A DNA stretch of 55,264 nt, taken from contig CACZJR010000005.1 in NCBI GenBank assembly GCA_902781545.1, positions 1-55,264 of the forward strand, written 5' to 3'. This document shows, one piece after another, positions 1-55,264 of the stretch (position 1 is its first letter; the number at the start of each line of letters is the position of its first letter). The notes under the pieces were generated by a model. That model had not been told where the DNA came from. It saw only the letters and a list, made by a program, of their open reading frames with translations, and did no database searches. The position numbers and the translations under genes are program-made. This DNA comes from an uncultured Spirochaetales bacterium. GTDB lineage: Bacteria; Spirochaetota; Spirochaetia; Sphaerochaetales; Sphaerochaetaceae.

Positions 1-1038
1 GCTCATCTCAACCGCAAGCTCAGAGCCGTCAGGAAGCTTTGAGAGCCAGGTCCCGAGCTCATCGGCGCTCATGTGGACATCCAAGGCCTTTGTCTCAGGG
101 GCCTCTTCTTCCTTCTTAGGCTCGGGGCCGCCTGCTGGAACAAGCCTGAGCGCTGCTTTCGCCAATGTCTCCGAGCCCATCTCCCTGAATACCCGGACAC
201 CTTCGTTCCAGTCAATCTGAGAGGTACTGAAATCAGAGAAATCTATCTCGCTGTCATCAAACACATCATCCTTGAGGGTGACAAGGGTCCTTGAGAGATC
301 AATATGGTCTTTTGCAGCCTCAAGCTTGGAGGCGGTACCCTTTGCAAGTGATGAGATATTCGAGTATGCGTTATCCAGCGTCCCGTACTCTGACAGAAGC
401 TTGACCGCTCCTTTCTCACCTATTCCGCTGATTCCGGGGACATTGTCCGAGGAATCACCGAGGATCGTCAGATAATCCACGATCTGCTCCGGGCCCACCC
501 CGAAGATGGCGCGCACCTCATCGGAGCCGCACATCTGGTACTCCTTCTCGCCCTTGCGCGGAGGTCTCAGTGCAAGCACATCGGCCTTCACCAGCTGCAG
601 AAGGTCCTTGTCTCCGGTGACCATCACCGTCTGGATTCCCTCAGCTGATGCCTTTTTGGAGATAGTGGCTATTATGTCATCCGCCTCCATCCCCGTGCGC
701 TCGAAATGAGGTATGTGCATGGCATCCAGGAATGAGTCAATCACAGGGACCTGTGCATGGAGGTCCTCCGGGGCCTTCTCCCTGTTCGCCTTGTACTGGT
801 CATAGAGCTCATGCCGGAAGGTCTTGCCCCTGCTGTCCATGGCCACGACAAGGTATTCAGGGGAATACTGGCGCACCAGGCTCATCATCGTGTTGAAGAA
901 GCCGAAGACCGCGGAGACATTGTTCCCGCTTTTGTCCTTCAGCGGGTTGCTCATGAATGCGAAATAGGAACGGTAGATCTGACCGTACCCGTCTATGATG
1001 AATACTCTCTTGACTGTTTTTTTGCTTGTATCTGACAT
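1..1038 (-). CDS. polA: DNA polymerase I, N-terminal part (runs off the window)
   Basis: This is the first 346 codons of DNA polymerase I; the rest lies beyond base 1. The N-terminal ~290 residues form the 5'-3' (flap) exonuclease domain used in Okazaki-fragment and repair processing. Visible motifs are VFIIDGYGQIYRSYFAF near the start, VVAMDSRGKTFRHELYDQYK, an acidic GMEADDIIAT stretch, VTGDKDLLQLV and the helix-hairpin segment DSSDNVPGISGIGEKGA. A linker rich in Pro and Glu then leads into the next domain. An in-frame ATG at 1047 is also possible; neither start has a clear ribosome binding site. It lies about 25 bases downstream of the small membrane protein gene and is probably co-transcribed with it. 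Confidence 0.96.
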   Translation of the reverse strand, partial: MSDTSKKTVKRVFIIDGYGQIYRSYFAFMSNPLKDKSGNNVSAVFGFFNTMMSLVRQYSPEYLVVAMDSRGKTFRHELYDQYKANREKAPEDLHAQVPVIDSFLDAMHIPHFERTGMEADDIIATISKKASAEGIQTVMVTGDKDLLQLVKADVLALRPPRKGEKEYQMCGSDEVRAIFGVGPEQIVDYLTILGDSSDNVPGISGIGEKGAVKLLSEYGTLDNAYSNISSLAKGTASKLEAAKDHIDLSRTLVTLKDDVFDDSEIDFSDFSTSQIDWNEGVRVFREMGSETLAKAALRLVPAGGPEPKKEEEAPETKALDVHMSADELGTWLSKLPDGSELAVEMS

Positions 1039-1063
1039 CCCTGTCATTATACAGCAGGGAGAA

Positions 1064-1318
1064 TCACTTCACAACCTCAGAGGCTTTCTCCGCGGCATTG
1101 GAGATGGCATCCTTGGCGGCCTCTGATACGGCCTCGCCTACAGTGCTCACCGCTTCGTCGACAGCCTTGCTCACCTTCTCCTTGTTGACCCTGCCGGCTG
1201 TTCCGAAGAACTTGTATGAGACATCGGGGAAAAAGAAGAAGATCACGAAGAAACTGACAATTGCTATGATCAGGGCCCACAGGAAACCCGCGAACTTACG
1301 AGATGCCTTTCCCATCAA
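1064..1318 (-). CDS. Small single-span membrane protein, unknown function
   Basis: An 84-residue protein I do not recognise. Residues ~10-31 form one very hydrophobic segment (LWALIIAIVSFFVIFFFF), followed by a charged alanine-rich helix to the C-terminus. That tail is of the kind seen in apolipoprotein-like or coiled cytoplasmic tails. A GGAGG sequence five bases before the start supports translation from 1318 (the next codon is also ATG). It lies 7 bases after the barrel protein gene at 1326 and just before polA, so all three are probably one transcript. The sequence gives no function. Confidence 0.7.
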   Translation of the reverse strand: MMGKASRKFAGFLWALIIAIVSFFVIFFFFPDVSYKFFGTAGRVNKEKVSKAVDEAVSTVGEAVSEAAKDAISNAAEKASEVVK

Positions 1319-1325
1319 ATCCTCC

Positions 1326-1928
1326 TCAGAACACCTTCATCTGTATGCAGACCGCAATCTGGCCTTCATTGAAATCATCACGTCCGGGAATGATCCTGTC
1401 CCAGTTGCCTTCCTTCAGGCTGAAATCTGTGGGCAGGGTATATGCCACGCCTATGGACATCACCGGACCGGCAAGGATGTCAAGCATGATCCTGTGATGG
1501 AACTTACCCATGTAAAGGGCATCGAAGAAATTGTCCGGCACCTCGTCAGAACCGTCATTTGAGAGGGACTTGTCCTCATCCCTGTAGATGTATGAGACCT
1601 TCGGGCCGGTGGTGATACCGAACTTCAGGTACTTGAACAGGTCCACAGAGATTCCAGCTCCGAATACACCTGAGAACATCAGGGTCTGTGTGTCCAATAT
1701 GGTGATATCCCCGGCAATGGTCGTCTGGAAGTTGCTTATGTTGCCGCGCATCTCAAGACCTATGGCCAGCCTGTCCAGATTGAACGCTCCTGAATACCCG
1801 CCCTGCTCAGTGACATCCTCCGCGTTGTTGTAGCTCAGATTGACACCGAGCTCAAACGCGGACTCAAGCGCGCACAGCGGCAGCACGAGTATTGTAAGAA
1901 CGGCAATAATGATGATTGATCGCTTCAT
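1326..1928 (-). CDS. Exported outer-membrane beta-barrel-like protein
   Basis: About 200 residues starting with a signal peptide (MKRSIIIIAVLTILVLPLCA, cleavage before LES). The rest is alternating hydrophobic/polar beta-strand sequence ending in Val-Phe, the aromatic end typical of BamA-recognised outer-membrane barrels. The start at 1928 is preferred over an in-frame ATG at 1940 because AAGGTGAGA directly precedes it and the signal peptide is then of normal length. The C-terminal third (GPVMSIGVAYTLPTDFS) resembles the next upstream protein (GPLTVGAYATLPTTCS), so the two are tandem paralogues. It is probably a small porin-like or structural surface protein; the family could not be named. 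Confidence 0.75.
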   Translation of the reverse strand: MKRSIIIIAVLTILVLPLCALESAFELGVNLSYNNAEDVTEQGGYSGAFNLDRLAIGLEMRGNISNFQTTIAGDITILDTQTLMFSGVFGAGISVDLFKYLKFGITTGPKVSYIYRDEDKSLSNDGSDEVPDNFFDALYMGKFHHRIMLDILAGPVMSIGVAYTLPTDFSLKEGNWDRIIPGRDDFNEGQIAVCIQMKVF

Positions 1929-1950
1929 TCTCACCTTCACACAGCAGAAC

Positions 1951-1973
1951 GCTGCACGGAGCCTCCGTGCAGC
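1951..1973 (-). terminator. Perfect 10-bp hairpin between the two barrel genes
   Basis: A 10-base perfect inverted repeat (GCTGCACGGA / TCCGTGCAGC) with a three-base loop lies between the stop of the upstream barrel gene and the start of the downstream one. No T-run follows on the minus strand. It may be a weak terminator or an mRNA-stabilising/processing hairpin that sets different levels of the two paralogues. Confidence 0.5.
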
Positions 1974-1997
1974 GATCCTGATTCACATGTTACGATA

Positions 1998-2588
1998 TTA
2001 CAGAAGTGCGAAGCCGACTGTGACACCGAGCTTAGCAGATGCCCAGTTGTCTCCCAGAGCCTTGACGATGTCGCCCCACTGTCCGTTCTCGATCGAGCAT
2101 GTGGTCGGAAGTGTGGCATAAGCGCCGACTGTGAGAGGTCCGAGCAGGACATCAGCACCGACGTTGACATCGAAGTTGGCCTTCTCGAACTGGCTAATGT
2201 CACTGGCATAACCGCCGTTGATGCCGTTACCGAAGTAGAACTCCTTTGAGTCGATATTATAGGTGTATGCATATCCGAGACCGGCCTTGACCCTGACAAA
2301 GAAGATGTCAACTGCGAGGTTTGCAGAGAAGAGTCCGGAAAGACCCTTGTTCGCGGAATCATAGAATCCCTTTGCGTCCAATGCCACGAATGCAAGCTTG
2401 AGCTCTGCGTCAGCACCGAACCTGAGAGCCTCGAACTTGAACTCCTTCAGTGCTCCTTCCTTGACGTCGTCAATATCATATGATGAGGAAGCAGTGACTC
2501 CAAGTGTAAGGTCAATAAGACCTCTGCCTGCGAAAACGCATGCCGGAATGATCAGTGCGATAAGCAGTGCGATGATGATTTTCTTCAT
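1998..2588 (-). CDS. Exported outer-membrane beta-barrel-like protein (paralogue)
   Basis: A 196-residue protein with a clear signal peptide (MKKIIIALLIALIIPACVFA, cleavage before GRG) and a beta-rich body ending in FALL. The start has an excellent ribosome site (GGAGAAAGAG just upstream). Two segments align by eye with the downstream protein: LSGLFSANLAVDIFFVRVK against FSGVFGAGISVDLFKYLK, and the GP...TLPT region near the C-terminus. It is first in the short minus-strand cluster. The 114-base leader region upstream contains a small GCCGC/GCGGC palindrome at 2607-2618. I infer an outer-membrane location from the signal peptide and strand pattern only. Confidence 0.75.
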   Translation of the reverse strand: MKKIIIALLIALIIPACVFAGRGLIDLTLGVTASSSYDIDDVKEGALKEFKFEALRFGADAELKLAFVALDAKGFYDSANKGLSGLFSANLAVDIFFVRVKAGLGYAYTYNIDSKEFYFGNGINGGYASDISQFEKANFDVNVGADVLLGPLTVGAYATLPTTCSIENGQWGDIVKALGDNWASAKLGVTVGFALL

Positions 2589-2702
2589 TTTCTCTTTCTC
2601 CTATCTGCCGCGAGCGGCATTTGTTCCATTGGTTACGTCCGCGCTTTCGCAGACACCCTCTAAACAATCCTGACACAAAAAAGGTTACACCATTTTCATC
2701 GC

Positions 2703-4601
2703 TCACTCAAGTGAAGACTCAAGCTCGCTCTGCCAGACCTTCACGCAGGCGTCACTCGGCATGCGCCAGTCACCGCGCGGAGACAGTGAAACGGAACCGA
2801 TCTTGGGCCCGTCAGGAAGGCATGAGCGCTTGAACTGCTGTGAGAAGAAGCGGCGGTAGAAAGTCCTGAGCCACTTGAGTATGACATCATCCGGGTACTG
2901 GCCCTCAAAGGCATAGCGGGCAAGCCTGTAGACCTTTGACGGGGAGCTGCCCCATCTCAGGACATGATAGATGAAGAAGTCATGAAGCTCATAAGGTCCT
3001 ACAAGGTCCTCTGTCTCCTGCTTTCCGGGGACAAGCTCCGGGCTTATCGGAGTATCCACAACAGACAGCAGCGTGTCTGAGAGCTCCTTGTCATTTGTGG
3101 TCTTGGCACAGTGGCTGACAAGATGCTTGACCAAGGTCTTGGGAACACCCGCGTTCACCCCGTACATAGACATGTGGTCCCCGTTGTAGGTGGCCCAACC
3201 CAAGGCAAGCTCAGACAGGTCCCCTGTTCCGATGACAAGCCCGTTCATCATGTTCGCGATGTCCATCAGGATCTGTGTCCTCTCCCTGGCCTGTGAGTTC
3301 TCATAGGTCACATCTGTGTTCTCAGGATCCTGACCGATGTCCTCAAAGTGCTGCATCACTGCATTTTTGATATCAACAACCTTAAGAGAGCACCCTAAAT
3401 GCTCAACCATTGCCATGGCATTGGTCTTTGTCCTCACAGTTGTGCCGAAGCACGGCATGGTCACGCAGACAATACCGGTGCGGTCAAGGCCAAGCATGTC
3501 GAAAGTCCTGACGGTCACAAGAAGGGCAAGAGTGGAGTCAAGGCCTCCGGAGATTCCTATGACGGCAGTCTTGCAGTTGATGTGCTGCAACCTTTGCTTA
3601 AGGCCCAGGCACTGGAGGTTGATGATCTCATCGGCGCGGGATGCCATCTGAGAGCTGTTCTCCGGCACAAAAGGCATTCTCGTGATTCTTCTTGTAAGCG
3701 AAGTCTCCCCGACCTCGATGTCGAATCCTATGTACCTGTACTCCTTGTCGTTTGTGGTGACGAACGTGTTGCGCAGCCTTCTCTCGTGCTCCAGGTGCTC
3801 AAGGTCAAGCTCCGTGATCAGAAGCTCATCGGACTCAAGCTTAGTGGAGGCAAGTGTGATCCCGTTCTCGCAGATCTGGTTGTTTCCCGAGAACACCAGG
3901 TCTGTGGTGCTCTCGCCCTCACCGGCATCTGCATAGACATAGGCGCAGATGAGCCTTGCGCTCTGGCCCTCTATCAGGTTGTACCTGTATTCTGCCTTTC
4001 CTGCGAACTCATCGCTTGCGCTGACGTTGGCAATCACAGTTGCACCGTTGATGGCATGGTTCACGCTTGGCGGGTTGGGTACCCAGAGGTCCTCGCAGAC
4101 CTCACATGCGAGACGGAAGTAAGGCATCTGGTTGCAAGTGAAGATCAGCTTTCCGCCCATGATCACAAGCTGGTCGCCGAACTCGACGATCTCCTCGTTG
4201 GGCAGAGCCGGGCTGAACCATCTCCGCTCATAGTACTCCAGGTAGTTGGGGATGTTGATCTTGGGGACAATTCCCAGGACCTTGCCGGCCGATGCCACAA
4301 CAGCGCAGTTGTGGATCTTTCCCCTGAGCTCGACAGGGGCGCCGAAGACAACGACCATGTTCCTCGGGACCTTGGATGCGATCCTGACCGCATTCTCCTG
4401 CGCGCTCTGCAGAAGAGCCTGCTGCAGGAACAGGTCCTGACAGGTATAGCCTGTGACGCAGAGCTCTGGAAGAACCAGAAGGTGAACTCCCTCATCATGC
4501 GCGCGCCTTATAAGCGCGAGGATCTTTTCGGCGTTGTATCTGCAGTCCGCCACCCTGATCGCAGGTGTGGCTGTGGCAGTCTTGATGAATCCATGTCTCA
4601 T
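2703..4601 (-). CDS. nadE: Glutamine-dependent NAD+ synthetase
   Basis: A 632-residue two-domain enzyme that makes NAD+ from nicotinate adenine dinucleotide, ATP and glutamine-derived ammonia. The N-terminal nitrilase-type glutaminase shows the Glu46 (LPELCVTGY), Lys114 (IVPKINIPNY) and Cys169 (EVCEDLW) triad. The synthetase domain carries the ATP-pyrophosphatase loop SGGLDST at 351-357 and GTGDLSELALGWATYNGDHM. The length matches the long, glutaminase-fused bacterial type. The start at 4601 is preceded by GGAGG with eight bases of spacing. It follows sucD by 19 bases and is probably the last gene of the kor-suc operon. Confidence 0.97.
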   Translation of the reverse strand: MRHGFIKTATATPAIRVADCRYNAEKILALIRRAHDEGVHLLVLPELCVTGYTCQDLFLQQALLQSAQENAVRIASKVPRNMVVVFGAPVELRGKIHNCAVVASAGKVLGIVPKINIPNYLEYYERRWFSPALPNEEIVEFGDQLVIMGGKLIFTCNQMPYFRLACEVCEDLWVPNPPSVNHAINGATVIANVSASDEFAGKAEYRYNLIEGQSARLICAYVYADAGEGESTTDLVFSGNNQICENGITLASTKLESDELLITELDLEHLEHERRLRNTFVTTNDKEYRYIGFDIEVGETSLTRRITRMPFVPENSSQMASRADEIINLQCLGLKQRLQHINCKTAVIGISGGLDSTLALLVTVRTFDMLGLDRTGIVCVTMPCFGTTVRTKTNAMAMVEHLGCSLKVVDIKNAVMQHFEDIGQDPENTDVTYENSQARERTQILMDIANMMNGLVIGTGDLSELALGWATYNGDHMSMYGVNAGVPKTLVKHLVSHCAKTTNDKELSDTLLSVVDTPISPELVPGKQETEDLVGPYELHDFFIYHVLRWGSSPSKVYRLARYAFEGQYPDDVILKWLRTFYRRFFSQQFKRSCLPDGPKIGSVSLSPRGDWRMPSDACVKVWQSELESSLE

Positions 4602-4620
4602 TTACGGTTCCTCCGTCAGC

Positions 4621-5514
4621 TCAAAGGTCTTGAAGCTTGATTCCTCTGGCGGTCACTGCCCTGACAAGGGCCTCTCCTATGAGGTCCGGGGTCATTGCCA
4701 CCTCCACTCCTGCAGCGCGCAGGGCCTCTATCTTTCCTGAGGCAGTGCCCTTGCCGCCGCTTATGATGGCACCGGCATGGCCCATGCGCTTTCCCGGAGG
4801 AGCGCTCTGTCCGCCAATGAACGCCGCAACCGGCTTGGTCATTGTCCTTATGTAATCCGCAGCTTCCTCCTCGCCGCTTCCGCCGATCTCTCCGTTCATC
4901 ACAACCGCAAGTGTGTCAGGATCTGCCTCAAAGGCCTTAAGGCAGTCCACAAAGCCCGTTCCCCTGATCGGATCACCGCCGATTCCCACGACGGTGGACT
5001 GGCCGATCTTCCTGTCCGTAAGCTGCTTTACAGCCTCATATGTCAGGGTTCCTGAACGTGAGATCACACCGACATGGCCCTTGCGGTGGATGTAGCCTGG
5101 CATTATTCCTATCTTGCACTCATCCGGAGTGATTATTCCCGGACAGTTGGGACCAATGAGCCTGCTGTTGCTTCCGTCAAGGTAATGACGGACCCTAGCC
5201 ATGTCCAGAACCGGTATTCCCTCTGTGATGCAGACGATTATCTCAACCCCGGCATCAATGGCCTCCAGGATGGAGTCTGCCGCGAATTTCGGCGGGACAT
5301 AGATGACAGAGGCATTCGCTCCCGTCTCTTTTACCGCATCATAGACGGTGTTGAACACAGGAACACCCAAAAGCCTCTGGCCGCCCTTTCCAGGAGTCAC
5401 GCCTCCGACAATCGCAGTCCCGTACTCAATCATCTTCTCCGCATGGAAGGCACCCTGCTTTCCGGTGATGCCCTGCACTATCACCCTTGTATCCTTGTTC
5501 ACATAGATGCTCAT
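4621..5514 (-). CDS. sucD: Succinyl-CoA synthetase alpha subunit
   Basis: The alpha subunit (297 residues) binds CoA and carries the phosphohistidine in the reversible conversion of succinyl-CoA to succinate with ATP/GTP formation. Visible are the N-terminal CoA-binding fold ([22 protein letters not shown]), [10 protein letters not shown], and the active-site region [14 protein letters not shown] with the catalytic His. Length is standard (E. coli 289). The start overlaps the sucC stop as ATGA and has an AGGGAGG site. With the upstream korDABC genes it would capture the thioester energy of 2-oxoglutarate oxidation. Confidence 0.97.
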
Positions 5515-6677
5515 GCACGGCCTCCCTTTGCTGCCTCGATTGCCTTCCTGGCTCCGTCAGCCATGTCTGAGGCTGATATGATGGAAAGACCCGAGTCGTT
5601 GATTATCTTTCTTCCGGCATCGACGTTCGTGCCCTCAAGCCTGACCACTATGGGAATTGACACCCCCATCTCACGTGTGGCCTGGACAAGGCCTTCGGCA
5701 ATGATGTCGCACTTCATTATCCCGCCGAAGATGTTCACGAATATGGCGCGGACGTTCTTGTCTGAGAGAAGGATCTCGAATGCGGCCTTGACCCTCTCGG
5801 TGGTGGCGCTTCCGCCGACATCAAGGAAGTTCGCCGGGCTTCCGCCGAAATTCTTTATTATGTCCATGGTTGCCATTGCAAGGCCAGCGCCGTTGACAAG
5901 ACATCCGATGTCCCCTTCCAGCGACACATAGTTCAGGTCGGAGCACGATGCCTTGTATTCCTTTGCATCCTCCTGGCTGAAATCCCTGAGATCCAGCACA
6001 TCCGGGTGCCTGAAGAGCGCGTTGTCGTCAAAGTTGATCTTCGCGTCCAGGCAGAGAAGCCTGTTGTCCCTGGTCTTGACAAGAGGATTGATCTCGATAA
6101 GCGAGCAGTCTTTCTCAAGATAAAGGCGTGTCATTGCACCGAGCATGAAGACAAGCTGCTTCTGCAACAGGTCGTCAAGTCCCAGCACCTGGGCTGCCCT
6201 GATCCCCTCATAGGTCTTGAAGCCCTCGGTGACGGAGATGGGAATCTGAACAATTGCCTCCGGGTTCTTCGCCGCAGTCTCCTCGATCTCAGTTCCGCCT
6301 GCCGCAGAGGCAACTATGACAAGGCCGGCCCTCTGGCTGTCTGTGGTGATAGAAAGGTAATACTCCTTGTCCACCTCCACGGCAGCTGCCACCAGGACAC
6401 TTCTGACCGGGCGTCCCTCAGCTCCTGTCTGCTTGGTGACAAGTGTCATGCCCAGCATCTTCTGAGCTATGTCCCTTGCCTCCTCAGGACTGTTTGCAAG
6501 CTTGACTCCGCCTGCCTTGCCCCTTCCTCCGCTGTGGACCTGGGCCTTGATGACGCACGGACACATGGCTGAGGCTATCTCAAAGGCCTCATCTGCGGTC
6601 CTTGCGACCTTTCCGTCGGGAACAGCTATGCCGTAGGCGGCAAGAAGCTCCTTTGCCTGATACTCGTGTATCTTCAT
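5511..6677 (-). CDS. sucC: Succinyl-CoA synthetase beta subunit
   Basis: A 388-residue beta subunit with an N-terminal ATP-grasp domain ([36 protein letters not shown]) and a C-terminal flavodoxin-like domain ([49 protein letters not shown]). It binds nucleotide and pairs with SucD. Length equals the family norm (E. coli 388). The start overlaps the end of korC by ATGA, so the oxidoreductase and the thiokinase genes are translationally coupled. Confidence 0.97.
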
Positions 6678-7228
6678 TCCTTATTCTCCTTGCCACACTC
6701 CTGTGCAAGCTTCTTTCCCTCGAGAAGAGCCTTCATGTTAAGCTCCTCCGTTCCCTTGGGCACATGCATCAGCACCGCCTTTGTGATTGTCTCGTCATCT
6801 GTGATCCCCACAAGGCTGTTGATGGCGCCCACGGCCACGATGTTGGCGGTCTGAAGGCGCCCGACCTTGTTCCTGGCAGTATCCAGGATCGGAAGGCTAA
6901 CGACCCTCTTCGCCTTCAGTCCCTCCGGCGGTGTGAGAGTCGAGTCAATCATCACAAGACAGTCCTCATCGACTTCCGGACCGTACTGGTCAAAGGACTT
7001 CTGTGTCAGTGCCATCAGGAATGTCGGGTTCTGGACCTTGGTGAATCCGATAGGTCCGTCAGAGATGAGGGTTTCGGCCTTGCATGAGCCGCCTCTTGCC
7101 TCAGGCCCGTAGGCCTGGCTCTGTGCGGTATGCTTTCCCGAGAGAATTGCGGCCTCTGCGAGAATCACCGTGGCGAGTATAACACCCTGGCCGCCGCTTC
7201 CGGCAAGCCTAAGCTCCTGTTTATTCAT
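6674..7228 (-). CDS. korC: 2-oxoacid:ferredoxin oxidoreductase gamma subunit
   Basis: The gamma subunit (184 residues) of a pyruvate/2-oxoglutarate-ferredoxin oxidoreductase. The family signature GSGGQGVILATVILAEAAI is at the N-terminus, and EARGGSCKAETLISD follows. I chose ATG 7228 over an upstream in-frame ATG at 7246 because GAGAGGGAAG precedes it and the conserved domain begins only a few residues later. It overlaps the beta-subunit gene by 8 bases and the following sucC by 4. The substrate is taken as 2-oxoglutarate from the sucCD neighbours; a branched-chain 2-oxoacid enzyme is the alternative. Confidence 0.9.
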   Translation of the reverse strand: MNKQELRLAGSGGQGVILATVILAEAAILSGKHTAQSQAYGPEARGGSCKAETLISDGPIGFTKVQNPTFLMALTQKSFDQYGPEVDEDCLVMIDSTLTPPEGLKAKRVVSLPILDTARNKVGRLQTANIVAVGAINSLVGITDDETITKAVLMHVPKGTEELNMKALLEGKKLAQECGKENKE

Positions 7229-8090
7229 TTGCTTCCCTCTCCTCATACAGTCTCTTGATCAGCTGCTCATAGGCATAGGTGAATTCCTTGTACTGTGTCT
7301 GGTGCAGGATTCCCACGACAAGCTTGCCCCTCAGGTCAACCGGGTCCATCGTGGCCGCCTTCTCGGCGGGAATCATGTTATCGCGCTGCCACTTGAGCAT
7401 ATCAACGGCGCTGCCTTTCTTGTTCTTCCTTCCGTAGTAGGTCGGACAGACGCTTGCCACATCTATGAGGGAGAAACCTCTGTGCCTGATTCCTTCCTGG
7501 ATGATGTTGATTGTCTGCTGGACATGGAACGCGCTGCCTCTGGCGGCGAAGGACGCACCTGCGCCGTAGGCAAGGCCGGCGATGTCGAACGGCCTGTCAA
7601 GGTTGCCGTACGGTGCCGTTGTCCCCAGCGCCCCCTTCGGGGTTGTAGGTGAGTACTGACCGCCTGTCATGCCGTAGATGTTGTTGTTCATGACAACGAC
7701 CGTGATTCCGATATTCCTTCTGGCGGCGTGGATCAGGTGGTTTCCGCCGATTGCGGAGATGTCTCCGTCTCCGGCAATCACAATCACCTCAAGTGACGGA
7801 TTGGCAAGCTTTATTCCTGTGGCGAATGCGATGGCCCTTCCGTGTGTGGTGTGGATTGTGTTGAAGTCAAGGTATCCGGCCGCTCGTGATGAGCATCCTA
7901 TTCCAGATACGATTATCGTGTTGTTCCTGCTCAGGCCCAGGTTCTCGATTGCCTGTACGACATCACGCATTATGATTCCGTTTCCGCAGCCCGGGCACCA
8001 GATATGCGGGAGGTGCTCAGGGCGCATGTACTTGTAGATCAGATTTGACATCTGTCTGGTCTTGGGTTTCACATCAGCTGTGTTTACCAT
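7221..8090 (-). CDS. korB: 2-oxoacid:ferredoxin oxidoreductase beta (TPP) subunit
   Basis: A 289-residue thiamine-diphosphate subunit. It shows the CPGCGNG cluster-type motif near residue 33, GIGCSSR, and the TPP-binding GDGD...NNNIYGMTGGQ segment. The start at 8090 lies one base after the alpha-subunit stop; longer in-frame readings into the alpha gene have no family similarity. With KorA, KorC and the KorD ferredoxin it would decarboxylate 2-oxoglutarate to succinyl-CoA while reducing ferredoxin. Gene order D-A-B-C followed by sucCD supports this substrate. Confidence 0.93.
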   Translation of the reverse strand: MVNTADVKPKTRQMSNLIYKYMRPEHLPHIWCPGCGNGIIMRDVVQAIENLGLSRNNTIIVSGIGCSSRAAGYLDFNTIHTTHGRAIAFATGIKLANPSLEVIVIAGDGDISAIGGNHLIHAARRNIGITVVVMNNNIYGMTGGQYSPTTPKGALGTTAPYGNLDRPFDIAGLAYGAGASFAARGSAFHVQQTINIIQEGIRHRGFSLIDVASVCPTYYGRKNKKGSAVDMLKWQRDNMIPAEKAATMDPVDLRGKLVVGILHQTQYKEFTYAYEQLIKRLYEEREANE

Positions 8091-8091
8091 C

Positions 8092-9222
8092 TCATGCCTC
8101 CTCGATCTTGGCAAGGATCTCCGCGGGAGTGATGACACTTCCGTTCCACTTTCCCACAAAGTCAATCTTGCAGTTGTCCTTGACCACGCGCTCAACCTCA
8201 AGGACCATCTGCCCGTAGTTGTGCTCGGCCACGATGATTCTCTTGAGCTTTGAAGCTGCCTTCAGAAGCTCCTTCTCAGGGAATGGCCAGATTGTCCTGG
8301 GTCTGAAGATGCCGACCTTATAGCCCTTCTTCCTGGCCTCCTCAACGGCGCTCTGGGCGGCACGGGCGGTTCCGCCATAGCAGAAGACCGCAATATCGGC
8401 ATCGTCCAGACCGGAGGTCACGACATCCTTGATGGAGTTGTAGTTGTCGGAGATCTTGTGCATCAGGCGGCTCATCATCTTCTCGGACTCCTCCACGGAG
8501 TTGGTCGGGAAGCCGGACTCGTCATGGATGAGGCCTGTGATGTTGTAGCGCTGTCCCATTCCGAACGGTGCCATCTCAGGCACAAGCTGGCCTTTCTTCA
8601 TGTGGTACGGAAGGCGCTTGGGATCCGGATACTTGACCGTCGGACGGTCGATGATCGTTATTTCCTCGGAATTGGGAACCACCATGCCCTCTCTCAGATG
8701 TCCGATGATCTCGTCCATCATCAGAAGTACAGGTGTCCTGAATTTCTCTGAGAGGTTGAAGGCCCTGACGGTCAGGTCAAAGGTCTCCTTCACTGAGGAC
8801 GGACAGAGCGCGATCACAGGATGGTCGCCATGGGTTCCCCAGCGTGCCATCATCATGTCTCCCTGTGACGGGGAGGTGGGCATTCCGGTGGAGGGTCCCA
8901 TTCTCTGGACGTCAACAACTACAAGCGGAATCTCCGCAAGCACGGCGTAACCCAGGTTCTCCTGCTTGAGGGAGAAGCCCGGACCGCTTGTGGCGGTCAT
9001 TGCCTTCACGCCTGCGACCGATGCGCCAATCGCACATGCTATGGAGGCGATCTCATCCTCCATCTGTATGAATTTTCCGCCCTCCTGAGGAAGCCTCAGG
9101 GCGCAGAGCTCTGCTATCTCTGTTGAAGGTGTGATGGGATATCCGGCATAGAGCCTCATTCCTGCGGCCAGTGCACCCTCGACACAGGCCTCGTTTCCCT
9201 GCATCAGTACGACATCACCCAT
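8092..9222 (-). CDS. korA: 2-oxoacid:ferredoxin oxidoreductase alpha subunit
   Basis: A 376-residue alpha subunit with the characteristic N-terminus (MQGNEACVEGALAAGMRLYAGYPITPSTEI), MEDEIASI, ATSGPGFSLKQE and RMGPSTGMPT. The length fits the KorA/VorB family, which lacks the gamma domain fused in two-subunit enzymes. An AGGAGG ten bases upstream supports the start at 9222, which overlaps the ferredoxin gene by 19 bases. It forms the substrate-binding part of the heterotetramer. Confidence 0.95.
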   Translation of the reverse strand: MGDVVLMQGNEACVEGALAAGMRLYAGYPITPSTEIAELCALRLPQEGGKFIQMEDEIASIACAIGASVAGVKAMTATSGPGFSLKQENLGYAVLAEIPLVVVDVQRMGPSTGMPTSPSQGDMMMARWGTHGDHPVIALCPSSVKETFDLTVRAFNLSEKFRTPVLLMMDEIIGHLREGMVVPNSEEITIIDRPTVKYPDPKRLPYHMKKGQLVPEMAPFGMGQRYNITGLIHDESGFPTNSVEESEKMMSRLMHKISDNYNSIKDVVTSGLDDADIAVFCYGGTARAAQSAVEEARKKGYKVGIFRPRTIWPFPEKELLKAASKLKRIIVAEHNYGQMVLEVERVVKDNCKIDFVGKWNGSVITPAEILAKIEEA

Positions 9223-9437
9223 TGGTTATTGGCCTCCTCATCATCCTTCTCGTCAATGTAAATCGCATAATCAGGGCATCTGAGCTCACACATGCCGCAA
9301 AGCACGCAGTCGGTGCCCTCCTTCCTCCTGATTTTATCATCAACCAGCTCAAGAGCTCCCTTGGGGCAGAATGCCGCGCAGATCCCGCAGCCCTTGCACC
9401 AGGCAGAGTTGATGATAAGCGTTCTGGTGTCCTTCAT
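9204..9437 (-). CDS. korD: 2-oxoacid:ferredoxin oxidoreductase delta subunit (2x[4Fe-4S] ferredoxin)
   Basis: A 77-residue ferredoxin with two classical cluster motifs, CKGCGICAAFCPKGAL and CVLCGMCELRCPDYAI. As the delta subunit it passes electrons from the thiamine centre to free ferredoxin. GGAGGAG eight bases upstream fixes the start. It is the first gene of the seven-gene minus-strand operon ending with nadE. The 83 bases before it hold a possible TTGACC element but no convincing -10 that I can place. Confidence 0.93.
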   Translation of the reverse strand: MKDTRTLIINSAWCKGCGICAAFCPKGALELVDDKIRRKEGTDCVLCGMCELRCPDYAIYIDEKDDEEANNQWVMSY

Positions 9438-9520
9438 TGCACAGACTCCTCCACTTTAAAACTCTAATAAGCAAGCTACCACCAGTAGAGGTCAAATTCA
9501 AGTATTATTTATATGTTTGT

Positions 9521-10264
9521 TTACTTCGAGGAGGCCCCGGCCTGTTTCTCATGGCGGCTTGCCATGACGTTGTAGACCACAAGTCCCGCAAGACCCGCGA
9601 CAAAGGTGGCGACCGTGATGATTATTCCCAGCGCATACCTTTTCTGACCCAGGAAGTCACCGCTGATGGTGGATGTGACAATCGACGGGATGCGTCCGAC
9701 TGAGCAGATGATGACCCAGGTGCGTAGCTTTATCCCGGTAAGACCGGCATAGTAGTTCATGGCGTCCTTGGGGGTTCCGGGAATCATGTAGATGATGGCA
9801 AGCGAGACATCACGTCTCTTGGACTCCTTGAGAAAGCGCATCTTGTCTATCTTCTCCTGCTTGAAGAAGATGCGTACGATTGACATTCCGAACTTCTTGA
9901 CAAGGAAGAAGACTATTAGGCTGCCTATCGTGATTCCGATGGTGCATAGGAGAAGGCCCTCCCATGTGCCGAACGCATAGCCTGCGGCAAGCTCAAACGG
10001 CTCCCCGGGGATCACAGCTATGACGACCTTAATGACCTCCATCCCGATGAATGCCATCTTGCCCCAGATGCCGTATCTGGCCACCCACTGCCTGAAACGC
10101 TCAGGCTCACTTATGAAGCGGACAAGGGGAATGCCGACAAAGATTGCCACAGAGACCATGAAGACCACTGCGAACACCAATGAGATTATGGCTATCTTCT
10201 TCTGCTGTTTCTCTGTCAGTTCTTTCTGATTCACGCGGCATAAGGTAGTTTGTTTATTCCCCAT
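9521..10264 (-). CDS. VTT-domain (TVP38/TMEM64-like) inner-membrane protein
   Basis: A 247-residue polytopic membrane protein. A first membrane segment follows a Lys-rich start (KKIAIISLVFAVVFMVSVAIF). Then comes the VTT/SNARE-associated core with GEPFELAAGYAFGTWEGLLLCTIGITIGS, IYMIPGTPKDAMNYYAGLTGI and GRIPSIVTSTISGD. DedA-superfamily members are proton-coupled transporters or phospholipid scramblases; the substrate here is unknown. There is no strong ribosome site at the start, and a GTG at codon 11 is possible. It is transcribed divergently from bioY. Confidence 0.85.
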   Translation of the reverse strand: MGNKQTTLCRVNQKELTEKQQKKIAIISLVFAVVFMVSVAIFVGIPLVRFISEPERFRQWVARYGIWGKMAFIGMEVIKVVIAVIPGEPFELAAGYAFGTWEGLLLCTIGITIGSLIVFFLVKKFGMSIVRIFFKQEKIDKMRFLKESKRRDVSLAIIYMIPGTPKDAMNYYAGLTGIKLRTWVIICSVGRIPSIVTSTISGDFLGQKRYALGIIITVATFVAGLAGLVVYNVMASRHEKQAGASSK

Positions 10265-10334
10265 GTGTCAAGTGTGCGGTTTTCCTCTAAATATTCGAAA
10301 AAGCATTTTTTAGAGACATATTTTGGTTTCACCT

Positions 10335-10363
10335 GTAACACAAAACGGCAAAAGTGCTATCAT
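10335..10363 (+). promoter_or_regulatory. Candidate bioY promoter placing +1 on the ATG
   Basis: GTAACA (10335-10340, four of six -35 matches), a 17-base spacer and TATCAT (10358-10363) preceded by TGC. The expected transcription start falls on base 10370, the A of the bioY ATG. No ribosome site lies upstream, so the transcript may be leaderless. Confidence 0.4.
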
Positions 10364-10369
10364 GGCGGC

Positions 10370-10948
10370 ATGACCAAACGTATTGTATTCACCGCACTTT
10401 TCGCAGCACTCACAGCTGTGTGCGGATTCATCTCGATTCCCGTACCGGGAACCCCTATCCCGATAGTCATCCAGAACATGATGGTCGTGCTTGATGGCCT
10501 GCTTCTCGGACCGCTCTGGGGTTTCTGTGCGGTTCTTGTATTCATCCTCTGCGGCCTGATCGGCCTTCCTGTGTTCTCCGGAGGAACTGCGGGGATTGCG
10601 AAGCTCATGAGCCCCACAGGCGGCTTCATCATCGGCTACGCCTTTGCAGCCCTTCTAGCCGGCCTTATCGCCAGAAAGCCTGATAACAGGCGAAACATTG
10701 TCAGGCTTGTCATTGCCGCTCTTTGCGGTTTTGTCATCATGTATGTTCCTGGAGTGATTCATTTCATGCGCAGCCTGAACAAGACATTCTCAGAGACCAT
10801 GGCGCTGTGCGTCATCCCATACATTCCGGGGGACCTTATCAAGATGGTTGTCTCCATCCTGATCTGCATCCCGCTCAGAAAGACCGTTGCGACCTTTGTG
10901 TTCCAGGAGGAAGTCACAAAGCAAGAGGCATCAAAGGAAGAGAAGTGA
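10370..10948 (+). CDS. bioY: Biotin ECF transporter substrate-binding (S) component BioY
   Basis: A 192-residue membrane protein of about six helices. It opens with MTKRIVFTALFAALTAVCGFISIPVPGTPIPIVIQNM and contains the family hallmark GLIGLPVFSGGTAGIAKLMSPTGGFIIGY. BioY binds biotin and works with an ATPase and EcfT. ATG 10370 was chosen because the BioY family starts here; upstream in-frame sequence has no similarity. No Shine-Dalgarno is seen. The stop overlaps the GTG of the ATPase gene, and the transmembrane gene follows, giving a dedicated bioY-ATPase-EcfT (BioYMN-type) transporter. Confidence 0.94.
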   Translation: MTKRIVFTALFAALTAVCGFISIPVPGTPIPIVIQNMMVVLDGLLLGPLWGFCAVLVFILCGLIGLPVFSGGTAGIAKLMSPTGGFIIGYAFAALLAGLIARKPDNRRNIVRLVIAALCGFVIMYVPGVIHFMRSLNKTFSETMALCVIPYIPGDLIKMVVSILICIPLRKTVATFVFQEEVTKQEASKEEK

Positions 10949-11658
10949 TCACTGCCAAGGGGATTTGCAAGTATTTCAGAAAGCCTGACGGAGGGCTCTT
11001 CACTGCCCTGGACAATGTGGACATGACTGTCCACAGCGGCCAGCTTGCAGTGATTGCAGGTGAGAACGGCTCCGGAAAGAGCCTTCTGATGAGAATACTT
11101 GCCTCATTGGAGAGACCTTCAGAGGGCACAGTGCAGACAGAAGGCGATATAGGCCTTGTCTTCCAGGATGCAGACTCGCAGATTCTCGCAGACACTCCCC
11201 TAGAGGATGTGATGTTCGGTCTCAGGAGCAGGAAGGACCTGAGGAAGACAGAGATGAGGGACGCCGCCATGAAAGCCCTTGAGAAGGTCGGGCTCTCAGA
11301 CTGTGCGGACAATCCGTCACATCTTCTCTCAGGCGGTCAGAAAAGGCGCCTGGCCGTGGCATCCATCCTTGCCCTTGGAAGAAAGATCATGATCTTCGAC
11401 GAGCCTTACAGCAACCTTGACTTTCCCGGCGTGAAGTCTGTCAACGCCATAATCAAGGACCTGAAGGACAACGGCTACACCATAATCATCCTCACCCATG
11501 AGCTTGAGAAGTGTCTTGCTCTGGCAGACAGGTTCATGGTGCTCAACAGAGGCAAGATGGTGTTTGACGGAGAGCCTTCCGAAGCTCTCTCTCTTGACCT
11601 GGAGAAATGGGGAATCCGCAACCCGGGCAACGAGATCTCCGATCTTGTGTGGATCTGA
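10945..11658 (+). CDS. ECF transporter ATPase (BioM/EcfA type)
   Basis: A 237-residue ABC ATPase. Walker A is GENGSGKS, the Q-loop region is LVFQDADSQI (typical of ECF/cobalt-type ATPases), the signature is LSGGQKRR, Walker B is IMIFDEPYSNLD, and the switch His is in ILTHELE. The GTG start at 10945 overlaps the bioY TGA as GTGA and is preceded by AGGAAGAGA. It energises biotin uptake with BioY and the EcfT protein that follows. A single ATPase suggests a homodimer, as in BioMNY systems. Confidence 0.93.
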   Translation: MITAKGICKYFRKPDGGLFTALDNVDMTVHSGQLAVIAGENGSGKSLLMRILASLERPSEGTVQTEGDIGLVFQDADSQILADTPLEDVMFGLRSRKDLRKTEMRDAAMKALEKVGLSDCADNPSHLLSGGQKRRLAVASILALGRKIMIFDEPYSNLDFPGVKSVNAIIKDLKDNGYTIIILTHELEKCLALADRFMVLNRGKMVFDGEPSEALSLDLEKWGIRNPGNEISDLVWI

Positions 11659-11662
11659 CGGC

Positions 11663-12286
11663 ATGGACGCGCTCTTCTCCTACACCAAAAGCAGATCACT
11701 GATCCACAGGATTCCGGCGGGAATCAAGCTGCTACTGCTTCTTGTCACCCCGTTTACGTTATACCTGACTCCGATATATGTCTGCATCTGCCTCATGGCA
11801 CTCTTTGCACTTCTTGCGCTCCTTTCAGGAACAGGCTTTTCCAGGTTTCTCAGGGACCTCAGGCCGATAGTGGTCTACTGCATCATGATTATCATGATTG
11901 ATGTCCTATCTTTCCTGTTTTTCGACAGAAACAGAGCTGTTATTACAGAAACAAGCCTTTATATGATACTCAGGCTCTTGTGCGCCATGGAGGCGACTTC
12001 CGTCTTTTTCCGCACCACAAGCACCTTTGACATCAGCCTTACGCTCCAGAGGATCGAGACAGCAATCACGTTCGGGCACTCACGTCTTGTGGTCTCAAGC
12101 ATGCTGTCTCTCTTTCTCAGCTTCCTTCCCCGGATCTTCCAGTCATGGAGCGAGATAAACGCCGCATACATGGCTCGTGGCGGCAGGAACGGAATCAGAA
12201 AGGCAGTCAGGCTGCTGCCGGTTCTGATAACGATCAGCATCAAGAAGGCAAGCACCACATATATGGCATTGCAGAACAGAAACTGA
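11663..12286 (+). CDS. ECF transporter transmembrane (EcfT/BioN) protein
   Basis: A 207-residue membrane protein with about five helices and the coupling motif YMARGGRNGIRKA near residue 170, where the Ala-Arg-Gly contacts the ATPase. The N-terminal ALFSYTKSRSLIHRIPAGIKLL is also typical. The start lies 5 bases after the ATPase stop. It is the third gene of the biotin transporter operon. Confidence 0.9.
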   Translation: MDALFSYTKSRSLIHRIPAGIKLLLLLVTPFTLYLTPIYVCICLMALFALLALLSGTGFSRFLRDLRPIVVYCIMIIMIDVLSFLFFDRNRAVITETSLYMILRLLCAMEATSVFFRTTSTFDISLTLQRIETAITFGHSRLVVSSMLSLFLSFLPRIFQSWSEINAAYMARGGRNGIRKAVRLLPVLITISIKKASTTYMALQNRN

Positions 12287-12308
12287 TATGATTGCCCACG
12301 GAGGACAC

Positions 12309-13136
12309 ATGGAAGGCTTCAAGACAGATGTCAGAGTGATCTGCTGTGACATTGACGGCACCCTGGTGCGTGACGACAAATCCCTCAGCGAGGAGAACAT
12401 CAGATGGATCCACAAGGCGGTCCATGAGGCCGGCGTGCACTTCACGCTTGTCTCAGGACGCATGGTGAGCGGTGTGCGCCCGTTCTATGACAGGATGGGG
12501 ATCACAGGACCCGTGTCATGCTACAACGGCGGGACGCTGGTGGACGAGGACGGCAACATCGTCGATGACCACCGCATGGGCCACGACATAGCCATGGCGC
12601 TGATGGACATCCGCGACAAGTTCAAGGCCGATGCCCTGATCTTCGACGGCATGAGATGGTTTTTGGAGACACGAGACTGCTATCCTTACAAGCCAAAGGT
12701 CAAGATCTACGAGTGCGACTGCGAGGTCGGACCTTTCAGGGAGCTCTTGAAGAAGTTCGACACGAACAAGGTCATCTTCATGTCAAAGGATGATTCTGTG
12801 CTTGAGAATGTCAGGCAGGAGATCCTCAGGACCATAGATCCCTCGAAGGTGACACTCTACAGGAGCGGGGACTTCCTGGAGGTCATGGCAAGCGGCTATG
12901 ACAAGGGAAGCGCAATCGATGCCCTGGCGCGCCACTACAGGATAGAAGCCTCGCACATCATGGCCCTGGGAGACGACTACAACGACATTCCCATGCTGAG
13001 AAAGGCCGGCTACTCCGTGGCCATGGAGAACGCAGTTCCCGAGGTCAAGGCCGCAGCCAGATACATCACCGACACAAACAACAACGACGGTGTGGCCAAG
13101 GCAATCAAGAGATACGTCTTCGGGATTGAATCTTAG
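12309..13136 (+). CDS. Cof-type HAD-family sugar/cofactor phosphatase
   Basis: A HAD hydrolase of about 275 residues with motif [10 protein letters not shown] near residue 12, motif II TLVSGRM, a type-IIB cap domain, a Lys in [10 protein letters not shown] and motif [16 protein letters not shown]. This is the complete Cof pattern. Members dephosphorylate sugar phosphates, FMN or PLP-pathway intermediates, and the substrate cannot be read from sequence. ATG 12309 has GGAGG five bases upstream, better than ATG 12288, which adds seven residues. It follows ecfT closely and its stop overlaps the converging DUF711 gene by 4 bases. Confidence 0.9.
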
Positions 13137-14497
13137 TTCTTGAAACTGTGCACCGGGGCGGGTATACGTCCGCCGCGGGAGATGAAGTCCTCACATGAAT
13201 AAGGGTTGACCCTCATTACCGGGCCGCTTCCGAGAAGGCCACCGAACTCTGCGGTCTGTCCCTCGTCCTTACCCTCGACAGGAATGATCCTCACCGCGGT
13301 TGTCTTCTGGTTGATCATGCCTATGGCCATCTCATCGGCGATTATTCCCGAGATGGTGGACGCGCTTGTCTTTCCCGGAACAGCTATCATGTCCAGTCCC
13401 ACGGAGCACACGCAGGTCATTGCCTCCAGCTTCTCCAAGGTCAGGCAGCCCTTGATGGCGGAGCTGATCATGCCGTGGTCCTCAGAGACAGGTATGAAGG
13501 CACCTGAGAGTCCGCCGACATAGCTTGAGGCCATGATGCCGCCCTTCTTCACCGCATCGTTGAGAAGCGCAAGGGCCGCAGTCGTTCCCGGAGCTCCCAC
13601 CATCTCAAGGCCCATGGACTCAAGGATCTCTGCGATCGAGTCGCCCACAGCAGGTGTGGGTGCAAGTGAGAGATCGACAATGCCGTACGGGATCCCCAGC
13701 CTGCGCGATGCCTCCTGAGCCACCAGCTGGCCCAGCCTGGTGACCTTGAACGCCGTCTTCTTGATTGTGTCGCAGAGCTCGCCGAAGGGCCTTCCCTTCA
13801 CGCTCTGGATGGCATGGTTGATCACTCCCGGGCCTGAGACACCTACGTTTATCACATCATCGGTCTCTGTCACGCCGTGGAAGGCACCGGCCATGAACGG
13901 GTTGTCATCGGGTGCGTTGCACAGAACCACCAGCTTTGCGCATCCTATGGAGTCCTGATCCGCGGTAAGGTGTGCCGTCTGCTTGATGATCTGGCCCATC
14001 AGCCTCACGGCGTCCATGTTGATTCCGGTCTTTGTGGAGCCCAGGTTCACGGAGGCGCACACACGCTCCGTCTGGCTCAGGGCATCCGGGATGGATCTGA
14101 TAAGAAGCTCCTCGGATCTTGTCATTCCCTTGGCAGGCAGGGCGGAGAAACCTCCGAGGAAGTTCACGCCCACCTCTTTGGCAGCCTTGTCCAGGGTCCT
14201 TGCGATCCTCACATAATCGTCAGTGCTCTTACATGCGGAGGCTCCGATCAGGGCAATCGGAGTGACTGAGATGCGCTTGTTTACAATCGGGATGGCGTAC
14301 TCGCGCTCTATGTCATGGCCTGTCTTGACTAGGTCCTTGGCAGTTTGTGTTATGCGCCTGTAGATGTTGTCACACAGTGTGCCCACATCATCGCTTATGC
14401 AGTCCAGAAGTGAGATTCCCAATGTGACAGTCCTCACATCAAGGTTCTCCTTCTCTATCATCTGGTTGGTCTCAATGACTTCGTTGATGTTTATCAT
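13133..14497 (-). CDS. UPF0210/DUF711 (PFL-like) protein
   Basis: A 454-residue protein of the DUF711/UPF0210 family, recognised from [14 protein letters not shown] at the start, [27 protein letters not shown], a Gly-rich NVGVSGPGV and [17 protein letters not shown]. The family has a glycyl-radical-like (PFL) barrel but no proven activity. It is nearly always paired with a small ACT protein, as here, where the ACT gene ends 7 bases upstream. The pair may be an amino-acid-responsive unit. It is last in the long minus-strand cluster. Confidence 0.9.
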
Positions 14498-14504
14498 AGT
14501 GCCC

Positions 14505-14783
14505 TCAGATCCTCTGCATGCTCTTGAAGATGTCCTCTCTCTGGAGCTTGATCATCACACCGATTCTCTTGCCCAGGTCCTCAAGCTCCTGGGACAGGGT
14601 CAGGAACTCCCTGTTGGCCTGTGTGGCATCGACAATCATCATCATGTTGAAGTATCCGCCCACAATCGACTGTGAGATGTCCTCTATGTTGACGTTGCAC
14701 TCATAAAGGTATGTTGTGACGCGGGCGATGATACCGACCTGGTCCTTGCCCACCACTGTGATGATTGACTTGCTCTTTTCCAT
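14505..14783 (-). CDS. ACT-domain protein (UPF0237)
   Basis: A 92-residue stand-alone ACT domain: [36 protein letters not shown] is the beta-alpha-beta ligand fold with the conserved Gly at the first turn. ACT domains bind amino acids. A GAGGTG site lies about eight bases before the start. It is immediately upstream of its usual partner, the DUF711 gene, and 42 bases downstream of the trmD fusion gene. It is probably a sensor subunit for the DUF711 protein, based on conserved pairing rather than direct evidence here. Confidence 0.9.
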
Positions 14784-14825
14784 AGAAACACCTCACTTAA
14801 GGGAGATTTTAATCAGACAGGATGA

Positions 14826-16046
14826 TTATTGCAACAGTGACAGGAAGAGACTCCGGTCAAGGGGCTCCTCAGGCATGCCGTCGGAGAACCTGCCTGTGAG
14901 ATTCGCCTCAAGGCTCTCCAGGCATGTGTCAATGTCATTCTGCCTGGATCCGACGGTGCAGTATCCCAGGTCAATGAAACCTGTGATTCCTCTGTTGTCC
15001 GCAAATATATTTGGCAGGCAGAAGTCTCCGTGGGAGAGCACGGGGTCCTTGCAGTCCCCGGCCTCGGATCTGAACGGACAGTCTGAGACATCAACAGCCC
15101 AGAGCATCTTCATGGCAGCGGCGGCGCTCTTGAGGAGCCTGCTTCTGTTATGCAGGATCTTCGGGTCACAGAGCATTCTGCCCTTGAGCCTGGTCATGAG
15201 GATGTAGGACAAGCCGTCCTTCTCAGAGTGATGAAGGACATCGGGGACCGGAAGCCTGCCTTTGAGCCAGAGCATGGCCTCAAGCTCCCGCCTTGACTGA
15301 GGGCCCTCCTTCTGGATCTTGAGCACGCAGGAGTCAAAGACAAGGACCCTTGCCCCGGAGCATCCGGTGCTCTCCGAAGGTATCTCGTCAAACAGGTCCG
15401 GCCTGTGCTTTATAGTCTCAATGATAGCCTGTTTTTGTCTCCACTCTTTGATTCTTGCATCATTTCCGCTTAATAGGACATCAGGAACGGTCTTTCCGTC
15501 AAACTCAAGAGGATGGGTGTAATGCGGATACTCCAACAGTCCTGTCTCAAAGCTCTCATCCTCGGCAGAGCCCTCGCGGAGGCTTCCGTCCAACAGCCTT
15601 ATGACGCTGTCACACACCGTCATGGCCGCAAGCTCACCGCCTGTGAGGATGAAATCCCCTATGGAGATCTCCTCATCCACGTAGGCGCTGATCCTTGCGT
15701 CAAAGCCCTCATAGTGTCCGCAGACAAGGACCAGATGCTCAAGAGCGGCATACTCATGTGCCTTCCTCTGGTCGAAGCGTTTTCCCTTCGGGGAGAGAAG
15801 CACAACACGGGATTCCTTTTCTCTCACTGCATTTATGGCCTTTGAGACAGTATCAACCCTCAGGACCATGCCCGGGCCTCCGCCATAAGGCGAGTCATCT
15901 ATCTTGCGGAATGAGCCCTGGGCATAATCACGGATATCTACGACTTCCAGCTCAAGGCCGCTGTTCTTCCTGGCCTTGCCTATCACAGAGGATTTCCCGA
16001 AGCTCTCGAATGACTCCGGCGATACTGAGAGGACGGAGATGCGCAT
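14826..16046 (-). CDS. trmD: Fusion: tRNA (guanine37-N1)-methyltransferase TrmD + APH(3')-like kinase
   Basis: One uninterrupted 406-codon frame. Residues 1-~222 are a full TrmD, the SPOUT enzyme that methylates G37 of tRNAs with SAM. It shows SPYGGGPGM (52-60), CGHYEGFD (109-116), SIGDFILTGGELAAM, YPHYTHP and LLSGNDARIKEWRQKQ. The residue before Ser165-Phe166 is Glu164, where TrmDs usually have the catalytic Asp. Residues ~228-406 resemble aminoglycoside 3'-phosphotransferases: Lys243 in VLKI, WLKGRLPVPDVLH, DVSDCPF, the HGD catalytic loop (Asp341, Asn346) and FIDLG (Asp359). The usual helical insert between DCPF and HGD is reduced to about a dozen residues. The start lies 3 bases after hypA. 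The kinase substrate is unknown. Confidence 0.9.
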   Translation of the reverse strand: MRISVLSVSPESFESFGKSSVIGKARKNSGLELEVVDIRDYAQGSFRKIDDSPYGGGPGMVLRVDTVSKAINAVREKESRVVLLSPKGKRFDQRKAHEYAALEHLVLVCGHYEGFDARISAYVDEEISIGDFILTGGELAAMTVCDSVIRLLDGSLREGSAEDESFETGLLEYPHYTHPLEFDGKTVPDVLLSGNDARIKEWRQKQAIIETIKHRPDLFDEIPSESTGCSGARVLVFDSCVLKIQKEGPQSRRELEAMLWLKGRLPVPDVLHHSEKDGLSYILMTRLKGRMLCDPKILHNRSRLLKSAAAAMKMLWAVDVSDCPFRSEAGDCKDPVLSHGDFCLPNIFADNRGITGFIDLGYCTVGSRQNDIDTCLESLEANLTGRFSDGMPEEPLDRSLFLSLLQ

Positions 16047-16049
16047 GAC

Positions 16050-16421
16050 TCAAGTCTCCACGGAACCGGGAGCTTTGTCCACCACCTCAATCTCCTTGAT
16101 CATGAACTCGTTTCCCTGGACAAGATAGGTGTTCAGGCTCCCGCAGTAAGGACATGTCTTGCCGTGCTGGACCGTAGGATACTCCCGTTTGCAGTCCTCG
16201 CATAATGTGACCGCGGGAATGATCTCGATCTTTATCCTGCAATCCTTGAGGACAGTCTCCTTCTTGACCGCCCAGTTCCAGCAGTCCTCGAAGAGATAAG
16301 GGATGACCGTGGAGACCTCGCCGAGCTGGATCGTCACGCTGCTTACGCGGCTCACCTTGTTCTCGGCGGCAATCTCATTCACTTCCTTGATGCAGTGGAA
16401 CACCACCCCCAGCTCGTGCAT
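16050..16421 (-). CDS. hypA: Nickel metallochaperone HypA
   Basis: A 123-residue HypA. The N-terminal Met-His-Glu is the nickel site (the chain starts MHELGVV), and a zinc site is formed by Cys74/Cys77 and Cys90/Cys93 (CEDC...CPYC). HypA delivers nickel, with HypB, to [NiFe]-hydrogenase or other nickel enzymes. The ATG overlaps the stop of the large oxidoreductase gene as TGATG. No hydrogenase subunit or hypC-F gene is in the window, so the client enzyme is elsewhere or not a hydrogenase. Confidence 0.93.
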   Translation of the reverse strand: MHELGVVFHCIKEVNEIAAENKVSRVSSVTIQLGEVSTVIPYLFEDCWNWAVKKETVLKDCRIKIEIIPAVTLCEDCKREYPTVQHGKTCPYCGSLNTYLVQGNEFMIKEIEVVDKAPGSVET

Positions 16422-19249
16422 CAGTCCTGGTCCTTGGGCCTTGTGAAGACAATCTTCGCGGCACGCTTGGCCATGTAAGGCAGAAGGGCTCCGAACTTCT
16501 TCTCGGCCACTGTCATCTTGCTGGCCTCAGGATGGTCGCGGTGGAGCGTGATGGCATCGAACTTGCACTTGGTGGTGCAGATTCCGCAGCCTATGCACCT
16601 GTTCTGGTCCACGATCGTGGCACCGCAGCCAAGGCACCTTGCGGTCTCCTTTTTGACCTGCTCCTCGGTGAGGATTCCCTTTGACTCCTTGAAGCCCTTG
16701 GGATCCACACCCTCGATCTCACCCTCCTCCTGACGGCCGGCCGTGTCATAGCTGTCCACGAGGATGTCATCCTTGTTCAGCTCTATGAACTCCCTTCTGT
16801 TCTTTCCGATCGTCATGTGACCGTGCTGGACATAGCGGTGCAGCGAGTCCGATGCCTCATGGCCTGCGGCAATGGCGTCTATGGCGAACTTCGGTCCGGT
16901 GTACACATCACCGCCGACAAAGATGTCAGGCTCCGCAGTCTGGTATGTGAGCTTGTCAGCCACAGGACCGTTTCCGCGTCCGAACTCGACCTTGGTGCCC
17001 TTCAGGAGATCTCCCCACTGGATTGACTGGCCGATCGCGAATATGACTTTGCCTGCGGGGATCTCTATTGTCTGCTCCTCGTCATAGAGCGGTGAGAAGC
17101 GGTGGTTCTCATCAAACACGCGGGTGCACTTCTTGAAGACTATGGCACTGACCTTTCCGTCCTTTGTAAGGACCTCCTTCGGACCCCAGCCGAAGCGGAT
17201 GTCGACGTTGTCCTCCCTTGCCTCGGCGACCTCAGCCTTTGTGGCAGGCATGATGTCCTCTGTCTCAAGGCAGAGCATTGTGACCTTGGCGGCCCCGCTT
17301 CTCGCGGAGACCCTGGCCGCGTCAATGGCGACGTTTCCTCCGCCTACAACAACGACCTCTGTCCCGGCCTCATATCTGAAGGCTCCGGTGTTGGCGGTCT
17401 TGAGGAACTCAACTGCGGTTGTGGTGCCTTCGGCATCCTCCCCAGGAATTCCCGGAAGACGTCCGCCCTGGCAGCCGATGGCCACGTAGAAGGCCTTGTA
17501 TCCCTGCTCCCTGAGCTGTGCGATAGTCACATCACGGCCGACCTCGACGCCTGTCTTAATCTCGACGCCCATCTGGCGCATGACATCGATCTCGGCATCG
17601 ATGATGTCCTTCTCAAGCTTGTATGACGGGATTCCGTATGTGAGCATTCCGCCGGGGCGCTCGTTCTTCTCGAACACTGTGGGATAGTAGCCCATCTGGG
17701 CAAGATAGAAGGCACATGAGAGACCTGCGGGGCCTCCTCCGATTATGGCGATCTTCTCCTTCCATCTTCCGCGGTTGGATGCCACGACTATCTCAGGAAC
17801 GTAGCGTGTCTCCGCATTGAGGTCCTGCTGGGCGATGAACTTCTTGACGGCGTCAATCGAGACTGCCCTGTCGATCGTGCCTCTGGTGCAGGCGTCCTCG
17901 CATCTCTTGTTGCAGACTCTTCCGCAGACAGCGGGGAACGGATTCTCCTTCTTGATCAGCGCAAGGGCATCCTTGTACTCGCCCAGTGCCGCCTTCTTCA
18001 GGTAGCCCTGGACCGCGATGTGCGCAGGACATGCTGTCTTACACGGCGATGTTCCGGTCGTGTGGCAGTTGATGCGGTTCTTGTCCCTGTAGTCCTCATC
18101 CCACTTGTCCTTGCCCCACTTGCGTGCATCAGGCATGATCTGCTTCGGATACTTAACCTCGGATCCGTCAGCCTTGCAGAGCTTCTGGCCAAGCTTCAGG
18201 GCTCCTGCAGGGCAGTACTCGACACACTGGCCGCACGCCACGCACTTTGTCTTGTCCACATGTGCCCTGTAGGCGCTTGCGCTCATGTTCGGGGTGTTGA
18301 ACAGCTGGCTGGTCCTGAGTGCGTTGCAGATCTTGACGTTGCAGTTGCAGATGGCGAAGATCTTGTTCTCTCCGTCGATGTTCGTGATCTGATGGACAAA
18401 GCCGTTGTCCTCTGCCCTCTTGAGGATCTCCATTGCCTGCTCATAGGTGACATCGTAGCCGCGGCCTGTCTCACGGCAGTAGTCGGCCATGTCACCCACG
18501 CCAATGCACCAGCCCTCGTAATCGTCTGCGCAGCCCTCATCCATCTTCTTGCGGCCGTAGCGGCAGGAGCAGATGGAGGCCCCGAGGTGTCCCTCGTACT
18601 TCTTGAGCCAGTAAGAGATGTGCTCTATGTCCGCGGTCTGGTTCTCCAGGCTGATCGCCTTCTCGACCGGGATGACGTGCATTCCTATTCCTGCTCCTCC
18701 GGGCGGGACCATGGCGGTAATGTGCTCCAGAGGCAGGAACGTCATGCGCTCGAAGAACATCGCCAGCTCAGGATGCCTGTCCATCAGGGCCTTGTTCATG
18801 TTGGTGTACTCCGCGGAGCCCGGGACAAAGAGAGGAACCCAGTAGTTGCGGTCCTCCTTGTTGTATGTGGTGCCGGGGATGGGGCCGTCCTTGGTGTACT
18901 TGTCGCCGTAGTCGTACTCGAGCATTCCTATCTGTGTGAGCTTGAACACAAGCTCCTCAGACTTCTCACCCATGCCCACGGCCTGAGCCATCCTCATGAC
19001 CTCCGCATGCGGATACTTCTTCCTGGTCTTCATCTGGTTCAGCAGGTCAAGGCATGCCTCGGACTCATCCTTGGGGAACTCGTCCTCGAAGATGCATGCA
19101 AAGCCCCAGTACTCGGGGTCTGTAGTCTTGATTCCCTTGATCTTCCCGGGGATCCTGTCCGTGACTCTTCTGACAAACTTCAGAAGTTTCGGGTTGGGGT
19201 TCTCATCGTGCATGTGCTTGGGCACGAACTTTGTACTCATCTCCGGCAT
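16421..19249 (-). CDS. GltD-like flavoprotein fused to iron-sulfur modules
   Basis: A 942-residue soluble oxidoreductase between hypB and hypA. Residues 1-~320 form a helical, winged-helix-like region ending in a Cys motif set (CSCRYGRKKMDEGC and CNCNVKIC). A ferredoxin motif CVACGQCVEYCP follows at 336-347. A dihydropyrimidine-dehydrogenase-type Fe-S domain runs from ~395 to 470 (SPCKTACPAHIAVQGYL, VCGRVCNKRCEDAC). A GltD-type FAD/NAD(P)H domain has GGGPAG (504-509) and GGGNVA (636-641). A C-terminal ferredoxin pair begins with CLGCG at 872. It is built to move electrons between NAD(P)H, FAD and several clusters. AAGGAGG seven bases upstream fixes the start. The physiological reaction is unknown. 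Confidence 0.88.
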   Translation of the reverse strand: MPEMSTKFVPKHMHDENPNPKLLKFVRRVTDRIPGKIKGIKTTDPEYWGFACIFEDEFPKDESEACLDLLNQMKTRKKYPHAEVMRMAQAVGMGEKSEELVFKLTQIGMLEYDYGDKYTKDGPIPGTTYNKEDRNYWVPLFVPGSAEYTNMNKALMDRHPELAMFFERMTFLPLEHITAMVPPGGAGIGMHVIPVEKAISLENQTADIEHISYWLKKYEGHLGASICSCRYGRKKMDEGCADDYEGWCIGVGDMADYCRETGRGYDVTYEQAMEILKRAEDNGFVHQITNIDGENKIFAICNCNVKICNALRTSQLFNTPNMSASAYRAHVDKTKCVACGQCVEYCPAGALKLGQKLCKADGSEVKYPKQIMPDARKWGKDKWDEDYRDKNRINCHTTGTSPCKTACPAHIAVQGYLKKAALGEYKDALALIKKENPFPAVCGRVCNKRCEDACTRGTIDRAVSIDAVKKFIAQQDLNAETRYVPEIVVASNRGRWKEKIAIIGGGPAGLSCAFYLAQMGYYPTVFEKNERPGGMLTYGIPSYKLEKDIIDAEIDVMRQMGVEIKTGVEVGRDVTIAQLREQGYKAFYVAIGCQGGRLPGIPGEDAEGTTTAVEFLKTANTGAFRYEAGTEVVVVGGGNVAIDAARVSARSGAAKVTMLCLETEDIMPATKAEVAEAREDNVDIRFGWGPKEVLTKDGKVSAIVFKKCTRVFDENHRFSPLYDEEQTIEIPAGKVIFAIGQSIQWGDLLKGTKVEFGRGNGPVADKLTYQTAEPDIFVGGDVYTGPKFAIDAIAAGHEASDSLHRYVQHGHMTIGKNRREFIELNKDDILVDSYDTAGRQEEGEIEGVDPKGFKESKGILTEEQVKKETARCLGCGATIVDQNRCIGCGICTTKCKFDAITLHRDHPEASKMTVAEKKFGALLPYMAKRAAKIVFTRPKDQD

Positions 19250-19926
19250 TACCTAGCCTCCTTCCAGTCACTGACCTGGCTCTCAAGCCAGGCTGCGAAT
19301 CTCTCTATTCCCTCTCCTGTCTTTGCACAGATCGGGATCACCTCTGCCTTGGGGTTTCTCATGTGTATGTACTTCTCGCAAAGATCCAGATCAAAGTCAA
19401 AATAAGGCATGACATCAATCTTGTTGATCAGAACAAGGTCACAAATGCTGAACATCAATGGATATTTCAGCGGTTTATCGTGTCCTTCGGGCACCGATAG
19501 GATCATGCAGTTCTTGCTTGACCCTGTGTCGAACTCAGCAGGGCACACCAGATTCCCCACATTCTCCAGGACCGCCAGGTCCACACTGCCCAGATCAAGG
19601 TTGTCAAGGCCCTGCCTTGTCATCTCGGCATCAAGGTGGCACATGCCGCCTGTGTGAAGCTGTATGGACTGCACCCCGGTTGCCTCAAGGATCTTGCGGG
19701 CATCCACATCAGAGTCGATGTCTGCCTCCATCACTGCAATATGCATCCTGTCTTTCAGCGTGTTGATTGTCTTAATCAGGGTTGTTGTCTTTCCGCTGCC
19801 CGGAGACGACATCAGGTTCAGGAGGAAGACTCCCTTATCCCTGAGCTCTGAACGCAGCCTGTCGGCATCCCTGTCGTTATCCTCAAAGATGCTCTTCTTG
19901 ATCTCTATTACACGTACCTGGTCCAT
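19249..19926 (-). CDS. hypB: Hydrogenase nickel-incorporation GTPase HypB
   Basis: A 225-residue SIMIBI-class GTPase with P-loop SSPGSGKTT, EADIDSDVDA, the dimer metal site GGMCHLDAEM, ENVGNLVCPAEF and NKIDVMPYF (guanine specificity). It lacks the N-terminal CxxCGC and His-rich nickel-storage extensions of some HypBs. ATG 19926 has AAAGGCGGA upstream; the in-frame ATG at 19965 would overlap the promoter. The stop and the next start share TAATG. It supplies GTP-driven nickel transfer together with HypA. Confidence 0.94.
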   Translation of the reverse strand: MDQVRVIEIKKSIFEDNDRDADRLRSELRDKGVFLLNLMSSPGSGKTTTLIKTINTLKDRMHIAVMEADIDSDVDARKILEATGVQSIQLHTGGMCHLDAEMTRQGLDNLDLGSVDLAVLENVGNLVCPAEFDTGSSKNCMILSVPEGHDKPLKYPLMFSICDLVLINKIDVMPYFDFDLDLCEKYIHMRNPKAEVIPICAKTGEGIERFAAWLESQVSDWKEAR

Positions 19927-19963
19927 TCCGCCTTTCCATGCCTTATTTATAACTAAACAATTC

Positions 19964-19993
19964 ATTATAACTACAGAAGCTGAAGACCTTCAA
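19964..19993 (-). promoter_or_regulatory. Candidate hypB operon promoter
   Basis: On the minus strand TTGAAG (19988-19993), an 18-base spacer and a perfect TATAAT (19964-19969) predict a start near 19957, giving a leader of about 30 bases before hypB. It lies in the gap after the radical SAM gene and so separates hypB-hypA-trmD from it. Confidence 0.6.
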
Positions 19994-20010
19994 TATTATC
20001 TTTTCAGCTT
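19977..20010 (-). repeat. Inverted repeat over the pflX stop and hypB promoter
   Basis: AAGCTGAA (19977-19984) and TTCAGCTT (20003-20010) form an 8-bp stem with an 18-base loop. The repeat covers the stop codon of the upstream gene and the -35 of the hypB promoter. No T-run follows, so this could be an operator or a weak hairpin. Confidence 0.4.
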
Positions 20011-20954
20011 TGTGATTTGCTTTCCTTTATGTTGAGGAAAAACGGAAGCGGGTCCGCAAAGCCCTCCGGGAAGGGCTGGTCCCTCCTGAAATCAGGGATC
20101 CAAAGTATCTCGTTGTCACTTGTCTCCTGGACAAAGCCGTCTATGCCAAGCTCGTCCACAAGATCCAGAAGCATGTCATATTCCGCCTTGCTTATCTTTG
20201 GGAATCCGGGGTCCTCCTTCGGCGGCACGAACTGGACCATCAGGGACAGGAGGCAGCAGTCATTGAGGTTGTCCGCATACCATTTGAGGAAGTCCACCGT
20301 GGCATTTATGCAGCCGGGGAACACAAGATGCCTGACCAGGGTGCCCTTAAGCCCGTGCTCCAGGTCCGTCACAGGATGACGGCGCCTGAGGAACCTCATC
20401 ACAGGGACAATGGCCTTGGCGTAAGCGGAGAGCCCGCAGAAGCGCGATGCCACATCGCAGGAGAGGGTCTTCACGTCAATCAGGTACAGGTCGATGTAAG
20501 GGTCTATCAGCCTCAGGGCCTCCACGCTCTCATAGCCTGAGGAGTTCCAGACAACCGGAAGAGCCAGTCCCCTGGCCTTGGCGTCTATGAGTGCGTTTAT
20601 GATCGAGGGAATGTAATGCGTTCCTGTGACAAGATTGATTGATGCCGCCCCGAATGCCTGAAGCTCAAGCATCAGGTCCGCAAGCTCAGTCTCCGTCAGT
20701 GCCACCCCGTCCCAGCCTCTCTGGCTTATCTGATAGTTCTGGCAGTACTGGCAATGCAGGGGACATCCGCAGAAGAAAATCATGCCGGAGCCCTTCTCCC
20801 CTGTTACCGGCGGCTCCTCTCCCCTGTGAAGGCCTGACCATGCCACCCTTATCTCTGATGTCTGGGCGCAGCGGCCCGTCTGTCCCGCGTTCCTGTTCAC
20901 AGAACAGTTGTTCGGACACAGCGCACATTGTGAGTACAAGGTTGAATAATCCAT
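20004..20954 (-). CDS. Radical SAM protein, PflX-like (PFL-activase homologue)
   Basis: A 316-residue radical SAM enzyme. The N-terminus has a Cys-rich segment (CALCPNNCSVNRNAGQTGRC) typical of the COG1313/PflX group. The SAM cluster motif Cys-x3-Cys-x2-Cys is in CPLHCQYC, followed by QNYQISQRGW. PflX-like proteins resemble glycyl-radical activases, but their targets are mostly unknown. ATG 20954 has AAGGA upstream and avoids overlap with the divergent patatin gene. The nearby DUF711 (PFL-like fold) and hyp genes are context only; a functional link is not shown. Confidence 0.88.
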   Translation of the reverse strand: MDYSTLYSQCALCPNNCSVNRNAGQTGRCAQTSEIRVAWSGLHRGEEPPVTGEKGSGMIFFCGCPLHCQYCQNYQISQRGWDGVALTETELADLMLELQAFGAASINLVTGTHYIPSIINALIDAKARGLALPVVWNSSGYESVEALRLIDPYIDLYLIDVKTLSCDVASRFCGLSAYAKAIVPVMRFLRRRHPVTDLEHGLKGTLVRHLVFPGCINATVDFLKWYADNLNDCCLLSLMVQFVPPKEDPGFPKISKAEYDMLLDLVDELGIDGFVQETSDNEILWIPDFRRDQPFPEGFADPLPFFLNIKESKSQS

Positions 20955-21009
20955 CTGTCCTTCTTTTTGCATCTTGACCCTTGTTGGCAAATATATCATT
21001 TTTACTGTC

Positions 21010-22092
21010 ATGAGCATATCTGAATTTTTCAGAAAACTATTCAGACGTCCCGCGCCGGAGCCGGAGGTCCAGAGCCTTCCGGAGCCCGAGCCTGAGCCAA
21101 AGCGCCCCGAGGAGCGTTACATCCTCTGCATCGACGGCGGCGGAATGCGCGGGATAATCCCGGTCGTGTACCTGCAGCATCTCGAGGCAAAAATCCGCAA
21201 GAACGGCGGAACAGACGACATTGCCAGGTACTTCGACTTCATCTCAGGGACATCAACAGGAGGACTCATCACCCTTGCTCTGACATGTGAGAGCTCCCTT
21301 CCCCACATAGACTACAACGGCTCCATGCAGGTGGATCTGGACAATCTCCTTCAGACATACATGACCATGGGAAGCGAGATATTCCAGGCACAGACCTCAA
21401 TATTCGGGCTCAGGCACATGGTGGCTGACAAATACAACTCGAACAACATCCAGAATCTCTGCCAGAGGTGGTTCGGCGTGACCACTATGGACAGGGCGAA
21501 GGTCCCGACCCTCATAATGGCCTATGACCTCTCCGAGGGCATGCCTGATATGATCCGCAGCTACTCTGACGAGGGCACATATCCGGCATGGATCGCCGCC
21601 AGGGCTACAAGCGCCGCACCCACATACTTCTCCCCGTGCGAATATGCCGGCAAGCTGCTTGTGGACGGAGGAGTCGTGGCCAACAACCCTGCAACTTACG
21701 CATACTTTCAGGCAAAGAAGCTTTACCCGGAGTGTGAGAAGTTCCACATACTCTCATTCAGCACGGGCGGCAAGCACCACACTATGGAGAAAGAGGCCAC
21801 CAAGGGCCTTATGAACTGGGCAGACCAGGTCTCACCCATGTACTCGACCGCCCAGAAGAGGACCACGGACTATGTCCTTGAGAATCTTCATGATGTCGAG
21901 TACGTCAGATTAGATGAGGAGCTCTCAGCGCCGGTCAAGATGGACGAGACGAACCTCGCCGTCCTGCGCATGATGCGCTCCGAGGCAGAGTCCAACGCGC
22001 TCCTGTATGAGGCGGAGCTGGATGAGTTCGCCAAGAGACTTGTGGAGAACATGGAGTACAGGAAAGATGCATCCGAAACAGGAAGAACTTGA
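21010..22092 (+). CDS. Patatin-like phospholipase
   Basis: A 360-residue patatin-family lipid acyl hydrolase. After a Pro/Glu-rich N-terminal stretch, DGGGMRG (42-48) forms the oxyanion hole, GTSTG (80-84) holds nucleophile Ser82, and Asp219 in LLVDGG completes the Ser-Asp dyad. No signal peptide is seen, so the protein is probably cytoplasmic or membrane-peripheral. The fold class (CIDGGGMRGIIPVVYLQHLE) is the plant-patatin/CapV branch, but no nucleotide cyclase gene is nearby. There is no ribosome site before ATG 21010. A TATATCAT box sits close upstream, so the leader would be very short. It overlaps the next small gene by 26 bases. Confidence 0.9.
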   Translation: MSISEFFRKLFRRPAPEPEVQSLPEPEPEPKRPEERYILCIDGGGMRGIIPVVYLQHLEAKIRKNGGTDDIARYFDFISGTSTGGLITLALTCESSLPHIDYNGSMQVDLDNLLQTYMTMGSEIFQAQTSIFGLRHMVADKYNSNNIQNLCQRWFGVTTMDRAKVPTLIMAYDLSEGMPDMIRSYSDEGTYPAWIAARATSAAPTYFSPCEYAGKLLVDGGVVANNPATYAYFQAKKLYPECEKFHILSFSTGGKHHTMEKEATKGLMNWADQVSPMYSTAQKRTTDYVLENLHDVEYVRLDEELSAPVKMDETNLAVLRMMRSEAESNALLYEAELDEFAKRLVENMEYRKDASETGRT

Positions 22093-22462
22093 GAGGAAGA
22101 TGTCCCTGCTCTGCCAGGCGCTGGACAATCATCTGGAAGACATCTACGGAGATCATTACAGGGTGCATCCCAACAGGCTCAAGAGAGGCAAGGCCGCAAA
22201 TCCGAGCTTCGACGGGCTCTTCTCCACGTCGCTTGCATTCACCCTGGGCTACGGCTCCAAGTTCGGAAGAGGCTATGTGGTGAATGTCGAGGTCAGGACC
22301 CTGGACAAGGTCTCACAGTATGAGGAGGCAGACATCAGGGGAGCCGCATTCGCGTTCATAAGCCAGAACCTGAAGAAGTATCTGCCTGACAATGACCTCC
22401 AGATTGTCCAGGACGGCAATGTCATGAAGATCATCGGGGACTTCTCACTCGGCGAGGTCTGA
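22067..22462 (+). CDS. Small protein coupled to the patatin gene, unknown function
   Basis: A 131-residue soluble protein not recognised as any family. The N-terminal half is helical and basic, with an Arg/Lys patch HPNRLKRGK. The second half looks like alternating strands (YVVNVEVRTLD; DLQIVQDGNVMKIIGDFSLGEV). The start at 22067 overlaps the end of the patatin gene; ATG 22100 with GAGAGGAAG just upstream is an alternative. Translational overlap suggests it acts with the phospholipase, possibly as a regulatory partner. Confidence 0.65.
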   Translation: MHPKQEELERKMSLLCQALDNHLEDIYGDHYRVHPNRLKRGKAANPSFDGLFSTSLAFTLGYGSKFGRGYVVNVEVRTLDKVSQYEEADIRGAAFAFISQNLKKYLPDNDLQIVQDGNVMKIIGDFSLGEV

Positions 22463-22510
22463 GTTTACGGCTCGAGCGCAGTGACGCTGAAATTGCCGCT
22501 ATATTTGCAA

Positions 22511-23800
22511 TCACAGAGTAAGGGCGCCAATGGCAGAGCCAATGATCGGAGAGTTCTCTATCTGTGTTATGACTGCCCTTCTTCCCTTCTCTGACAGGAA
22601 AGCATCAAGATATTCAGTGGTATAGTTCTTGAGGAATGCGGTCATGTGGAAGGTTGTACCGTCCGCATTGATCAGCACGGGGTGGTCCTCGTCCTTTCCG
22701 AAATCGGTTATGAGCACTGCGGCAGCCAGGTTGGCGGCGGTAAGCTTCGCCGCCCGGGCGATGAATGATCCGAGTATCTCGATGAGGGTGTCATAATCCT
22801 CATCCTCAGATGCGCAACGTGAGAGGTCGCAATCCTCCTCAGAGAGGAACTTGCTCAGCTCAATGGTAGTGAAGTTTTTGAGCATCGCGAACCGTGAGGC
22901 AAAGACCTCGCTGAAAAGGCCTTCGTTCACTGCCTGACTCATGACGCGGTATGCCAGAGGGCCCAGATATGCACCGCTTATCATCTTCTCAAGCTTGTAG
23001 TTCTCAGGCTCGTTTGTACTCTGCAGGAAGGTCCTGTCAATATCACCCAGATTCAGGTCCAGACATCCGGACTCCACGTTGATGATCTGGCTTCCGGTGC
23101 GGGGAATGGAGGCATCGAGCTTTGTGATGTTGGCGACCTTCTCGATGTATGCGGTGTTGGTTCCGGTTCCCAGGATGAAGCCCACGCAGCCGTCAAAGCT
23201 GCCTTCGGCGTTCTTGGCCTGAGCTGCCAGGAGCGTGGTCACAGTGTCGTTGAGGATGATGATCCTCTTCTTTGAGACATCGTGCCCGCGTCGTGCGAAC
23301 TCCGCAAGAAGCTCCTTTCCGAGGTGCTTTCCGATCACCTGCGGGGCCTTGATCTCCTTGCTGAAGAACGTCGGGATTCCGTCATGGTCGGGAAGAATCT
23401 CCGCCGCGTATGAGAAGCAGAAGCCGATCCTGTCGCTGAGGTCGATCAGGCGCTCCGTCTCATCGGCAATGACCGAGAAGAACTCGCTTGCGCTGACCTC
23501 CCTCTCAATGCCCGGCATGCGGCTTTTGTGGAAATCACTGATCACGGGGCTCAGGTTCTCATCGAATGTGACCATGCATGTGCGGAAATTGGTTCCGCCC
23601 GCGTCTATGACAATGACGGATTCCCCTGCCTTCGGCCTTGCGTCCGGCGAACAGAAGCTGGGGATCATGGCAAGTGAGCTTGCTTTTCCGGCAAGGCCGG
23701 CTTTCATCTCGCTGATGAATGTGTCGCAAAGATCATCCATGCTGATGAGATCAGCATCAAGCATGTGCTTTCTGAGAAAAGATTCTACCTGTGGTTTCAT
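22511..23800 (-). CDS. Hexokinase (eukaryotic-type family)
   Basis: A 429-residue actin-fold sugar kinase of the hexokinase family rather than the short bacterial glucokinase or ROK type. Visible are the phosphate-1 loop IDAGGTNFRTCMV, the sugar-binding FCFSYAAEILPDHDG, the catalytic-Asp region ILNDTVTTLLA, GFILGTGTNTAYIE and a C-terminal adenosine motif GSAIGAL. It phosphorylates glucose or related hexoses with ATP at the entry to glycolysis. GGAGGGG precedes the start. Such hexokinases are known in treponemes, which fits the proposed host. It converges with the gene ending at 22462. Confidence 0.93.
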   Translation of the reverse strand: MKPQVESFLRKHMLDADLISMDDLCDTFISEMKAGLAGKASSLAMIPSFCSPDARPKAGESVIVIDAGGTNFRTCMVTFDENLSPVISDFHKSRMPGIEREVSASEFFSVIADETERLIDLSDRIGFCFSYAAEILPDHDGIPTFFSKEIKAPQVIGKHLGKELLAEFARRGHDVSKKRIIILNDTVTTLLAAQAKNAEGSFDGCVGFILGTGTNTAYIEKVANITKLDASIPRTGSQIINVESGCLDLNLGDIDRTFLQSTNEPENYKLEKMISGAYLGPLAYRVMSQAVNEGLFSEVFASRFAMLKNFTTIELSKFLSEEDCDLSRCASEDEDYDTLIEILGSFIARAAKLTAANLAAAVLITDFGKDEDHPVLINADGTTFHMTAFLKNYTTEYLDAFLSEKGRRAVITQIENSPIIGSAIGALTL

Positions 23801-23827
23801 TATCCCCTCCGGCCTGTGAGCTGAGGC

Positions 23828-24514
23828 CTACATCCTGAATTCCCCGCCCTGGTAGGCGTATCCGTTAATTCTGTAGACATTCACAGAGGATATGACAATG
23901 TCGCCCGTATCGTCAACAGAAAGGCTGAAATCACCGCTCAGATACATCGGGCGAGATAGCTTTGAGCCGTAGACCTGCATGTCAACCGTAAGGCCTATGC
24001 TCTGGCCGGTGTTCTCCCTTGATGACCAGATTGCAAGGACCTGGTCCAGGTCAGCCCCCTCAGGGTATTCGAATGAGATATAGCCGGAGAGAAGGAAATC
24101 CCCTTCCCTGTAGTCTCTTGTGGACATGGCCACATAGACTGCTGAGACAAGCGGGTTCTCTGTGGCGCTGTTCAGAAGTGACAGCAAGGCGGCGAAGAAA
24201 CCACCGCCCGAGTCAGCGGGAGCGAGTTTGTCGACATATTCTGACGGATCTGCCAGGAAATAAGCGATCCTGCGCGGGAGCATGGAGCCCTGGTTCATGG
24301 AGACATTGCTGCAAGGAAGGTCAATGTCACTGTCCGTGCACTCCGTGACAAGTGATGCTGACACACAGTCCATGATAACGGTTAGGGAGTCCAGAATCTC
24401 CGCATCGGTCGGAGGAAGCTCGGTCTCCTCCGCGTAGAGGCATGATAAGAGCAACAGTGATACCAACCCAACTATCGTTATACGCCGTATCATCGTAAAT
24501 ACAACTATAAGCAC
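23828..24514 (-). CDS. Exported protein of unknown function, possibly a lipoprotein
   Basis: About 228 residues with an N-terminal export signal (IVGLVSLLLLSCLYA) that has either a loose lipobox ending at Cys or an ordinary cleavage after YA. The mature part has a helical stretch with Cys residues and a C-terminal beta-rich region (YISFEYPEG, YLSGDFSLSVDDTGDIVISSVNVYRINGYAYQGG). The GTG at 24514 has a strong GGAGAAGC site; ATG 24493 gives a shorter signal and no ribosome site. It lies 27 bases upstream of the hexokinase gene. No family recognised. Confidence 0.7.
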   Translation of the reverse strand: MLIVVFTMIRRITIVGLVSLLLLSCLYAEETELPPTDAEILDSLTVIMDCVSASLVTECTDSDIDLPCSNVSMNQGSMLPRRIAYFLADPSEYVDKLAPADSGGGFFAALLSLLNSATENPLVSAVYVAMSTRDYREGDFLLSGYISFEYPEGADLDQVLAIWSSRENTGQSIGLTVDMQVYGSKLSRPMYLSGDFSLSVDDTGDIVISSVNVYRINGYAYQGGEFRM

Positions 24515-24523
24515 GCTTCTCCT

Positions 24524-24551
24524 TTGTTTTCAAGGTTTTTTGTGCTAAATT
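24524..24551 (+). promoter_or_regulatory. Candidate sbcB promoter placing +1 on the ATG
   Basis: TTGTTT (24524-24529), a 16-base spacer and TAAATT (24546-24551, preceded by TGTGC) predict a start at base 24558, which is the A of the sbcB ATG. No ribosome site is present between them. Confidence 0.4.
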
Positions 24552-24557
24552 TAGAAC

Positions 24558-25976
24558 ATGCGTAACAATGAGCAGACTTTTTTCTGGTATGACCTTGAGA
24601 CATTCGGGCTGAATCCCTTCTATGACAGGATAGCCCAGTTCGCCGGACAGCGCACCGACATGGACCTCAATCCTGTCGGAGACCCCATCATCCTCTACTG
24701 CAGGCTTTCGGCAGACTACATCCCGGACCCTGCGGCATGCATGGTCACGGGAATAACCCCGCAGGAGGTCAAGGCAAAAGGTCTGCCGGAGAGCGAGTTC
24801 ATCGAGAAGATCAATGACATCTTCAGTGTCCCCGGAACCTGTGTCTGCGGCTTCAACACCCTGAAGTTCGATGACGAGTTCATCCGCAACGCCCTTTACA
24901 GGAACTTCATGGACCCGTACCAGCGTGAGTGGAAGAATGGGAACTCCAGATGGGACATCATAGACCTTGTCCGCGCCTGCCACGACCTCAGACCCCAGGG
25001 AATCAGCTGGCCGCCTGCAAACGCTAACGGCAACCCCGTGTTCAAGCTCACCGAGATGACAGCCGCCAACCACATCGAGCAGATCGGAGCCCATGACGCA
25101 ATGGTTGACGTCAATGCCACGATTGCAGTGGCAAGACTCATAAAAAAGGTCCAACCTAAGCTTTTCGGCTATTATCTGACACTCAGAAGCAAGATCACCG
25201 TCAAGAACCTCCTGGATCCCCAGGACACACCGAAGCCTGTGCTTCACACCTGCGCGACCTTCACCAACCCCAACGGCTGCTCGTCACTGATAGTCCCGAT
25301 CACCCCGCATGTGAAGAACGAGAACACAATCGTCTGCTTTGACCTGTCCAAGGACATCGCTCCCCTTCTGGCCGCGAAGGCAGAGGACGTGTTCAAGGTC
25401 CCGGGAGTGCTCAGGGTGGCAGTCAACCGCGTGCCGTTCATCGCACCGGTTAACACCATCCGAGCAGAGGATTATCAAAGGCTGGGAATTGACTACGCCA
25501 GCTGCATGCGCCGCTATGAGGAGATAACCAAGAACCGTACCGCACTGATACTGAAGATCCGCTCCAACGAGGGCGACGAGTTCGAGAACCCTGACGACCC
25601 GGATTTCCAGATCTACAGCAAGTTCTTCAGCGACTACGACAAGAAGCTATTCTCCGTTGTCAGGAGCACACCTCCGGAGCAGAGGCTGAAGCTAAACCTG
25701 CGCTTTGAGGATCCGCGCTGCGCCCAGATGCTCTGGCGCCATGTGTGCAGGAACTACCCCAAGGTCCTTGATGAGAGCGACATGGCCAAGTGGAAGTCAT
25801 TCGCGTCCACCAGGCTGCTCTGTCCTCCGGGAAATCCGATCAACGACATAAACTTCGTCTCACGCAAGATCGAGGAACGCATGGCTGACACCTCCCTTGA
25901 TGCCCAGAAAAAGAAGGTTTTGGCGGATTTGCGCAGTTACCTTGTGTCACTGAAACGGTTTGTGGGGCTAAGCTGA
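24558..25976 (+). CDS. sbcB: Exodeoxyribonuclease I
   Basis: A 472-residue ExoI, a processive 3'-5' single-strand DNA exonuclease in recombination and repair. The N-terminal DEDDh exonuclease has WYDLETFGLNPFYDRI (Asp/Glu pair), GFNTLKFDDEFIRNALYRNF and a C-terminal His-Asp pair in HIEQIGAHDAMVDVNATI. The SH3-like and helical ExoI C-terminal region follows. Length agrees with E. coli ExoI (475). It is transcribed divergently from the exported protein gene, with no ribosome site at the ATG. Confidence 0.95.
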   Translation: MRNNEQTFFWYDLETFGLNPFYDRIAQFAGQRTDMDLNPVGDPIILYCRLSADYIPDPAACMVTGITPQEVKAKGLPESEFIEKINDIFSVPGTCVCGFNTLKFDDEFIRNALYRNFMDPYQREWKNGNSRWDIIDLVRACHDLRPQGISWPPANANGNPVFKLTEMTAANHIEQIGAHDAMVDVNATIAVARLIKKVQPKLFGYYLTLRSKITVKNLLDPQDTPKPVLHTCATFTNPNGCSSLIVPITPHVKNENTIVCFDLSKDIAPLLAAKAEDVFKVPGVLRVAVNRVPFIAPVNTIRAEDYQRLGIDYASCMRRYEEITKNRTALILKIRSNEGDEFENPDDPDFQIYSKFFSDYDKKLFSVVRSTPPEQRLKLNLRFEDPRCAQMLWRHVCRNYPKVLDESDMAKWKSFASTRLLCPPGNPINDINFVSRKIEERMADTSLDAQKKKVLADLRSYLVSLKRFVGLS

Positions 25977-26026
25977 CGGTTTTTTGTTGCATTTTCCAAG
26001 AATTTCAGTGATTCTTAAAAATTTTT

Positions 26027-26040
26027 GTTGCAAATGCAAC
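26027..26040 (+). promoter_or_regulatory. Palindromic operator candidate upstream of the nucleoside transporter
   Basis: GTTGCA-AA-TGCAAC is a perfect 6-bp palindrome upstream of the bmp promoter. A further half site (TTTTTGTTGCA) lies about 40 bases upstream at 25981-25991, in the same orientation as the left arm. The spacing and AT-rich flanks suggest a binding site for a dimeric regulator. Which one is unknown. Confidence 0.45.
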
Positions 26041-26064
26041 ATTTTTGATCTTAAAATATATTGT

Positions 26065-26094
26065 TTGTCTCCTTTAAAATCCGTATGATATAAT
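26065..26094 (+). promoter_or_regulatory. Promoter of the nucleoside transporter operon
   Basis: TTGTCT (26065-26070), an 18-base spacer and a consensus TATAAT (26089-26094) with an extended TGA just before it. Transcription should start near 26101, giving a leader of about 57 bases with AGGAG before the binding-protein ATG. Confidence 0.7.
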
Positions 26095-26157
26095 CATCTA
26101 TACACTAATGGGATTAAGGATGAGTCCGGTCCCAAAATACTGAACAGGAGACGGAAC

Positions 26158-27192
26158 ATGAAGAAAGCACTTATCATCGCTCTTCTCGCAATGCTCGCAA
26201 TGGGCATGGTTTTCGCTGGCGGTTCACAGGAAGCCGCAGCCCCAAAGGCCAAGGAAATCAAGGTCGCTCTGATCGTCGCATCAACAATTGACGACAAGGG
26301 CTGGTGCCAGGCAATGCACGACGGCATCCAAGAGGCAATGGCTGAGCTTCCAAAGGGAACAATCGCAGACTACAAGGCAGTTGAGAACACACAGCCCGCA
26401 GATGCCAAGTCGGCAGTCGCGACATATGTCAACCTCGGCTTCAACATCATCATCCTCCACGGCTCACAGTACAGGTCTGTAACTGAGGAAGTCAGCAAGG
26501 AGTATCCGGATGTCATGTTTGCTTTCGGAACAACAACCGATATCATCGGAAACAACGTGTTCAGCTACATGCCTCAGTCAGAGGAGACAGGTTACCTCTC
26601 AGGTATTGTCGCCGGACTCACAACCAAGGTCAACAAGGTCGGAGTCGTAGGACCTATCGACGGCGGTGACTCAGCACGCTACAACAGAGGTTTCGTCCTC
26701 GGTGTCCAGGCAGTCAACCCCAACGCGAAGATCACAGTCACACATATCGGAGACTTCGGCGACACAGTCAAGTCAGCTGAGTTCGCAGAGTCCCTCATCG
26801 CTGCCGGCAACGATGTCCTCACAGGTTCATCACAGCAGGCTCTAGGAGCTCTCAGAGCAGTTGCAAGCTATCCTGACAAGGACCTCTGGTGGGTCGGACA
26901 GGATATCGCACAGATCGGACTTGATGAGGGTTACAAGTGCATCGCAGCCTCCTCATACAACTACAAGGCCGTCCTGATCGGACTGGTCCAGGCATTCCAG
27001 GCCGGAAAGCTCGGCGGAGAGGTCATCCCGATGAACTTCTCAAACGGCGGCTTCATCTGGGCATGGAACGACAAGTGCGCGGACAAGATCACTGCTGAGA
27101 TCAAGAAGGCTGTCGAGGACAAGATGGCTGAGTTCAAGGCAAAGGCCGACACCCTCGCCAACTGGAAGGACGTCGACTACTCAAAGCTCTGA
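26158..27192 (+). CDS. BMP-family nucleoside ABC transporter substrate-binding protein
   Basis: A 344-residue periplasmic binding protein of the BMP/PnrA (Med) family, which binds purine nucleosides. The signal peptide MKKALIIALLAMLAMGMVFA is followed by GGSQEAA. There is no lipobox Cys, so it is soluble or anchored only by an uncleaved signal, unlike lipoprotein TmpC. Family motifs are DDKGWCQAMHDGIQEA, FNIIILHGSQY, GGDSARYNRGFVLGVQAVNP and WWVGQDIAQIG. It is followed by a hairpin that separates it from the ATPase gene, consistent with higher expression of the binding protein. Confidence 0.93.
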   Translation: MKKALIIALLAMLAMGMVFAGGSQEAAAPKAKEIKVALIVASTIDDKGWCQAMHDGIQEAMAELPKGTIADYKAVENTQPADAKSAVATYVNLGFNIIILHGSQYRSVTEEVSKEYPDVMFAFGTTTDIIGNNVFSYMPQSEETGYLSGIVAGLTTKVNKVGVVGPIDGGDSARYNRGFVLGVQAVNPNAKITVTHIGDFGDTVKSAEFAESLIAAGNDVLTGSSQQALGALRAVASYPDKDLWWVGQDIAQIGLDEGYKCIAASSYNYKAVLIGLVQAFQAGKLGGEVIPMNFSNGGFIWAWNDKCADKITAEIKKAVEDKMAEFKAKADTLANWKDVDYSKL

Positions 27193-27213
27193 TTAATTTC
27201 GAACGCTTCAGAT

Positions 27214-27243
27214 GTGCAGGTCCTTGTGGCCTGCACTGTTTTT
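27214..27243 (+). terminator. Hairpin with T-run after the binding-protein gene
   Basis: GTGCAGG (27214-27220) and CCTGCAC (27230-27236) form a 7-bp stem with a 9-base loop, followed by TGTTTTT. It looks like a partial intrinsic terminator that lowers transcription of the downstream ATPase, permease and hydroxylase genes relative to the binding protein. Confidence 0.7.
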
Positions 27244-27268
27244 AATGACTACTTTTTTATCGGAACCG

Positions 27269-28798
27269 ATGGCACGATTTGATAAAATAACAGAACTGCG
27301 TGTGGAGCACATAACAAAGCGCTTTCCCGGCGTGCTTGCTAGCGATGACATCTCCCTTACCGTGGGAGAGCACCAGATACTTGCACTTGTCGGAGAGAAC
27401 GGTGCAGGAAAGACCACACTTATGAACATGATCATGGGACTGTACCAGCCTGATGAGGGAAAGATCTTCATCAACGGGCAGGAGGTGCAGCTCAAGACCC
27501 CGAATGACGCATTTGACTGCGGAATCGGAATGGTGCACCAGCACTACATGCTGGTCCCGAACATGACTGTCCTTGAGAACATCGCCCTGGGCATGAAGAG
27601 CAGCTGGAAAGGCATAAAGGTGGACCTCCAGTCTGTAAGGGACAAGATTGTTGAGATATCGGAGAAATACGGGCTCAAGGTTGATCCCGACGCATATATC
27701 TGGCAGCTTGCCGTAGGTGAGCAGCAGCGTGTGGAGTTGGTCAAGACGCTCTGTCTGGGAGCAAAGTTCCTGATCCTGGACGAGCCTACCAGCGCACTGA
27801 CTCCCCAGGAGACAGACGAGCTCATCGCGCTTCTCAAGAACATGAGCAGTGAGCTGTCCATAATCTTCATCAGCCACAAGCTCAACGAGGTCAAGGCCCT
27901 GTCTGACAAGGTCAGCATCCTGAGACACGGAAAGGTTGTCTTTGAGGGAAGCACAGCAGACTACACACCCAAGCAGATCGCGGCCCTGATGACAGGCCAT
28001 GAGGTTGAGGTGAACGCAAACACGGACGCACCGCCGCAGGGTGATCCCGCACTGGTGATCAAGGACCTGTGCGTCAGAAGTGACCGCGGCTTCCTGGCAC
28101 TGGACAACTTCAACCTTACTGTCAGATCCGGTGAGATCGTCGGACTTGCAGGTGTATCCGGAAACGGACAGAGGGAGCTTGCGGAGGCAATCAACGGAAT
28201 CAGAAAGAGCGAGAGCGGAAGCATAGAGCTGTTCGGGTCCTCAATCAGGAACCTCACTCCGGGACAGATAATCGCAACAGGCATGGGCTATATCCCCGAG
28301 GAGAGGAACACCGAGGGAATTGTCCCGTCCATGTCAATCAAGGAGAACATAATCCTCAAGGACAGCGAGACAGGGACATTCTCCAAGAACCATCTCCTCA
28401 AGCACAAAGTCATTGAGAGCACATCCCAGAGGCTCAGGGAGGAGTTCGACATCCGCTGCCCCGGAGTCAACACCGCGGCAGGTTCCCTCTCCGGAGGAAA
28501 CATCCAGAAAGTCATCCTTGCAAGGGAGATAGCCAGAAAACCCAAGTTCCTGGTCTGCGTCTACCCCATCAGGGGCCTGGACATGGGAGCTGCGGAGTTC
28601 ATCCATAAGGAGCTTCTGAAGCTGCGCAAGAGCGGAGTCGGAATACTTCTCATCAGCGAGGAGCTTGAGGAGATCATGAACCTGAGTGACCGCATCGCGG
28701 TCATCTTCAAGGGACAGACCCAGGCGGTTCTGGAACGCGGCCAGGCCACGACGGAACGTCTGGGAATGCTTATGGCAGGAGTGAGGGAAGATGAATAA
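27269..28798 (+). CDS. Nucleoside ABC transporter ATPase (two nucleotide-binding domains)
   Basis: A 509-residue double ATPase of the sugar/nucleoside type. Domain 1 is complete: GENGAGKTT, LAVGEQQRVELVK signature and FLILDEPTSAL. Domain 2 has a degenerate Walker A (GVSGNGQRELAEAI), a normal LSGGNIQKVILARE signature and a Walker B region in which YPIRGLDMGA replaces the usual acidic pattern. Asymmetric domains are normal for this family. An in-frame ATG at 27245 lies in the terminator T-run, so 27269 is preferred although its ribosome site is weak. It overlaps the first permease by 8 bases. Confidence 0.93.
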   Translation: MARFDKITELRVEHITKRFPGVLASDDISLTVGEHQILALVGENGAGKTTLMNMIMGLYQPDEGKIFINGQEVQLKTPNDAFDCGIGMVHQHYMLVPNMTVLENIALGMKSSWKGIKVDLQSVRDKIVEISEKYGLKVDPDAYIWQLAVGEQQRVELVKTLCLGAKFLILDEPTSALTPQETDELIALLKNMSSELSIIFISHKLNEVKALSDKVSILRHGKVVFEGSTADYTPKQIAALMTGHEVEVNANTDAPPQGDPALVIKDLCVRSDRGFLALDNFNLTVRSGEIVGLAGVSGNGQRELAEAINGIRKSESGSIELFGSSIRNLTPGQIIATGMGYIPEERNTEGIVPSMSIKENIILKDSETGTFSKNHLLKHKVIESTSQRLREEFDIRCPGVNTAAGSLSGGNIQKVILAREIARKPKFLVCVYPIRGLDMGAAEFIHKELLKLRKSGVGILLISEELEEIMNLSDRIAVIFKGQTQAVLERGQATTERLGMLMAGVREDE

Positions 28799-29885
28799 CT
28801 ACAAGATTATCTACAAGATCGCAGTGGTTGTGATTGCAGTTCTTGCCGCACTTCTGGTCGGAGCACTCATAATCATCGCAGTTGGCGGAGATGTTTTCTA
28901 CACATACTGGATCATAATCTCCATGCCGTTCAAGAACATGAGATCCTTCAGCGAGGTCATGATAAGGATGATACCCCTGCTGATAATAGCGCTGGGAATA
29001 GCCGTCAGCTCCAGAAGCGGAATAATCAACATCGGAGCCGAAGGCCAGATGTACATGGGAATAATCGCGGCAACTGTGATAGCCACAAACTGCGCGTCGC
29101 TTCCCAAGTTCCTTGTTGTGCCGCTGTGCATAATCGCAGGAGCTGTGGCCGGAGGCCTCTACGGCTTCATCCCGGGCTGGCTCAAAGCCAAGCTCGAGGT
29201 CAGCGAGCTCCTGTCGACGGTCATGCTCAACTATGTGGCGACCCAGTTCTTCAACTTCTGCATCCGTGTCCCGCTTCTGGACCCGACTGAGAAATCAGGA
29301 ACCCCGATGAGCAGAAGAGTAGCCGAGAATGCCACGTTATCAAGACTTTTCAGGGGAATGTCACTTCATCAGGGTGTTTTCCTTGCGATTATCCTTGTAG
29401 TGGTGATTTACATCCTGCTGTTCAAGACAACCTGGGGCTACAAGATGAGGGCCGCAGGCGCATCCGCAAGATCAGCGCGTTACGGCGGAATCAACGTCTC
29501 AAAATACCTGATCATCTCCATGGTGATCTCCGGAGCCTGCGCAGGAATGGCAGGAGCCGTTGAGCTCATGGGTGTTCAGGGAAGAGCCGTCGCCGGAATG
29601 ACAAGCGGCTACGGATTCTCCGGAGTTGTCGTGGCCCTGTTCGGAGCACTTCATCCGATCTGGATCGTCCCGGCGTCATTCTTCTTCGGAATCCTGCTTT
29701 ACAGCCAGGTCAACCTGCAGATTCTGACAAGCGTCCCGCCAAACCTGGTCAAGGCTCTTCAGGGCCTGATCATCCTTATCATCGTGGCGGTGCAGATGGT
29801 CATCTCCAACCCGTACTCTATCGAGCGATTCAGGAAGAGGTTCTTCGCAGGCCGGGAGAAACCGAATACAGGAAAGGAGGCATGA
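28791..29885 (+). CDS. Nucleoside ABC transporter permease 1
   Basis: A 364-residue inner-membrane permease of the BPD_transp_2 family (NupB/YufP-like). It has about nine or ten hydrophobic segments and the cytoplasmic EAA-like loop KMRAAGASARSARYGGINVSKY. The characteristic INIGAEGQMYMGIIAATVIA lies near residue 80. It forms the membrane channel with the next permease, powered by the double ATPase. It overlaps the ATPase gene by 8 bases and is separated from the second permease by one base. Confidence 0.93.
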   Translation: MNNYKIIYKIAVVVIAVLAALLVGALIIIAVGGDVFYTYWIIISMPFKNMRSFSEVMIRMIPLLIIALGIAVSSRSGIINIGAEGQMYMGIIAATVIATNCASLPKFLVVPLCIIAGAVAGGLYGFIPGWLKAKLEVSELLSTVMLNYVATQFFNFCIRVPLLDPTEKSGTPMSRRVAENATLSRLFRGMSLHQGVFLAIILVVVIYILLFKTTWGYKMRAAGASARSARYGGINVSKYLIISMVISGACAGMAGAVELMGVQGRAVAGMTSGYGFSGVVVALFGALHPIWIVPASFFFGILLYSQVNLQILTSVPPNLVKALQGLIILIIVAVQMVISNPYSIERFRKRFFAGREKPNTGKEA

Positions 29886-29886
29886 C

Positions 29887-30834
29887 ATGGATTTTGTTGT
29901 AAACACACTGACACTCACAGTCCGTTTCGCAGTAACCCTGATGATTGCCTCAATGGGAGAGATGTTCAACCAGAAGGCAGGTATCTTCAACCTCGGTTGT
30001 GAGGGAATTATGAGCGTGGGAGCCTTTCTGGGAATGCTCATCCCCTTCACCATCATCGGACCGGGCACAGCACCGGGATATGTCAATATCCTGGGTCTTG
30101 TGGCTGGAACCGTGGCAGGATGCCTTCTCGGACTTCTCTTCGGAGTGATTGTCATCACATTCCGCGCCCCGCAGGGAATAGCAGGAATCGGAATGCAGAT
30201 GTTCGGTGTCGGACTTGCGGGAACATTCTTCAGGTCCTACATCGGAGGCACGCAGTCAATCACCGGAATCTCATCCTTTGAGATCCCCCTTCTCTCAAAG
30301 ATCCCAGTGCTGGGCAAGATACTGTTCACCCACAACCCGTTGGTATACTTCGCATACCTTCTGGTACCGGTCGCATGGTATGTGATTTTCAAGACCCCAT
30401 GGGGCCTGAAGGTCAGGGCCGTGGGAACACATCCAAGGGCCGCAGACTCTCTCGGAATCAATGTCACGAGGATCCGCTTCCAGAGCCTTGCAGTCGGAGG
30501 AGCCATGGCAGGCTTCGCAGGAGCTTTCCTCACCCTCTGCCAGGCCAAGATGTTCAACGCCGACATCATCAACGGCCGCGGATTCATCGCAGTTGCCCTT
30601 GTCTACTTCGGACAGTGGCACCCGATCAAGATATTCCTCGGTGCCCTGCTGTTCACATTTGCGCAGACACTGCAGACACAGATCCAGATCTTTGTCCCGC
30701 AGTTCCAGTATTATGAGTTCCTCACGATGCTGCCGTACATCCTCGTCATAGTGGTTCTTGCCTTCAACCGCAAGTCCAACAGGCTCGGACCTACAGCACT
30801 CGGAAGACCGTTCAACAGGGAGATGCGTGTGTGA
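29887..30834 (+). CDS. Nucleoside ABC transporter permease 2
   Basis: A 315-residue second permease (NupC/YufQ-like) with about eight membrane segments. It shows FNLGCEGIMSVGAFLGML in the first third and the coupling loop KVRAVGTHPRAADSLGINVTRI. GGAGG upstream supports the start. Its final GTG-TGA overlaps the GTG start of the molybdenum hydroxylase gene, which ties uptake and oxidation of the substrate together at the translational level. Confidence 0.93.
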   Translation: MDFVVNTLTLTVRFAVTLMIASMGEMFNQKAGIFNLGCEGIMSVGAFLGMLIPFTIIGPGTAPGYVNILGLVAGTVAGCLLGLLFGVIVITFRAPQGIAGIGMQMFGVGLAGTFFRSYIGGTQSITGISSFEIPLLSKIPVLGKILFTHNPLVYFAYLLVPVAWYVIFKTPWGLKVRAVGTHPRAADSLGINVTRIRFQSLAVGGAMAGFAGAFLTLCQAKMFNADIINGRGFIAVALVYFGQWHPIKIFLGALLFTFAQTLQTQIQIFVPQFQYYEFLTMLPYILVIVVLAFNRKSNRLGPTALGRPFNREMRV

Positions 30835-33800
30835 ACATCACTCTGACGGTCAACGGCAGGACTGTCTCTCCAGAAAGAGACAAGAAGCTTCTCAGGTATC
30901 TCAGGGACGACCTCAGGCTGACATCCGTCAAGGACGGGTGCTCCGAGGGCGCCTGCGGTGCCTGTACAGTCCTTGTTGACGGAAAGCCCGTCCGCTCCTG
31001 CTCCGTGCTCCTGTCAGAGATTAACGGATCATCGGTGACGACCCTTGAGGGGATTCCCGAGAAAGAGAAGGAGATCTACACTGCTGCATTCGGCCAGGCC
31101 GGTGCGGTCCAGTGCGGCTTCTGCACCCCGGGCATGATCATCTGCGCAAAGGGACTTCTGGATGAGAAACCCCATCCGTCGGAGAACGATATCCGTCACG
31201 CGATACGCAACAACATCTGCCGCTGCACAGGCTATGTGAAGATCGTCAAGGCAATCAGGCTGGCTTCCGAGATGCTGCTTGACGGCAAGAGCATTGACGA
31301 TGACCGGAACTGGAAGATCGGCATGCGCGTGCCGCGCGTCGATGTCCTGGACAAGACCACAGGCAAGGCAATCTATCCTGATGACATCTACATGGACGGC
31401 ATGCTCTTTGCGGTTGCTGTCAGAAGCAAGTATCCGAGGGCACGTGTGCTCTCAATAGACACAAAGGCCGCGTCAGAGGTGTCCGGGGTCGTGAGGATCC
31501 TCACCGCTTCTGACATTCCCGGTGACATCAAGGTCGGACACCTGAAACGTGACTGGGACACGATGATTGCAGTAGGAGGCATCACACGTTATGTGGGAGA
31601 TGTCATCTGCCTGATCGCGGCTGAGTCCTACAAGGCGGCAAAGAAGGCGGCGAAGCTGGTGAAGGTAGGCTATGAGGTGCTGCCTTTTGTGAGTAACCCC
31701 TATGAGGCCATGCGTGATAATGCCCCTCAGATCCATGAGGACGGCAACCTCCTGGGCCACACCCATATCAGCCGCGGTGACGCGGACAGGGCCATCCGGG
31801 AATCGGATCATGTCATAACAGAGCGCTTCTCCACCCCGTGGACGGAGCACGCTTTCCTTGAGCCGGAATGTGCGGTCTCTGTCCCGGAATCTGACGGGGG
31901 AGTCAGGATCTACTCAACAGACCAGGGTGTCTACGACACAAGACGTGAGACTGCCCCGATGCTCGGACTTCCCGAGGAGATGGTTCGCGTTGAGAACTGC
32001 TACGTAGGCGGAGGATTCGGTGGCAAGGAGGATGTGACTGTGCAGCATCTGAGCGCGCTGGTCGCATACCTGACAAAGCGGCCGTGCAAGATGAAGCTCA
32101 CCAGGGAGGAGAGCCTTGCGGTCCATCCCAAGCGCCACCCGATGGACATGGAGTTCGCCCTTGGATGTGACAAGGACGGAATCATCAAGGGCCTGAAAGC
32201 AAAGGTCATCTCCGATACAGGCGCATATGCCTCACTGGGCATTCCCGTGCTCCAGAGGGCCTGCACCCATGCATCAGGGCCGTACAACTACCAGAACCTT
32301 GAGATAGACGGATACGCATACTACACAAACAACCCGCCTGCCGGTGCCTTCAGGGGCTTCGGAGTCACCCAGACCTGCTTTGCCATAGAGTCTCTTCTGA
32401 ACTACATGGCCGACGAGGTCGGAATCTCGCATTGGGAGATAAGGTACCGCAACGCCATCAGACCGGGCCAGTGCCTCCCGAACGGCCAGATAGTTGATGA
32501 CTCCACAGGCCTTGTTGAGACCCTTCTGGCTGTCAAGGATGAGTTTGAGTCCCATGAGAACACAGGAATAGCCTGCGCCATGAAGAACGCAGGCGTGGGT
32601 GTCGGAATCCCTGATTACGGACGTGTGAGACTTGAGGTCAAGAACGGCAAGGTCCTTATCCACTGCGGAGGCTCATGTCTGGGCCAGGGCCTTTGCACCG
32701 TGCTCAAGCAGATAGTCTGTGATGTCACAGCTCTTCCATCCGACCTGGTCGTAGAGGAACGCTCCAACACGGCAAACGCCCCGGACAGCGGCACATCCTC
32801 AGGCTCAAGGCATACCACCATCTCAGGAGAGGCGGCACGACGTGCAGCCCTGAAGCTCAAAGAGGCCTTAGGTGAAAACAATAGCCTGAATGAGCTTGAA
32901 GGGCGAGATTTTTATGCTGAATACCTGGCTAAGACGGACCCGTTCGGCTCGGATCTTCCGAATCCAAAGAGCCATGTGGCCTACGGTTATGCCACCCAGA
33001 TCTGCATACTGGATCCAAGGACAGACAAGATAAAGCGGATAGTGGCGGCCCACGATGTCGGGCGCGCGATCAATCCCACGAACGTGGAGGGCCAGATAGA
33101 AGGCGGCGTTGTAATGGGCCTTGGCTATGCGCTCCGCGAGCGTTATGACCTTGAGAACTGCATCCCTCCGGTAAAATACGCTTCCCTTCAGCTTTTCCGC
33201 GCCGATGAGGTCCCGGAGATCAGGCCGGTGATAGTCGAGCGCGCAGGCCTTGATGTCGGAAGCGGCGCCATAGGCCTTGGAGAGATAGTCTCCATCCCCA
33301 CTGCCCCTGCGGTTGCTGACGCTTACTACAGGCTTGACGGAATCCGCAGGCGCAACCTGCCTGTGATTGACACCCCTTATGAGGATATTGAGCAGAGACT
33401 CGCCACCAGGAAGGCAAGGATGCTTGTGATCAACAAGGACGCAAGATGCATCGGATGCTATGAGTGCGTCCATGCCTGCTCCAAGTCCTACTTCAGGACC
33501 AACAAGGCCTCAATGGCGTTCATCCGTGTGCAGGAGAAGGAAGGAGTCGGCAACAAAAGCGCCATTGAGGGAAAGATCACAAGGCCTGTGGTTTGCATAC
33601 AATGCGGCAAATGTGCTAAAGTCTGCCCTATCGGGGCAATCAGGCAGAACCGCTACGGAGCCTATGTCGTTGACATCAAGATGTGCATAAACTGCGGCAA
33701 ATGCAGGGAGGCATGTCCGTTCGGCGTAATGGTCGAGGACACAGACAGCAATGTCACGAAGAAGTGTCTTGCATGCGGGACCTGCGTGAAAGCCTGCTCC

Positions 33801-33884
33801 ATGGGAGTTCTGAGCCTTTACTCACCGCCTGAGCCCATACTGGAACAGGTGAAGCTTCCCCGGGTGCCAGAGGACAAGAGATGA
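30831..33884 (+). CDS. Single-chain molybdenum hydroxylase (xanthine dehydrogenase-like) with polyferredoxin tail
   Basis: A 1017-residue enzyme of the xanthine dehydrogenase family. Residues 1-~150 hold two [2Fe-2S] clusters (Cys37/42/45/57 and Cys95/98/130/132). The molybdopterin domain (~158-860) has [34 protein letters not shown] and the catalytic-Glu region [14 protein letters not shown]. Residues 862-1017 add four [4Fe-4S] motifs, starting at Cys873, 922, 952 and 979. The FAD domain of classical enzymes is absent, so the electron partner is probably ferredoxin. Purine hydroxylation is inferred from the upstream nucleoside transporter and the yqeB/yqeC genes at 50.4-51.9 kb. The GTG start overlaps the permease stop. 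Confidence 0.9.
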
Positions 33885-34945
33885 CAGAGAAACTTGATGA
33901 TTTCAGAAAACAGCTTGAGGACCTTGACGCAAAGCTATCAGATCCCGATGTCATGAAGGACATGAGCCAGTACAAGAACCTGATGCTGGAACGCAGCCAC
34001 CTTGTCCCCATAGTCGAGGAACTTGAGAACCTGAAGTCCCTGATGGAGAATCTTGCAGACAACGAGGCCCTCTCACATGAGGATGACGAGGAGATCGCCG
34101 AGATGGCAAAGGAAGAGATCCCAGTCCTGAAGGAGCAGATAGAGAAAAGCGAGCGCAGGTGCAAGATGCTCCTGATCCCGCCTGATCCGCTTGAGGGAAA
34201 GAACATCATCATGGAGATCCGCGCCGGTACCGGCGGAGAGGAAGCTGCGCTGTTCGCAGCTGACCTTTACAGGATGTACTCATACTATGCCGAGTCAATG
34301 CACTGGAAGATCGAGGAGATCAGCTCCAACGCCACCGAGCTCGGCGGCTATAAGGAGATTGTCCTCTCAATCAGCGGCAAGGATGTCTACGGCTCACTCA
34401 GATGGGAGAGCGGCGTCCACCGCGTGCAGCGTGTGCCTGAGACGGAAAGCGGCGGAAGGATACACACGTCCGCAGTCACGGTGGCGGTCCTTCCCGAGGC
34501 TGAGGAGACTGAGATAGACATCAGGCAGGAGGATCTCAGGATCGATGTCATGAGAGCCGGCGGCCCGGGCGGACAGTGCGTCAACACCACAGAGAGCGCT
34601 GTCAGGATCACCCACATCCCCTCAGGTCTTGTCGTGATCTGCCAGAACCAGAAGTCACAGCTTCAGAACCGCATGGAGGCCATGAGGGTCCTCAGGTCCC
34701 GTCTCTATGACCTTGAGGCAGGAAAGAAGGCAAAGGAGCGCGCAGAGGAGAGACGCAGCCAGGTCGGAAGCGGAGACAGGAGCGAGAGAATCCGCACCTA
34801 CAACTTTCCGCAGAACAGGCTCACGGATCACAGGATCAACCTCACGCTTTACAAGCTTGACCTGATCATGGAGGGTCAGCTCCAGGATGTCATAGAGGCG
34901 CTGAAGGTCGCCGCTGGCGAGCAGGCACTCAGGGAAGCCACGTGA
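33881..34945 (+). CDS. prfA: Peptide chain release factor 1
   Basis: A 354-residue RF1 that ends translation at UAA and UAG. The GGQ peptidyl-hydrolysis loop is [17 protein letters not shown]. The codon-recognition region lies in [19 protein letters not shown], and an N-terminal coiled domain is present. The length is normal. It begins inside the stop of the hydroxylase gene (ATGA) and overlaps prmC as GTGA, so an essential translation gene is coupled to the purine operon. No separate promoter was identified. Confidence 0.97.
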
Positions 34946-35871
34946 CACTCAGAACTATTATCAGAACGTATTCTGACTCATATAAAGGCATGAGCGGCAC
35001 CCCTGAGCTTGATGCCAGGCTCATTGTCTGCCATATCCTTGACCTGGAACCTTCCCAGCTTTTTCTGAGACTTGATGAGGAGCTCTCAGACGAAGTGGCC
35101 GTAAAGCTTGAGTCCCAGCTCAGAAGAAGGCAGAGCGGGGAGCCTGTGGCCTACATCACAGGTGAGCGCGGCTTCTATGAGAGTGTCTTCAAGGTCTCGG
35201 AAGCGACCCTCATTCCCCGCGCGGACACTGAGACACTGGTTGATGATGCGGTCAGGGAGCTCAGAGACCTTGCCGGAGAGACAGAGGAGATCAAGATCCT
35301 TGACCTCTGCTGCGGAACCGGATGCATAGGAATCTCAGTGGCAAAGGCCCTGGCCTCATCGTTTAAGAGAATCACACTCACCCTCTCTGACTTATCTGAG
35401 AGAGCACTGGAGGTCTGCAGGGCGAATGCGGATTCACTGATCACAGAGAAGAGCATTGATGTCAGCATAATCAGAAGCGACATGTTCAATGACATAAGGG
35501 AAACCGCATACAATGCGATTCTCTCCAATCCCCCATACATCAGAAGTTCTGTCATCCCCGGTCTGGAGAAGCAGGTCCGGTTCGAGCCTCACATGGCACT
35601 GGACGGCGGAGAGGACGGCCTGGACTTCGTGCGGATCATTGCGGATGATGCCTCAAGGCACCTTGTCCCAGGCGGACTTCTTGAGATTGAAATCGGTTAT
35701 GACCAGGCAGATGAGGCCTCTTTGCTTATTGCCCAGTCAGGGTACAGTGACATAACTGTCCTGAAGGACCTCGGCGGCAATGACAGGGTCGTGAAGGCCT
35801 TCAGCCTTCCAGGGCCATCATCTTGGCTCTGCGGCGTGCATGACGCTCATCCTGAGAGACCTGAGTTGTGA
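34942..35871 (+). CDS. prmC: Release factor glutamine methyltransferase PrmC
   Basis: A 309-residue PrmC (HemK) that methylates the Gln of the GGQ motif in release factors. It has an N-terminal helical domain with [19 protein letters not shown] and [15 protein letters not shown] motif [14 protein letters not shown], and the catalytic NPPY in [12 protein letters not shown]. The GTG start overlaps the prfA stop. The last ~24 residues (after [10 protein letters not shown]) exceed the family's usual end and are read from sequence antisense to rpiB, giving a 71-base convergent overlap. Confidence 0.95.
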
Positions 35872-36244
35872 TGTAGGCCTTCACCATGTCCAGGACATCA
35901 TCCTGATAGTCGATTCTGCCGCCGAATGCGATGAAGTTGGCATCATTGTGCTCCTTTGCCATTGTGGCGGCAAAGACGTTCTGCGGCAGCGCGCAGCGGA
36001 TTCCGCGGATCTTGTTGGCGGAGATGGAGATTCCGATTCCAGTGCCGCAGCAGAGGATTCCGAACTCGTAACCGCCCTTAAGGAACTCGTCACAGGCGAG
36101 CTTTGCCATGTCGGGATAGTCGACGCTCTTGTTCTCCGCTGTTCCGAGGTAGTTGACCTCATAGCCCTCAGACTTGAGGAAAGAGACGATTCTGGCTGTG
36201 AGCTCCACTGCACCATGATCATTTGCGACAACGACTTTTGACAT
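35801..36244 (-). CDS. rpiB: Ribose-5-phosphate isomerase B
   Basis: A 147-residue RpiB/LacAB-family isomerase interconverting ribose-5-phosphate and ribulose-5-phosphate in the pentose phosphate pathway. It shows VVANDHGAVELTARI (the phosphate-binding His), VDYPDMA, the catalytic-Cys region ILCCGTGIGISISANKIRGIRCAL and a C-terminal Arg. Length matches the family (about 150). It is convergent with prmC, whose 3' end it overlaps, and lies 14 bases downstream of rel. Confidence 0.95.
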   Translation of the reverse strand: MSKVVVANDHGAVELTARIVSFLKSEGYEVNYLGTAENKSVDYPDMAKLACDEFLKGGYEFGILCCGTGIGISISANKIRGIRCALPQNVFAATMAKEHNDANFIAFGGRIDYQDDVLDMVKAYITTQVSQDERHARRRAKMMALEG

Positions 36245-36258
36245 GTTAACTCCTTGGC

Positions 36259-38325
36259 TCAGCCCATCGGGGCCGGCGAAATCTTTATGACGTTCGGGAC
36301 GTTCCTGATTGACTTTATGACCTTCTTGTAGGACTCCTCATCGTCGCACTCCATGCTGAATGTTCCGACAAGGTTTCCCATCTCATCATCCATGAGGCTT
36401 CCTGAGACAAGATGTCCGTGCTGGTTGCGGATGGCAGCCTCTATCTCACTGAACAGATCCTGTGTCCTCTTGCTGGTGACTATGAATTTCTTTGTTATGG
36501 TCTCCGTGGTCTCCCACTCGACTGCGATCTTGCGCTGCTCGATCTCATTCATGTGGGAGAGATTCGGGCAGTCCTCGCGATGGACTATTATTCCACGCCC
36601 GCGTGAGACATAACCTACAATCCTGTCTCCGGGGGCCGGGTTGCAGCACTGAGCGATCTGGATCATCATGTTGCGCTGCTTTCCGACTGTGATCGAGTTC
36701 TTGGTCTGGCCCTTGTACTGACGGACTATCTCTCCGGAAGGAATGTCCTGAGGAAGCACTGGTTGTGTATTTTTCTGGGCCTCAGCCTCTTCTTCGGCTA
36801 TTGCTGCCTCTACTTCCTTCTTCTTGGCAATGATGTTCTTGTCAATCAGGAGGTTCTCATCGTACTTGTTCAGCCAGGACCTGATCTTCCTTCTTGCGCT
36901 TGTGGTATGGGCGTACTTGAGCCAGGTGACACGCGGTCTTGCGTTCTTCTGGGTCACGATCTCAATGACCTGGGTGTTCTTCAGCGGCTGTCCAAGTGGA
37001 ATGATGTTTCCGTTTGCCTTAGCGCTTACCGTGTGGTTTCCTATCTCAGTATGGATGCTGTACGCGAAGTCCAGGGCTGTTGATCCGATGGGAAGCTCGA
37101 TTGCCTGGCCCTTGGGTGTGAACACATAGATCGTGTCCTTAAGAAGCTCGCCCTTGATCTCATCCATGAAGGACTCGCTCTGCTCTATCTCATTGTTCCA
37201 GCTCTTGAGCTTGGTGGCGATCCTGGAGAGCTGCTGGCTGTCCATGTTGACCCAGCTCTGGCTGCTTGCGGTTGAGCCGCTCTCAGCCTTGTAGACCCAG
37301 TGGGACGCAACTCCGTACTCTGCGATCTTGTCCATCTCATAGGTCCTGATCTGGACCTCGAGGATCACGCCGTTCATTCCCATGATGGTCGTGTGGAGGC
37401 TCTGGTAGTTGTTGGCCTTGGGCATGGCTATGTAGTCCTTGAACCTGCCCTCCATAGGAGGCCAGAGCTGATGGACTATTCCAACAAGGGTGTAGCACTC
37501 TGTGACGGTGTTGCAGATGACCCTGACACCGAGGATATCGAAGATCTCATCCAGCTCCTTTCTGCGCTTCTTCATCTTCATGTAGATGGAGTAAGTGTGC
37601 TTCTCCCTTGATGTGATCTTGATGTTCTTGATCCCGTTCTCTATGCAGGCATTGGCGATCTTGCGCTTGACGGTCTCAAGGTACTTGGTGAACTCACCGC
37701 GTTTTGACTGCAGGTAGTCCTGGATATAGTTGTATGTGTCAGGCTTCAGGGTCTTGAGGCTCAGGTCCTCAAGCTCTGCCTTCATCCATGAGATACCGAG
37801 CCTGTCCGCCAAAGGGGCGTAGATGTCAAGACAGGCGCTTGCTATCTCCTTCGCCCTGGTCTGGTCCATGTACTGAAGCGTGCGCATGTTGTGCAGCTTA
37901 TCCGCCAGCTTGATGATTATGACCGGCATGTTCTTGCTCATGGCGATGAACATCTTGCGGATGGTCTCAGCCTCTGCAACGCTTCTGGACTGGCTCTTGA
38001 TTACAGCGATCTTGGTCACACCCTGGACAAGCTCGCAGACGTTCTTGCCGAACTTAGCCTCGACTTCCTCGGCGGTGGATGAAGTATCCTCTATCACATC
38101 GTGGAGAAGGCCCGCACAGACTGTGTCACAGTCCATGTTAAGCTGCATGGCAAGGGTCTCTGCGACTGCAAGCGGGTGGATTATGTACGGCTCTCCGCTC
38201 TTACGCTTCTGGTCTCCATGCATCTGGTCGGCATACTCAGCCGCCATGCGGATCTTCTCATAATCCTCGTCATGGTAGTTCTTGCGTATCTTGGTAAGGA
38301 AAGCGGAAATCAGTGCTTCGTTCAT
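36259..38325 (-). CDS. rel: Bifunctional (p)ppGpp synthetase/hydrolase
   Basis: A 688-residue long RSH protein controlling the stringent response. The HD hydrolase domain is intact (MHGDQKRKSGEPYIIHP, GLLHDVIEDT). It is followed by the synthetase (TSREKHTYSIYMKMKKR, FDILGVRVICNT), TGS (VFTPKGQAIELPIGSTALDFAYSIHTEIG), a zinc-finger region with CC and HREDCPN, and a C-terminal ACT domain. Both catalytic domains look active. The start at 38325 has no ribosome site. A TATATT box just upstream suggests a very short leader. Usual for bacteria that carry a single RSH enzyme. Confidence 0.96.
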   Translation of the reverse strand: MNEALISAFLTKIRKNYHDEDYEKIRMAAEYADQMHGDQKRKSGEPYIIHPLAVAETLAMQLNMDCDTVCAGLLHDVIEDTSSTAEEVEAKFGKNVCELVQGVTKIAVIKSQSRSVAEAETIRKMFIAMSKNMPVIIIKLADKLHNMRTLQYMDQTRAKEIASACLDIYAPLADRLGISWMKAELEDLSLKTLKPDTYNYIQDYLQSKRGEFTKYLETVKRKIANACIENGIKNIKITSREKHTYSIYMKMKKRRKELDEIFDILGVRVICNTVTECYTLVGIVHQLWPPMEGRFKDYIAMPKANNYQSLHTTIMGMNGVILEVQIRTYEMDKIAEYGVASHWVYKAESGSTASSQSWVNMDSQQLSRIATKLKSWNNEIEQSESFMDEIKGELLKDTIYVFTPKGQAIELPIGSTALDFAYSIHTEIGNHTVSAKANGNIIPLGQPLKNTQVIEIVTQKNARPRVTWLKYAHTTSARRKIRSWLNKYDENLLIDKNIIAKKKEVEAAIAEEEAEAQKNTQPVLPQDIPSGEIVRQYKGQTKNSITVGKQRNMMIQIAQCCNPAPGDRIVGYVSRGRGIIVHREDCPNLSHMNEIEQRKIAVEWETTETITKKFIVTSKRTQDLFSEIEAAIRNQHGHLVSGSLMDDEMGNLVGTFSMECDDEESYKKVIKSIRNVPNVIKISPAPMG

Positions 38326-38367
38326 CGTCAATAGTAATATAACTAATTGTGTGCTTTTACAACCCAG

Positions 38368-38814
38368 TCAGAACTCAGTGAACGCGTACGGCATCAGGGT
38401 TCCGAAGCGGAACTTCTTCAGCACCCCGCTCTTGACTGAGATCAGATATACCGGCACATCAGGGTCTGTGAACTGGGCCAGGAACTGCCTGCAGATGGCA
38501 CACGGAGGAGCCGGGTCATCAGAGCCGGATGCTATGGCAATCGCCTTGAAGCGGCCGTAGCCCTCCGAGGCCACGCTTGCCATGGCGGCGCCGCGCTCTG
38601 CGCAGATGGTGCCTCCGAGAGAGGCGTTCTCGACATTGCATCCCCTGAAGACGTTGCCCCTCTTTGTCCGGATCGCTGCTCCGACCTTGAAGTGAGAGAA
38701 CGGCGCATAGGCGTTCTCCATGACATGCCGGGCATCATCAAGAAGATGCTTCACGCTCTCAGGAACCTTTGACTCATCAAGTATCTCAAAATCGTTCTGT
38801 GTCTCTTTCTCCAT
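38368..38814 (-). CDS. cdd: Cytidine deaminase
   Basis: A 148-residue zinc-dependent cytidine deaminase converting cytidine/deoxycytidine to uridine/deoxyuridine. Motifs are YAPFSHFKVGAA, CNVENASLGGTICAERGA (zinc Cys and catalytic Glu) and PPCAICRQFLAQF (two further zinc Cys). ATG 38814 has GAGGTTGAG upstream; a longer in-frame reading from 38877 would overlap the hydantoinase gene. It is last in a glyA-hydantoinase-cdd group and fits a nucleoside-salvage role. Confidence 0.94.
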   Translation of the reverse strand: MEKETQNDFEILDESKVPESVKHLLDDARHVMENAYAPFSHFKVGAAIRTKRGNVFRGCNVENASLGGTICAERGAAMASVASEGYGRFKAIAIASGSDDPAPPCAICRQFLAQFTDPDVPVYLISVKSGVLKKFRFGTLMPYAFTEF

Positions 38815-38821
38815 CTCAACC

Positions 38822-40198
38822 TCAGTGCTGCTCAATGAACCTGCCCTCTCCAGGTTCTCCGTAGTATTCTCCGTCATTCATTATGATCTTGCCGCGCAGA
38901 ATTGTAGTCCTGACCTTTCCGCAGACCTTAAAGCCCCTGTATGGCGTGTAATGTGATGCAGAGTGTACATTATTGTCTGTGAGCGTCCATTTCTCAGAAG
39001 GATCAAGGATGGTGATGTCGGCATCTGTCCCGACCTCAAGAGAGCCCTTCTGCGGGTATATCCCGAAGAGCTTCGCAGGCTCTGTGCTGACAAGCCTGAC
39101 AACATCGGACATAGTCATTGACGGGTGCTCATCCTTGAATGTGTTCAGAAGGGCAAGCATCTCCTCTGAGCCCGGAATTCCTGGATAGATCGTCCTGCAG
39201 TCGCTGCTTGAGAGCTTCTGCTCCCTTGTGAACGCGCAGTGGTCTGTGGCAATGACATGGAACTCGTGATTCAGGACTCCGTCCTGCAACGCCTCATTGT
39301 CGCTTCTCTCCCTGAGCGGAGGAGTCATGACAAACAGGGATCCGTCAGGGCCGTTCAGCTTGCTCTTCTCAAGGAAAAGATAATGCGGGGTTGTCTCGGC
39401 ATAGACCACAAGGCCCTTTTTCCTGAGGTCCCTGATGGCATTGAGTCCTTTCTCGGATGAGCAATGCACCACATAGAGCGGGCAGTCTGCCTCAAGGGCA
39501 ATCTGGCCGAAGACCTCAATTGCCTTGGCCTCCGCCTCGGCAGGTCTCAGAAGCGCATGTGAGGCAGGTGAGAAATCACCCTTCCAGTTGTCTGAGATCT
39601 CCTCGATCATTGGGTTGTACTCACAGTGTGCGCAGACCAGCATCCCCAGGCGCCTTGCGTTGCGGAACAGGTCCAGAAGGTCATCACGGTTCTCAATCAG
39701 ATAGCCGGTGTTCCTGTATGTGGTGAATATCTTGAGCGTCTTCACGCCCTTTGACTTGAGGATCTCGAGCTGTCTGCCGATGGTGCTGTTGTAGCCGTGT
39801 CCGTAGACGCCCTGATGCAGGGTGTAGTCAATGGCCATGCCGTCTCTCATCTCATCCCGCCTGTAGGCAAGGCTCTGGAGAAGGTCCTGGCCCTTGTTGT
39901 GGTCCGCAAAATCTATGACCGTGGTCACTCCTCCGAATGCCGCGAGCCTTGAGCCTTCCCGGAAGCTGTCACAGGTCACGGTCCCGCGGCTTACAAGGTG
40001 GTAATGGGTATGGGCATCAATGGCGCCCGGCATGACTATCATGCCCTTTGCATCCAGAAGCTCATCTCCCTCCTGCAGGACAGAATCCTCTATGCAAGGC
40101 TCAACCGCCTTGATCAGACCGTCCTCGATAAGGACATCGGCCTTGACAGACGACCTGTCATCGGTCACAAGACCGTTCCTGATAAGAATCCTTTTCAT
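38822..40198 (-). CDS. hydA: Dihydropyrimidinase/hydantoinase-type amidohydrolase
   Basis: A 458-residue cyclic-amide hydrolase with an alpha/beta barrel binuclear metal site. It shows PGAIDAHTHYH (metal His pair), the presumed carbamylated Lys in VKTLKIFTTYR, CAHCEYNP, VHCSSEKGL and the metal Asp in VIATDHCAFT. The length is that of dihydropyrimidinases (~460). Likely substrates are 5,6-dihydropyrimidines or hydantoins; allantoinase is less likely but cannot be excluded. GGGGGATTGA precedes the start, nine bases after glyA. Position between glyA and cdd suggests pyrimidine or purine-ring catabolism. Confidence 0.88.
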   Translation of the reverse strand: MKRILIRNGLVTDDRSSVKADVLIEDGLIKAVEPCIEDSVLQEGDELLDAKGMIVMPGAIDAHTHYHLVSRGTVTCDSFREGSRLAAFGGVTTVIDFADHNKGQDLLQSLAYRRDEMRDGMAIDYTLHQGVYGHGYNSTIGRQLEILKSKGVKTLKIFTTYRNTGYLIENRDDLLDLFRNARRLGMLVCAHCEYNPMIEEISDNWKGDFSPASHALLRPAEAEAKAIEVFGQIALEADCPLYVVHCSSEKGLNAIRDLRKKGLVVYAETTPHYLFLEKSKLNGPDGSLFVMTPPLRERSDNEALQDGVLNHEFHVIATDHCAFTREQKLSSSDCRTIYPGIPGSEEMLALLNTFKDEHPSMTMSDVVRLVSTEPAKLFGIYPQKGSLEVGTDADITILDPSEKWTLTDNNVHSASHYTPYRGFKVCGKVRTTILRGKIIMNDGEYYGEPGEGRFIEQH

Positions 40199-40207
40199 TC
40201 AATCCCC

Positions 40208-41719
40208 CTAGCAGCTGAAGTTCTCCTCCAAGAACTCAAGGTCAATCTCCGGATAAAGGACAAAGCGTGAGAGAAGAGCCTGAACACGCTCAAGGGCCTT
40301 TGCCCTGACTGCATCGTCAATTACAGCTTTGCTGCGGCTAGGCTGACCGGCCTTCTCTCCCTTTGTGATAATCGCCGGCCTGGTGTTCTTCAGGACATAA
40401 GTGATTATGGAGGCAATCTCCTTCATTTGCTCAGGACCCATGCCGAGTGTTGTGACTGCAGGTGTTCCGATTCTCAGGCCGCTGGTATACCATGGCCCAT
40501 TTTTGTCAAATGGCAGTGCATTTCTGTTCAAAGTGATTCCACAGGATATCAGAATGCTCTCAGCCTGACGTCCGTTCAATCCCAGTCCCGTCACATCCAG
40601 GAGCATCATGTGGTTGTCCGTGCCGCCCGTCTGCAGCACAAGGCCCTCGTCGATGAATGCCTGTGCAAGCGCCTTGGCATTGTCGGAGATACGTCTTGCG
40701 TAATCAGCGAACTCGGGGCTGCTTGCCTCCTGAAGGGCAACGGCCTTTGCAGCCATGACATGAGGAAGCGGTCCGCCGATGACAAGCGGGCAGCCCTGGT
40801 CCACGGACTCTGCGAAGCGCTCCTTGCAGAGAATCATTCCGCCACGCGGTCCGCGGAGTGTCTTGTGCGTAGTGGTGGTCACGATATCGGCCCAGAGCAC
40901 AGGATTGTACTCAGCCTCGAAGACATGTCCTGCGACAAGACCTGCGAAGTGCGCCATGTCGACCATCAGGACGGCACCGCAGCGGTCTGCGATCTCCCTC
41001 ATTCTCTGGAAGTTGATCTTCCTTGGGTAAGCGCTGTAACCGACAAGCAGGATCAGGGGCCTGATCTCCATCGCCTGCCTTTCTATGCTGTCATAGTCAA
41101 GGAAGCCCGTCTTCGGATCAACGGAATATGAGTAGGTGTCGAACAGATGGCCGGAGATGTTCATCCTGTAGCCGTGGGTGATATGTCCGCCGCTGTAATA
41201 ATCAAGGCCCAGAAGCTTCTGGCAGCCTGTCCTCTCCTTGATCACCTGCCACTGCTCTCTTGTCAGGTCGGACGGGTTTGTCACGCCCATCTCTGCAAGT
41301 GACGGGACCTGGACCATCGTGTTCAGGATTGCCCAGTAGGCGCAGAGGTTCGCGTCAGCTCCGCTGTGGGGCTGCACATATGCATGCTCGGCACCGAACA
41401 CCTTGCATGCCAGCTCAGAGGCATGAGCCTCAATGGCATCGACATTCTCACAGCCTGCGTAGTATCTGTGATATGCGAATCCCTCAGCATACTTGTCCGT
41501 CAGGACATTGCCCATGGCCAGATGGCATGCAGGGCTGCTGTAGTTCTCGCTTGCGATCAGCTTCAGATGGCTTCTCTGGTTGCGGATCTCACCGACGATC
41601 CTCGAGGCCACAAGCGGATCCACCTGAGAGATGGCGTCCAGCTGTGCCACATATGCGGTCATGACGTCGTTGAGGTCGTTCTTATGCTCATCAAGGTATT
41701 TGCGCAGGACTGTTCCCAT
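40208..41719 (-). CDS. glyA: Serine hydroxymethyltransferase, long type
   Basis: A 503-residue PLP enzyme interconverting serine and glycine with tetrahydrofolate. PLP Lys286 lies in TTTTHKTLRG; also visible are LIASENYSSPA, YAEGFAYHRYYAGCENVD and VDMAHFAGLVAG. It is about 85 residues longer than the E. coli enzyme. The extra sequence falls around residues 135-180 (SLAEMGVTNPSDLTREQW region) and at the ends, as in spirochaete and chlamydial GlyA. AAAGGGG eight bases upstream supports the start. It heads the glyA-hydA-cdd operon. Confidence 0.95.
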   Translation of the reverse strand: MGTVLRKYLDEHKNDLNDVMTAYVAQLDAISQVDPLVASRIVGEIRNQRSHLKLIASENYSSPACHLAMGNVLTDKYAEGFAYHRYYAGCENVDAIEAHASELACKVFGAEHAYVQPHSGADANLCAYWAILNTMVQVPSLAEMGVTNPSDLTREQWQVIKERTGCQKLLGLDYYSGGHITHGYRMNISGHLFDTYSYSVDPKTGFLDYDSIERQAMEIRPLILLVGYSAYPRKINFQRMREIADRCGAVLMVDMAHFAGLVAGHVFEAEYNPVLWADIVTTTTHKTLRGPRGGMILCKERFAESVDQGCPLVIGGPLPHVMAAKAVALQEASSPEFADYARRISDNAKALAQAFIDEGLVLQTGGTDNHMMLLDVTGLGLNGRQAESILISCGITLNRNALPFDKNGPWYTSGLRIGTPAVTTLGMGPEQMKEIASIITYVLKNTRPAIITKGEKAGQPSRSKAVIDDAVRAKALERVQALLSRFVLYPEIDLEFLEENFSC

Positions 41720-41740
41720 TTATGATTCCCCTTTATCATA

Positions 41741-41763
41741 AAGAAAAAGCCGTAGATACGGCT
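41741..41763 (-). terminator. Intrinsic terminator of the 43-codon gene
   Basis: On the minus strand AGCCGT-ATCT-ACGGCT (41748-41763) forms a 6-bp stem with a tetraloop, followed by TTTTTCTT. It lies 34 bases after the stop of the small gene and just before glyA. Confidence 0.8.
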
Positions 41764-41796
41764 CTTTCCATGCGTCTGATTATTGATGGCAGATGA

Positions 41797-41928
41797 TTAT
41801 CTGTCCTTGTCCTTCTTGCGGGAGATGACCTCCGCCGCGACATATGCTGGCTGCTGGGCCGGTTTCTCCTTGATGTTCTTCTCGGACTTTCTGCCCTTAC
41901 TCTCTTTCTTGATTTCACCGCGTGCCAT
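41797..41928 (-). CDS. Short basic protein (43 residues)
   Basis: A 43-codon frame beginning MARGEIKKESKGRKSEKN and ending KKDKDR, very rich in Lys, Arg and Glu. GGAGGT four bases before the ATG is a near-perfect ribosome site. A TTGACG-N18-TATTAT promoter lies upstream and an intrinsic terminator downstream, so it is a complete monocistronic unit. It could bind RNA or the ribosome by its charge, but no function is shown. A longer frame on the same strand in another phase is not supported. Confidence 0.7.
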   Translation of the reverse strand: MARGEIKKESKGRKSEKNIKEKPAQQPAYVAAEVISRKKDKDR

Positions 41929-41964
41929 ATGGACCTCCGTATAAATATCAATGATATCTGAGTA

Positions 41965-41994
41965 ATAATACAACTATGAAGGCATGCACGTCAA
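41965..41994 (-). promoter_or_regulatory. Promoter of the 43-codon gene
   Basis: On the minus strand TTGACG (41989-41994), an 18-base spacer and TATTAT (41965-41970). The predicted start is near 41958, leaving a leader of about 30 bases containing a small ATATC/GATAT inverted repeat and the ribosome site. Confidence 0.6.
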
Positions 41995-42014
41995 ACCCAT
42001 GAAATCATTTTTAC

Positions 42015-42042
42015 TTGACAGCAGAAAACGTTTTGTTATAAC
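42015..42042 (+). promoter_or_regulatory. Strong promoter for infA
   Basis: Perfect -35 TTGACA (42015-42020), a 16-base spacer and TATAAC (42037-42042). The predicted start is near 42049, about 30 bases before infA, with GGAGG at 42071-42075. Confidence 0.75.
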
Positions 42043-42079
42043 GTAATAGCGCTCGCACACTAATATTTCTGGAGGAATG

Positions 42080-42298
42080 ATGGCTAAAGAAGAAGCTATT
42101 GAGGTCGAGGGACTTGTGAAGGAAGCCCTGCCGAACGTGATGTTCCGCGTGGAACTCAAGAACAAGCATGTGATACTTGCCCACATGTCAGGCAGAATGC
42201 GCCAGAACCACATCAAGATTGTCCCGGGTGATACTGTGAAGATCGAGATGTCACCGTATGACCTTTCCAAAGGCCGCATCATCTACCGCGAGAAATAA
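42080..42298 (+). CDS. infA: Translation initiation factor IF-1
   Basis: A 72-residue OB-fold protein that binds the ribosomal A site during initiation. It has the usual [13 protein letters not shown] start, [21 protein letters not shown] and [19 protein letters not shown]. The second of two adjacent ATGs (42080) is preferred because GGAGG is then four bases upstream and the length equals the family's 72 residues. It stands alone with its own strong promoter rather than in a ribosomal-protein operon. Confidence 0.96.
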
Positions 42299-42356
42299 GC
42301 CTATATTTTACAGTCTTGTCTCAATGTGCAGATCATTCCAATGACAGGAATGCAAT

Positions 42357-42926
42357 TCAGCAGATGCTCTTGAGCTCAATGCCGCGCACGATCAGGAACT
42401 TGCGCAGGTCCTGAAGCTCGTACAGGCGTCCGTTGCAGGCCTTGACGAAGACCTTGCCGCAGTTGATGGCATCGTCAAGTGCATTGTGTGCGTTGTAATC
42501 CAGCCCGAACTGCTCGCTGAGCGATGTCAGGGCATGGCTCTTGAACTGAGGCCAGATACGGCGTGAGATCTGCAGGGAGCACAGGTATTTGATCTCGGGG
42601 ATGTCGATGTTGTAGTACCTGAGAAGGCTCGTCATGACCCCCACATCAAAACGCGCGTTGTGCGCCACAATGAAGTCATCGCCTATGAAGTACTGTATCT
42701 CCGGCCAGATGTACTCGAAATCCGGGGCGTCTGCCACATCACGCGGACGTATTCCGTGGATCTCGATGTTCCTGGCATAGAAATAATCGTGCCCCTTCGG
42801 AGGCTTTATCAGGGAGTAGAACTTGTCAATCACACGCCCTTCCTCATCGAACTTGGCAAGTCCGACAGAGCATGCGCTCTGAGGCATCTGGTTAGCGGTC
42901 TCAAAGTCTATTGTGGTGAATGTCAT
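42357..42926 (-). CDS. DnaQ-like DEDDh 3'-5' exonuclease
   Basis: A 189-residue exonuclease with the three Exo motifs: FTTIDFETAN (Asp, Glu), VAHNARFDVGVM (Asp) and HNALDDAINCGKV (His, Asp). It resembles the DNA polymerase III epsilon/ExoX group and could be a proofreading subunit or a stand-alone nuclease; no polymerase-binding C-terminal motif is apparent. It lies 20 bases after the tolC-like gene but has no ribosome site, so it may be expressed from the efflux operon or from a weak promoter of its own. Confidence 0.88.
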   Translation of the reverse strand: MTFTTIDFETANQMPQSACSVGLAKFDEEGRVIDKFYSLIKPPKGHDYFYARNIEIHGIRPRDVADAPDFEYIWPEIQYFIGDDFIVAHNARFDVGVMTSLLRYYNIDIPEIKYLCSLQISRRIWPQFKSHALTSLSEQFGLDYNAHNALDDAINCGKVFVKACNGRLYELQDLRKFLIVRGIELKSIC

Positions 42927-42946
42927 ATCGATTTAGTAAGCAGTGC

Positions 42947-44317
42947 TTACAAGCTCCTGTCTCCTTGCAGATACAGCAGAGTGTACACCGCAGTGGCAAG
43001 ATTGATCCTGGTCCTGAGGATCTCAATGCCGCAGTTGTTGCTCTCCAGCTGCCCCTGCAGATAGTCTGACTCAGACCCGTATCCGGTGTCAAGAAGCTGC
43101 TTGTCCACCTCCCCCTGAGCCTCAAGCTGACTCTGTAAGGCGTCCTGATAATCTATCTGCGCGAGGTATACGGAGAGGTTGGTCCAGTTCTCGTCAACCG
43201 CGGACTGGACCTTGGCCTTTGCGCTCTGGATGTCCATCTGTGCCTCGGAGACGGCGCTCTCGGTCCTCTTGACGTTCCGGACCGCCTTGCCTCCATCCAC
43301 TATGGTGGTCTTGAGCGCGAATGTTATGGTTGCGCTCCAGTCGTCCTTGCCGTACCAGTCCTTCTGCGCGAACGGCAGGCGGCTTCCGCTGTAGTCGGCG
43401 TTGACCACAAGGGCCATGTCAGGCTTCCAGTTGACCGATGCCCCCGCTATGTCGTTTGTCAGCTCCGCTATCTGTGACAGGGCACTGAGCAGCTGGAACG
43501 TTGTCCTGCTGTCAGAGAGGCACCTTGAGGACAATGTGCCGTAATCAGTGCCCCTCAAAGCCTCAAGCTGGGCATTAAACTCAGCTTCGTCGAACTCAAT
43601 GTCCTCCGGCCCAAGGTCATTCATCCCAGTCAGGTTGCGAAGCTCAGTGACCATCAGCACTATCTGCTGGTCGATCTGTGCCTTGGCGACATCTATCTGA
43701 CGCGACTGGACCTTGACCTTCAGGGCATCGGTCGCAAGCATCATACCGTTCTGCTGGGCGTTGTCCGCATGGCCTACAAGCTTGTCCGCTATCTCTCTCT
43801 GGCTTTCGAGAAGCTTCTGAATCTGAAGCAGGTAGTAAAGGGCCGCGACCCTGGTCCTGAGCTCTGTCTGGGCCTTCTCAATCGCATCCTCCATCTGAAG
43901 GACACGTGCGTCATAGACCTTCTGGTAGAGCCTTACCGCATTAGTGATCTTGCCCCATGTGAACACCGGCTGGGTCAATGAGAGCTGGAACTGATAGTAC
44001 ATGCTCTCCTGCCCGTTGTAGATAGTCACATAATCATTCGGAATCCCGTAGGCGGTGGTGTTGATGTAATCGCCGAGGTTGACCCTGATTGGGTCTATGG
44101 GGTTGGCGATGTAGCTTCCGGTGATTGTCAGGTCTATCGTGGGCGAATAACCGCTCTTTGCGTCCTTGACGTCCAGGCTTGCCTTGGAGACCTCCTCACG
44201 CGCCTTCATGATGTCGGGATTGCCACTCATCATGGCGCTCTGAAGATCCGTGACCGTCAGGGAGAAAAGAGGCAGTACGGAAAGAAGTATGATTAGCAGA
44301 ATCGGTAGTTTCTTCAT
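42947..44317 (-). CDS. TolC-family outer-membrane efflux protein
   Basis: A 456-residue outer-membrane factor with signal peptide MKKLPILLIILLSVLPLFS. It has two long helical repeats (NPDIMKAREEVSKASLDVKDAKSGYSPTIDL and AQMDIQSAKAKVQSAVDENWTNL) typical of the TolC trimeric channel-tunnel. It forms the exit duct for the RND pump encoded upstream. The start overlaps the lipoprotein gene as ATGA. Confidence 0.93.
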   Translation of the reverse strand: MKKLPILLIILLSVLPLFSLTVTDLQSAMMSGNPDIMKAREEVSKASLDVKDAKSGYSPTIDLTITGSYIANPIDPIRVNLGDYINTTAYGIPNDYVTIYNGQESMYYQFQLSLTQPVFTWGKITNAVRLYQKVYDARVLQMEDAIEKAQTELRTRVAALYYLLQIQKLLESQREIADKLVGHADNAQQNGMMLATDALKVKVQSRQIDVAKAQIDQQIVLMVTELRNLTGMNDLGPEDIEFDEAEFNAQLEALRGTDYGTLSSRCLSDSRTTFQLLSALSQIAELTNDIAGASVNWKPDMALVVNADYSGSRLPFAQKDWYGKDDWSATITFALKTTIVDGGKAVRNVKRTESAVSEAQMDIQSAKAKVQSAVDENWTNLSVYLAQIDYQDALQSQLEAQGEVDKQLLDTGYGSESDYLQGQLESNNCGIEILRTRINLATAVYTLLYLQGDRSL

Positions 44318-45513
44318 GGCGCAGGTGTGAAATCAATGTTTCCGAGGTTCGTGTTGGAATTGTTCGTATATGTGAATTCCTTCACTATGGCCTCATTTCC
44401 GAACACTACCCTGAGGTTCAGGGAGAAGTTCTTTCCGTTGTAGTTCGTCCAATCGAATGAATCGCTGTATGACTCCTCATTAATGCGGACGGTGTAATCA
44501 TCAGTATTCCCAACACCAGAAAACTGTCCATGATTGTAGTAAATGTTGTTTCCTGTTGTAGTTTGCACTGCATATGTCATGTGATTCGCGGATTTGGTCT
44601 CATCAAAGTCCTTCCATTCATCAGCTGTTCCGGCCTTCTTATACTGCAGCCATACCTGGACATTGTCATTTGCGTTGACAGGGTCCGTATTGACTGTAAG
44701 CTGAGGAGCATCGCCTGAATTGAAAACCACATTTCCGCTGAAAGCAGGGATGACAAACTCATAGCGCTTCATGTACAGGCTGACGCTCAGCGTTCCGCTT
44801 TCGACATCCTCCTCCACGTGATGCTCTATGACTGTTCCGGTGTTGTCCGTCATCTTCCAGCTTGAACCGGGGCTTGTAAGCTTGAACATGACATTCGGAG
44901 TCCCGCCCTTGGGATATGAGATCCTTATGTTGGCTCCACCTGTGACAACAACTGAGTCTGAGTCCTCCTTGCCCTCTACAAAGTACTCGAGATTGCAGGC
45001 TTCCGTCATGGCCGTTCCAGTGGCAACATCATAGACTGTGATGTTCAATGTAGTATATTCCTTGCTGGCCTCCAGCTTCACATAGACATTGCTGGAGTTT
45101 GTGCTTCCGCTGATTATGGTCGCATCGGCCTTAGCAGGATAATAGTCCTCATGGTAGAAGATCAAATACAGTTTAGAGACATCAGCTGTCTTTCCGAACT
45201 CGGACTTCTTGGTTTCCCAAACAACCTTATTTACGGTGAATTCACCGTTAGCATTGGTGTTTGTGGTGGCAACATAGCCTGATCCCTCGCTCGGGCGTGT
45301 GATTGCCCCGGCCTGGAATTTGGCGAAGTCGGAGTCCCTCAGGCTGCTGTCTGTGTATGCGAACACACTGACATCCTGCACGTTTGCCGTCCCGGTCCCG
45401 CTTGCGGTGACGACCTTGCCGCTGATTCCGGCCTCGAAGACAACCGAGCATCCTGCAAGGACCAAGACCAGTGCGATAAGGGCAATAATGACCAAAAATC
45501 TTCTTCTATCCAT
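44314..45513 (-). CDS. Lipoprotein of unknown function inside the RND efflux operon
   Basis: A 399-residue lipoprotein: signal MDRRRFLVIIALIALVLVLAGC with a classical LAGC lipobox. The mature part is almost all beta, with Asn/Thr/Gly-rich segments. A first domain resembles a carboxypeptidase-regulatory or Ig-like strand set (GISGKVVTASGTG...NANGEFTVNKVVW), followed by further Ig-like stretches (YTTLNITVYDVATGTAMTEACNL). No enzyme motif is seen. It overlaps the pump gene by 8 bases and the tolC-like gene by 4, so it is an integral fourth member of the operon. Surface or periplasmic location is inferred from the lipobox. Confidence 0.8.
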   Translation of the reverse strand: MDRRRFLVIIALIALVLVLAGCSVVFEAGISGKVVTASGTGTANVQDVSVFAYTDSSLRDSDFAKFQAGAITRPSEGSGYVATTNTNANGEFTVNKVVWETKKSEFGKTADVSKLYLIFYHEDYYPAKADATIISGSTNSSNVYVKLEASKEYTTLNITVYDVATGTAMTEACNLEYFVEGKEDSDSVVVTGGANIRISYPKGGTPNVMFKLTSPGSSWKMTDNTGTVIEHHVEEDVESGTLSVSLYMKRYEFVIPAFSGNVVFNSGDAPQLTVNTDPVNANDNVQVWLQYKKAGTADEWKDFDETKSANHMTYAVQTTTGNNIYYNHGQFSGVGNTDDYTVRINEESYSDSFDWTNYNGKNFSLNLRVVFGNEAIVKEFTYTNNSNTNLGNIDFTPAP

Positions 45514-48500
45514 TTGAACGCTCCATTCTACGTTTCTTTCTCTTGATTGAGTTTCTCTCTCCGATGAAGTAGATCACCGGGACAATGAACAGCGTGATGA
45601 ATGTCGAGGTCAGAAGGCCTCCGGCAATCGACTGTCCGACTGACGCATATATCTCAGATCCCTCACCTATTGCCAGCGCCATGGGTATGACACCCACGAC
45701 AGTGGTCAGGGTTGTGATCAGAATGGGCCTGAGCCTTGATGCTGATCCCTTCACAACGCTCAGGGCAAGGATCCTCTCCTCAAAGACCGGATCCAGCATC
45801 TTGCCCCGGCCTGTCTCCTGAGTGTAGCCGCTTCCGGGCTTGTCAATCAGGCTCTCATCCACACCCAGTATCCTTGCTGCACGCTTTCTGTCGCGAAGCT
45901 GGTTGATGTAGTCGATCAGGATGATAGCGTTGTTGACGACAGTACCTGCAAGTGCGACCAGCGCTATTGCGCTCATCATAGTGATCGAGGACCCGAACAC
46001 CAGGAGGCTGACAATGACGCCTATGAGGCAGAACGGGACACTCACCATGATGATCAGAGGCTGCCTGAAACGCTCGAACTGGATGACCATGACCGAGTAC
46101 AGGAGGAATATGGCAATGGCAATCGCAGTCACGACAGCTCCTATGCTGTCCTCTATCAGACCCATGATTCCGCTGTTCTTTGTCTCAATGCCTTCCCTGA
46201 GCGGGTTCTCGGCAAGATAGGCGCTCATCCTTGATGTGACACCGGAGGTGTCCTCGCTGACCAGGGTTCCTCCGACTGTCACAGACAATGCCCTGTCCGT
46301 GTGCCTGATTGATGAGACGGTGCTGCTGACCTTCATGTCACCAAGCTCCTCAAGTGTCACGATGCTGCCTGCAAGCGTCTTTATCGGAATCCTGCCAAGG
46401 CTTGCCGTATCTATGAAGCCGTCTGTGATGTCACTTGAGATATGGACATTGCTCCTGTCCTCAGTGCCGATCGACATGTTGCCCGTGTCCACCCCGTTGA
46501 ACAGGATGGCGGCAACCATACCGGCCTCATAGCTTGTCAGGCCAAGTGAGTTGAGCTTGGAGTTGTCCATGTCAATCGTAAGCAGAAGCTCATCGAAGTT
46601 CGTGGATATCTCAGTGGTGGTGACATCCGGATCCGAAGCCAGGAACTCACGGATCCTCTCGCCCTCCTGATAGAGCTCGTTGAGGTCAGTCCCCACAAGC
46701 GTGAGCTTGTAGCCGCCGCCTCCCGAGATGTATGAGACAAGCTTGTCAAAGCCTCCGTTAGTGGCAGTGACGCGGACATCGGTTATCCTTGCGGAAAGCT
46801 CATACTGGGCCTCATTGACAAGCTCATGGACTGTGCGCCTGTCACCGGTCTTGAGCTTCACATACATGTAAGACTGGTTGGGCTTGCTTGTCATGTTGCC
46901 GCCCATGGCATCACTGACTCCGGCAAAGAGAGCAATGCCCTCGATCTCAGGCTGAAGCTCCCTGAGGATTTCTGACGCTTCCATTGTCTTGTCCCTGGTC
47001 ATCTCAAGGTTATAGCCCTGGGGGAATGTGAAGTTTACGTAATACTCTCCAGTGTCGACTGCAGGAATGAAGCTGTAGCCGAGGCTCATGATCAGAACAA
47101 AGGAGAGCATAAGCAGCATGACCGGCAGGACTATGACATAGCGCCTGTTCATCAGGCTCCACTTCAGTGCCCTGTCGTATGCGCGCTCAAGCCTGTCCAT
47201 GAGCCTCATGAACCAGGTCTTCCTGGGGACCTTCGGGTTCTTTGCCATCAGGATCTTGGCAAGGAAAGGGACAACCACTACAGCGACAATCAACGAGGCT
47301 CCTATACAGAAGACAAGGACCTTCGCAAAACCGCTCAGAATCATGCCGACCATACCCCCAAGGAAGATAATCGGTATGAAAACAACAATGGTTGTCATTG
47401 AAGAGGCTATTATTGAGGCTCCGACCTCATCCGAGCCCATCAGGATCGCCTCCTCCGGCGAGAAGTCACTGCGCCCAAGATAGCGGGATATCTGCTCAAG
47501 CATGACGGTGGACGCGTCAACCACCATGCCAAGGGCAACGACAAAGCTGGAGGTGGTGATGAGGTTGATTGTCTGGCCGGTGACCTTCATCACGATGAAT
47601 GTGAAGAGGAAGGAGAGCGGAATCGATGCCCCTATGACCAGCGTGGCCTTTGGGTTGTTCAGGAAAAGGAATATGACTATGACCGCAATCACAATTCCCA
47701 TGATTCCGGACTTCAGGACATTTGACAGGGATTGGGAGATGCTCTTCGAGTCATCGGAGAATATCTGGTATGAGAGAGCCCCGTCCGTATCATCCGGAAG
47801 ACTGGCGAGAATGCTGCGGATCTCACGGTTGATCTTGACAGTGTTTCCGGAAGACCTCTTTGTCACCGACACCATGACAAGGTCGCTTCCCTCAGAGATC
47901 GCATAAACAGACGGCTCAGGATAGCTGAATGACACATCAGCGATGTCCCCGAGCCTCACCATGACGTTGTCGGAGCCCATTCCCACAGGAAGATCCCTAA
48001 GCTCCTCAAGGCTGCTGATTATTCCGTCATATTTGACGTTGATCGTATGGCTCTGGTAGTCAGCTGTCCCCAGAGGCACGGAGAAATTGGAGTAATTTAG
48101 CACCTGATAGACCTGAAGGATGCTGATTCCCTTTGACGAGACATCATCCATGCGCAGCTTCACATCGATCTGGGCCTTTGTGTCACCGTACATCTCAACA
48201 GCAGCCACACCCTCGATCTTGGTGATCTTGGGCTTGAGTGTGTCGTTTATGTACGATGTTATCCTCGAGATGTCCTTTCCTCCTGTTATGGCGAACTGCA
48301 TGACAGGGAGCATTGTCGCACCGCCCACCAGAGCATACGGCTTCTGGGCATCGGCAGGAAGATCATCCTCAAGCATCTGGAGCCTGAATCGCAGCTCGGT
48401 GAGCTGCTCATAGACATCAATGCCGTCCTGATAGTTGATCGTGATCCAGCTGAAGGAGTTGTTGCTCTGGCTGGACATGCTCTTGAAGTACGGGAGGGTG

Positions 48501-48715
48501 ACCAGATCATCCTCTATGATCTTTGTTATGTCATTCTCCACATCCTCGGCGGAGGCTCCGGGATATATCGTGATGACCTCGACCTCCGGAAGCGACATGT
48601 CCGGGATGAACTCCATGCTCAGACCCACAAGGCAGTACACGCCGAAGACCACAAGGGCTATGAGGAACATTGCTATGACAACAGGATGCTTCACAGCATA
48701 GTGTGATATCTTCAT
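45506..48715 (-). CDS. RND-family inner-membrane efflux pump
   Basis: A 1069-residue HAE1/AcrB-type proton-driven pump. It has twelve expected membrane spans in two halves, periplasmic porter/docking loops (IYPGASAEDVENDITKIIEDDL near the start) and the proton-relay Asp in VVALGMVVDASTVMLEQI (TM4). Its second-half counterpart is VALAGTVVNNAIILIDYIN. It exports drugs, lipids or other small molecules with the adaptor and TolC-like proteins; the substrate is unknown. The ATG overlaps the adaptor stop as ATGA. Confidence 0.95.
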   Translation of the reverse strand: MKISHYAVKHPVVIAMFLIALVVFGVYCLVGLSMEFIPDMSLPEVEVITIYPGASAEDVENDITKIIEDDLVTLPYFKSMSSQSNNSFSWITINYQDGIDVYEQLTELRFRLQMLEDDLPADAQKPYALVGGATMLPVMQFAITGGKDISRITSYINDTLKPKITKIEGVAAVEMYGDTKAQIDVKLRMDDVSSKGISILQVYQVLNYSNFSVPLGTADYQSHTINVKYDGIISSLEELRDLPVGMGSDNVMVRLGDIADVSFSYPEPSVYAISEGSDLVMVSVTKRSSGNTVKINREIRSILASLPDDTDGALSYQIFSDDSKSISQSLSNVLKSGIMGIVIAVIVIFLFLNNPKATLVIGASIPLSFLFTFIVMKVTGQTINLITTSSFVVALGMVVDASTVMLEQISRYLGRSDFSPEEAILMGSDEVGASIIASSMTTIVVFIPIIFLGGMVGMILSGFAKVLVFCIGASLIVAVVVVPFLAKILMAKNPKVPRKTWFMRLMDRLERAYDRALKWSLMNRRYVIVLPVMLLMLSFVLIMSLGYSFIPAVDTGEYYVNFTFPQGYNLEMTRDKTMEASEILRELQPEIEGIALFAGVSDAMGGNMTSKPNQSYMYVKLKTGDRRTVHELVNEAQYELSARITDVRVTATNGGFDKLVSYISGGGGYKLTLVGTDLNELYQEGERIREFLASDPDVTTTEISTNFDELLLTIDMDNSKLNSLGLTSYEAGMVAAILFNGVDTGNMSIGTEDRSNVHISSDITDGFIDTASLGRIPIKTLAGSIVTLEELGDMKVSSTVSSIRHTDRALSVTVGGTLVSEDTSGVTSRMSAYLAENPLREGIETKNSGIMGLIEDSIGAVVTAIAIAIFLLYSVMVIQFERFRQPLIIMVSVPFCLIGVIVSLLVFGSSITMMSAIALVALAGTVVNNAIILIDYINQLRDRKRAARILGVDESLIDKPGSGYTQETGRGKMLDPVFEERILALSVVKGSASRLRPILITTLTTVVGVIPMALAIGEGSEIYASVGQSIAGGLLTSTFITLFIVPVIYFIGERNSIKRKKRRMERSNG

Positions 48716-49758
48716 CTGACGCTCACCTTCTGGCCCTCAAGGACCATGCCCTGACCGTCGACGATGAAGAGAGTGTCCTTCCACTTCTCGTCAATCATTA
48801 TCCTTGTGTTGTCTGCCGCAATCACATCAAGGCTCACATATCTGGCAGTCTCTGTCTCCGGGTCATACCAGTAGGCAGAGCCGTCGGTGTTCCTGGTCCT
48901 CTGGTCCAGGACCAGGGCATTCTCATAGGTCTTGTAGACCATCCTGATCTTGACGAACATGCCGGGCCTGAAGTCTGACACATCACCTTCCAGCTTCAAT
49001 GTGACCTTGAATGTCTTTGACTCGGGTGAGACATAAGGTGCAATGGTGTCCAAAGTAGCCTCAGCAATAGCCCCGTCCCTTGAGACAATAGCCTTGATCT
49101 CAGACTTGTTTGAGTTTATCAGGTCAAAGTATCTTTCTGGGACATTGAGGTTGATCTGAAGTTTATCAAGGTCGGCTATCACATACAGCGGATTGGAGGA
49201 TGTTCCTATCGAGCCTTCGGCGCTGCCTGCCATCAGGATCGTACCTGATTTGGGGGCTGTCACGGTGGCATAGCCGAGCTGCACGTTGGCAAGCTCGTAC
49301 TGGGCCTTGTAGGCATCGTACTGTGCCTTTGCCTCGTCATAGTTCTGCTGTGTGGCGGCTCCTGACTTGTACAGGTTGGAGACCCTGGTGAAGGTCGCCT
49401 CCGCTGCAAGGTAGACTGCCTCCGCCTGCTTGGCCTGAAGCTCATAGGGCTCGCTGTCTATCTGGGCAAGCACATCACCCTCATTGACATAGTCTCCGGC
49501 TTTGGCATAGTAGCCTGTGATTGTGCCCTGGACGAACGGCACCACCGGAATCATCGCCTGGGCCTCGATATAGCCTGAGAGCTCAAGGCTCTGCTCCAGA
49601 TCTGCTCTGTACGGCTTTGCGACCTTGACTGCCGCAAGAGGATTCTCATAGACGGCCTTTGGCTTGTTTATGATGAACTTCCATATTAGAAAGAGGCCCG
49701 CACCCACGATGATGAGGGTTATCAGCCACCTGATCACTACTCCTGCTCTTCTTGCCAT
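48712..49758 (-). CDS. RND efflux periplasmic adaptor (membrane-fusion protein)
   Basis: A 348-residue adaptor with an N-terminal membrane anchor (VVIRWLITLIIVGAGLFLIWKFII). Lipoyl half-motifs are split around a coiled hairpin (VQGTITGYYAKAGDYVNEGDVLAQID; VTAPKSGTILMAGSAEGS), and beta-barrel and membrane-proximal domains follow. It bridges the RND pump and the TolC-like channel. GGGAGGTAAAG upstream gives a good start at 49758. It lies 6 bases after the tetR gene. Confidence 0.94.
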   Translation of the reverse strand: MARRAGVVIRWLITLIIVGAGLFLIWKFIINKPKAVYENPLAAVKVAKPYRADLEQSLELSGYIEAQAMIPVVPFVQGTITGYYAKAGDYVNEGDVLAQIDSEPYELQAKQAEAVYLAAEATFTRVSNLYKSGAATQQNYDEAKAQYDAYKAQYELANVQLGYATVTAPKSGTILMAGSAEGSIGTSSNPLYVIADLDKLQINLNVPERYFDLINSNKSEIKAIVSRDGAIAEATLDTIAPYVSPESKTFKVTLKLEGDVSDFRPGMFVKIRMVYKTYENALVLDQRTRNTDGSAYWYDPETETARYVSLDVIAADNTRIMIDEKWKDTLFIVDGQGMVLEGQKVSVR

Positions 49759-49764
49759 ATGCCT

Positions 49765-50355
49765 TTACCTCCCTGCGCCAGTCTGCCAGTTGGCTATTAC
49801 AGGACAGATTCCCTCGAACACCAGCCTGTTCAGGATTGCCGCTATGGAATCCGCATCCGCCCTCTCATCGTCCAGGACCCATGCCTGCACCGTGGACATG
49901 ACACCGCCTATGAGGAATGAGTCAAGGACCCTTGCATCGTGGTCGCTCATGTCCGGGACGGCGTCCTTCCAGATCCTTGAGCATCTTGTCTCGACAATGC
50001 CCTTCATCTTCTCCACAAAGGCCATGTCCCCGTTGGCACCCAGAAGGATCTGGCATAGATCCATGTGCCTTTCCAGGCACTTGACAAGGATCGTTATGAA
50101 ATCATGGGATTTCTGCTCAAGGGCATCCAGGGCAATGCTGAAATCAGAGATGAACTGGTCCTCCATCTCCTTGATCATGGCGCTAACATCCTGGTAATGG
50201 AAATAGAATGTGCTCCTGTTGACGTCGGCATCCTCTGTGAGCTCACTGACCGTGACAGCTGACAGCGGTTTCCTTCCGACAAGCTTTATCAGGCTCTCCC
50301 GCAACCGTCTCTTTGTGTTGCGGACACTCCTGTTCTGCTCTCCCTTTGCGTTCAT
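49765..50355 (-). CDS. TetR-family regulator of the efflux operon
   Basis: A 196-residue TetR-type repressor. The N-terminal helix-turn-helix is in PLSAVTVSELTEDADVNRSTFYFHY, followed by a helical ligand domain with a Cys-containing central part. ATG 50355 has GGAGGATCC upstream; a longer in-frame reading from 50388 would lie over the promoter. It is the first gene of the tetR-adaptor-pump-lipoprotein-tolC operon. A perfect palindrome inside its promoter suggests autorepression relieved by a pump substrate. Confidence 0.92.
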   Translation of the reverse strand: MNAKGEQNRSVRNTKRRLRESLIKLVGRKPLSAVTVSELTEDADVNRSTFYFHYQDVSAMIKEMEDQFISDFSIALDALEQKSHDFITILVKCLERHMDLCQILLGANGDMAFVEKMKGIVETRCSRIWKDAVPDMSDHDARVLDSFLIGGVMSTVQAWVLDDERADADSIAAILNRLVFEGICPVIANWQTGAGR

Positions 50356-50386
50356 GGGATCCTCCGGCAAAAATGTAGGGATTACC

Positions 50387-50415
50387 ACTATAATAAAGAG
50401 GCTTTATTTTTTCAA
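50387..50415 (-). promoter_or_regulatory. Efflux operon promoter with palindromic operator in the spacer
   Basis: On the minus strand TTGAAA (50410-50415), a 17-base spacer and TATAGT (50387-50392). The palindrome AATAAAG-CCT-CTTTATT (50392-50408) fills the spacer and touches the -10, where a bound TetR dimer would block RNA polymerase. The predicted start is near 50380. Confidence 0.65.
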
Positions 50416-50429
50416 CACTTTGTCGGAAT

Positions 50430-51251
50430 TTAATCAGAGTGTTTCATTGAGAGATGATGCATAACGGCCTCGAGCACAGATCCTGAGAGGGATCTGGCCT
50501 TATCCGAGCATGTGAGATACTCGGCCTTCTCGCCTCTGGGGTCTATATCGGCTATCTTGAAGTGCTCAGGTACTGTCAGATTGTCGTGCAGGAGGCCTCT
50601 GATCATGCCGTCTATAGTGGCCCTGACCTCACAGTCTCCCACATGGGCAATCACGGCCCCGGCCTTGACTATGTCGCCGATCTTGCTACATGAGATGAAC
50701 ACTCCGGCGCATGGCGAGTGAATGACACGCTCTGTGGTGAAGCCGCCGATGTTTCCAGGAATTCCCGTGTTAGGCTTTGCAGAACCCTCGTAGATGAGTC
50801 TTCCCAGGGCATGGCCGCGCGTTGTCTCAATCACACAGTCCACATCGGAGCCTGCCACGAAGCCGGGTCCCAGGGCTATTGTGCATGGGGCCATGCCCCT
50901 GTTTGTCCCGAGATTCCTCTTTGCGATTATGGCGTCTATAACCACCTCAGGCTTATACATCCTGATGCATCTGCCTTCGGGATCGGCCACAACAGGAATC
51001 TCTCCCTGAGCCAGAACAGACATGACATCCTCAGCCGCGCAGCGCCTTGCCCTCACACCCTCAACAACGGCATGGCCGTCAAACATGGCCTGCGCGAACG
51101 ACACCGTACGTCTGATCACGGTGGGCTTATCAATGTCCAGGCAGATCACCTTGAACCCGCTGTTATGAAGTCTGATTATCGTGGCGGTGGCAAGATCACC
51201 TGCCCCTCTCACTATTATGAGATTGTCAAATACAGAATCAGAGTTGCTCAT
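50430..51251 (-). CDS. yqeB: Selenium-dependent molybdenum hydroxylase accessory protein YqeB
   Basis: A 273-residue protein of the YqeB/EF2570 family, found with molybdenum hydroxylases that carry labile selenium. The N-terminal Rossmann-like segment is IIVRGAGDLATATIIRLHNSGFKVICLD. Also seen are PVVADPEGRCIRMYKPEVVIDAIIAKRN and a C-terminal hinge region (GVFISCSKIGDIVKAGAVIAHVG) with a lipoyl-like look. AGGAGGG eight bases before ATG 51251 fixes the start, which overlaps the end of yqeC by 14 bases. The probable client is the hydroxylase at 30.8-33.9 kb. Confidence 0.88.
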   Translation of the reverse strand: MSNSDSVFDNLIIVRGAGDLATATIIRLHNSGFKVICLDIDKPTVIRRTVSFAQAMFDGHAVVEGVRARRCAAEDVMSVLAQGEIPVVADPEGRCIRMYKPEVVIDAIIAKRNLGTNRGMAPCTIALGPGFVAGSDVDCVIETTRGHALGRLIYEGSAKPNTGIPGNIGGFTTERVIHSPCAGVFISCSKIGDIVKAGAVIAHVGDCEVRATIDGMIRGLLHDNLTVPEHFKIADIDPRGEKAEYLTCSDKARSLSGSVLEAVMHHLSMKHSD

Positions 51252-51936
51252 ACAATACACCCTCCTGCTCGCTGGCTGTGCAGACAAAGACATCAGCCGG
51301 ATAGTCAAGATTCCTGAGAATCCCTGTATCAGTGAAGTGCTCCGCACCATTGAAGACTATTGCCCTGTGACCGGGGAGACTTCCCTTCAGGAGACCCTCC
51401 GGATCCTGCAGGTACCATCTGAGATATGATTCATCCACAATCACGGACCTGCCATCACCGAACACCACGTCCTTTGCCTCATGTCCTATTCCCCAGAGCC
51501 CCATGACCGATATTGTGTATGTCGTGAAGGCCGGAACCACAGGATCCCTATGGGTATGAATCTTCAAAGGAAGTCCCTTGGAGCCGTCGGCCTCGCATAA
51601 TATCACATCATATCTAAATCTCAGGACATCAAGATTCTCAAGAGGAGGACAGCTCCACTTACCGATTTCCGTGTTCTCAAGGGCATAGATCACGGAGCAT
51701 GGACCATCTGGTGCAAATGACAGGACTGAATCATCAGAGAAGATCCTGTCCGCCTTGTAGTCCAGAAGATACGGGGACCTGATCTTGGTAGTGGTGGTCA
51801 TCAGGACCTTCCTGCCGCAGGAGCGCAGATAAGAGGAAAGGCCGGTCATCAAAGTGGTCTTTCCTCCTCCGCCTGTGATTGAGATGAATGCATTGTCAGA
51901 ACATGCCCTGCCGCTGAGAGCCTCATAAAGGTCCAT
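51238..51936 (-). CDS. yqeC: Selenium-dependent hydroxylase accessory protein YqeC
   Basis: A 232-residue P-loop protein of the YqeC family with Walker A ITGGGGKTTLM near residue 20, MTTTTKI, and VILCEADGSKGLPLKIH as the Walker-B-like region. It accompanies yqeB in genomes with selenium-dependent molybdenum hydroxylases and may act in cofactor maturation. The ATG has no ribosome site but a well-spaced promoter just upstream. It is divergent from the XdhC gene. Confidence 0.88.
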   Translation of the reverse strand: MDLYEALSGRACSDNAFISITGGGGKTTLMTGLSSYLRSCGRKVLMTTTTKIRSPYLLDYKADRIFSDDSVLSFAPDGPCSVIYALENTEIGKWSCPPLENLDVLRFRYDVILCEADGSKGLPLKIHTHRDPVVPAFTTYTISVMGLWGIGHEAKDVVFGDGRSVIVDESYLRWYLQDPEGLLKGSLPGHRAIVFNGAEHFTDTGILRNLDYPADVFVCTASEQEGVLYEQL

Positions 51937-51942
51937 GCCATT

Positions 51943-51971
51943 ATTCTAAAACAAAAGCAATGGTTGCGCAA
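51943..51971 (-). promoter_or_regulatory. Candidate yqeC promoter placing +1 on the ATG
   Basis: On the minus strand TTGCGC (51966-51971), a 17-base spacer and TAGAAT (51943-51948). The expected start is base 51936, the A of the yqeC ATG, suggesting a leaderless transcript. Confidence 0.45.
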
Positions 51972-52009
51972 ACAACTTGCAGACTATATTCTTTGAGAAG
52001 GAGAATCCC

Positions 52010-52948
52010 ATGAGCGAGTATTACAGACAGTTCCTAACCTCCATCCAGAGCAGCTACAAGACCCTCGAGCGCAGAACAGATCTCAATACCGGTGCGGAGG
52101 CCCTGTACCGTGACGGAGTCCTCATCGCATCTGAAGGCGGCGAAGTCAGTAAGGCAGACCTGTCAGAGCTCATCACGGCGGAACCGCATCTTGTGTTGTT
52201 CGGCTGCGGCCATGTGGGGAAGGCCCTTTATGACCTTGCCGTCCTGCAGGACATGAAGGTAACAGTCATAGACCCCAGAGAAGAACTTCTCACGAAGGAG
52301 AGATTCCCTCTGGCAACACGGATCAACACACAGTATGAGAATTTCCTCTCACAGGATCATACGGACCTCATATCACCCTATTACTGCATCTTCACCCACG
52401 GTCACACCTATGACTCAGACTGCCTCCTGTACGCGCTCAGACACCCGCACACATACATCGGCATGATCGGGTCCAAGGCAAAGATAGCCTGCTGCTTCGA
52501 CATCATGCGGGAAAACGGCATAACCGAGTCCCAGCTAGAGGATGTCCGTTCACCCATCGGGCTTCAGATAAACGCCGTCACGCCCCAGGAAATCGCCGTG
52601 GCGATCATGGCACAGATCATCTCAGTGTTCCGCAAGGACAAGAACGCAGTCAAGATCGATGCCTCACTTCTCAAGAAGGCCTCAGAGCAGCCCGGCATCA
52701 TGGTGAGGATTGTTGAGAAGACAGGCTCCACACCACGCTCCGTGGGATCCATGATGTTTGTCACACAGGACGGAATCTGCGGTACAGTCGGCGGAGGAGC
52801 CATTGAGAACCATGCCATTGAGAGGGCAAAAAAAATGCTCAAGCAGGAAGAATCATTCCTTCTTGAGCATCTCGAGCTGCAGCGTGATCAGCTTCTCGGC
52901 ATGACCTGCGGCGGCAGCAACACCTTGCTTTACAAAGCCGTCAGATGA
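52010..52948 (+). CDS. XdhC/CoxI-family maturation factor with reversed domain order
   Basis: A 312-residue molybdenum-hydroxylase maturation protein. Residues ~60-205 are the NAD-binding-like Rossmann half (VLFGCGHVGKALYDLA, VIDPREELLTKERFP, YIGMIGSKAK). Residues ~225-312 are the XdhC_CoxI half (VEKTGSTPRSVGSMMFV, GTVGGGAIENHA, GMTCGGS). In most XdhC proteins these come in the opposite order. XdhC binds molybdenum cofactor and helps its sulfuration (here perhaps selenation) and insertion. AGAAGGAGA precedes ATG 52010. The last 120 bases contain a terminator for the opposite strand. Confidence 0.88.
   Translation: MSEYYRQFLTSIQSSYKTLERRTDLNTGAEALYRDGVLIASEGGEVSKADLSELITAEPHLVLFGCGHVGKALYDLAVLQDMKVTVIDPREELLTKERFPLATRINTQYENFLSQDHTDLISPYYCIFTHGHTYDSDCLLYALRHPHTYIGMIGSKAKIACCFDIMRENGITESQLEDVRSPIGLQINAVTPQEIAVAIMAQIISVFRKDKNAVKIDASLLKKASEQPGIMVRIVEKTGSTPRSVGSMMFVTQDGICGTVGGGAIENHAIERAKKMLKQEESFLLEHLELQRDQLLGMTCGGSNTLLYKAVR
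52828..52870 (-). terminator. Intrinsic terminator for the lipoprotein gene, inside xdhC
   Basis: Read on the minus strand, ATGCTCAAG pairs with CTTGAGCAT (9 bp, 52835-52843 with 52862-52870). After one mismatch AGGAA pairs with TTCCT, the loop is six bases, and eight T's follow (52828-52835). It lies 82 bases past the lipoprotein stop, within the coding sequence of the convergent xdhC gene. Confidence 0.85.
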
Positions 52949-52951
52949 GCA

Positions 52952-54451
52952 TCATGTAAGCGGCAGCATCATTGCGATCATGCTGTACATGATGTCAAGC
53001 AGAACCTGGTACTCTGCATCTGTAAGAATCAGAAGGCTTGTCGTGACCACGTTCGTGAATCCGGCAGTGAACTGTTTGGCAAGGTCACTGATTCCTTCCT
53101 CAGTTGCCGTGATAAGATTTCCGATTGACTCCATCATATCAGAGAACCCGTAGTCATCCCTGCCTGTGAGGGCATGGACAATATCATCCAGCTCGTCCTC
53201 TGAAGTGTACTCCGGATCGGCTTCCTTCTTCGCCTCAAGCTCCTCCATTAGGACATCAAAGTCAAAGTCCTCCGGGATATCGTAATGCTCACCGTGCTGC
53301 TGGAGATAGCTGTGGATTCCATCAAGGATATCCGTGACTGAATCTCCGAGACTTGAAGGTGCCTCAGTGGCATGCTCAAGATCGGACAGGATCTCATAGT
53401 TGTTCCCGAAGTGCACATAAGAGGCTACAACAGATCCCCAGATTCCATTGGTGTAGTCCTCGAAACAGATGTGCAGGGAGAGCATGAGATATATGAAGAA
53501 GTCCTCGATTGTCAGACCGCGGTCAATCTTGCCGGGATCCTCGAAGAGCATCATGACAACTCCGCCGATGGTCTTGTCCACAGGCATGTATTTGACGTAT
53601 GTCATCTCATACGCTGCCTTCAGGGCCTTTGACTCCATGATGAAGGTGTTGTACTTAAGCTCATCGAACTTCTTGTCAGTTGAGATCAGGTCAACCATCT
53701 TGCTGACGGTTTTTCCCAGGATGCTTGCGACAACAGGGTTCACCACACCGTCTTCGGCTCTTGAGATATCCCTTGTGTTCTCCACAAGTGAGGTGAAATC
53801 AACGTCAGCGAGGATATCCAGAGTCGCGATATCAGCTATCACCTTGATGGTGTCGACGCACTTCCTTCCGATATCAGACACCTCATCGGGATTAACATTC
53901 TCCTTCATGATTGAGGAAGCCATCTTGTTCAGGATGGCTGTCAATGCGATATCCTCCATCTGAGGCACCCTGGCTTCGGTGTCTATTGTCTCAAGACTGT
54001 CATGGATATCCTGGACTGCCCTCACAATCGACCATCTCACATCGGCCATTGCCTCATCCACCGCATAACCCTCAAGGGCACTGATGAGATCGGAGGCCTG
54101 GTTTATGATTGCCTCTCTCACTGCATCGGCGTCCTCGGTAGGGACATCCTGGTCAAGAAGATCCCTCAAGGCCGCAGCCCGCTGATGGGATTTCCTGATA
54201 TCAGCCATAGTGTCAATGATCTTTGCGGCGTGATTCAGGTCTATTGTGATGTTTCCGTCCTTATCCCTGACGATTGCACCGGCGACATAAGCGGCACTTG
54301 CCTCGGCTTTTCTTACATCGGGCTTGATGCCGTAGATGTTATGGCTCATGGCGCCCATGCCTGATCCCAGACCGGAATAGAATTCCTGGGAGCATGCCGT
54401 GATGCCCAGAAGCAAGACTACAATAATAAAAAGGAATGCGATTTTTCTCAT
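52952..54451 (-). CDS. Large helical lipoprotein, unknown function
   Basis: A 499-residue lipoprotein with signal MRKIAFLFIIVVLLLGITAC (lipobox ITAC). The mature part is mostly amphipathic helix with many acidic residues and no Cys cluster or enzyme motif. A Pro/Asp/Glu-rich linker (DIPEDFDFDVLMEELEAKKE) precedes the last ~80 residues. GAAGGG precedes ATG 54451; upstream in-frame sequence runs over the terminator of the next gene and is not coding. It probably sits in the outer membrane or periplasm beside the barrel protein encoded upstream. I do not recognise the family. Confidence 0.78.
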   Translation of the reverse strand: MRKIAFLFIIVVLLLGITACSQEFYSGLGSGMGAMSHNIYGIKPDVRKAEASAAYVAGAIVRDKDGNITIDLNHAAKIIDTMADIRKSHQRAAALRDLLDQDVPTEDADAVREAIINQASDLISALEGYAVDEAMADVRWSIVRAVQDIHDSLETIDTEARVPQMEDIALTAILNKMASSIMKENVNPDEVSDIGRKCVDTIKVIADIATLDILADVDFTSLVENTRDISRAEDGVVNPVVASILGKTVSKMVDLISTDKKFDELKYNTFIMESKALKAAYEMTYVKYMPVDKTIGGVVMMLFEDPGKIDRGLTIEDFFIYLMLSLHICFEDYTNGIWGSVVASYVHFGNNYEILSDLEHATEAPSSLGDSVTDILDGIHSYLQQHGEHYDIPEDFDFDVLMEELEAKKEADPEYTSEDELDDIVHALTGRDDYGFSDMMESIGNLITATEEGISDLAKQFTAGFTNVVTTSLLILTDAEYQVLLDIMYSMIAMMLPLT

Positions 54452-54478
54452 ATTACAATACCCTTCATGGAGTATAAC

Positions 54479-54509
54479 AAAAAAAGGGGATGTTTGGTAA
54501 CATCCCCTT
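54479..54509 (-). terminator. Strong intrinsic terminator after the outer-membrane protein gene
   Basis: An 11-bp perfect stem (AAGGGGATGTT, 54484-54494, with AACATCCCCTT, 54499-54509), a four-base loop and a seven-base T tract on the minus strand. It ends the barrel-protein transcript 22 bases after its stop and isolates the lipoprotein gene. Confidence 0.9.
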
Positions 54510-54530
54510 GCGAGAAAAGCGTTAATCCGC

Positions 54531-55264
54531 TTATTTGTCGTAACCAAGAACGAACTTGACTGCCAGTGAGTCAACCGGATGATCTCCGAGCTCCTCACCG
54601 AACTCCTGCCATCCGTATGCGACATCAAGCTCTGCGAACGGGAGCCAGATGCCGGCACCGACTGACATAAAGCCGCGGTTGACACCGACTCTTGCCTTTA
54701 CGATGTTGAACAGGCCGAGCTCTGCACCGAGGTTCAGGTGAAGCAGAAGATCGCTTGCCCTGAATGTGTCTGAGCTGAAGCTCTTGACCAGCTCGAACAT
54801 GTCGATCAGGTCAGCTGTGATGACGGGCTGGATGACATTGAGCTTTGGAGCGAAAGCCGCACCGAAGTTCAGTGTCCACGGGGTCTGGATCTCGAACTCG
54901 GCAGAATCCCTTGCCTCAGGGGCATCCTCAGGAACCGGGATCGCACCCTCAGAGAAGGAGTTGACCAGATAACCCATGCCGGTATAGCTCTTCATGTGGT
55001 ATGTGCCGTTGAGGTTGTTTGCAGTTGCGCTCAAGGTCAGCTGGTCATCAAAGAGACCGAATGTTACGCCGACATCAAACGGGACTGCATATCCGCCCAT
55101 GACAGGAGTGTCCCAGAGAAGGACCTTCTCGGCATCAGTATCTCCGCCGACGATATCCAGGATCTTGCTTCCGCCGATTCCCTTGAAGTATGCCTTGTAG
55201 ACACCGTGTACTGAAACACCTGCGCTGAATGAGAAAGCGGATGTGTCGATGATCTTCAGTCCCA
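54531..55264 (-). CDS. Outer-membrane beta-barrel protein, C-terminal part
   Basis: The last 244 codons of a gene whose start lies beyond the window. The sequence alternates strand-forming segments: FSFSAGVSVHGVYKAYFKGIGG, VGVTFGLFDDQLTLSATANNL, LLLHLNLGAELGLFNIVKARVGVNRGFMSVGAGIWL and FAELDVAYGWQEFG, ending DSLAVKFVLGYDK. This pattern is like the FadL/PorV or UPF0164-type surface proteins common in spirochaetes, but the exact family is uncertain. A strong terminator follows directly. Confidence 0.75.
   Translation of the reverse strand, partial: GLKIIDTSAFSFSAGVSVHGVYKAYFKGIGGSKILDIVGGDTDAEKVLLWDTPVMGGYAVPFDVGVTFGLFDDQLTLSATANNLNGTYHMKSYTGMGYLVNSFSEGAIPVPEDAPEARDSAEFEIQTPWTLNFGAAFAPKLNVIQPVITADLIDMFELVKSFSSDTFRASDLLLHLNLGAELGLFNIVKARVGVNRGFMSVGAGIWLPFAELDVAYGWQEFGEELGDHPVDSLAVKFVLGYDK

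Follow-up and report, generated by a model that had tools for sequence, protein, structure and literature searches.

In an uncultured Spirochaetales bacterium of the family Sphaerochaetaceae, a single reading frame joins a complete tRNA m1G37 methyltransferase (TrmD) domain to a kinase domain of aminoglycoside phosphotransferase, APH(3'), descent. The frame lies in the window analysed here (the whole stretch of 55,264 nucleotides). Judging from the reading frames compared, the TrmD-APH fusion is real and recurrent, and its architecture and history are very probably as described below. The methylase half belongs to a second TrmD paralogue, here called TrmD2. The fused gene, its two domains and its neighbours are as follows.

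14826..16046, minus strand: trmD2-aph fused gene, from open reading frame and translation (ATG start; 406 codons plus stop)
15381..16046, minus strand: TrmD domain (SPOUT m1G37 methyltransferase), residues 1-222 (TIGR00088, 280 bits; alignment with E. coli TrmD)
14829..15380, minus strand: APH(3')-derived kinase core, residues 223-406 (PF01636, NF033068; alignment with APH(3')-IIIa)
16050..16421, minus strand: hypA, hydrogenase/urease nickel metallochaperone (PF01155, 103.7 bits)
14505..14783, minus strand: ACT-domain protein (PF13740, 50.9 bits)
13133..14497, minus strand: DUF711 protein, 3' of the ACT protein (PF05167, 647 bits)

In profile searches the TrmD half exceeds the TIGR00088 cut-off (280 versus 195 bits), as well as the curated cut-off of a second family model (281 versus 220 bits), and scores 187 bits with PF01746. 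The kinase half is matched by PF01636 in two stretches (60.5 bits, cut-off 23.2) and falls below the cut-off of the APH(3') model NF033068 (127.5 versus 205 bits). Only 3 bases separate hypA from the fused gene on the same strand, an order found identically 5' of the fusion in a second genome (G009), and the two genes are probably co-transcribed. In these two genomes the same apparent operon also holds a 942-residue multi-domain Fe-S/pyridine-nucleotide oxidoreductase (window positions 16421-19249), flanked by a hypB-like gene and hypA. On the 3' side, the ACT-domain gene follows after 42 bases and adjoins the fusion in 5 of the 7 fusion genomes of the window's genus (g1); the DUF711 gene adjoins the ACT gene in G006 as well. 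This ACT-domain gene, limited to g1, is the sole recurring neighbour, no partner gene being conserved across genera; the window contains no Rfam element at the gathering threshold. Elsewhere in the window, behind nucleoside-ABC-transporter-like genes, a 1017-residue frame (30831-33884) looks by eye like a xanthine-dehydrogenase-like [2Fe-2S]/molybdopterin protein with C-terminal 4Fe-4S ferredoxin repeats.

An identical TrmD-to-kinase joint is present in 18 separately assembled genomes belonging to three genera (g1, g11 and g16) of one family. Six of them, besides that of the window (G000), are of genus g1, one ending with its contig just past the joint and another lacking the start, and eleven further fusions come from g11 and g16; thirteen genomes of g8, g11, g16 and g19 carry TrmD2 without the kinase domain. 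The initial annotation had read the 406 codons as one TrmD-APH frame, which the open reading frame and the family matches bear out, and had asked whether the junction recurs in other spirochaetes, as it does. It had also left room for a frameshift or stop at the junction and for close relatives in which the two genes are always separate: neither internal stops nor frameshifts occur in the 17 fused frames tested, and six other genomes of the genus have the fusion. A phage origin of the fusion was considered and rejected, phage records giving TrmD-length matches only and no fusion.

The TrmD to which the kinase is joined is complete, as had been proposed, though it is not the genome's housekeeping enzyme. 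That role falls to another TrmD of 247 residues (L002), which occupies the rpsP-rimM-trmD-rplS slot in the order ffh-rpsP-KH-rimM-trmD-rplS. The L19 protein of this genome has the Borreliella ribosome 8fmw as its second-ranked PDB match, after 5myj, which fits a place in the Spirochaetia. Among 395 sampled genomes of the class, those outside the window's family nearly all show just one TrmD match; where a few show two, weak best scores suggest split genes. Within the class, the TrmD2 paralogue was seen in that family only. The fused TrmDs, the unfused TrmD2 of the family and the second copies of gut Lachnospiraceae and Erysipelotrichaceae metagenome-assembled genomes (MAGs) form one clade (96 SH-aLRT; 100/98 in the careful tree), placed among Bacilli-type TrmDs and separate from the canonical TrmD clade of the class (99); TrmD2 was therefore probably acquired by horizontal transfer. 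A single clade of the fused TrmD domains alone was not rejected (p-AU 0.094). Within the TrmD2 clade, two proteins from Erysipelotrichaceae MAGs (L171 and L172, from G165 and G167) have an HD-domain (PF01966) hydrolase as in-frame fusion partner, G167 holding another TrmD outside the clade; the TrmD2 branch has therefore gained C-terminal partners more than once.

The residues of the methylase tell two stories. The window copy has Asp50, Arg150 (Arg154 in E. coli) and Glu164 (Asp169 in E. coli), and across the fusions the catalytic arginine is retained in 18/18, the glutamate at 169, shared with the canonical TrmDs of the class, likewise in 18/18, and Asp50 in all 17 that cover the region. It is thus likely, on these residues, that the TrmD2 domain still N1-methylates G37. 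The docking residues have changed: the window copy has Asp196 at the position of His201 and His178 at that of Arg183, His201 being replaced in each of the 18 fusions, while 100/100 canonical TrmDs and 12/13 unfused TrmD2 proteins have it, and Arg183 being histidine in 18/18 fusions. In the complex of Haemophilus influenzae TrmD with tRNA, the motif Ser198-Gly199-His/Asp200-His201 recognises the G10:C25 pair, while a phosphate of the anticodon stem is bound by Arg183 (PMC5372744). That the fusions have lost precisely these D-stem and anticodon-stem contacts suggests a re-arrangement of tRNA docking on the arrival of the new domain.

As to the ancestry of that domain, the fused kinases form a clade (99/96) with the standalone chromosomal APH(3') of four g16 genomes (G080, G081, G107 and G108); APH(3')-IIIa is its neighbour, and its members have indels in common. 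These standalone enzymes (L185-L188) look intrinsic, with near-complete catalytic and aminoglycoside-binding residues, and lie in a conserved context with a coaE-like and a peptidase-like gene adjacent (by eye). The fused domain of G006 is the sole one to pass the NF033068 cut-off (216.8 versus 205 bits), that of G004 falling just short of it (201.4 bits). Phylogeny and shared indels show the C-terminal domain to have begun, at the level of sequence, as a family-specific APH(3') lineage. A fold search with the whole-protein models gave TrmD entries only, among the matches listed, so that the evidence for a kinase fold comes from sequence families and secondary structure.

In APH(3'), aminoglycosides are bound by the helical insert between DCPF and HGD, by Arg211 and by the C-terminal Asp261, Glu262 and Phe264. 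Aligned with APH(3')-IIIa, IIa and Ia, the window copy lacks the insert, the Arg211 equivalent and the C-terminal DELF tail, the counterparts of Asp261, Glu262 and Phe264 being missing, and keeps Lys243, Glu254, Asp341 (HGD), Asn346 and Asp359 (IDLG). All six g1 fusions that cover the region retain Lys44, Glu60, Asp190, Asn195 and Asp208 (IIIa numbering) and have lost Arg211 and Phe264; four of them also lack the insert and the tail, and these short copies, the window's included, conserve an identical minimal core. The eleven g11 and g16 fusions went further: N, A, S, K or R stands in place of Asp190, almost all lack Lys44, and eight lack Asp208, so the domain there is, by its residues, a pseudokinase. 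The pseudokinase domain nevertheless has a dN/dS of 0.19-0.23 between close relatives (upper confidence limit at most 0.41), similar to that of the TrmD half, and is under purifying selection at the codon level; for the g1 kinase domain the value is 0.18 (upper limit 0.29). The modelled domain of G072 is confident, most blocks exceeding 90 pLDDT. The comparison shows, as far as alignments can, a step-wise loss under purifying selection, of substrate-binding residues and, in two genera, of catalytic residues also, and a role other than that of a drug kinase is inferred for the retained domain. The initial annotation had named Lys243, Asp341, Asn346 and Asp359 exactly, had seen the fusion and the missing insert, and was right that the kinase residues of this copy are intact; it foresaw neither the canonical second TrmD, nor the loss of docking residues, nor the full APH(3') of G006, nor the catalytically dead domains of other genera.

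A candidate substrate emerges from the tRNAs. G37 occurs in 12 of the 43 tRNAs of the window's genome, and 11 of these follow the G36G37 rule, G10:C25 being present in ten; the sole G37 tRNA without G36 is tRNA-Val(GAC) (L237), which has C36-G37 and A10:U25. Within the family this tRNA has either A37 or G37, varying even between close species. Of the TrmD2 genomes that gave a readable gene, 25/25 have G37 (16 fused, 9 unfused), against 16/67 of the genomes without TrmD2; the count leaves out four TrmD2 genomes of the species tree without a readable tRNA-Val(GAC). The association has a Fisher p of about 5e-12 ignoring kinship and of 3e-5 within g16, while an independent-pairs test on the species tree counts about 3 concordant pairs and no discordant one (p=0.25). 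Some of the 16 genomes with the G37 type and no detected TrmD2 are more than 95% complete, so TrmD2 is not strictly needed for it. Likewise, Erysipelotrichaceae genomes with a canonical TrmD as the only one found also have the G37 type, which makes the Firmicutes uninformative as an independent test. Asp50, which reads G36, is conserved in TrmD2, unexpectedly for a C36 substrate, and unfused TrmD2 genomes with the same G37 tRNA-Val(GAC) keep His201; its loss therefore tracks the fusion and not this tRNA. As a substrate of TrmD2, tRNA-Val(GAC) is a lead, and a rather doubtful one. A link between TrmD2 and an unusual number of tRNAs was rejected, genomes having 42-48 tRNAs with or without it.

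The tRNA-Val(GAC) gene lies 0.06-3 kb from 10 of the 11 pseudokinase fusions, a linkage due largely to a single ancestral locus close to an integration site. A tyrosine-recombinase-like gene (by eye) stands directly beside it in G075 and G123 (L148:8242-9510 and L403:10113-11357), and in G075 a partial copy of the tRNA is found some 21 kb away (C15:58397-58438); tRNA-Val(GAC) is therefore taken as an integration site. The notion of TrmD2-pseudokinase as cargo of an integrative element was dropped in spite of the flanking recombinase-like gene, no second att copy being found within stretches of up to about 20 kb on each side.

The explanation tentatively favoured here, and held with somewhat less than even confidence, is that TrmD2 is a specialised G37 methylase in which a recycled kinase domain helps to position the RNA, tRNA-Val(GAC) being the best candidate target. 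A horizontally acquired second TrmD would have been joined to a former APH(3') domain and would still methylate G37 with SAM as donor. Sitting just behind the TrmD C-terminal domain, which normally touches the D-stem, the kinase fold might act mainly as an RNA-positioning or dimer/regulatory module replacing the lost His201 and Arg183 contacts, and not as a drug kinase; the docking role as such is about as tentative as the explanation as a whole. The target would be a G37 tRNA outside the canonical TrmD rules and handled poorly by the housekeeping TrmD: without TrmD2, tRNA-Val(GAC) would carry an unmethylated, frameshift-prone G37 while reading GUC and GUU. The boldest form, in which the domesticated aminoglycoside-kinase fold took over the docking contacts and TrmD2 is the dedicated m1G37 enzyme of this rule-breaking tRNA, is unlikely as it stands.

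There is perhaps one chance in several, expressed loosely, that in g1 the C-terminal domain has kept its kinase activity, with a small molecule or the methylated tRNA or protein as its substrate and TrmD2 tethering it near translation. The complete catalytic set of the six g1 fusions, the shared minimal core of the four short ones and the low dN/dS in g1 would fit such an enzyme, against which stand the uniform loss of Arg211 and Phe264 in g1, the deletions in four copies, and the eleven other fusions that lost the catalytic aspartate yet kept the domain.

Similarly improbable is a chance fusion, in which capture behind TrmD2 secured the expression of an intrinsic aminoglycoside-resistance kinase that is now a decaying passenger. 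The same-lineage standalone APH(3') of the four g16 genomes and the ongoing loss of substrate and catalytic parts speak for it, and unfused TrmD2 nests near the fusions, so that the domain is dispensable. A passenger would, however, not be expected to keep an open frame, nor a dN/dS of about 0.2 in both the pseudokinase and the g1 domains, nor to coincide with a loss of His201 and Arg183 reported as limited to fused copies. Chance capture for expression had been offered by the initial annotation too; as the capture of an active kinase, it leaves the purifying selection on the pseudokinase domain unexplained.

Decidedly less probable is that TrmD2 serves as a redundant or inhibitor-resistant TrmD backup against an antibiotic or an anticodon-targeting gut toxin, the APH domain being a relic of resistance. 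TrmD is essential and a drug target (PMC7641325), and TrmD2 is patchy, apparently horizontally acquired and has relatives in gut Firmicutes MAGs; yet the neighbouring genes read give no resistance or defence context, and the fusions have lost the very residues that dock canonical tRNAs. Finally, the source genomes are mostly fragmented, MAG-like drafts, and two genes might have been joined artificially during assembly or binning; this is refuted by 18 separate assemblies that share the in-frame joint, by the intact frames and by the fact that both domains diverge together.

As far as the open-licence literature searched goes, neither a conserved TrmD-kinase architecture nor a lineage holding two divergent TrmDs seems to have been described, and the same is true of a series of relatives in which a drug-modifying kinase decays into a pseudokinase that is retained. 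The system offers a test of how tRNA methylases change their substrate rules (C36-G37, no G10:C25) and of the recruitment of a resistance-type fold into core translation; if the favoured explanation is true, an antibiotic-resistance fold has been recycled as an RNA-specificity module. It also carries a warning for annotation pipelines, since by the curated APH(3') cut-off the G006 fusion would be taken for an aminoglycoside-resistance gene.

Compared with known systems, the fused protein resembles TrmD (TIGR00088/PF01746) in its full domain above the cut-off and in keeping the SAM/knot region, Asp50, Arg154 and an acid at 169. It differs in being a second copy outside the rpsP-rimM-trmD-rplS operon with an extra C-terminal domain, in the signature S45-F46 where canonical TrmDs mostly have K/R-H, and in the loss of Arg183 and of the His201 of the SG(H/D)H motif. 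No TrmD-kinase fusion was found in the open-licence literature, where the only TrmD fusion found described is TrmD-Tm1570 of Calditerrivibrio nitroreducens (PDB 8B1N), with two SPOUT domains, an intact SGNH motif (His at 201) and an active TrmD part (PMC11187310). Both proteins pair TrmD with a C-terminal partner, which is a SPOUT methylase attached to the universal TrmD in the one and a kinase fold attached to a second paralogue in the other. With APH(3') (NF033068; APH(3')-IIIa, PDB 1J7L), the C-terminal domain shares fold and sequence and, in the window copy, the catalytic Lys44, Asp190, Asn195 and Asp208, unlike which it is under the cut-off, without insert, Arg211 and DELF tail, and a pseudokinase in two genera. 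The g16 standalone APH(3') are sister to the fused kinases, with a common short nucleotide loop and GxYxGG insertion, but are separate genes with all catalytic and most aminoglycoside-binding residues intact. The TrmD2-HD fusions of Erysipelotrichaceae MAGs, lastly, belong to the same TrmD2 clade, but their partner is an HD-domain hydrolase.
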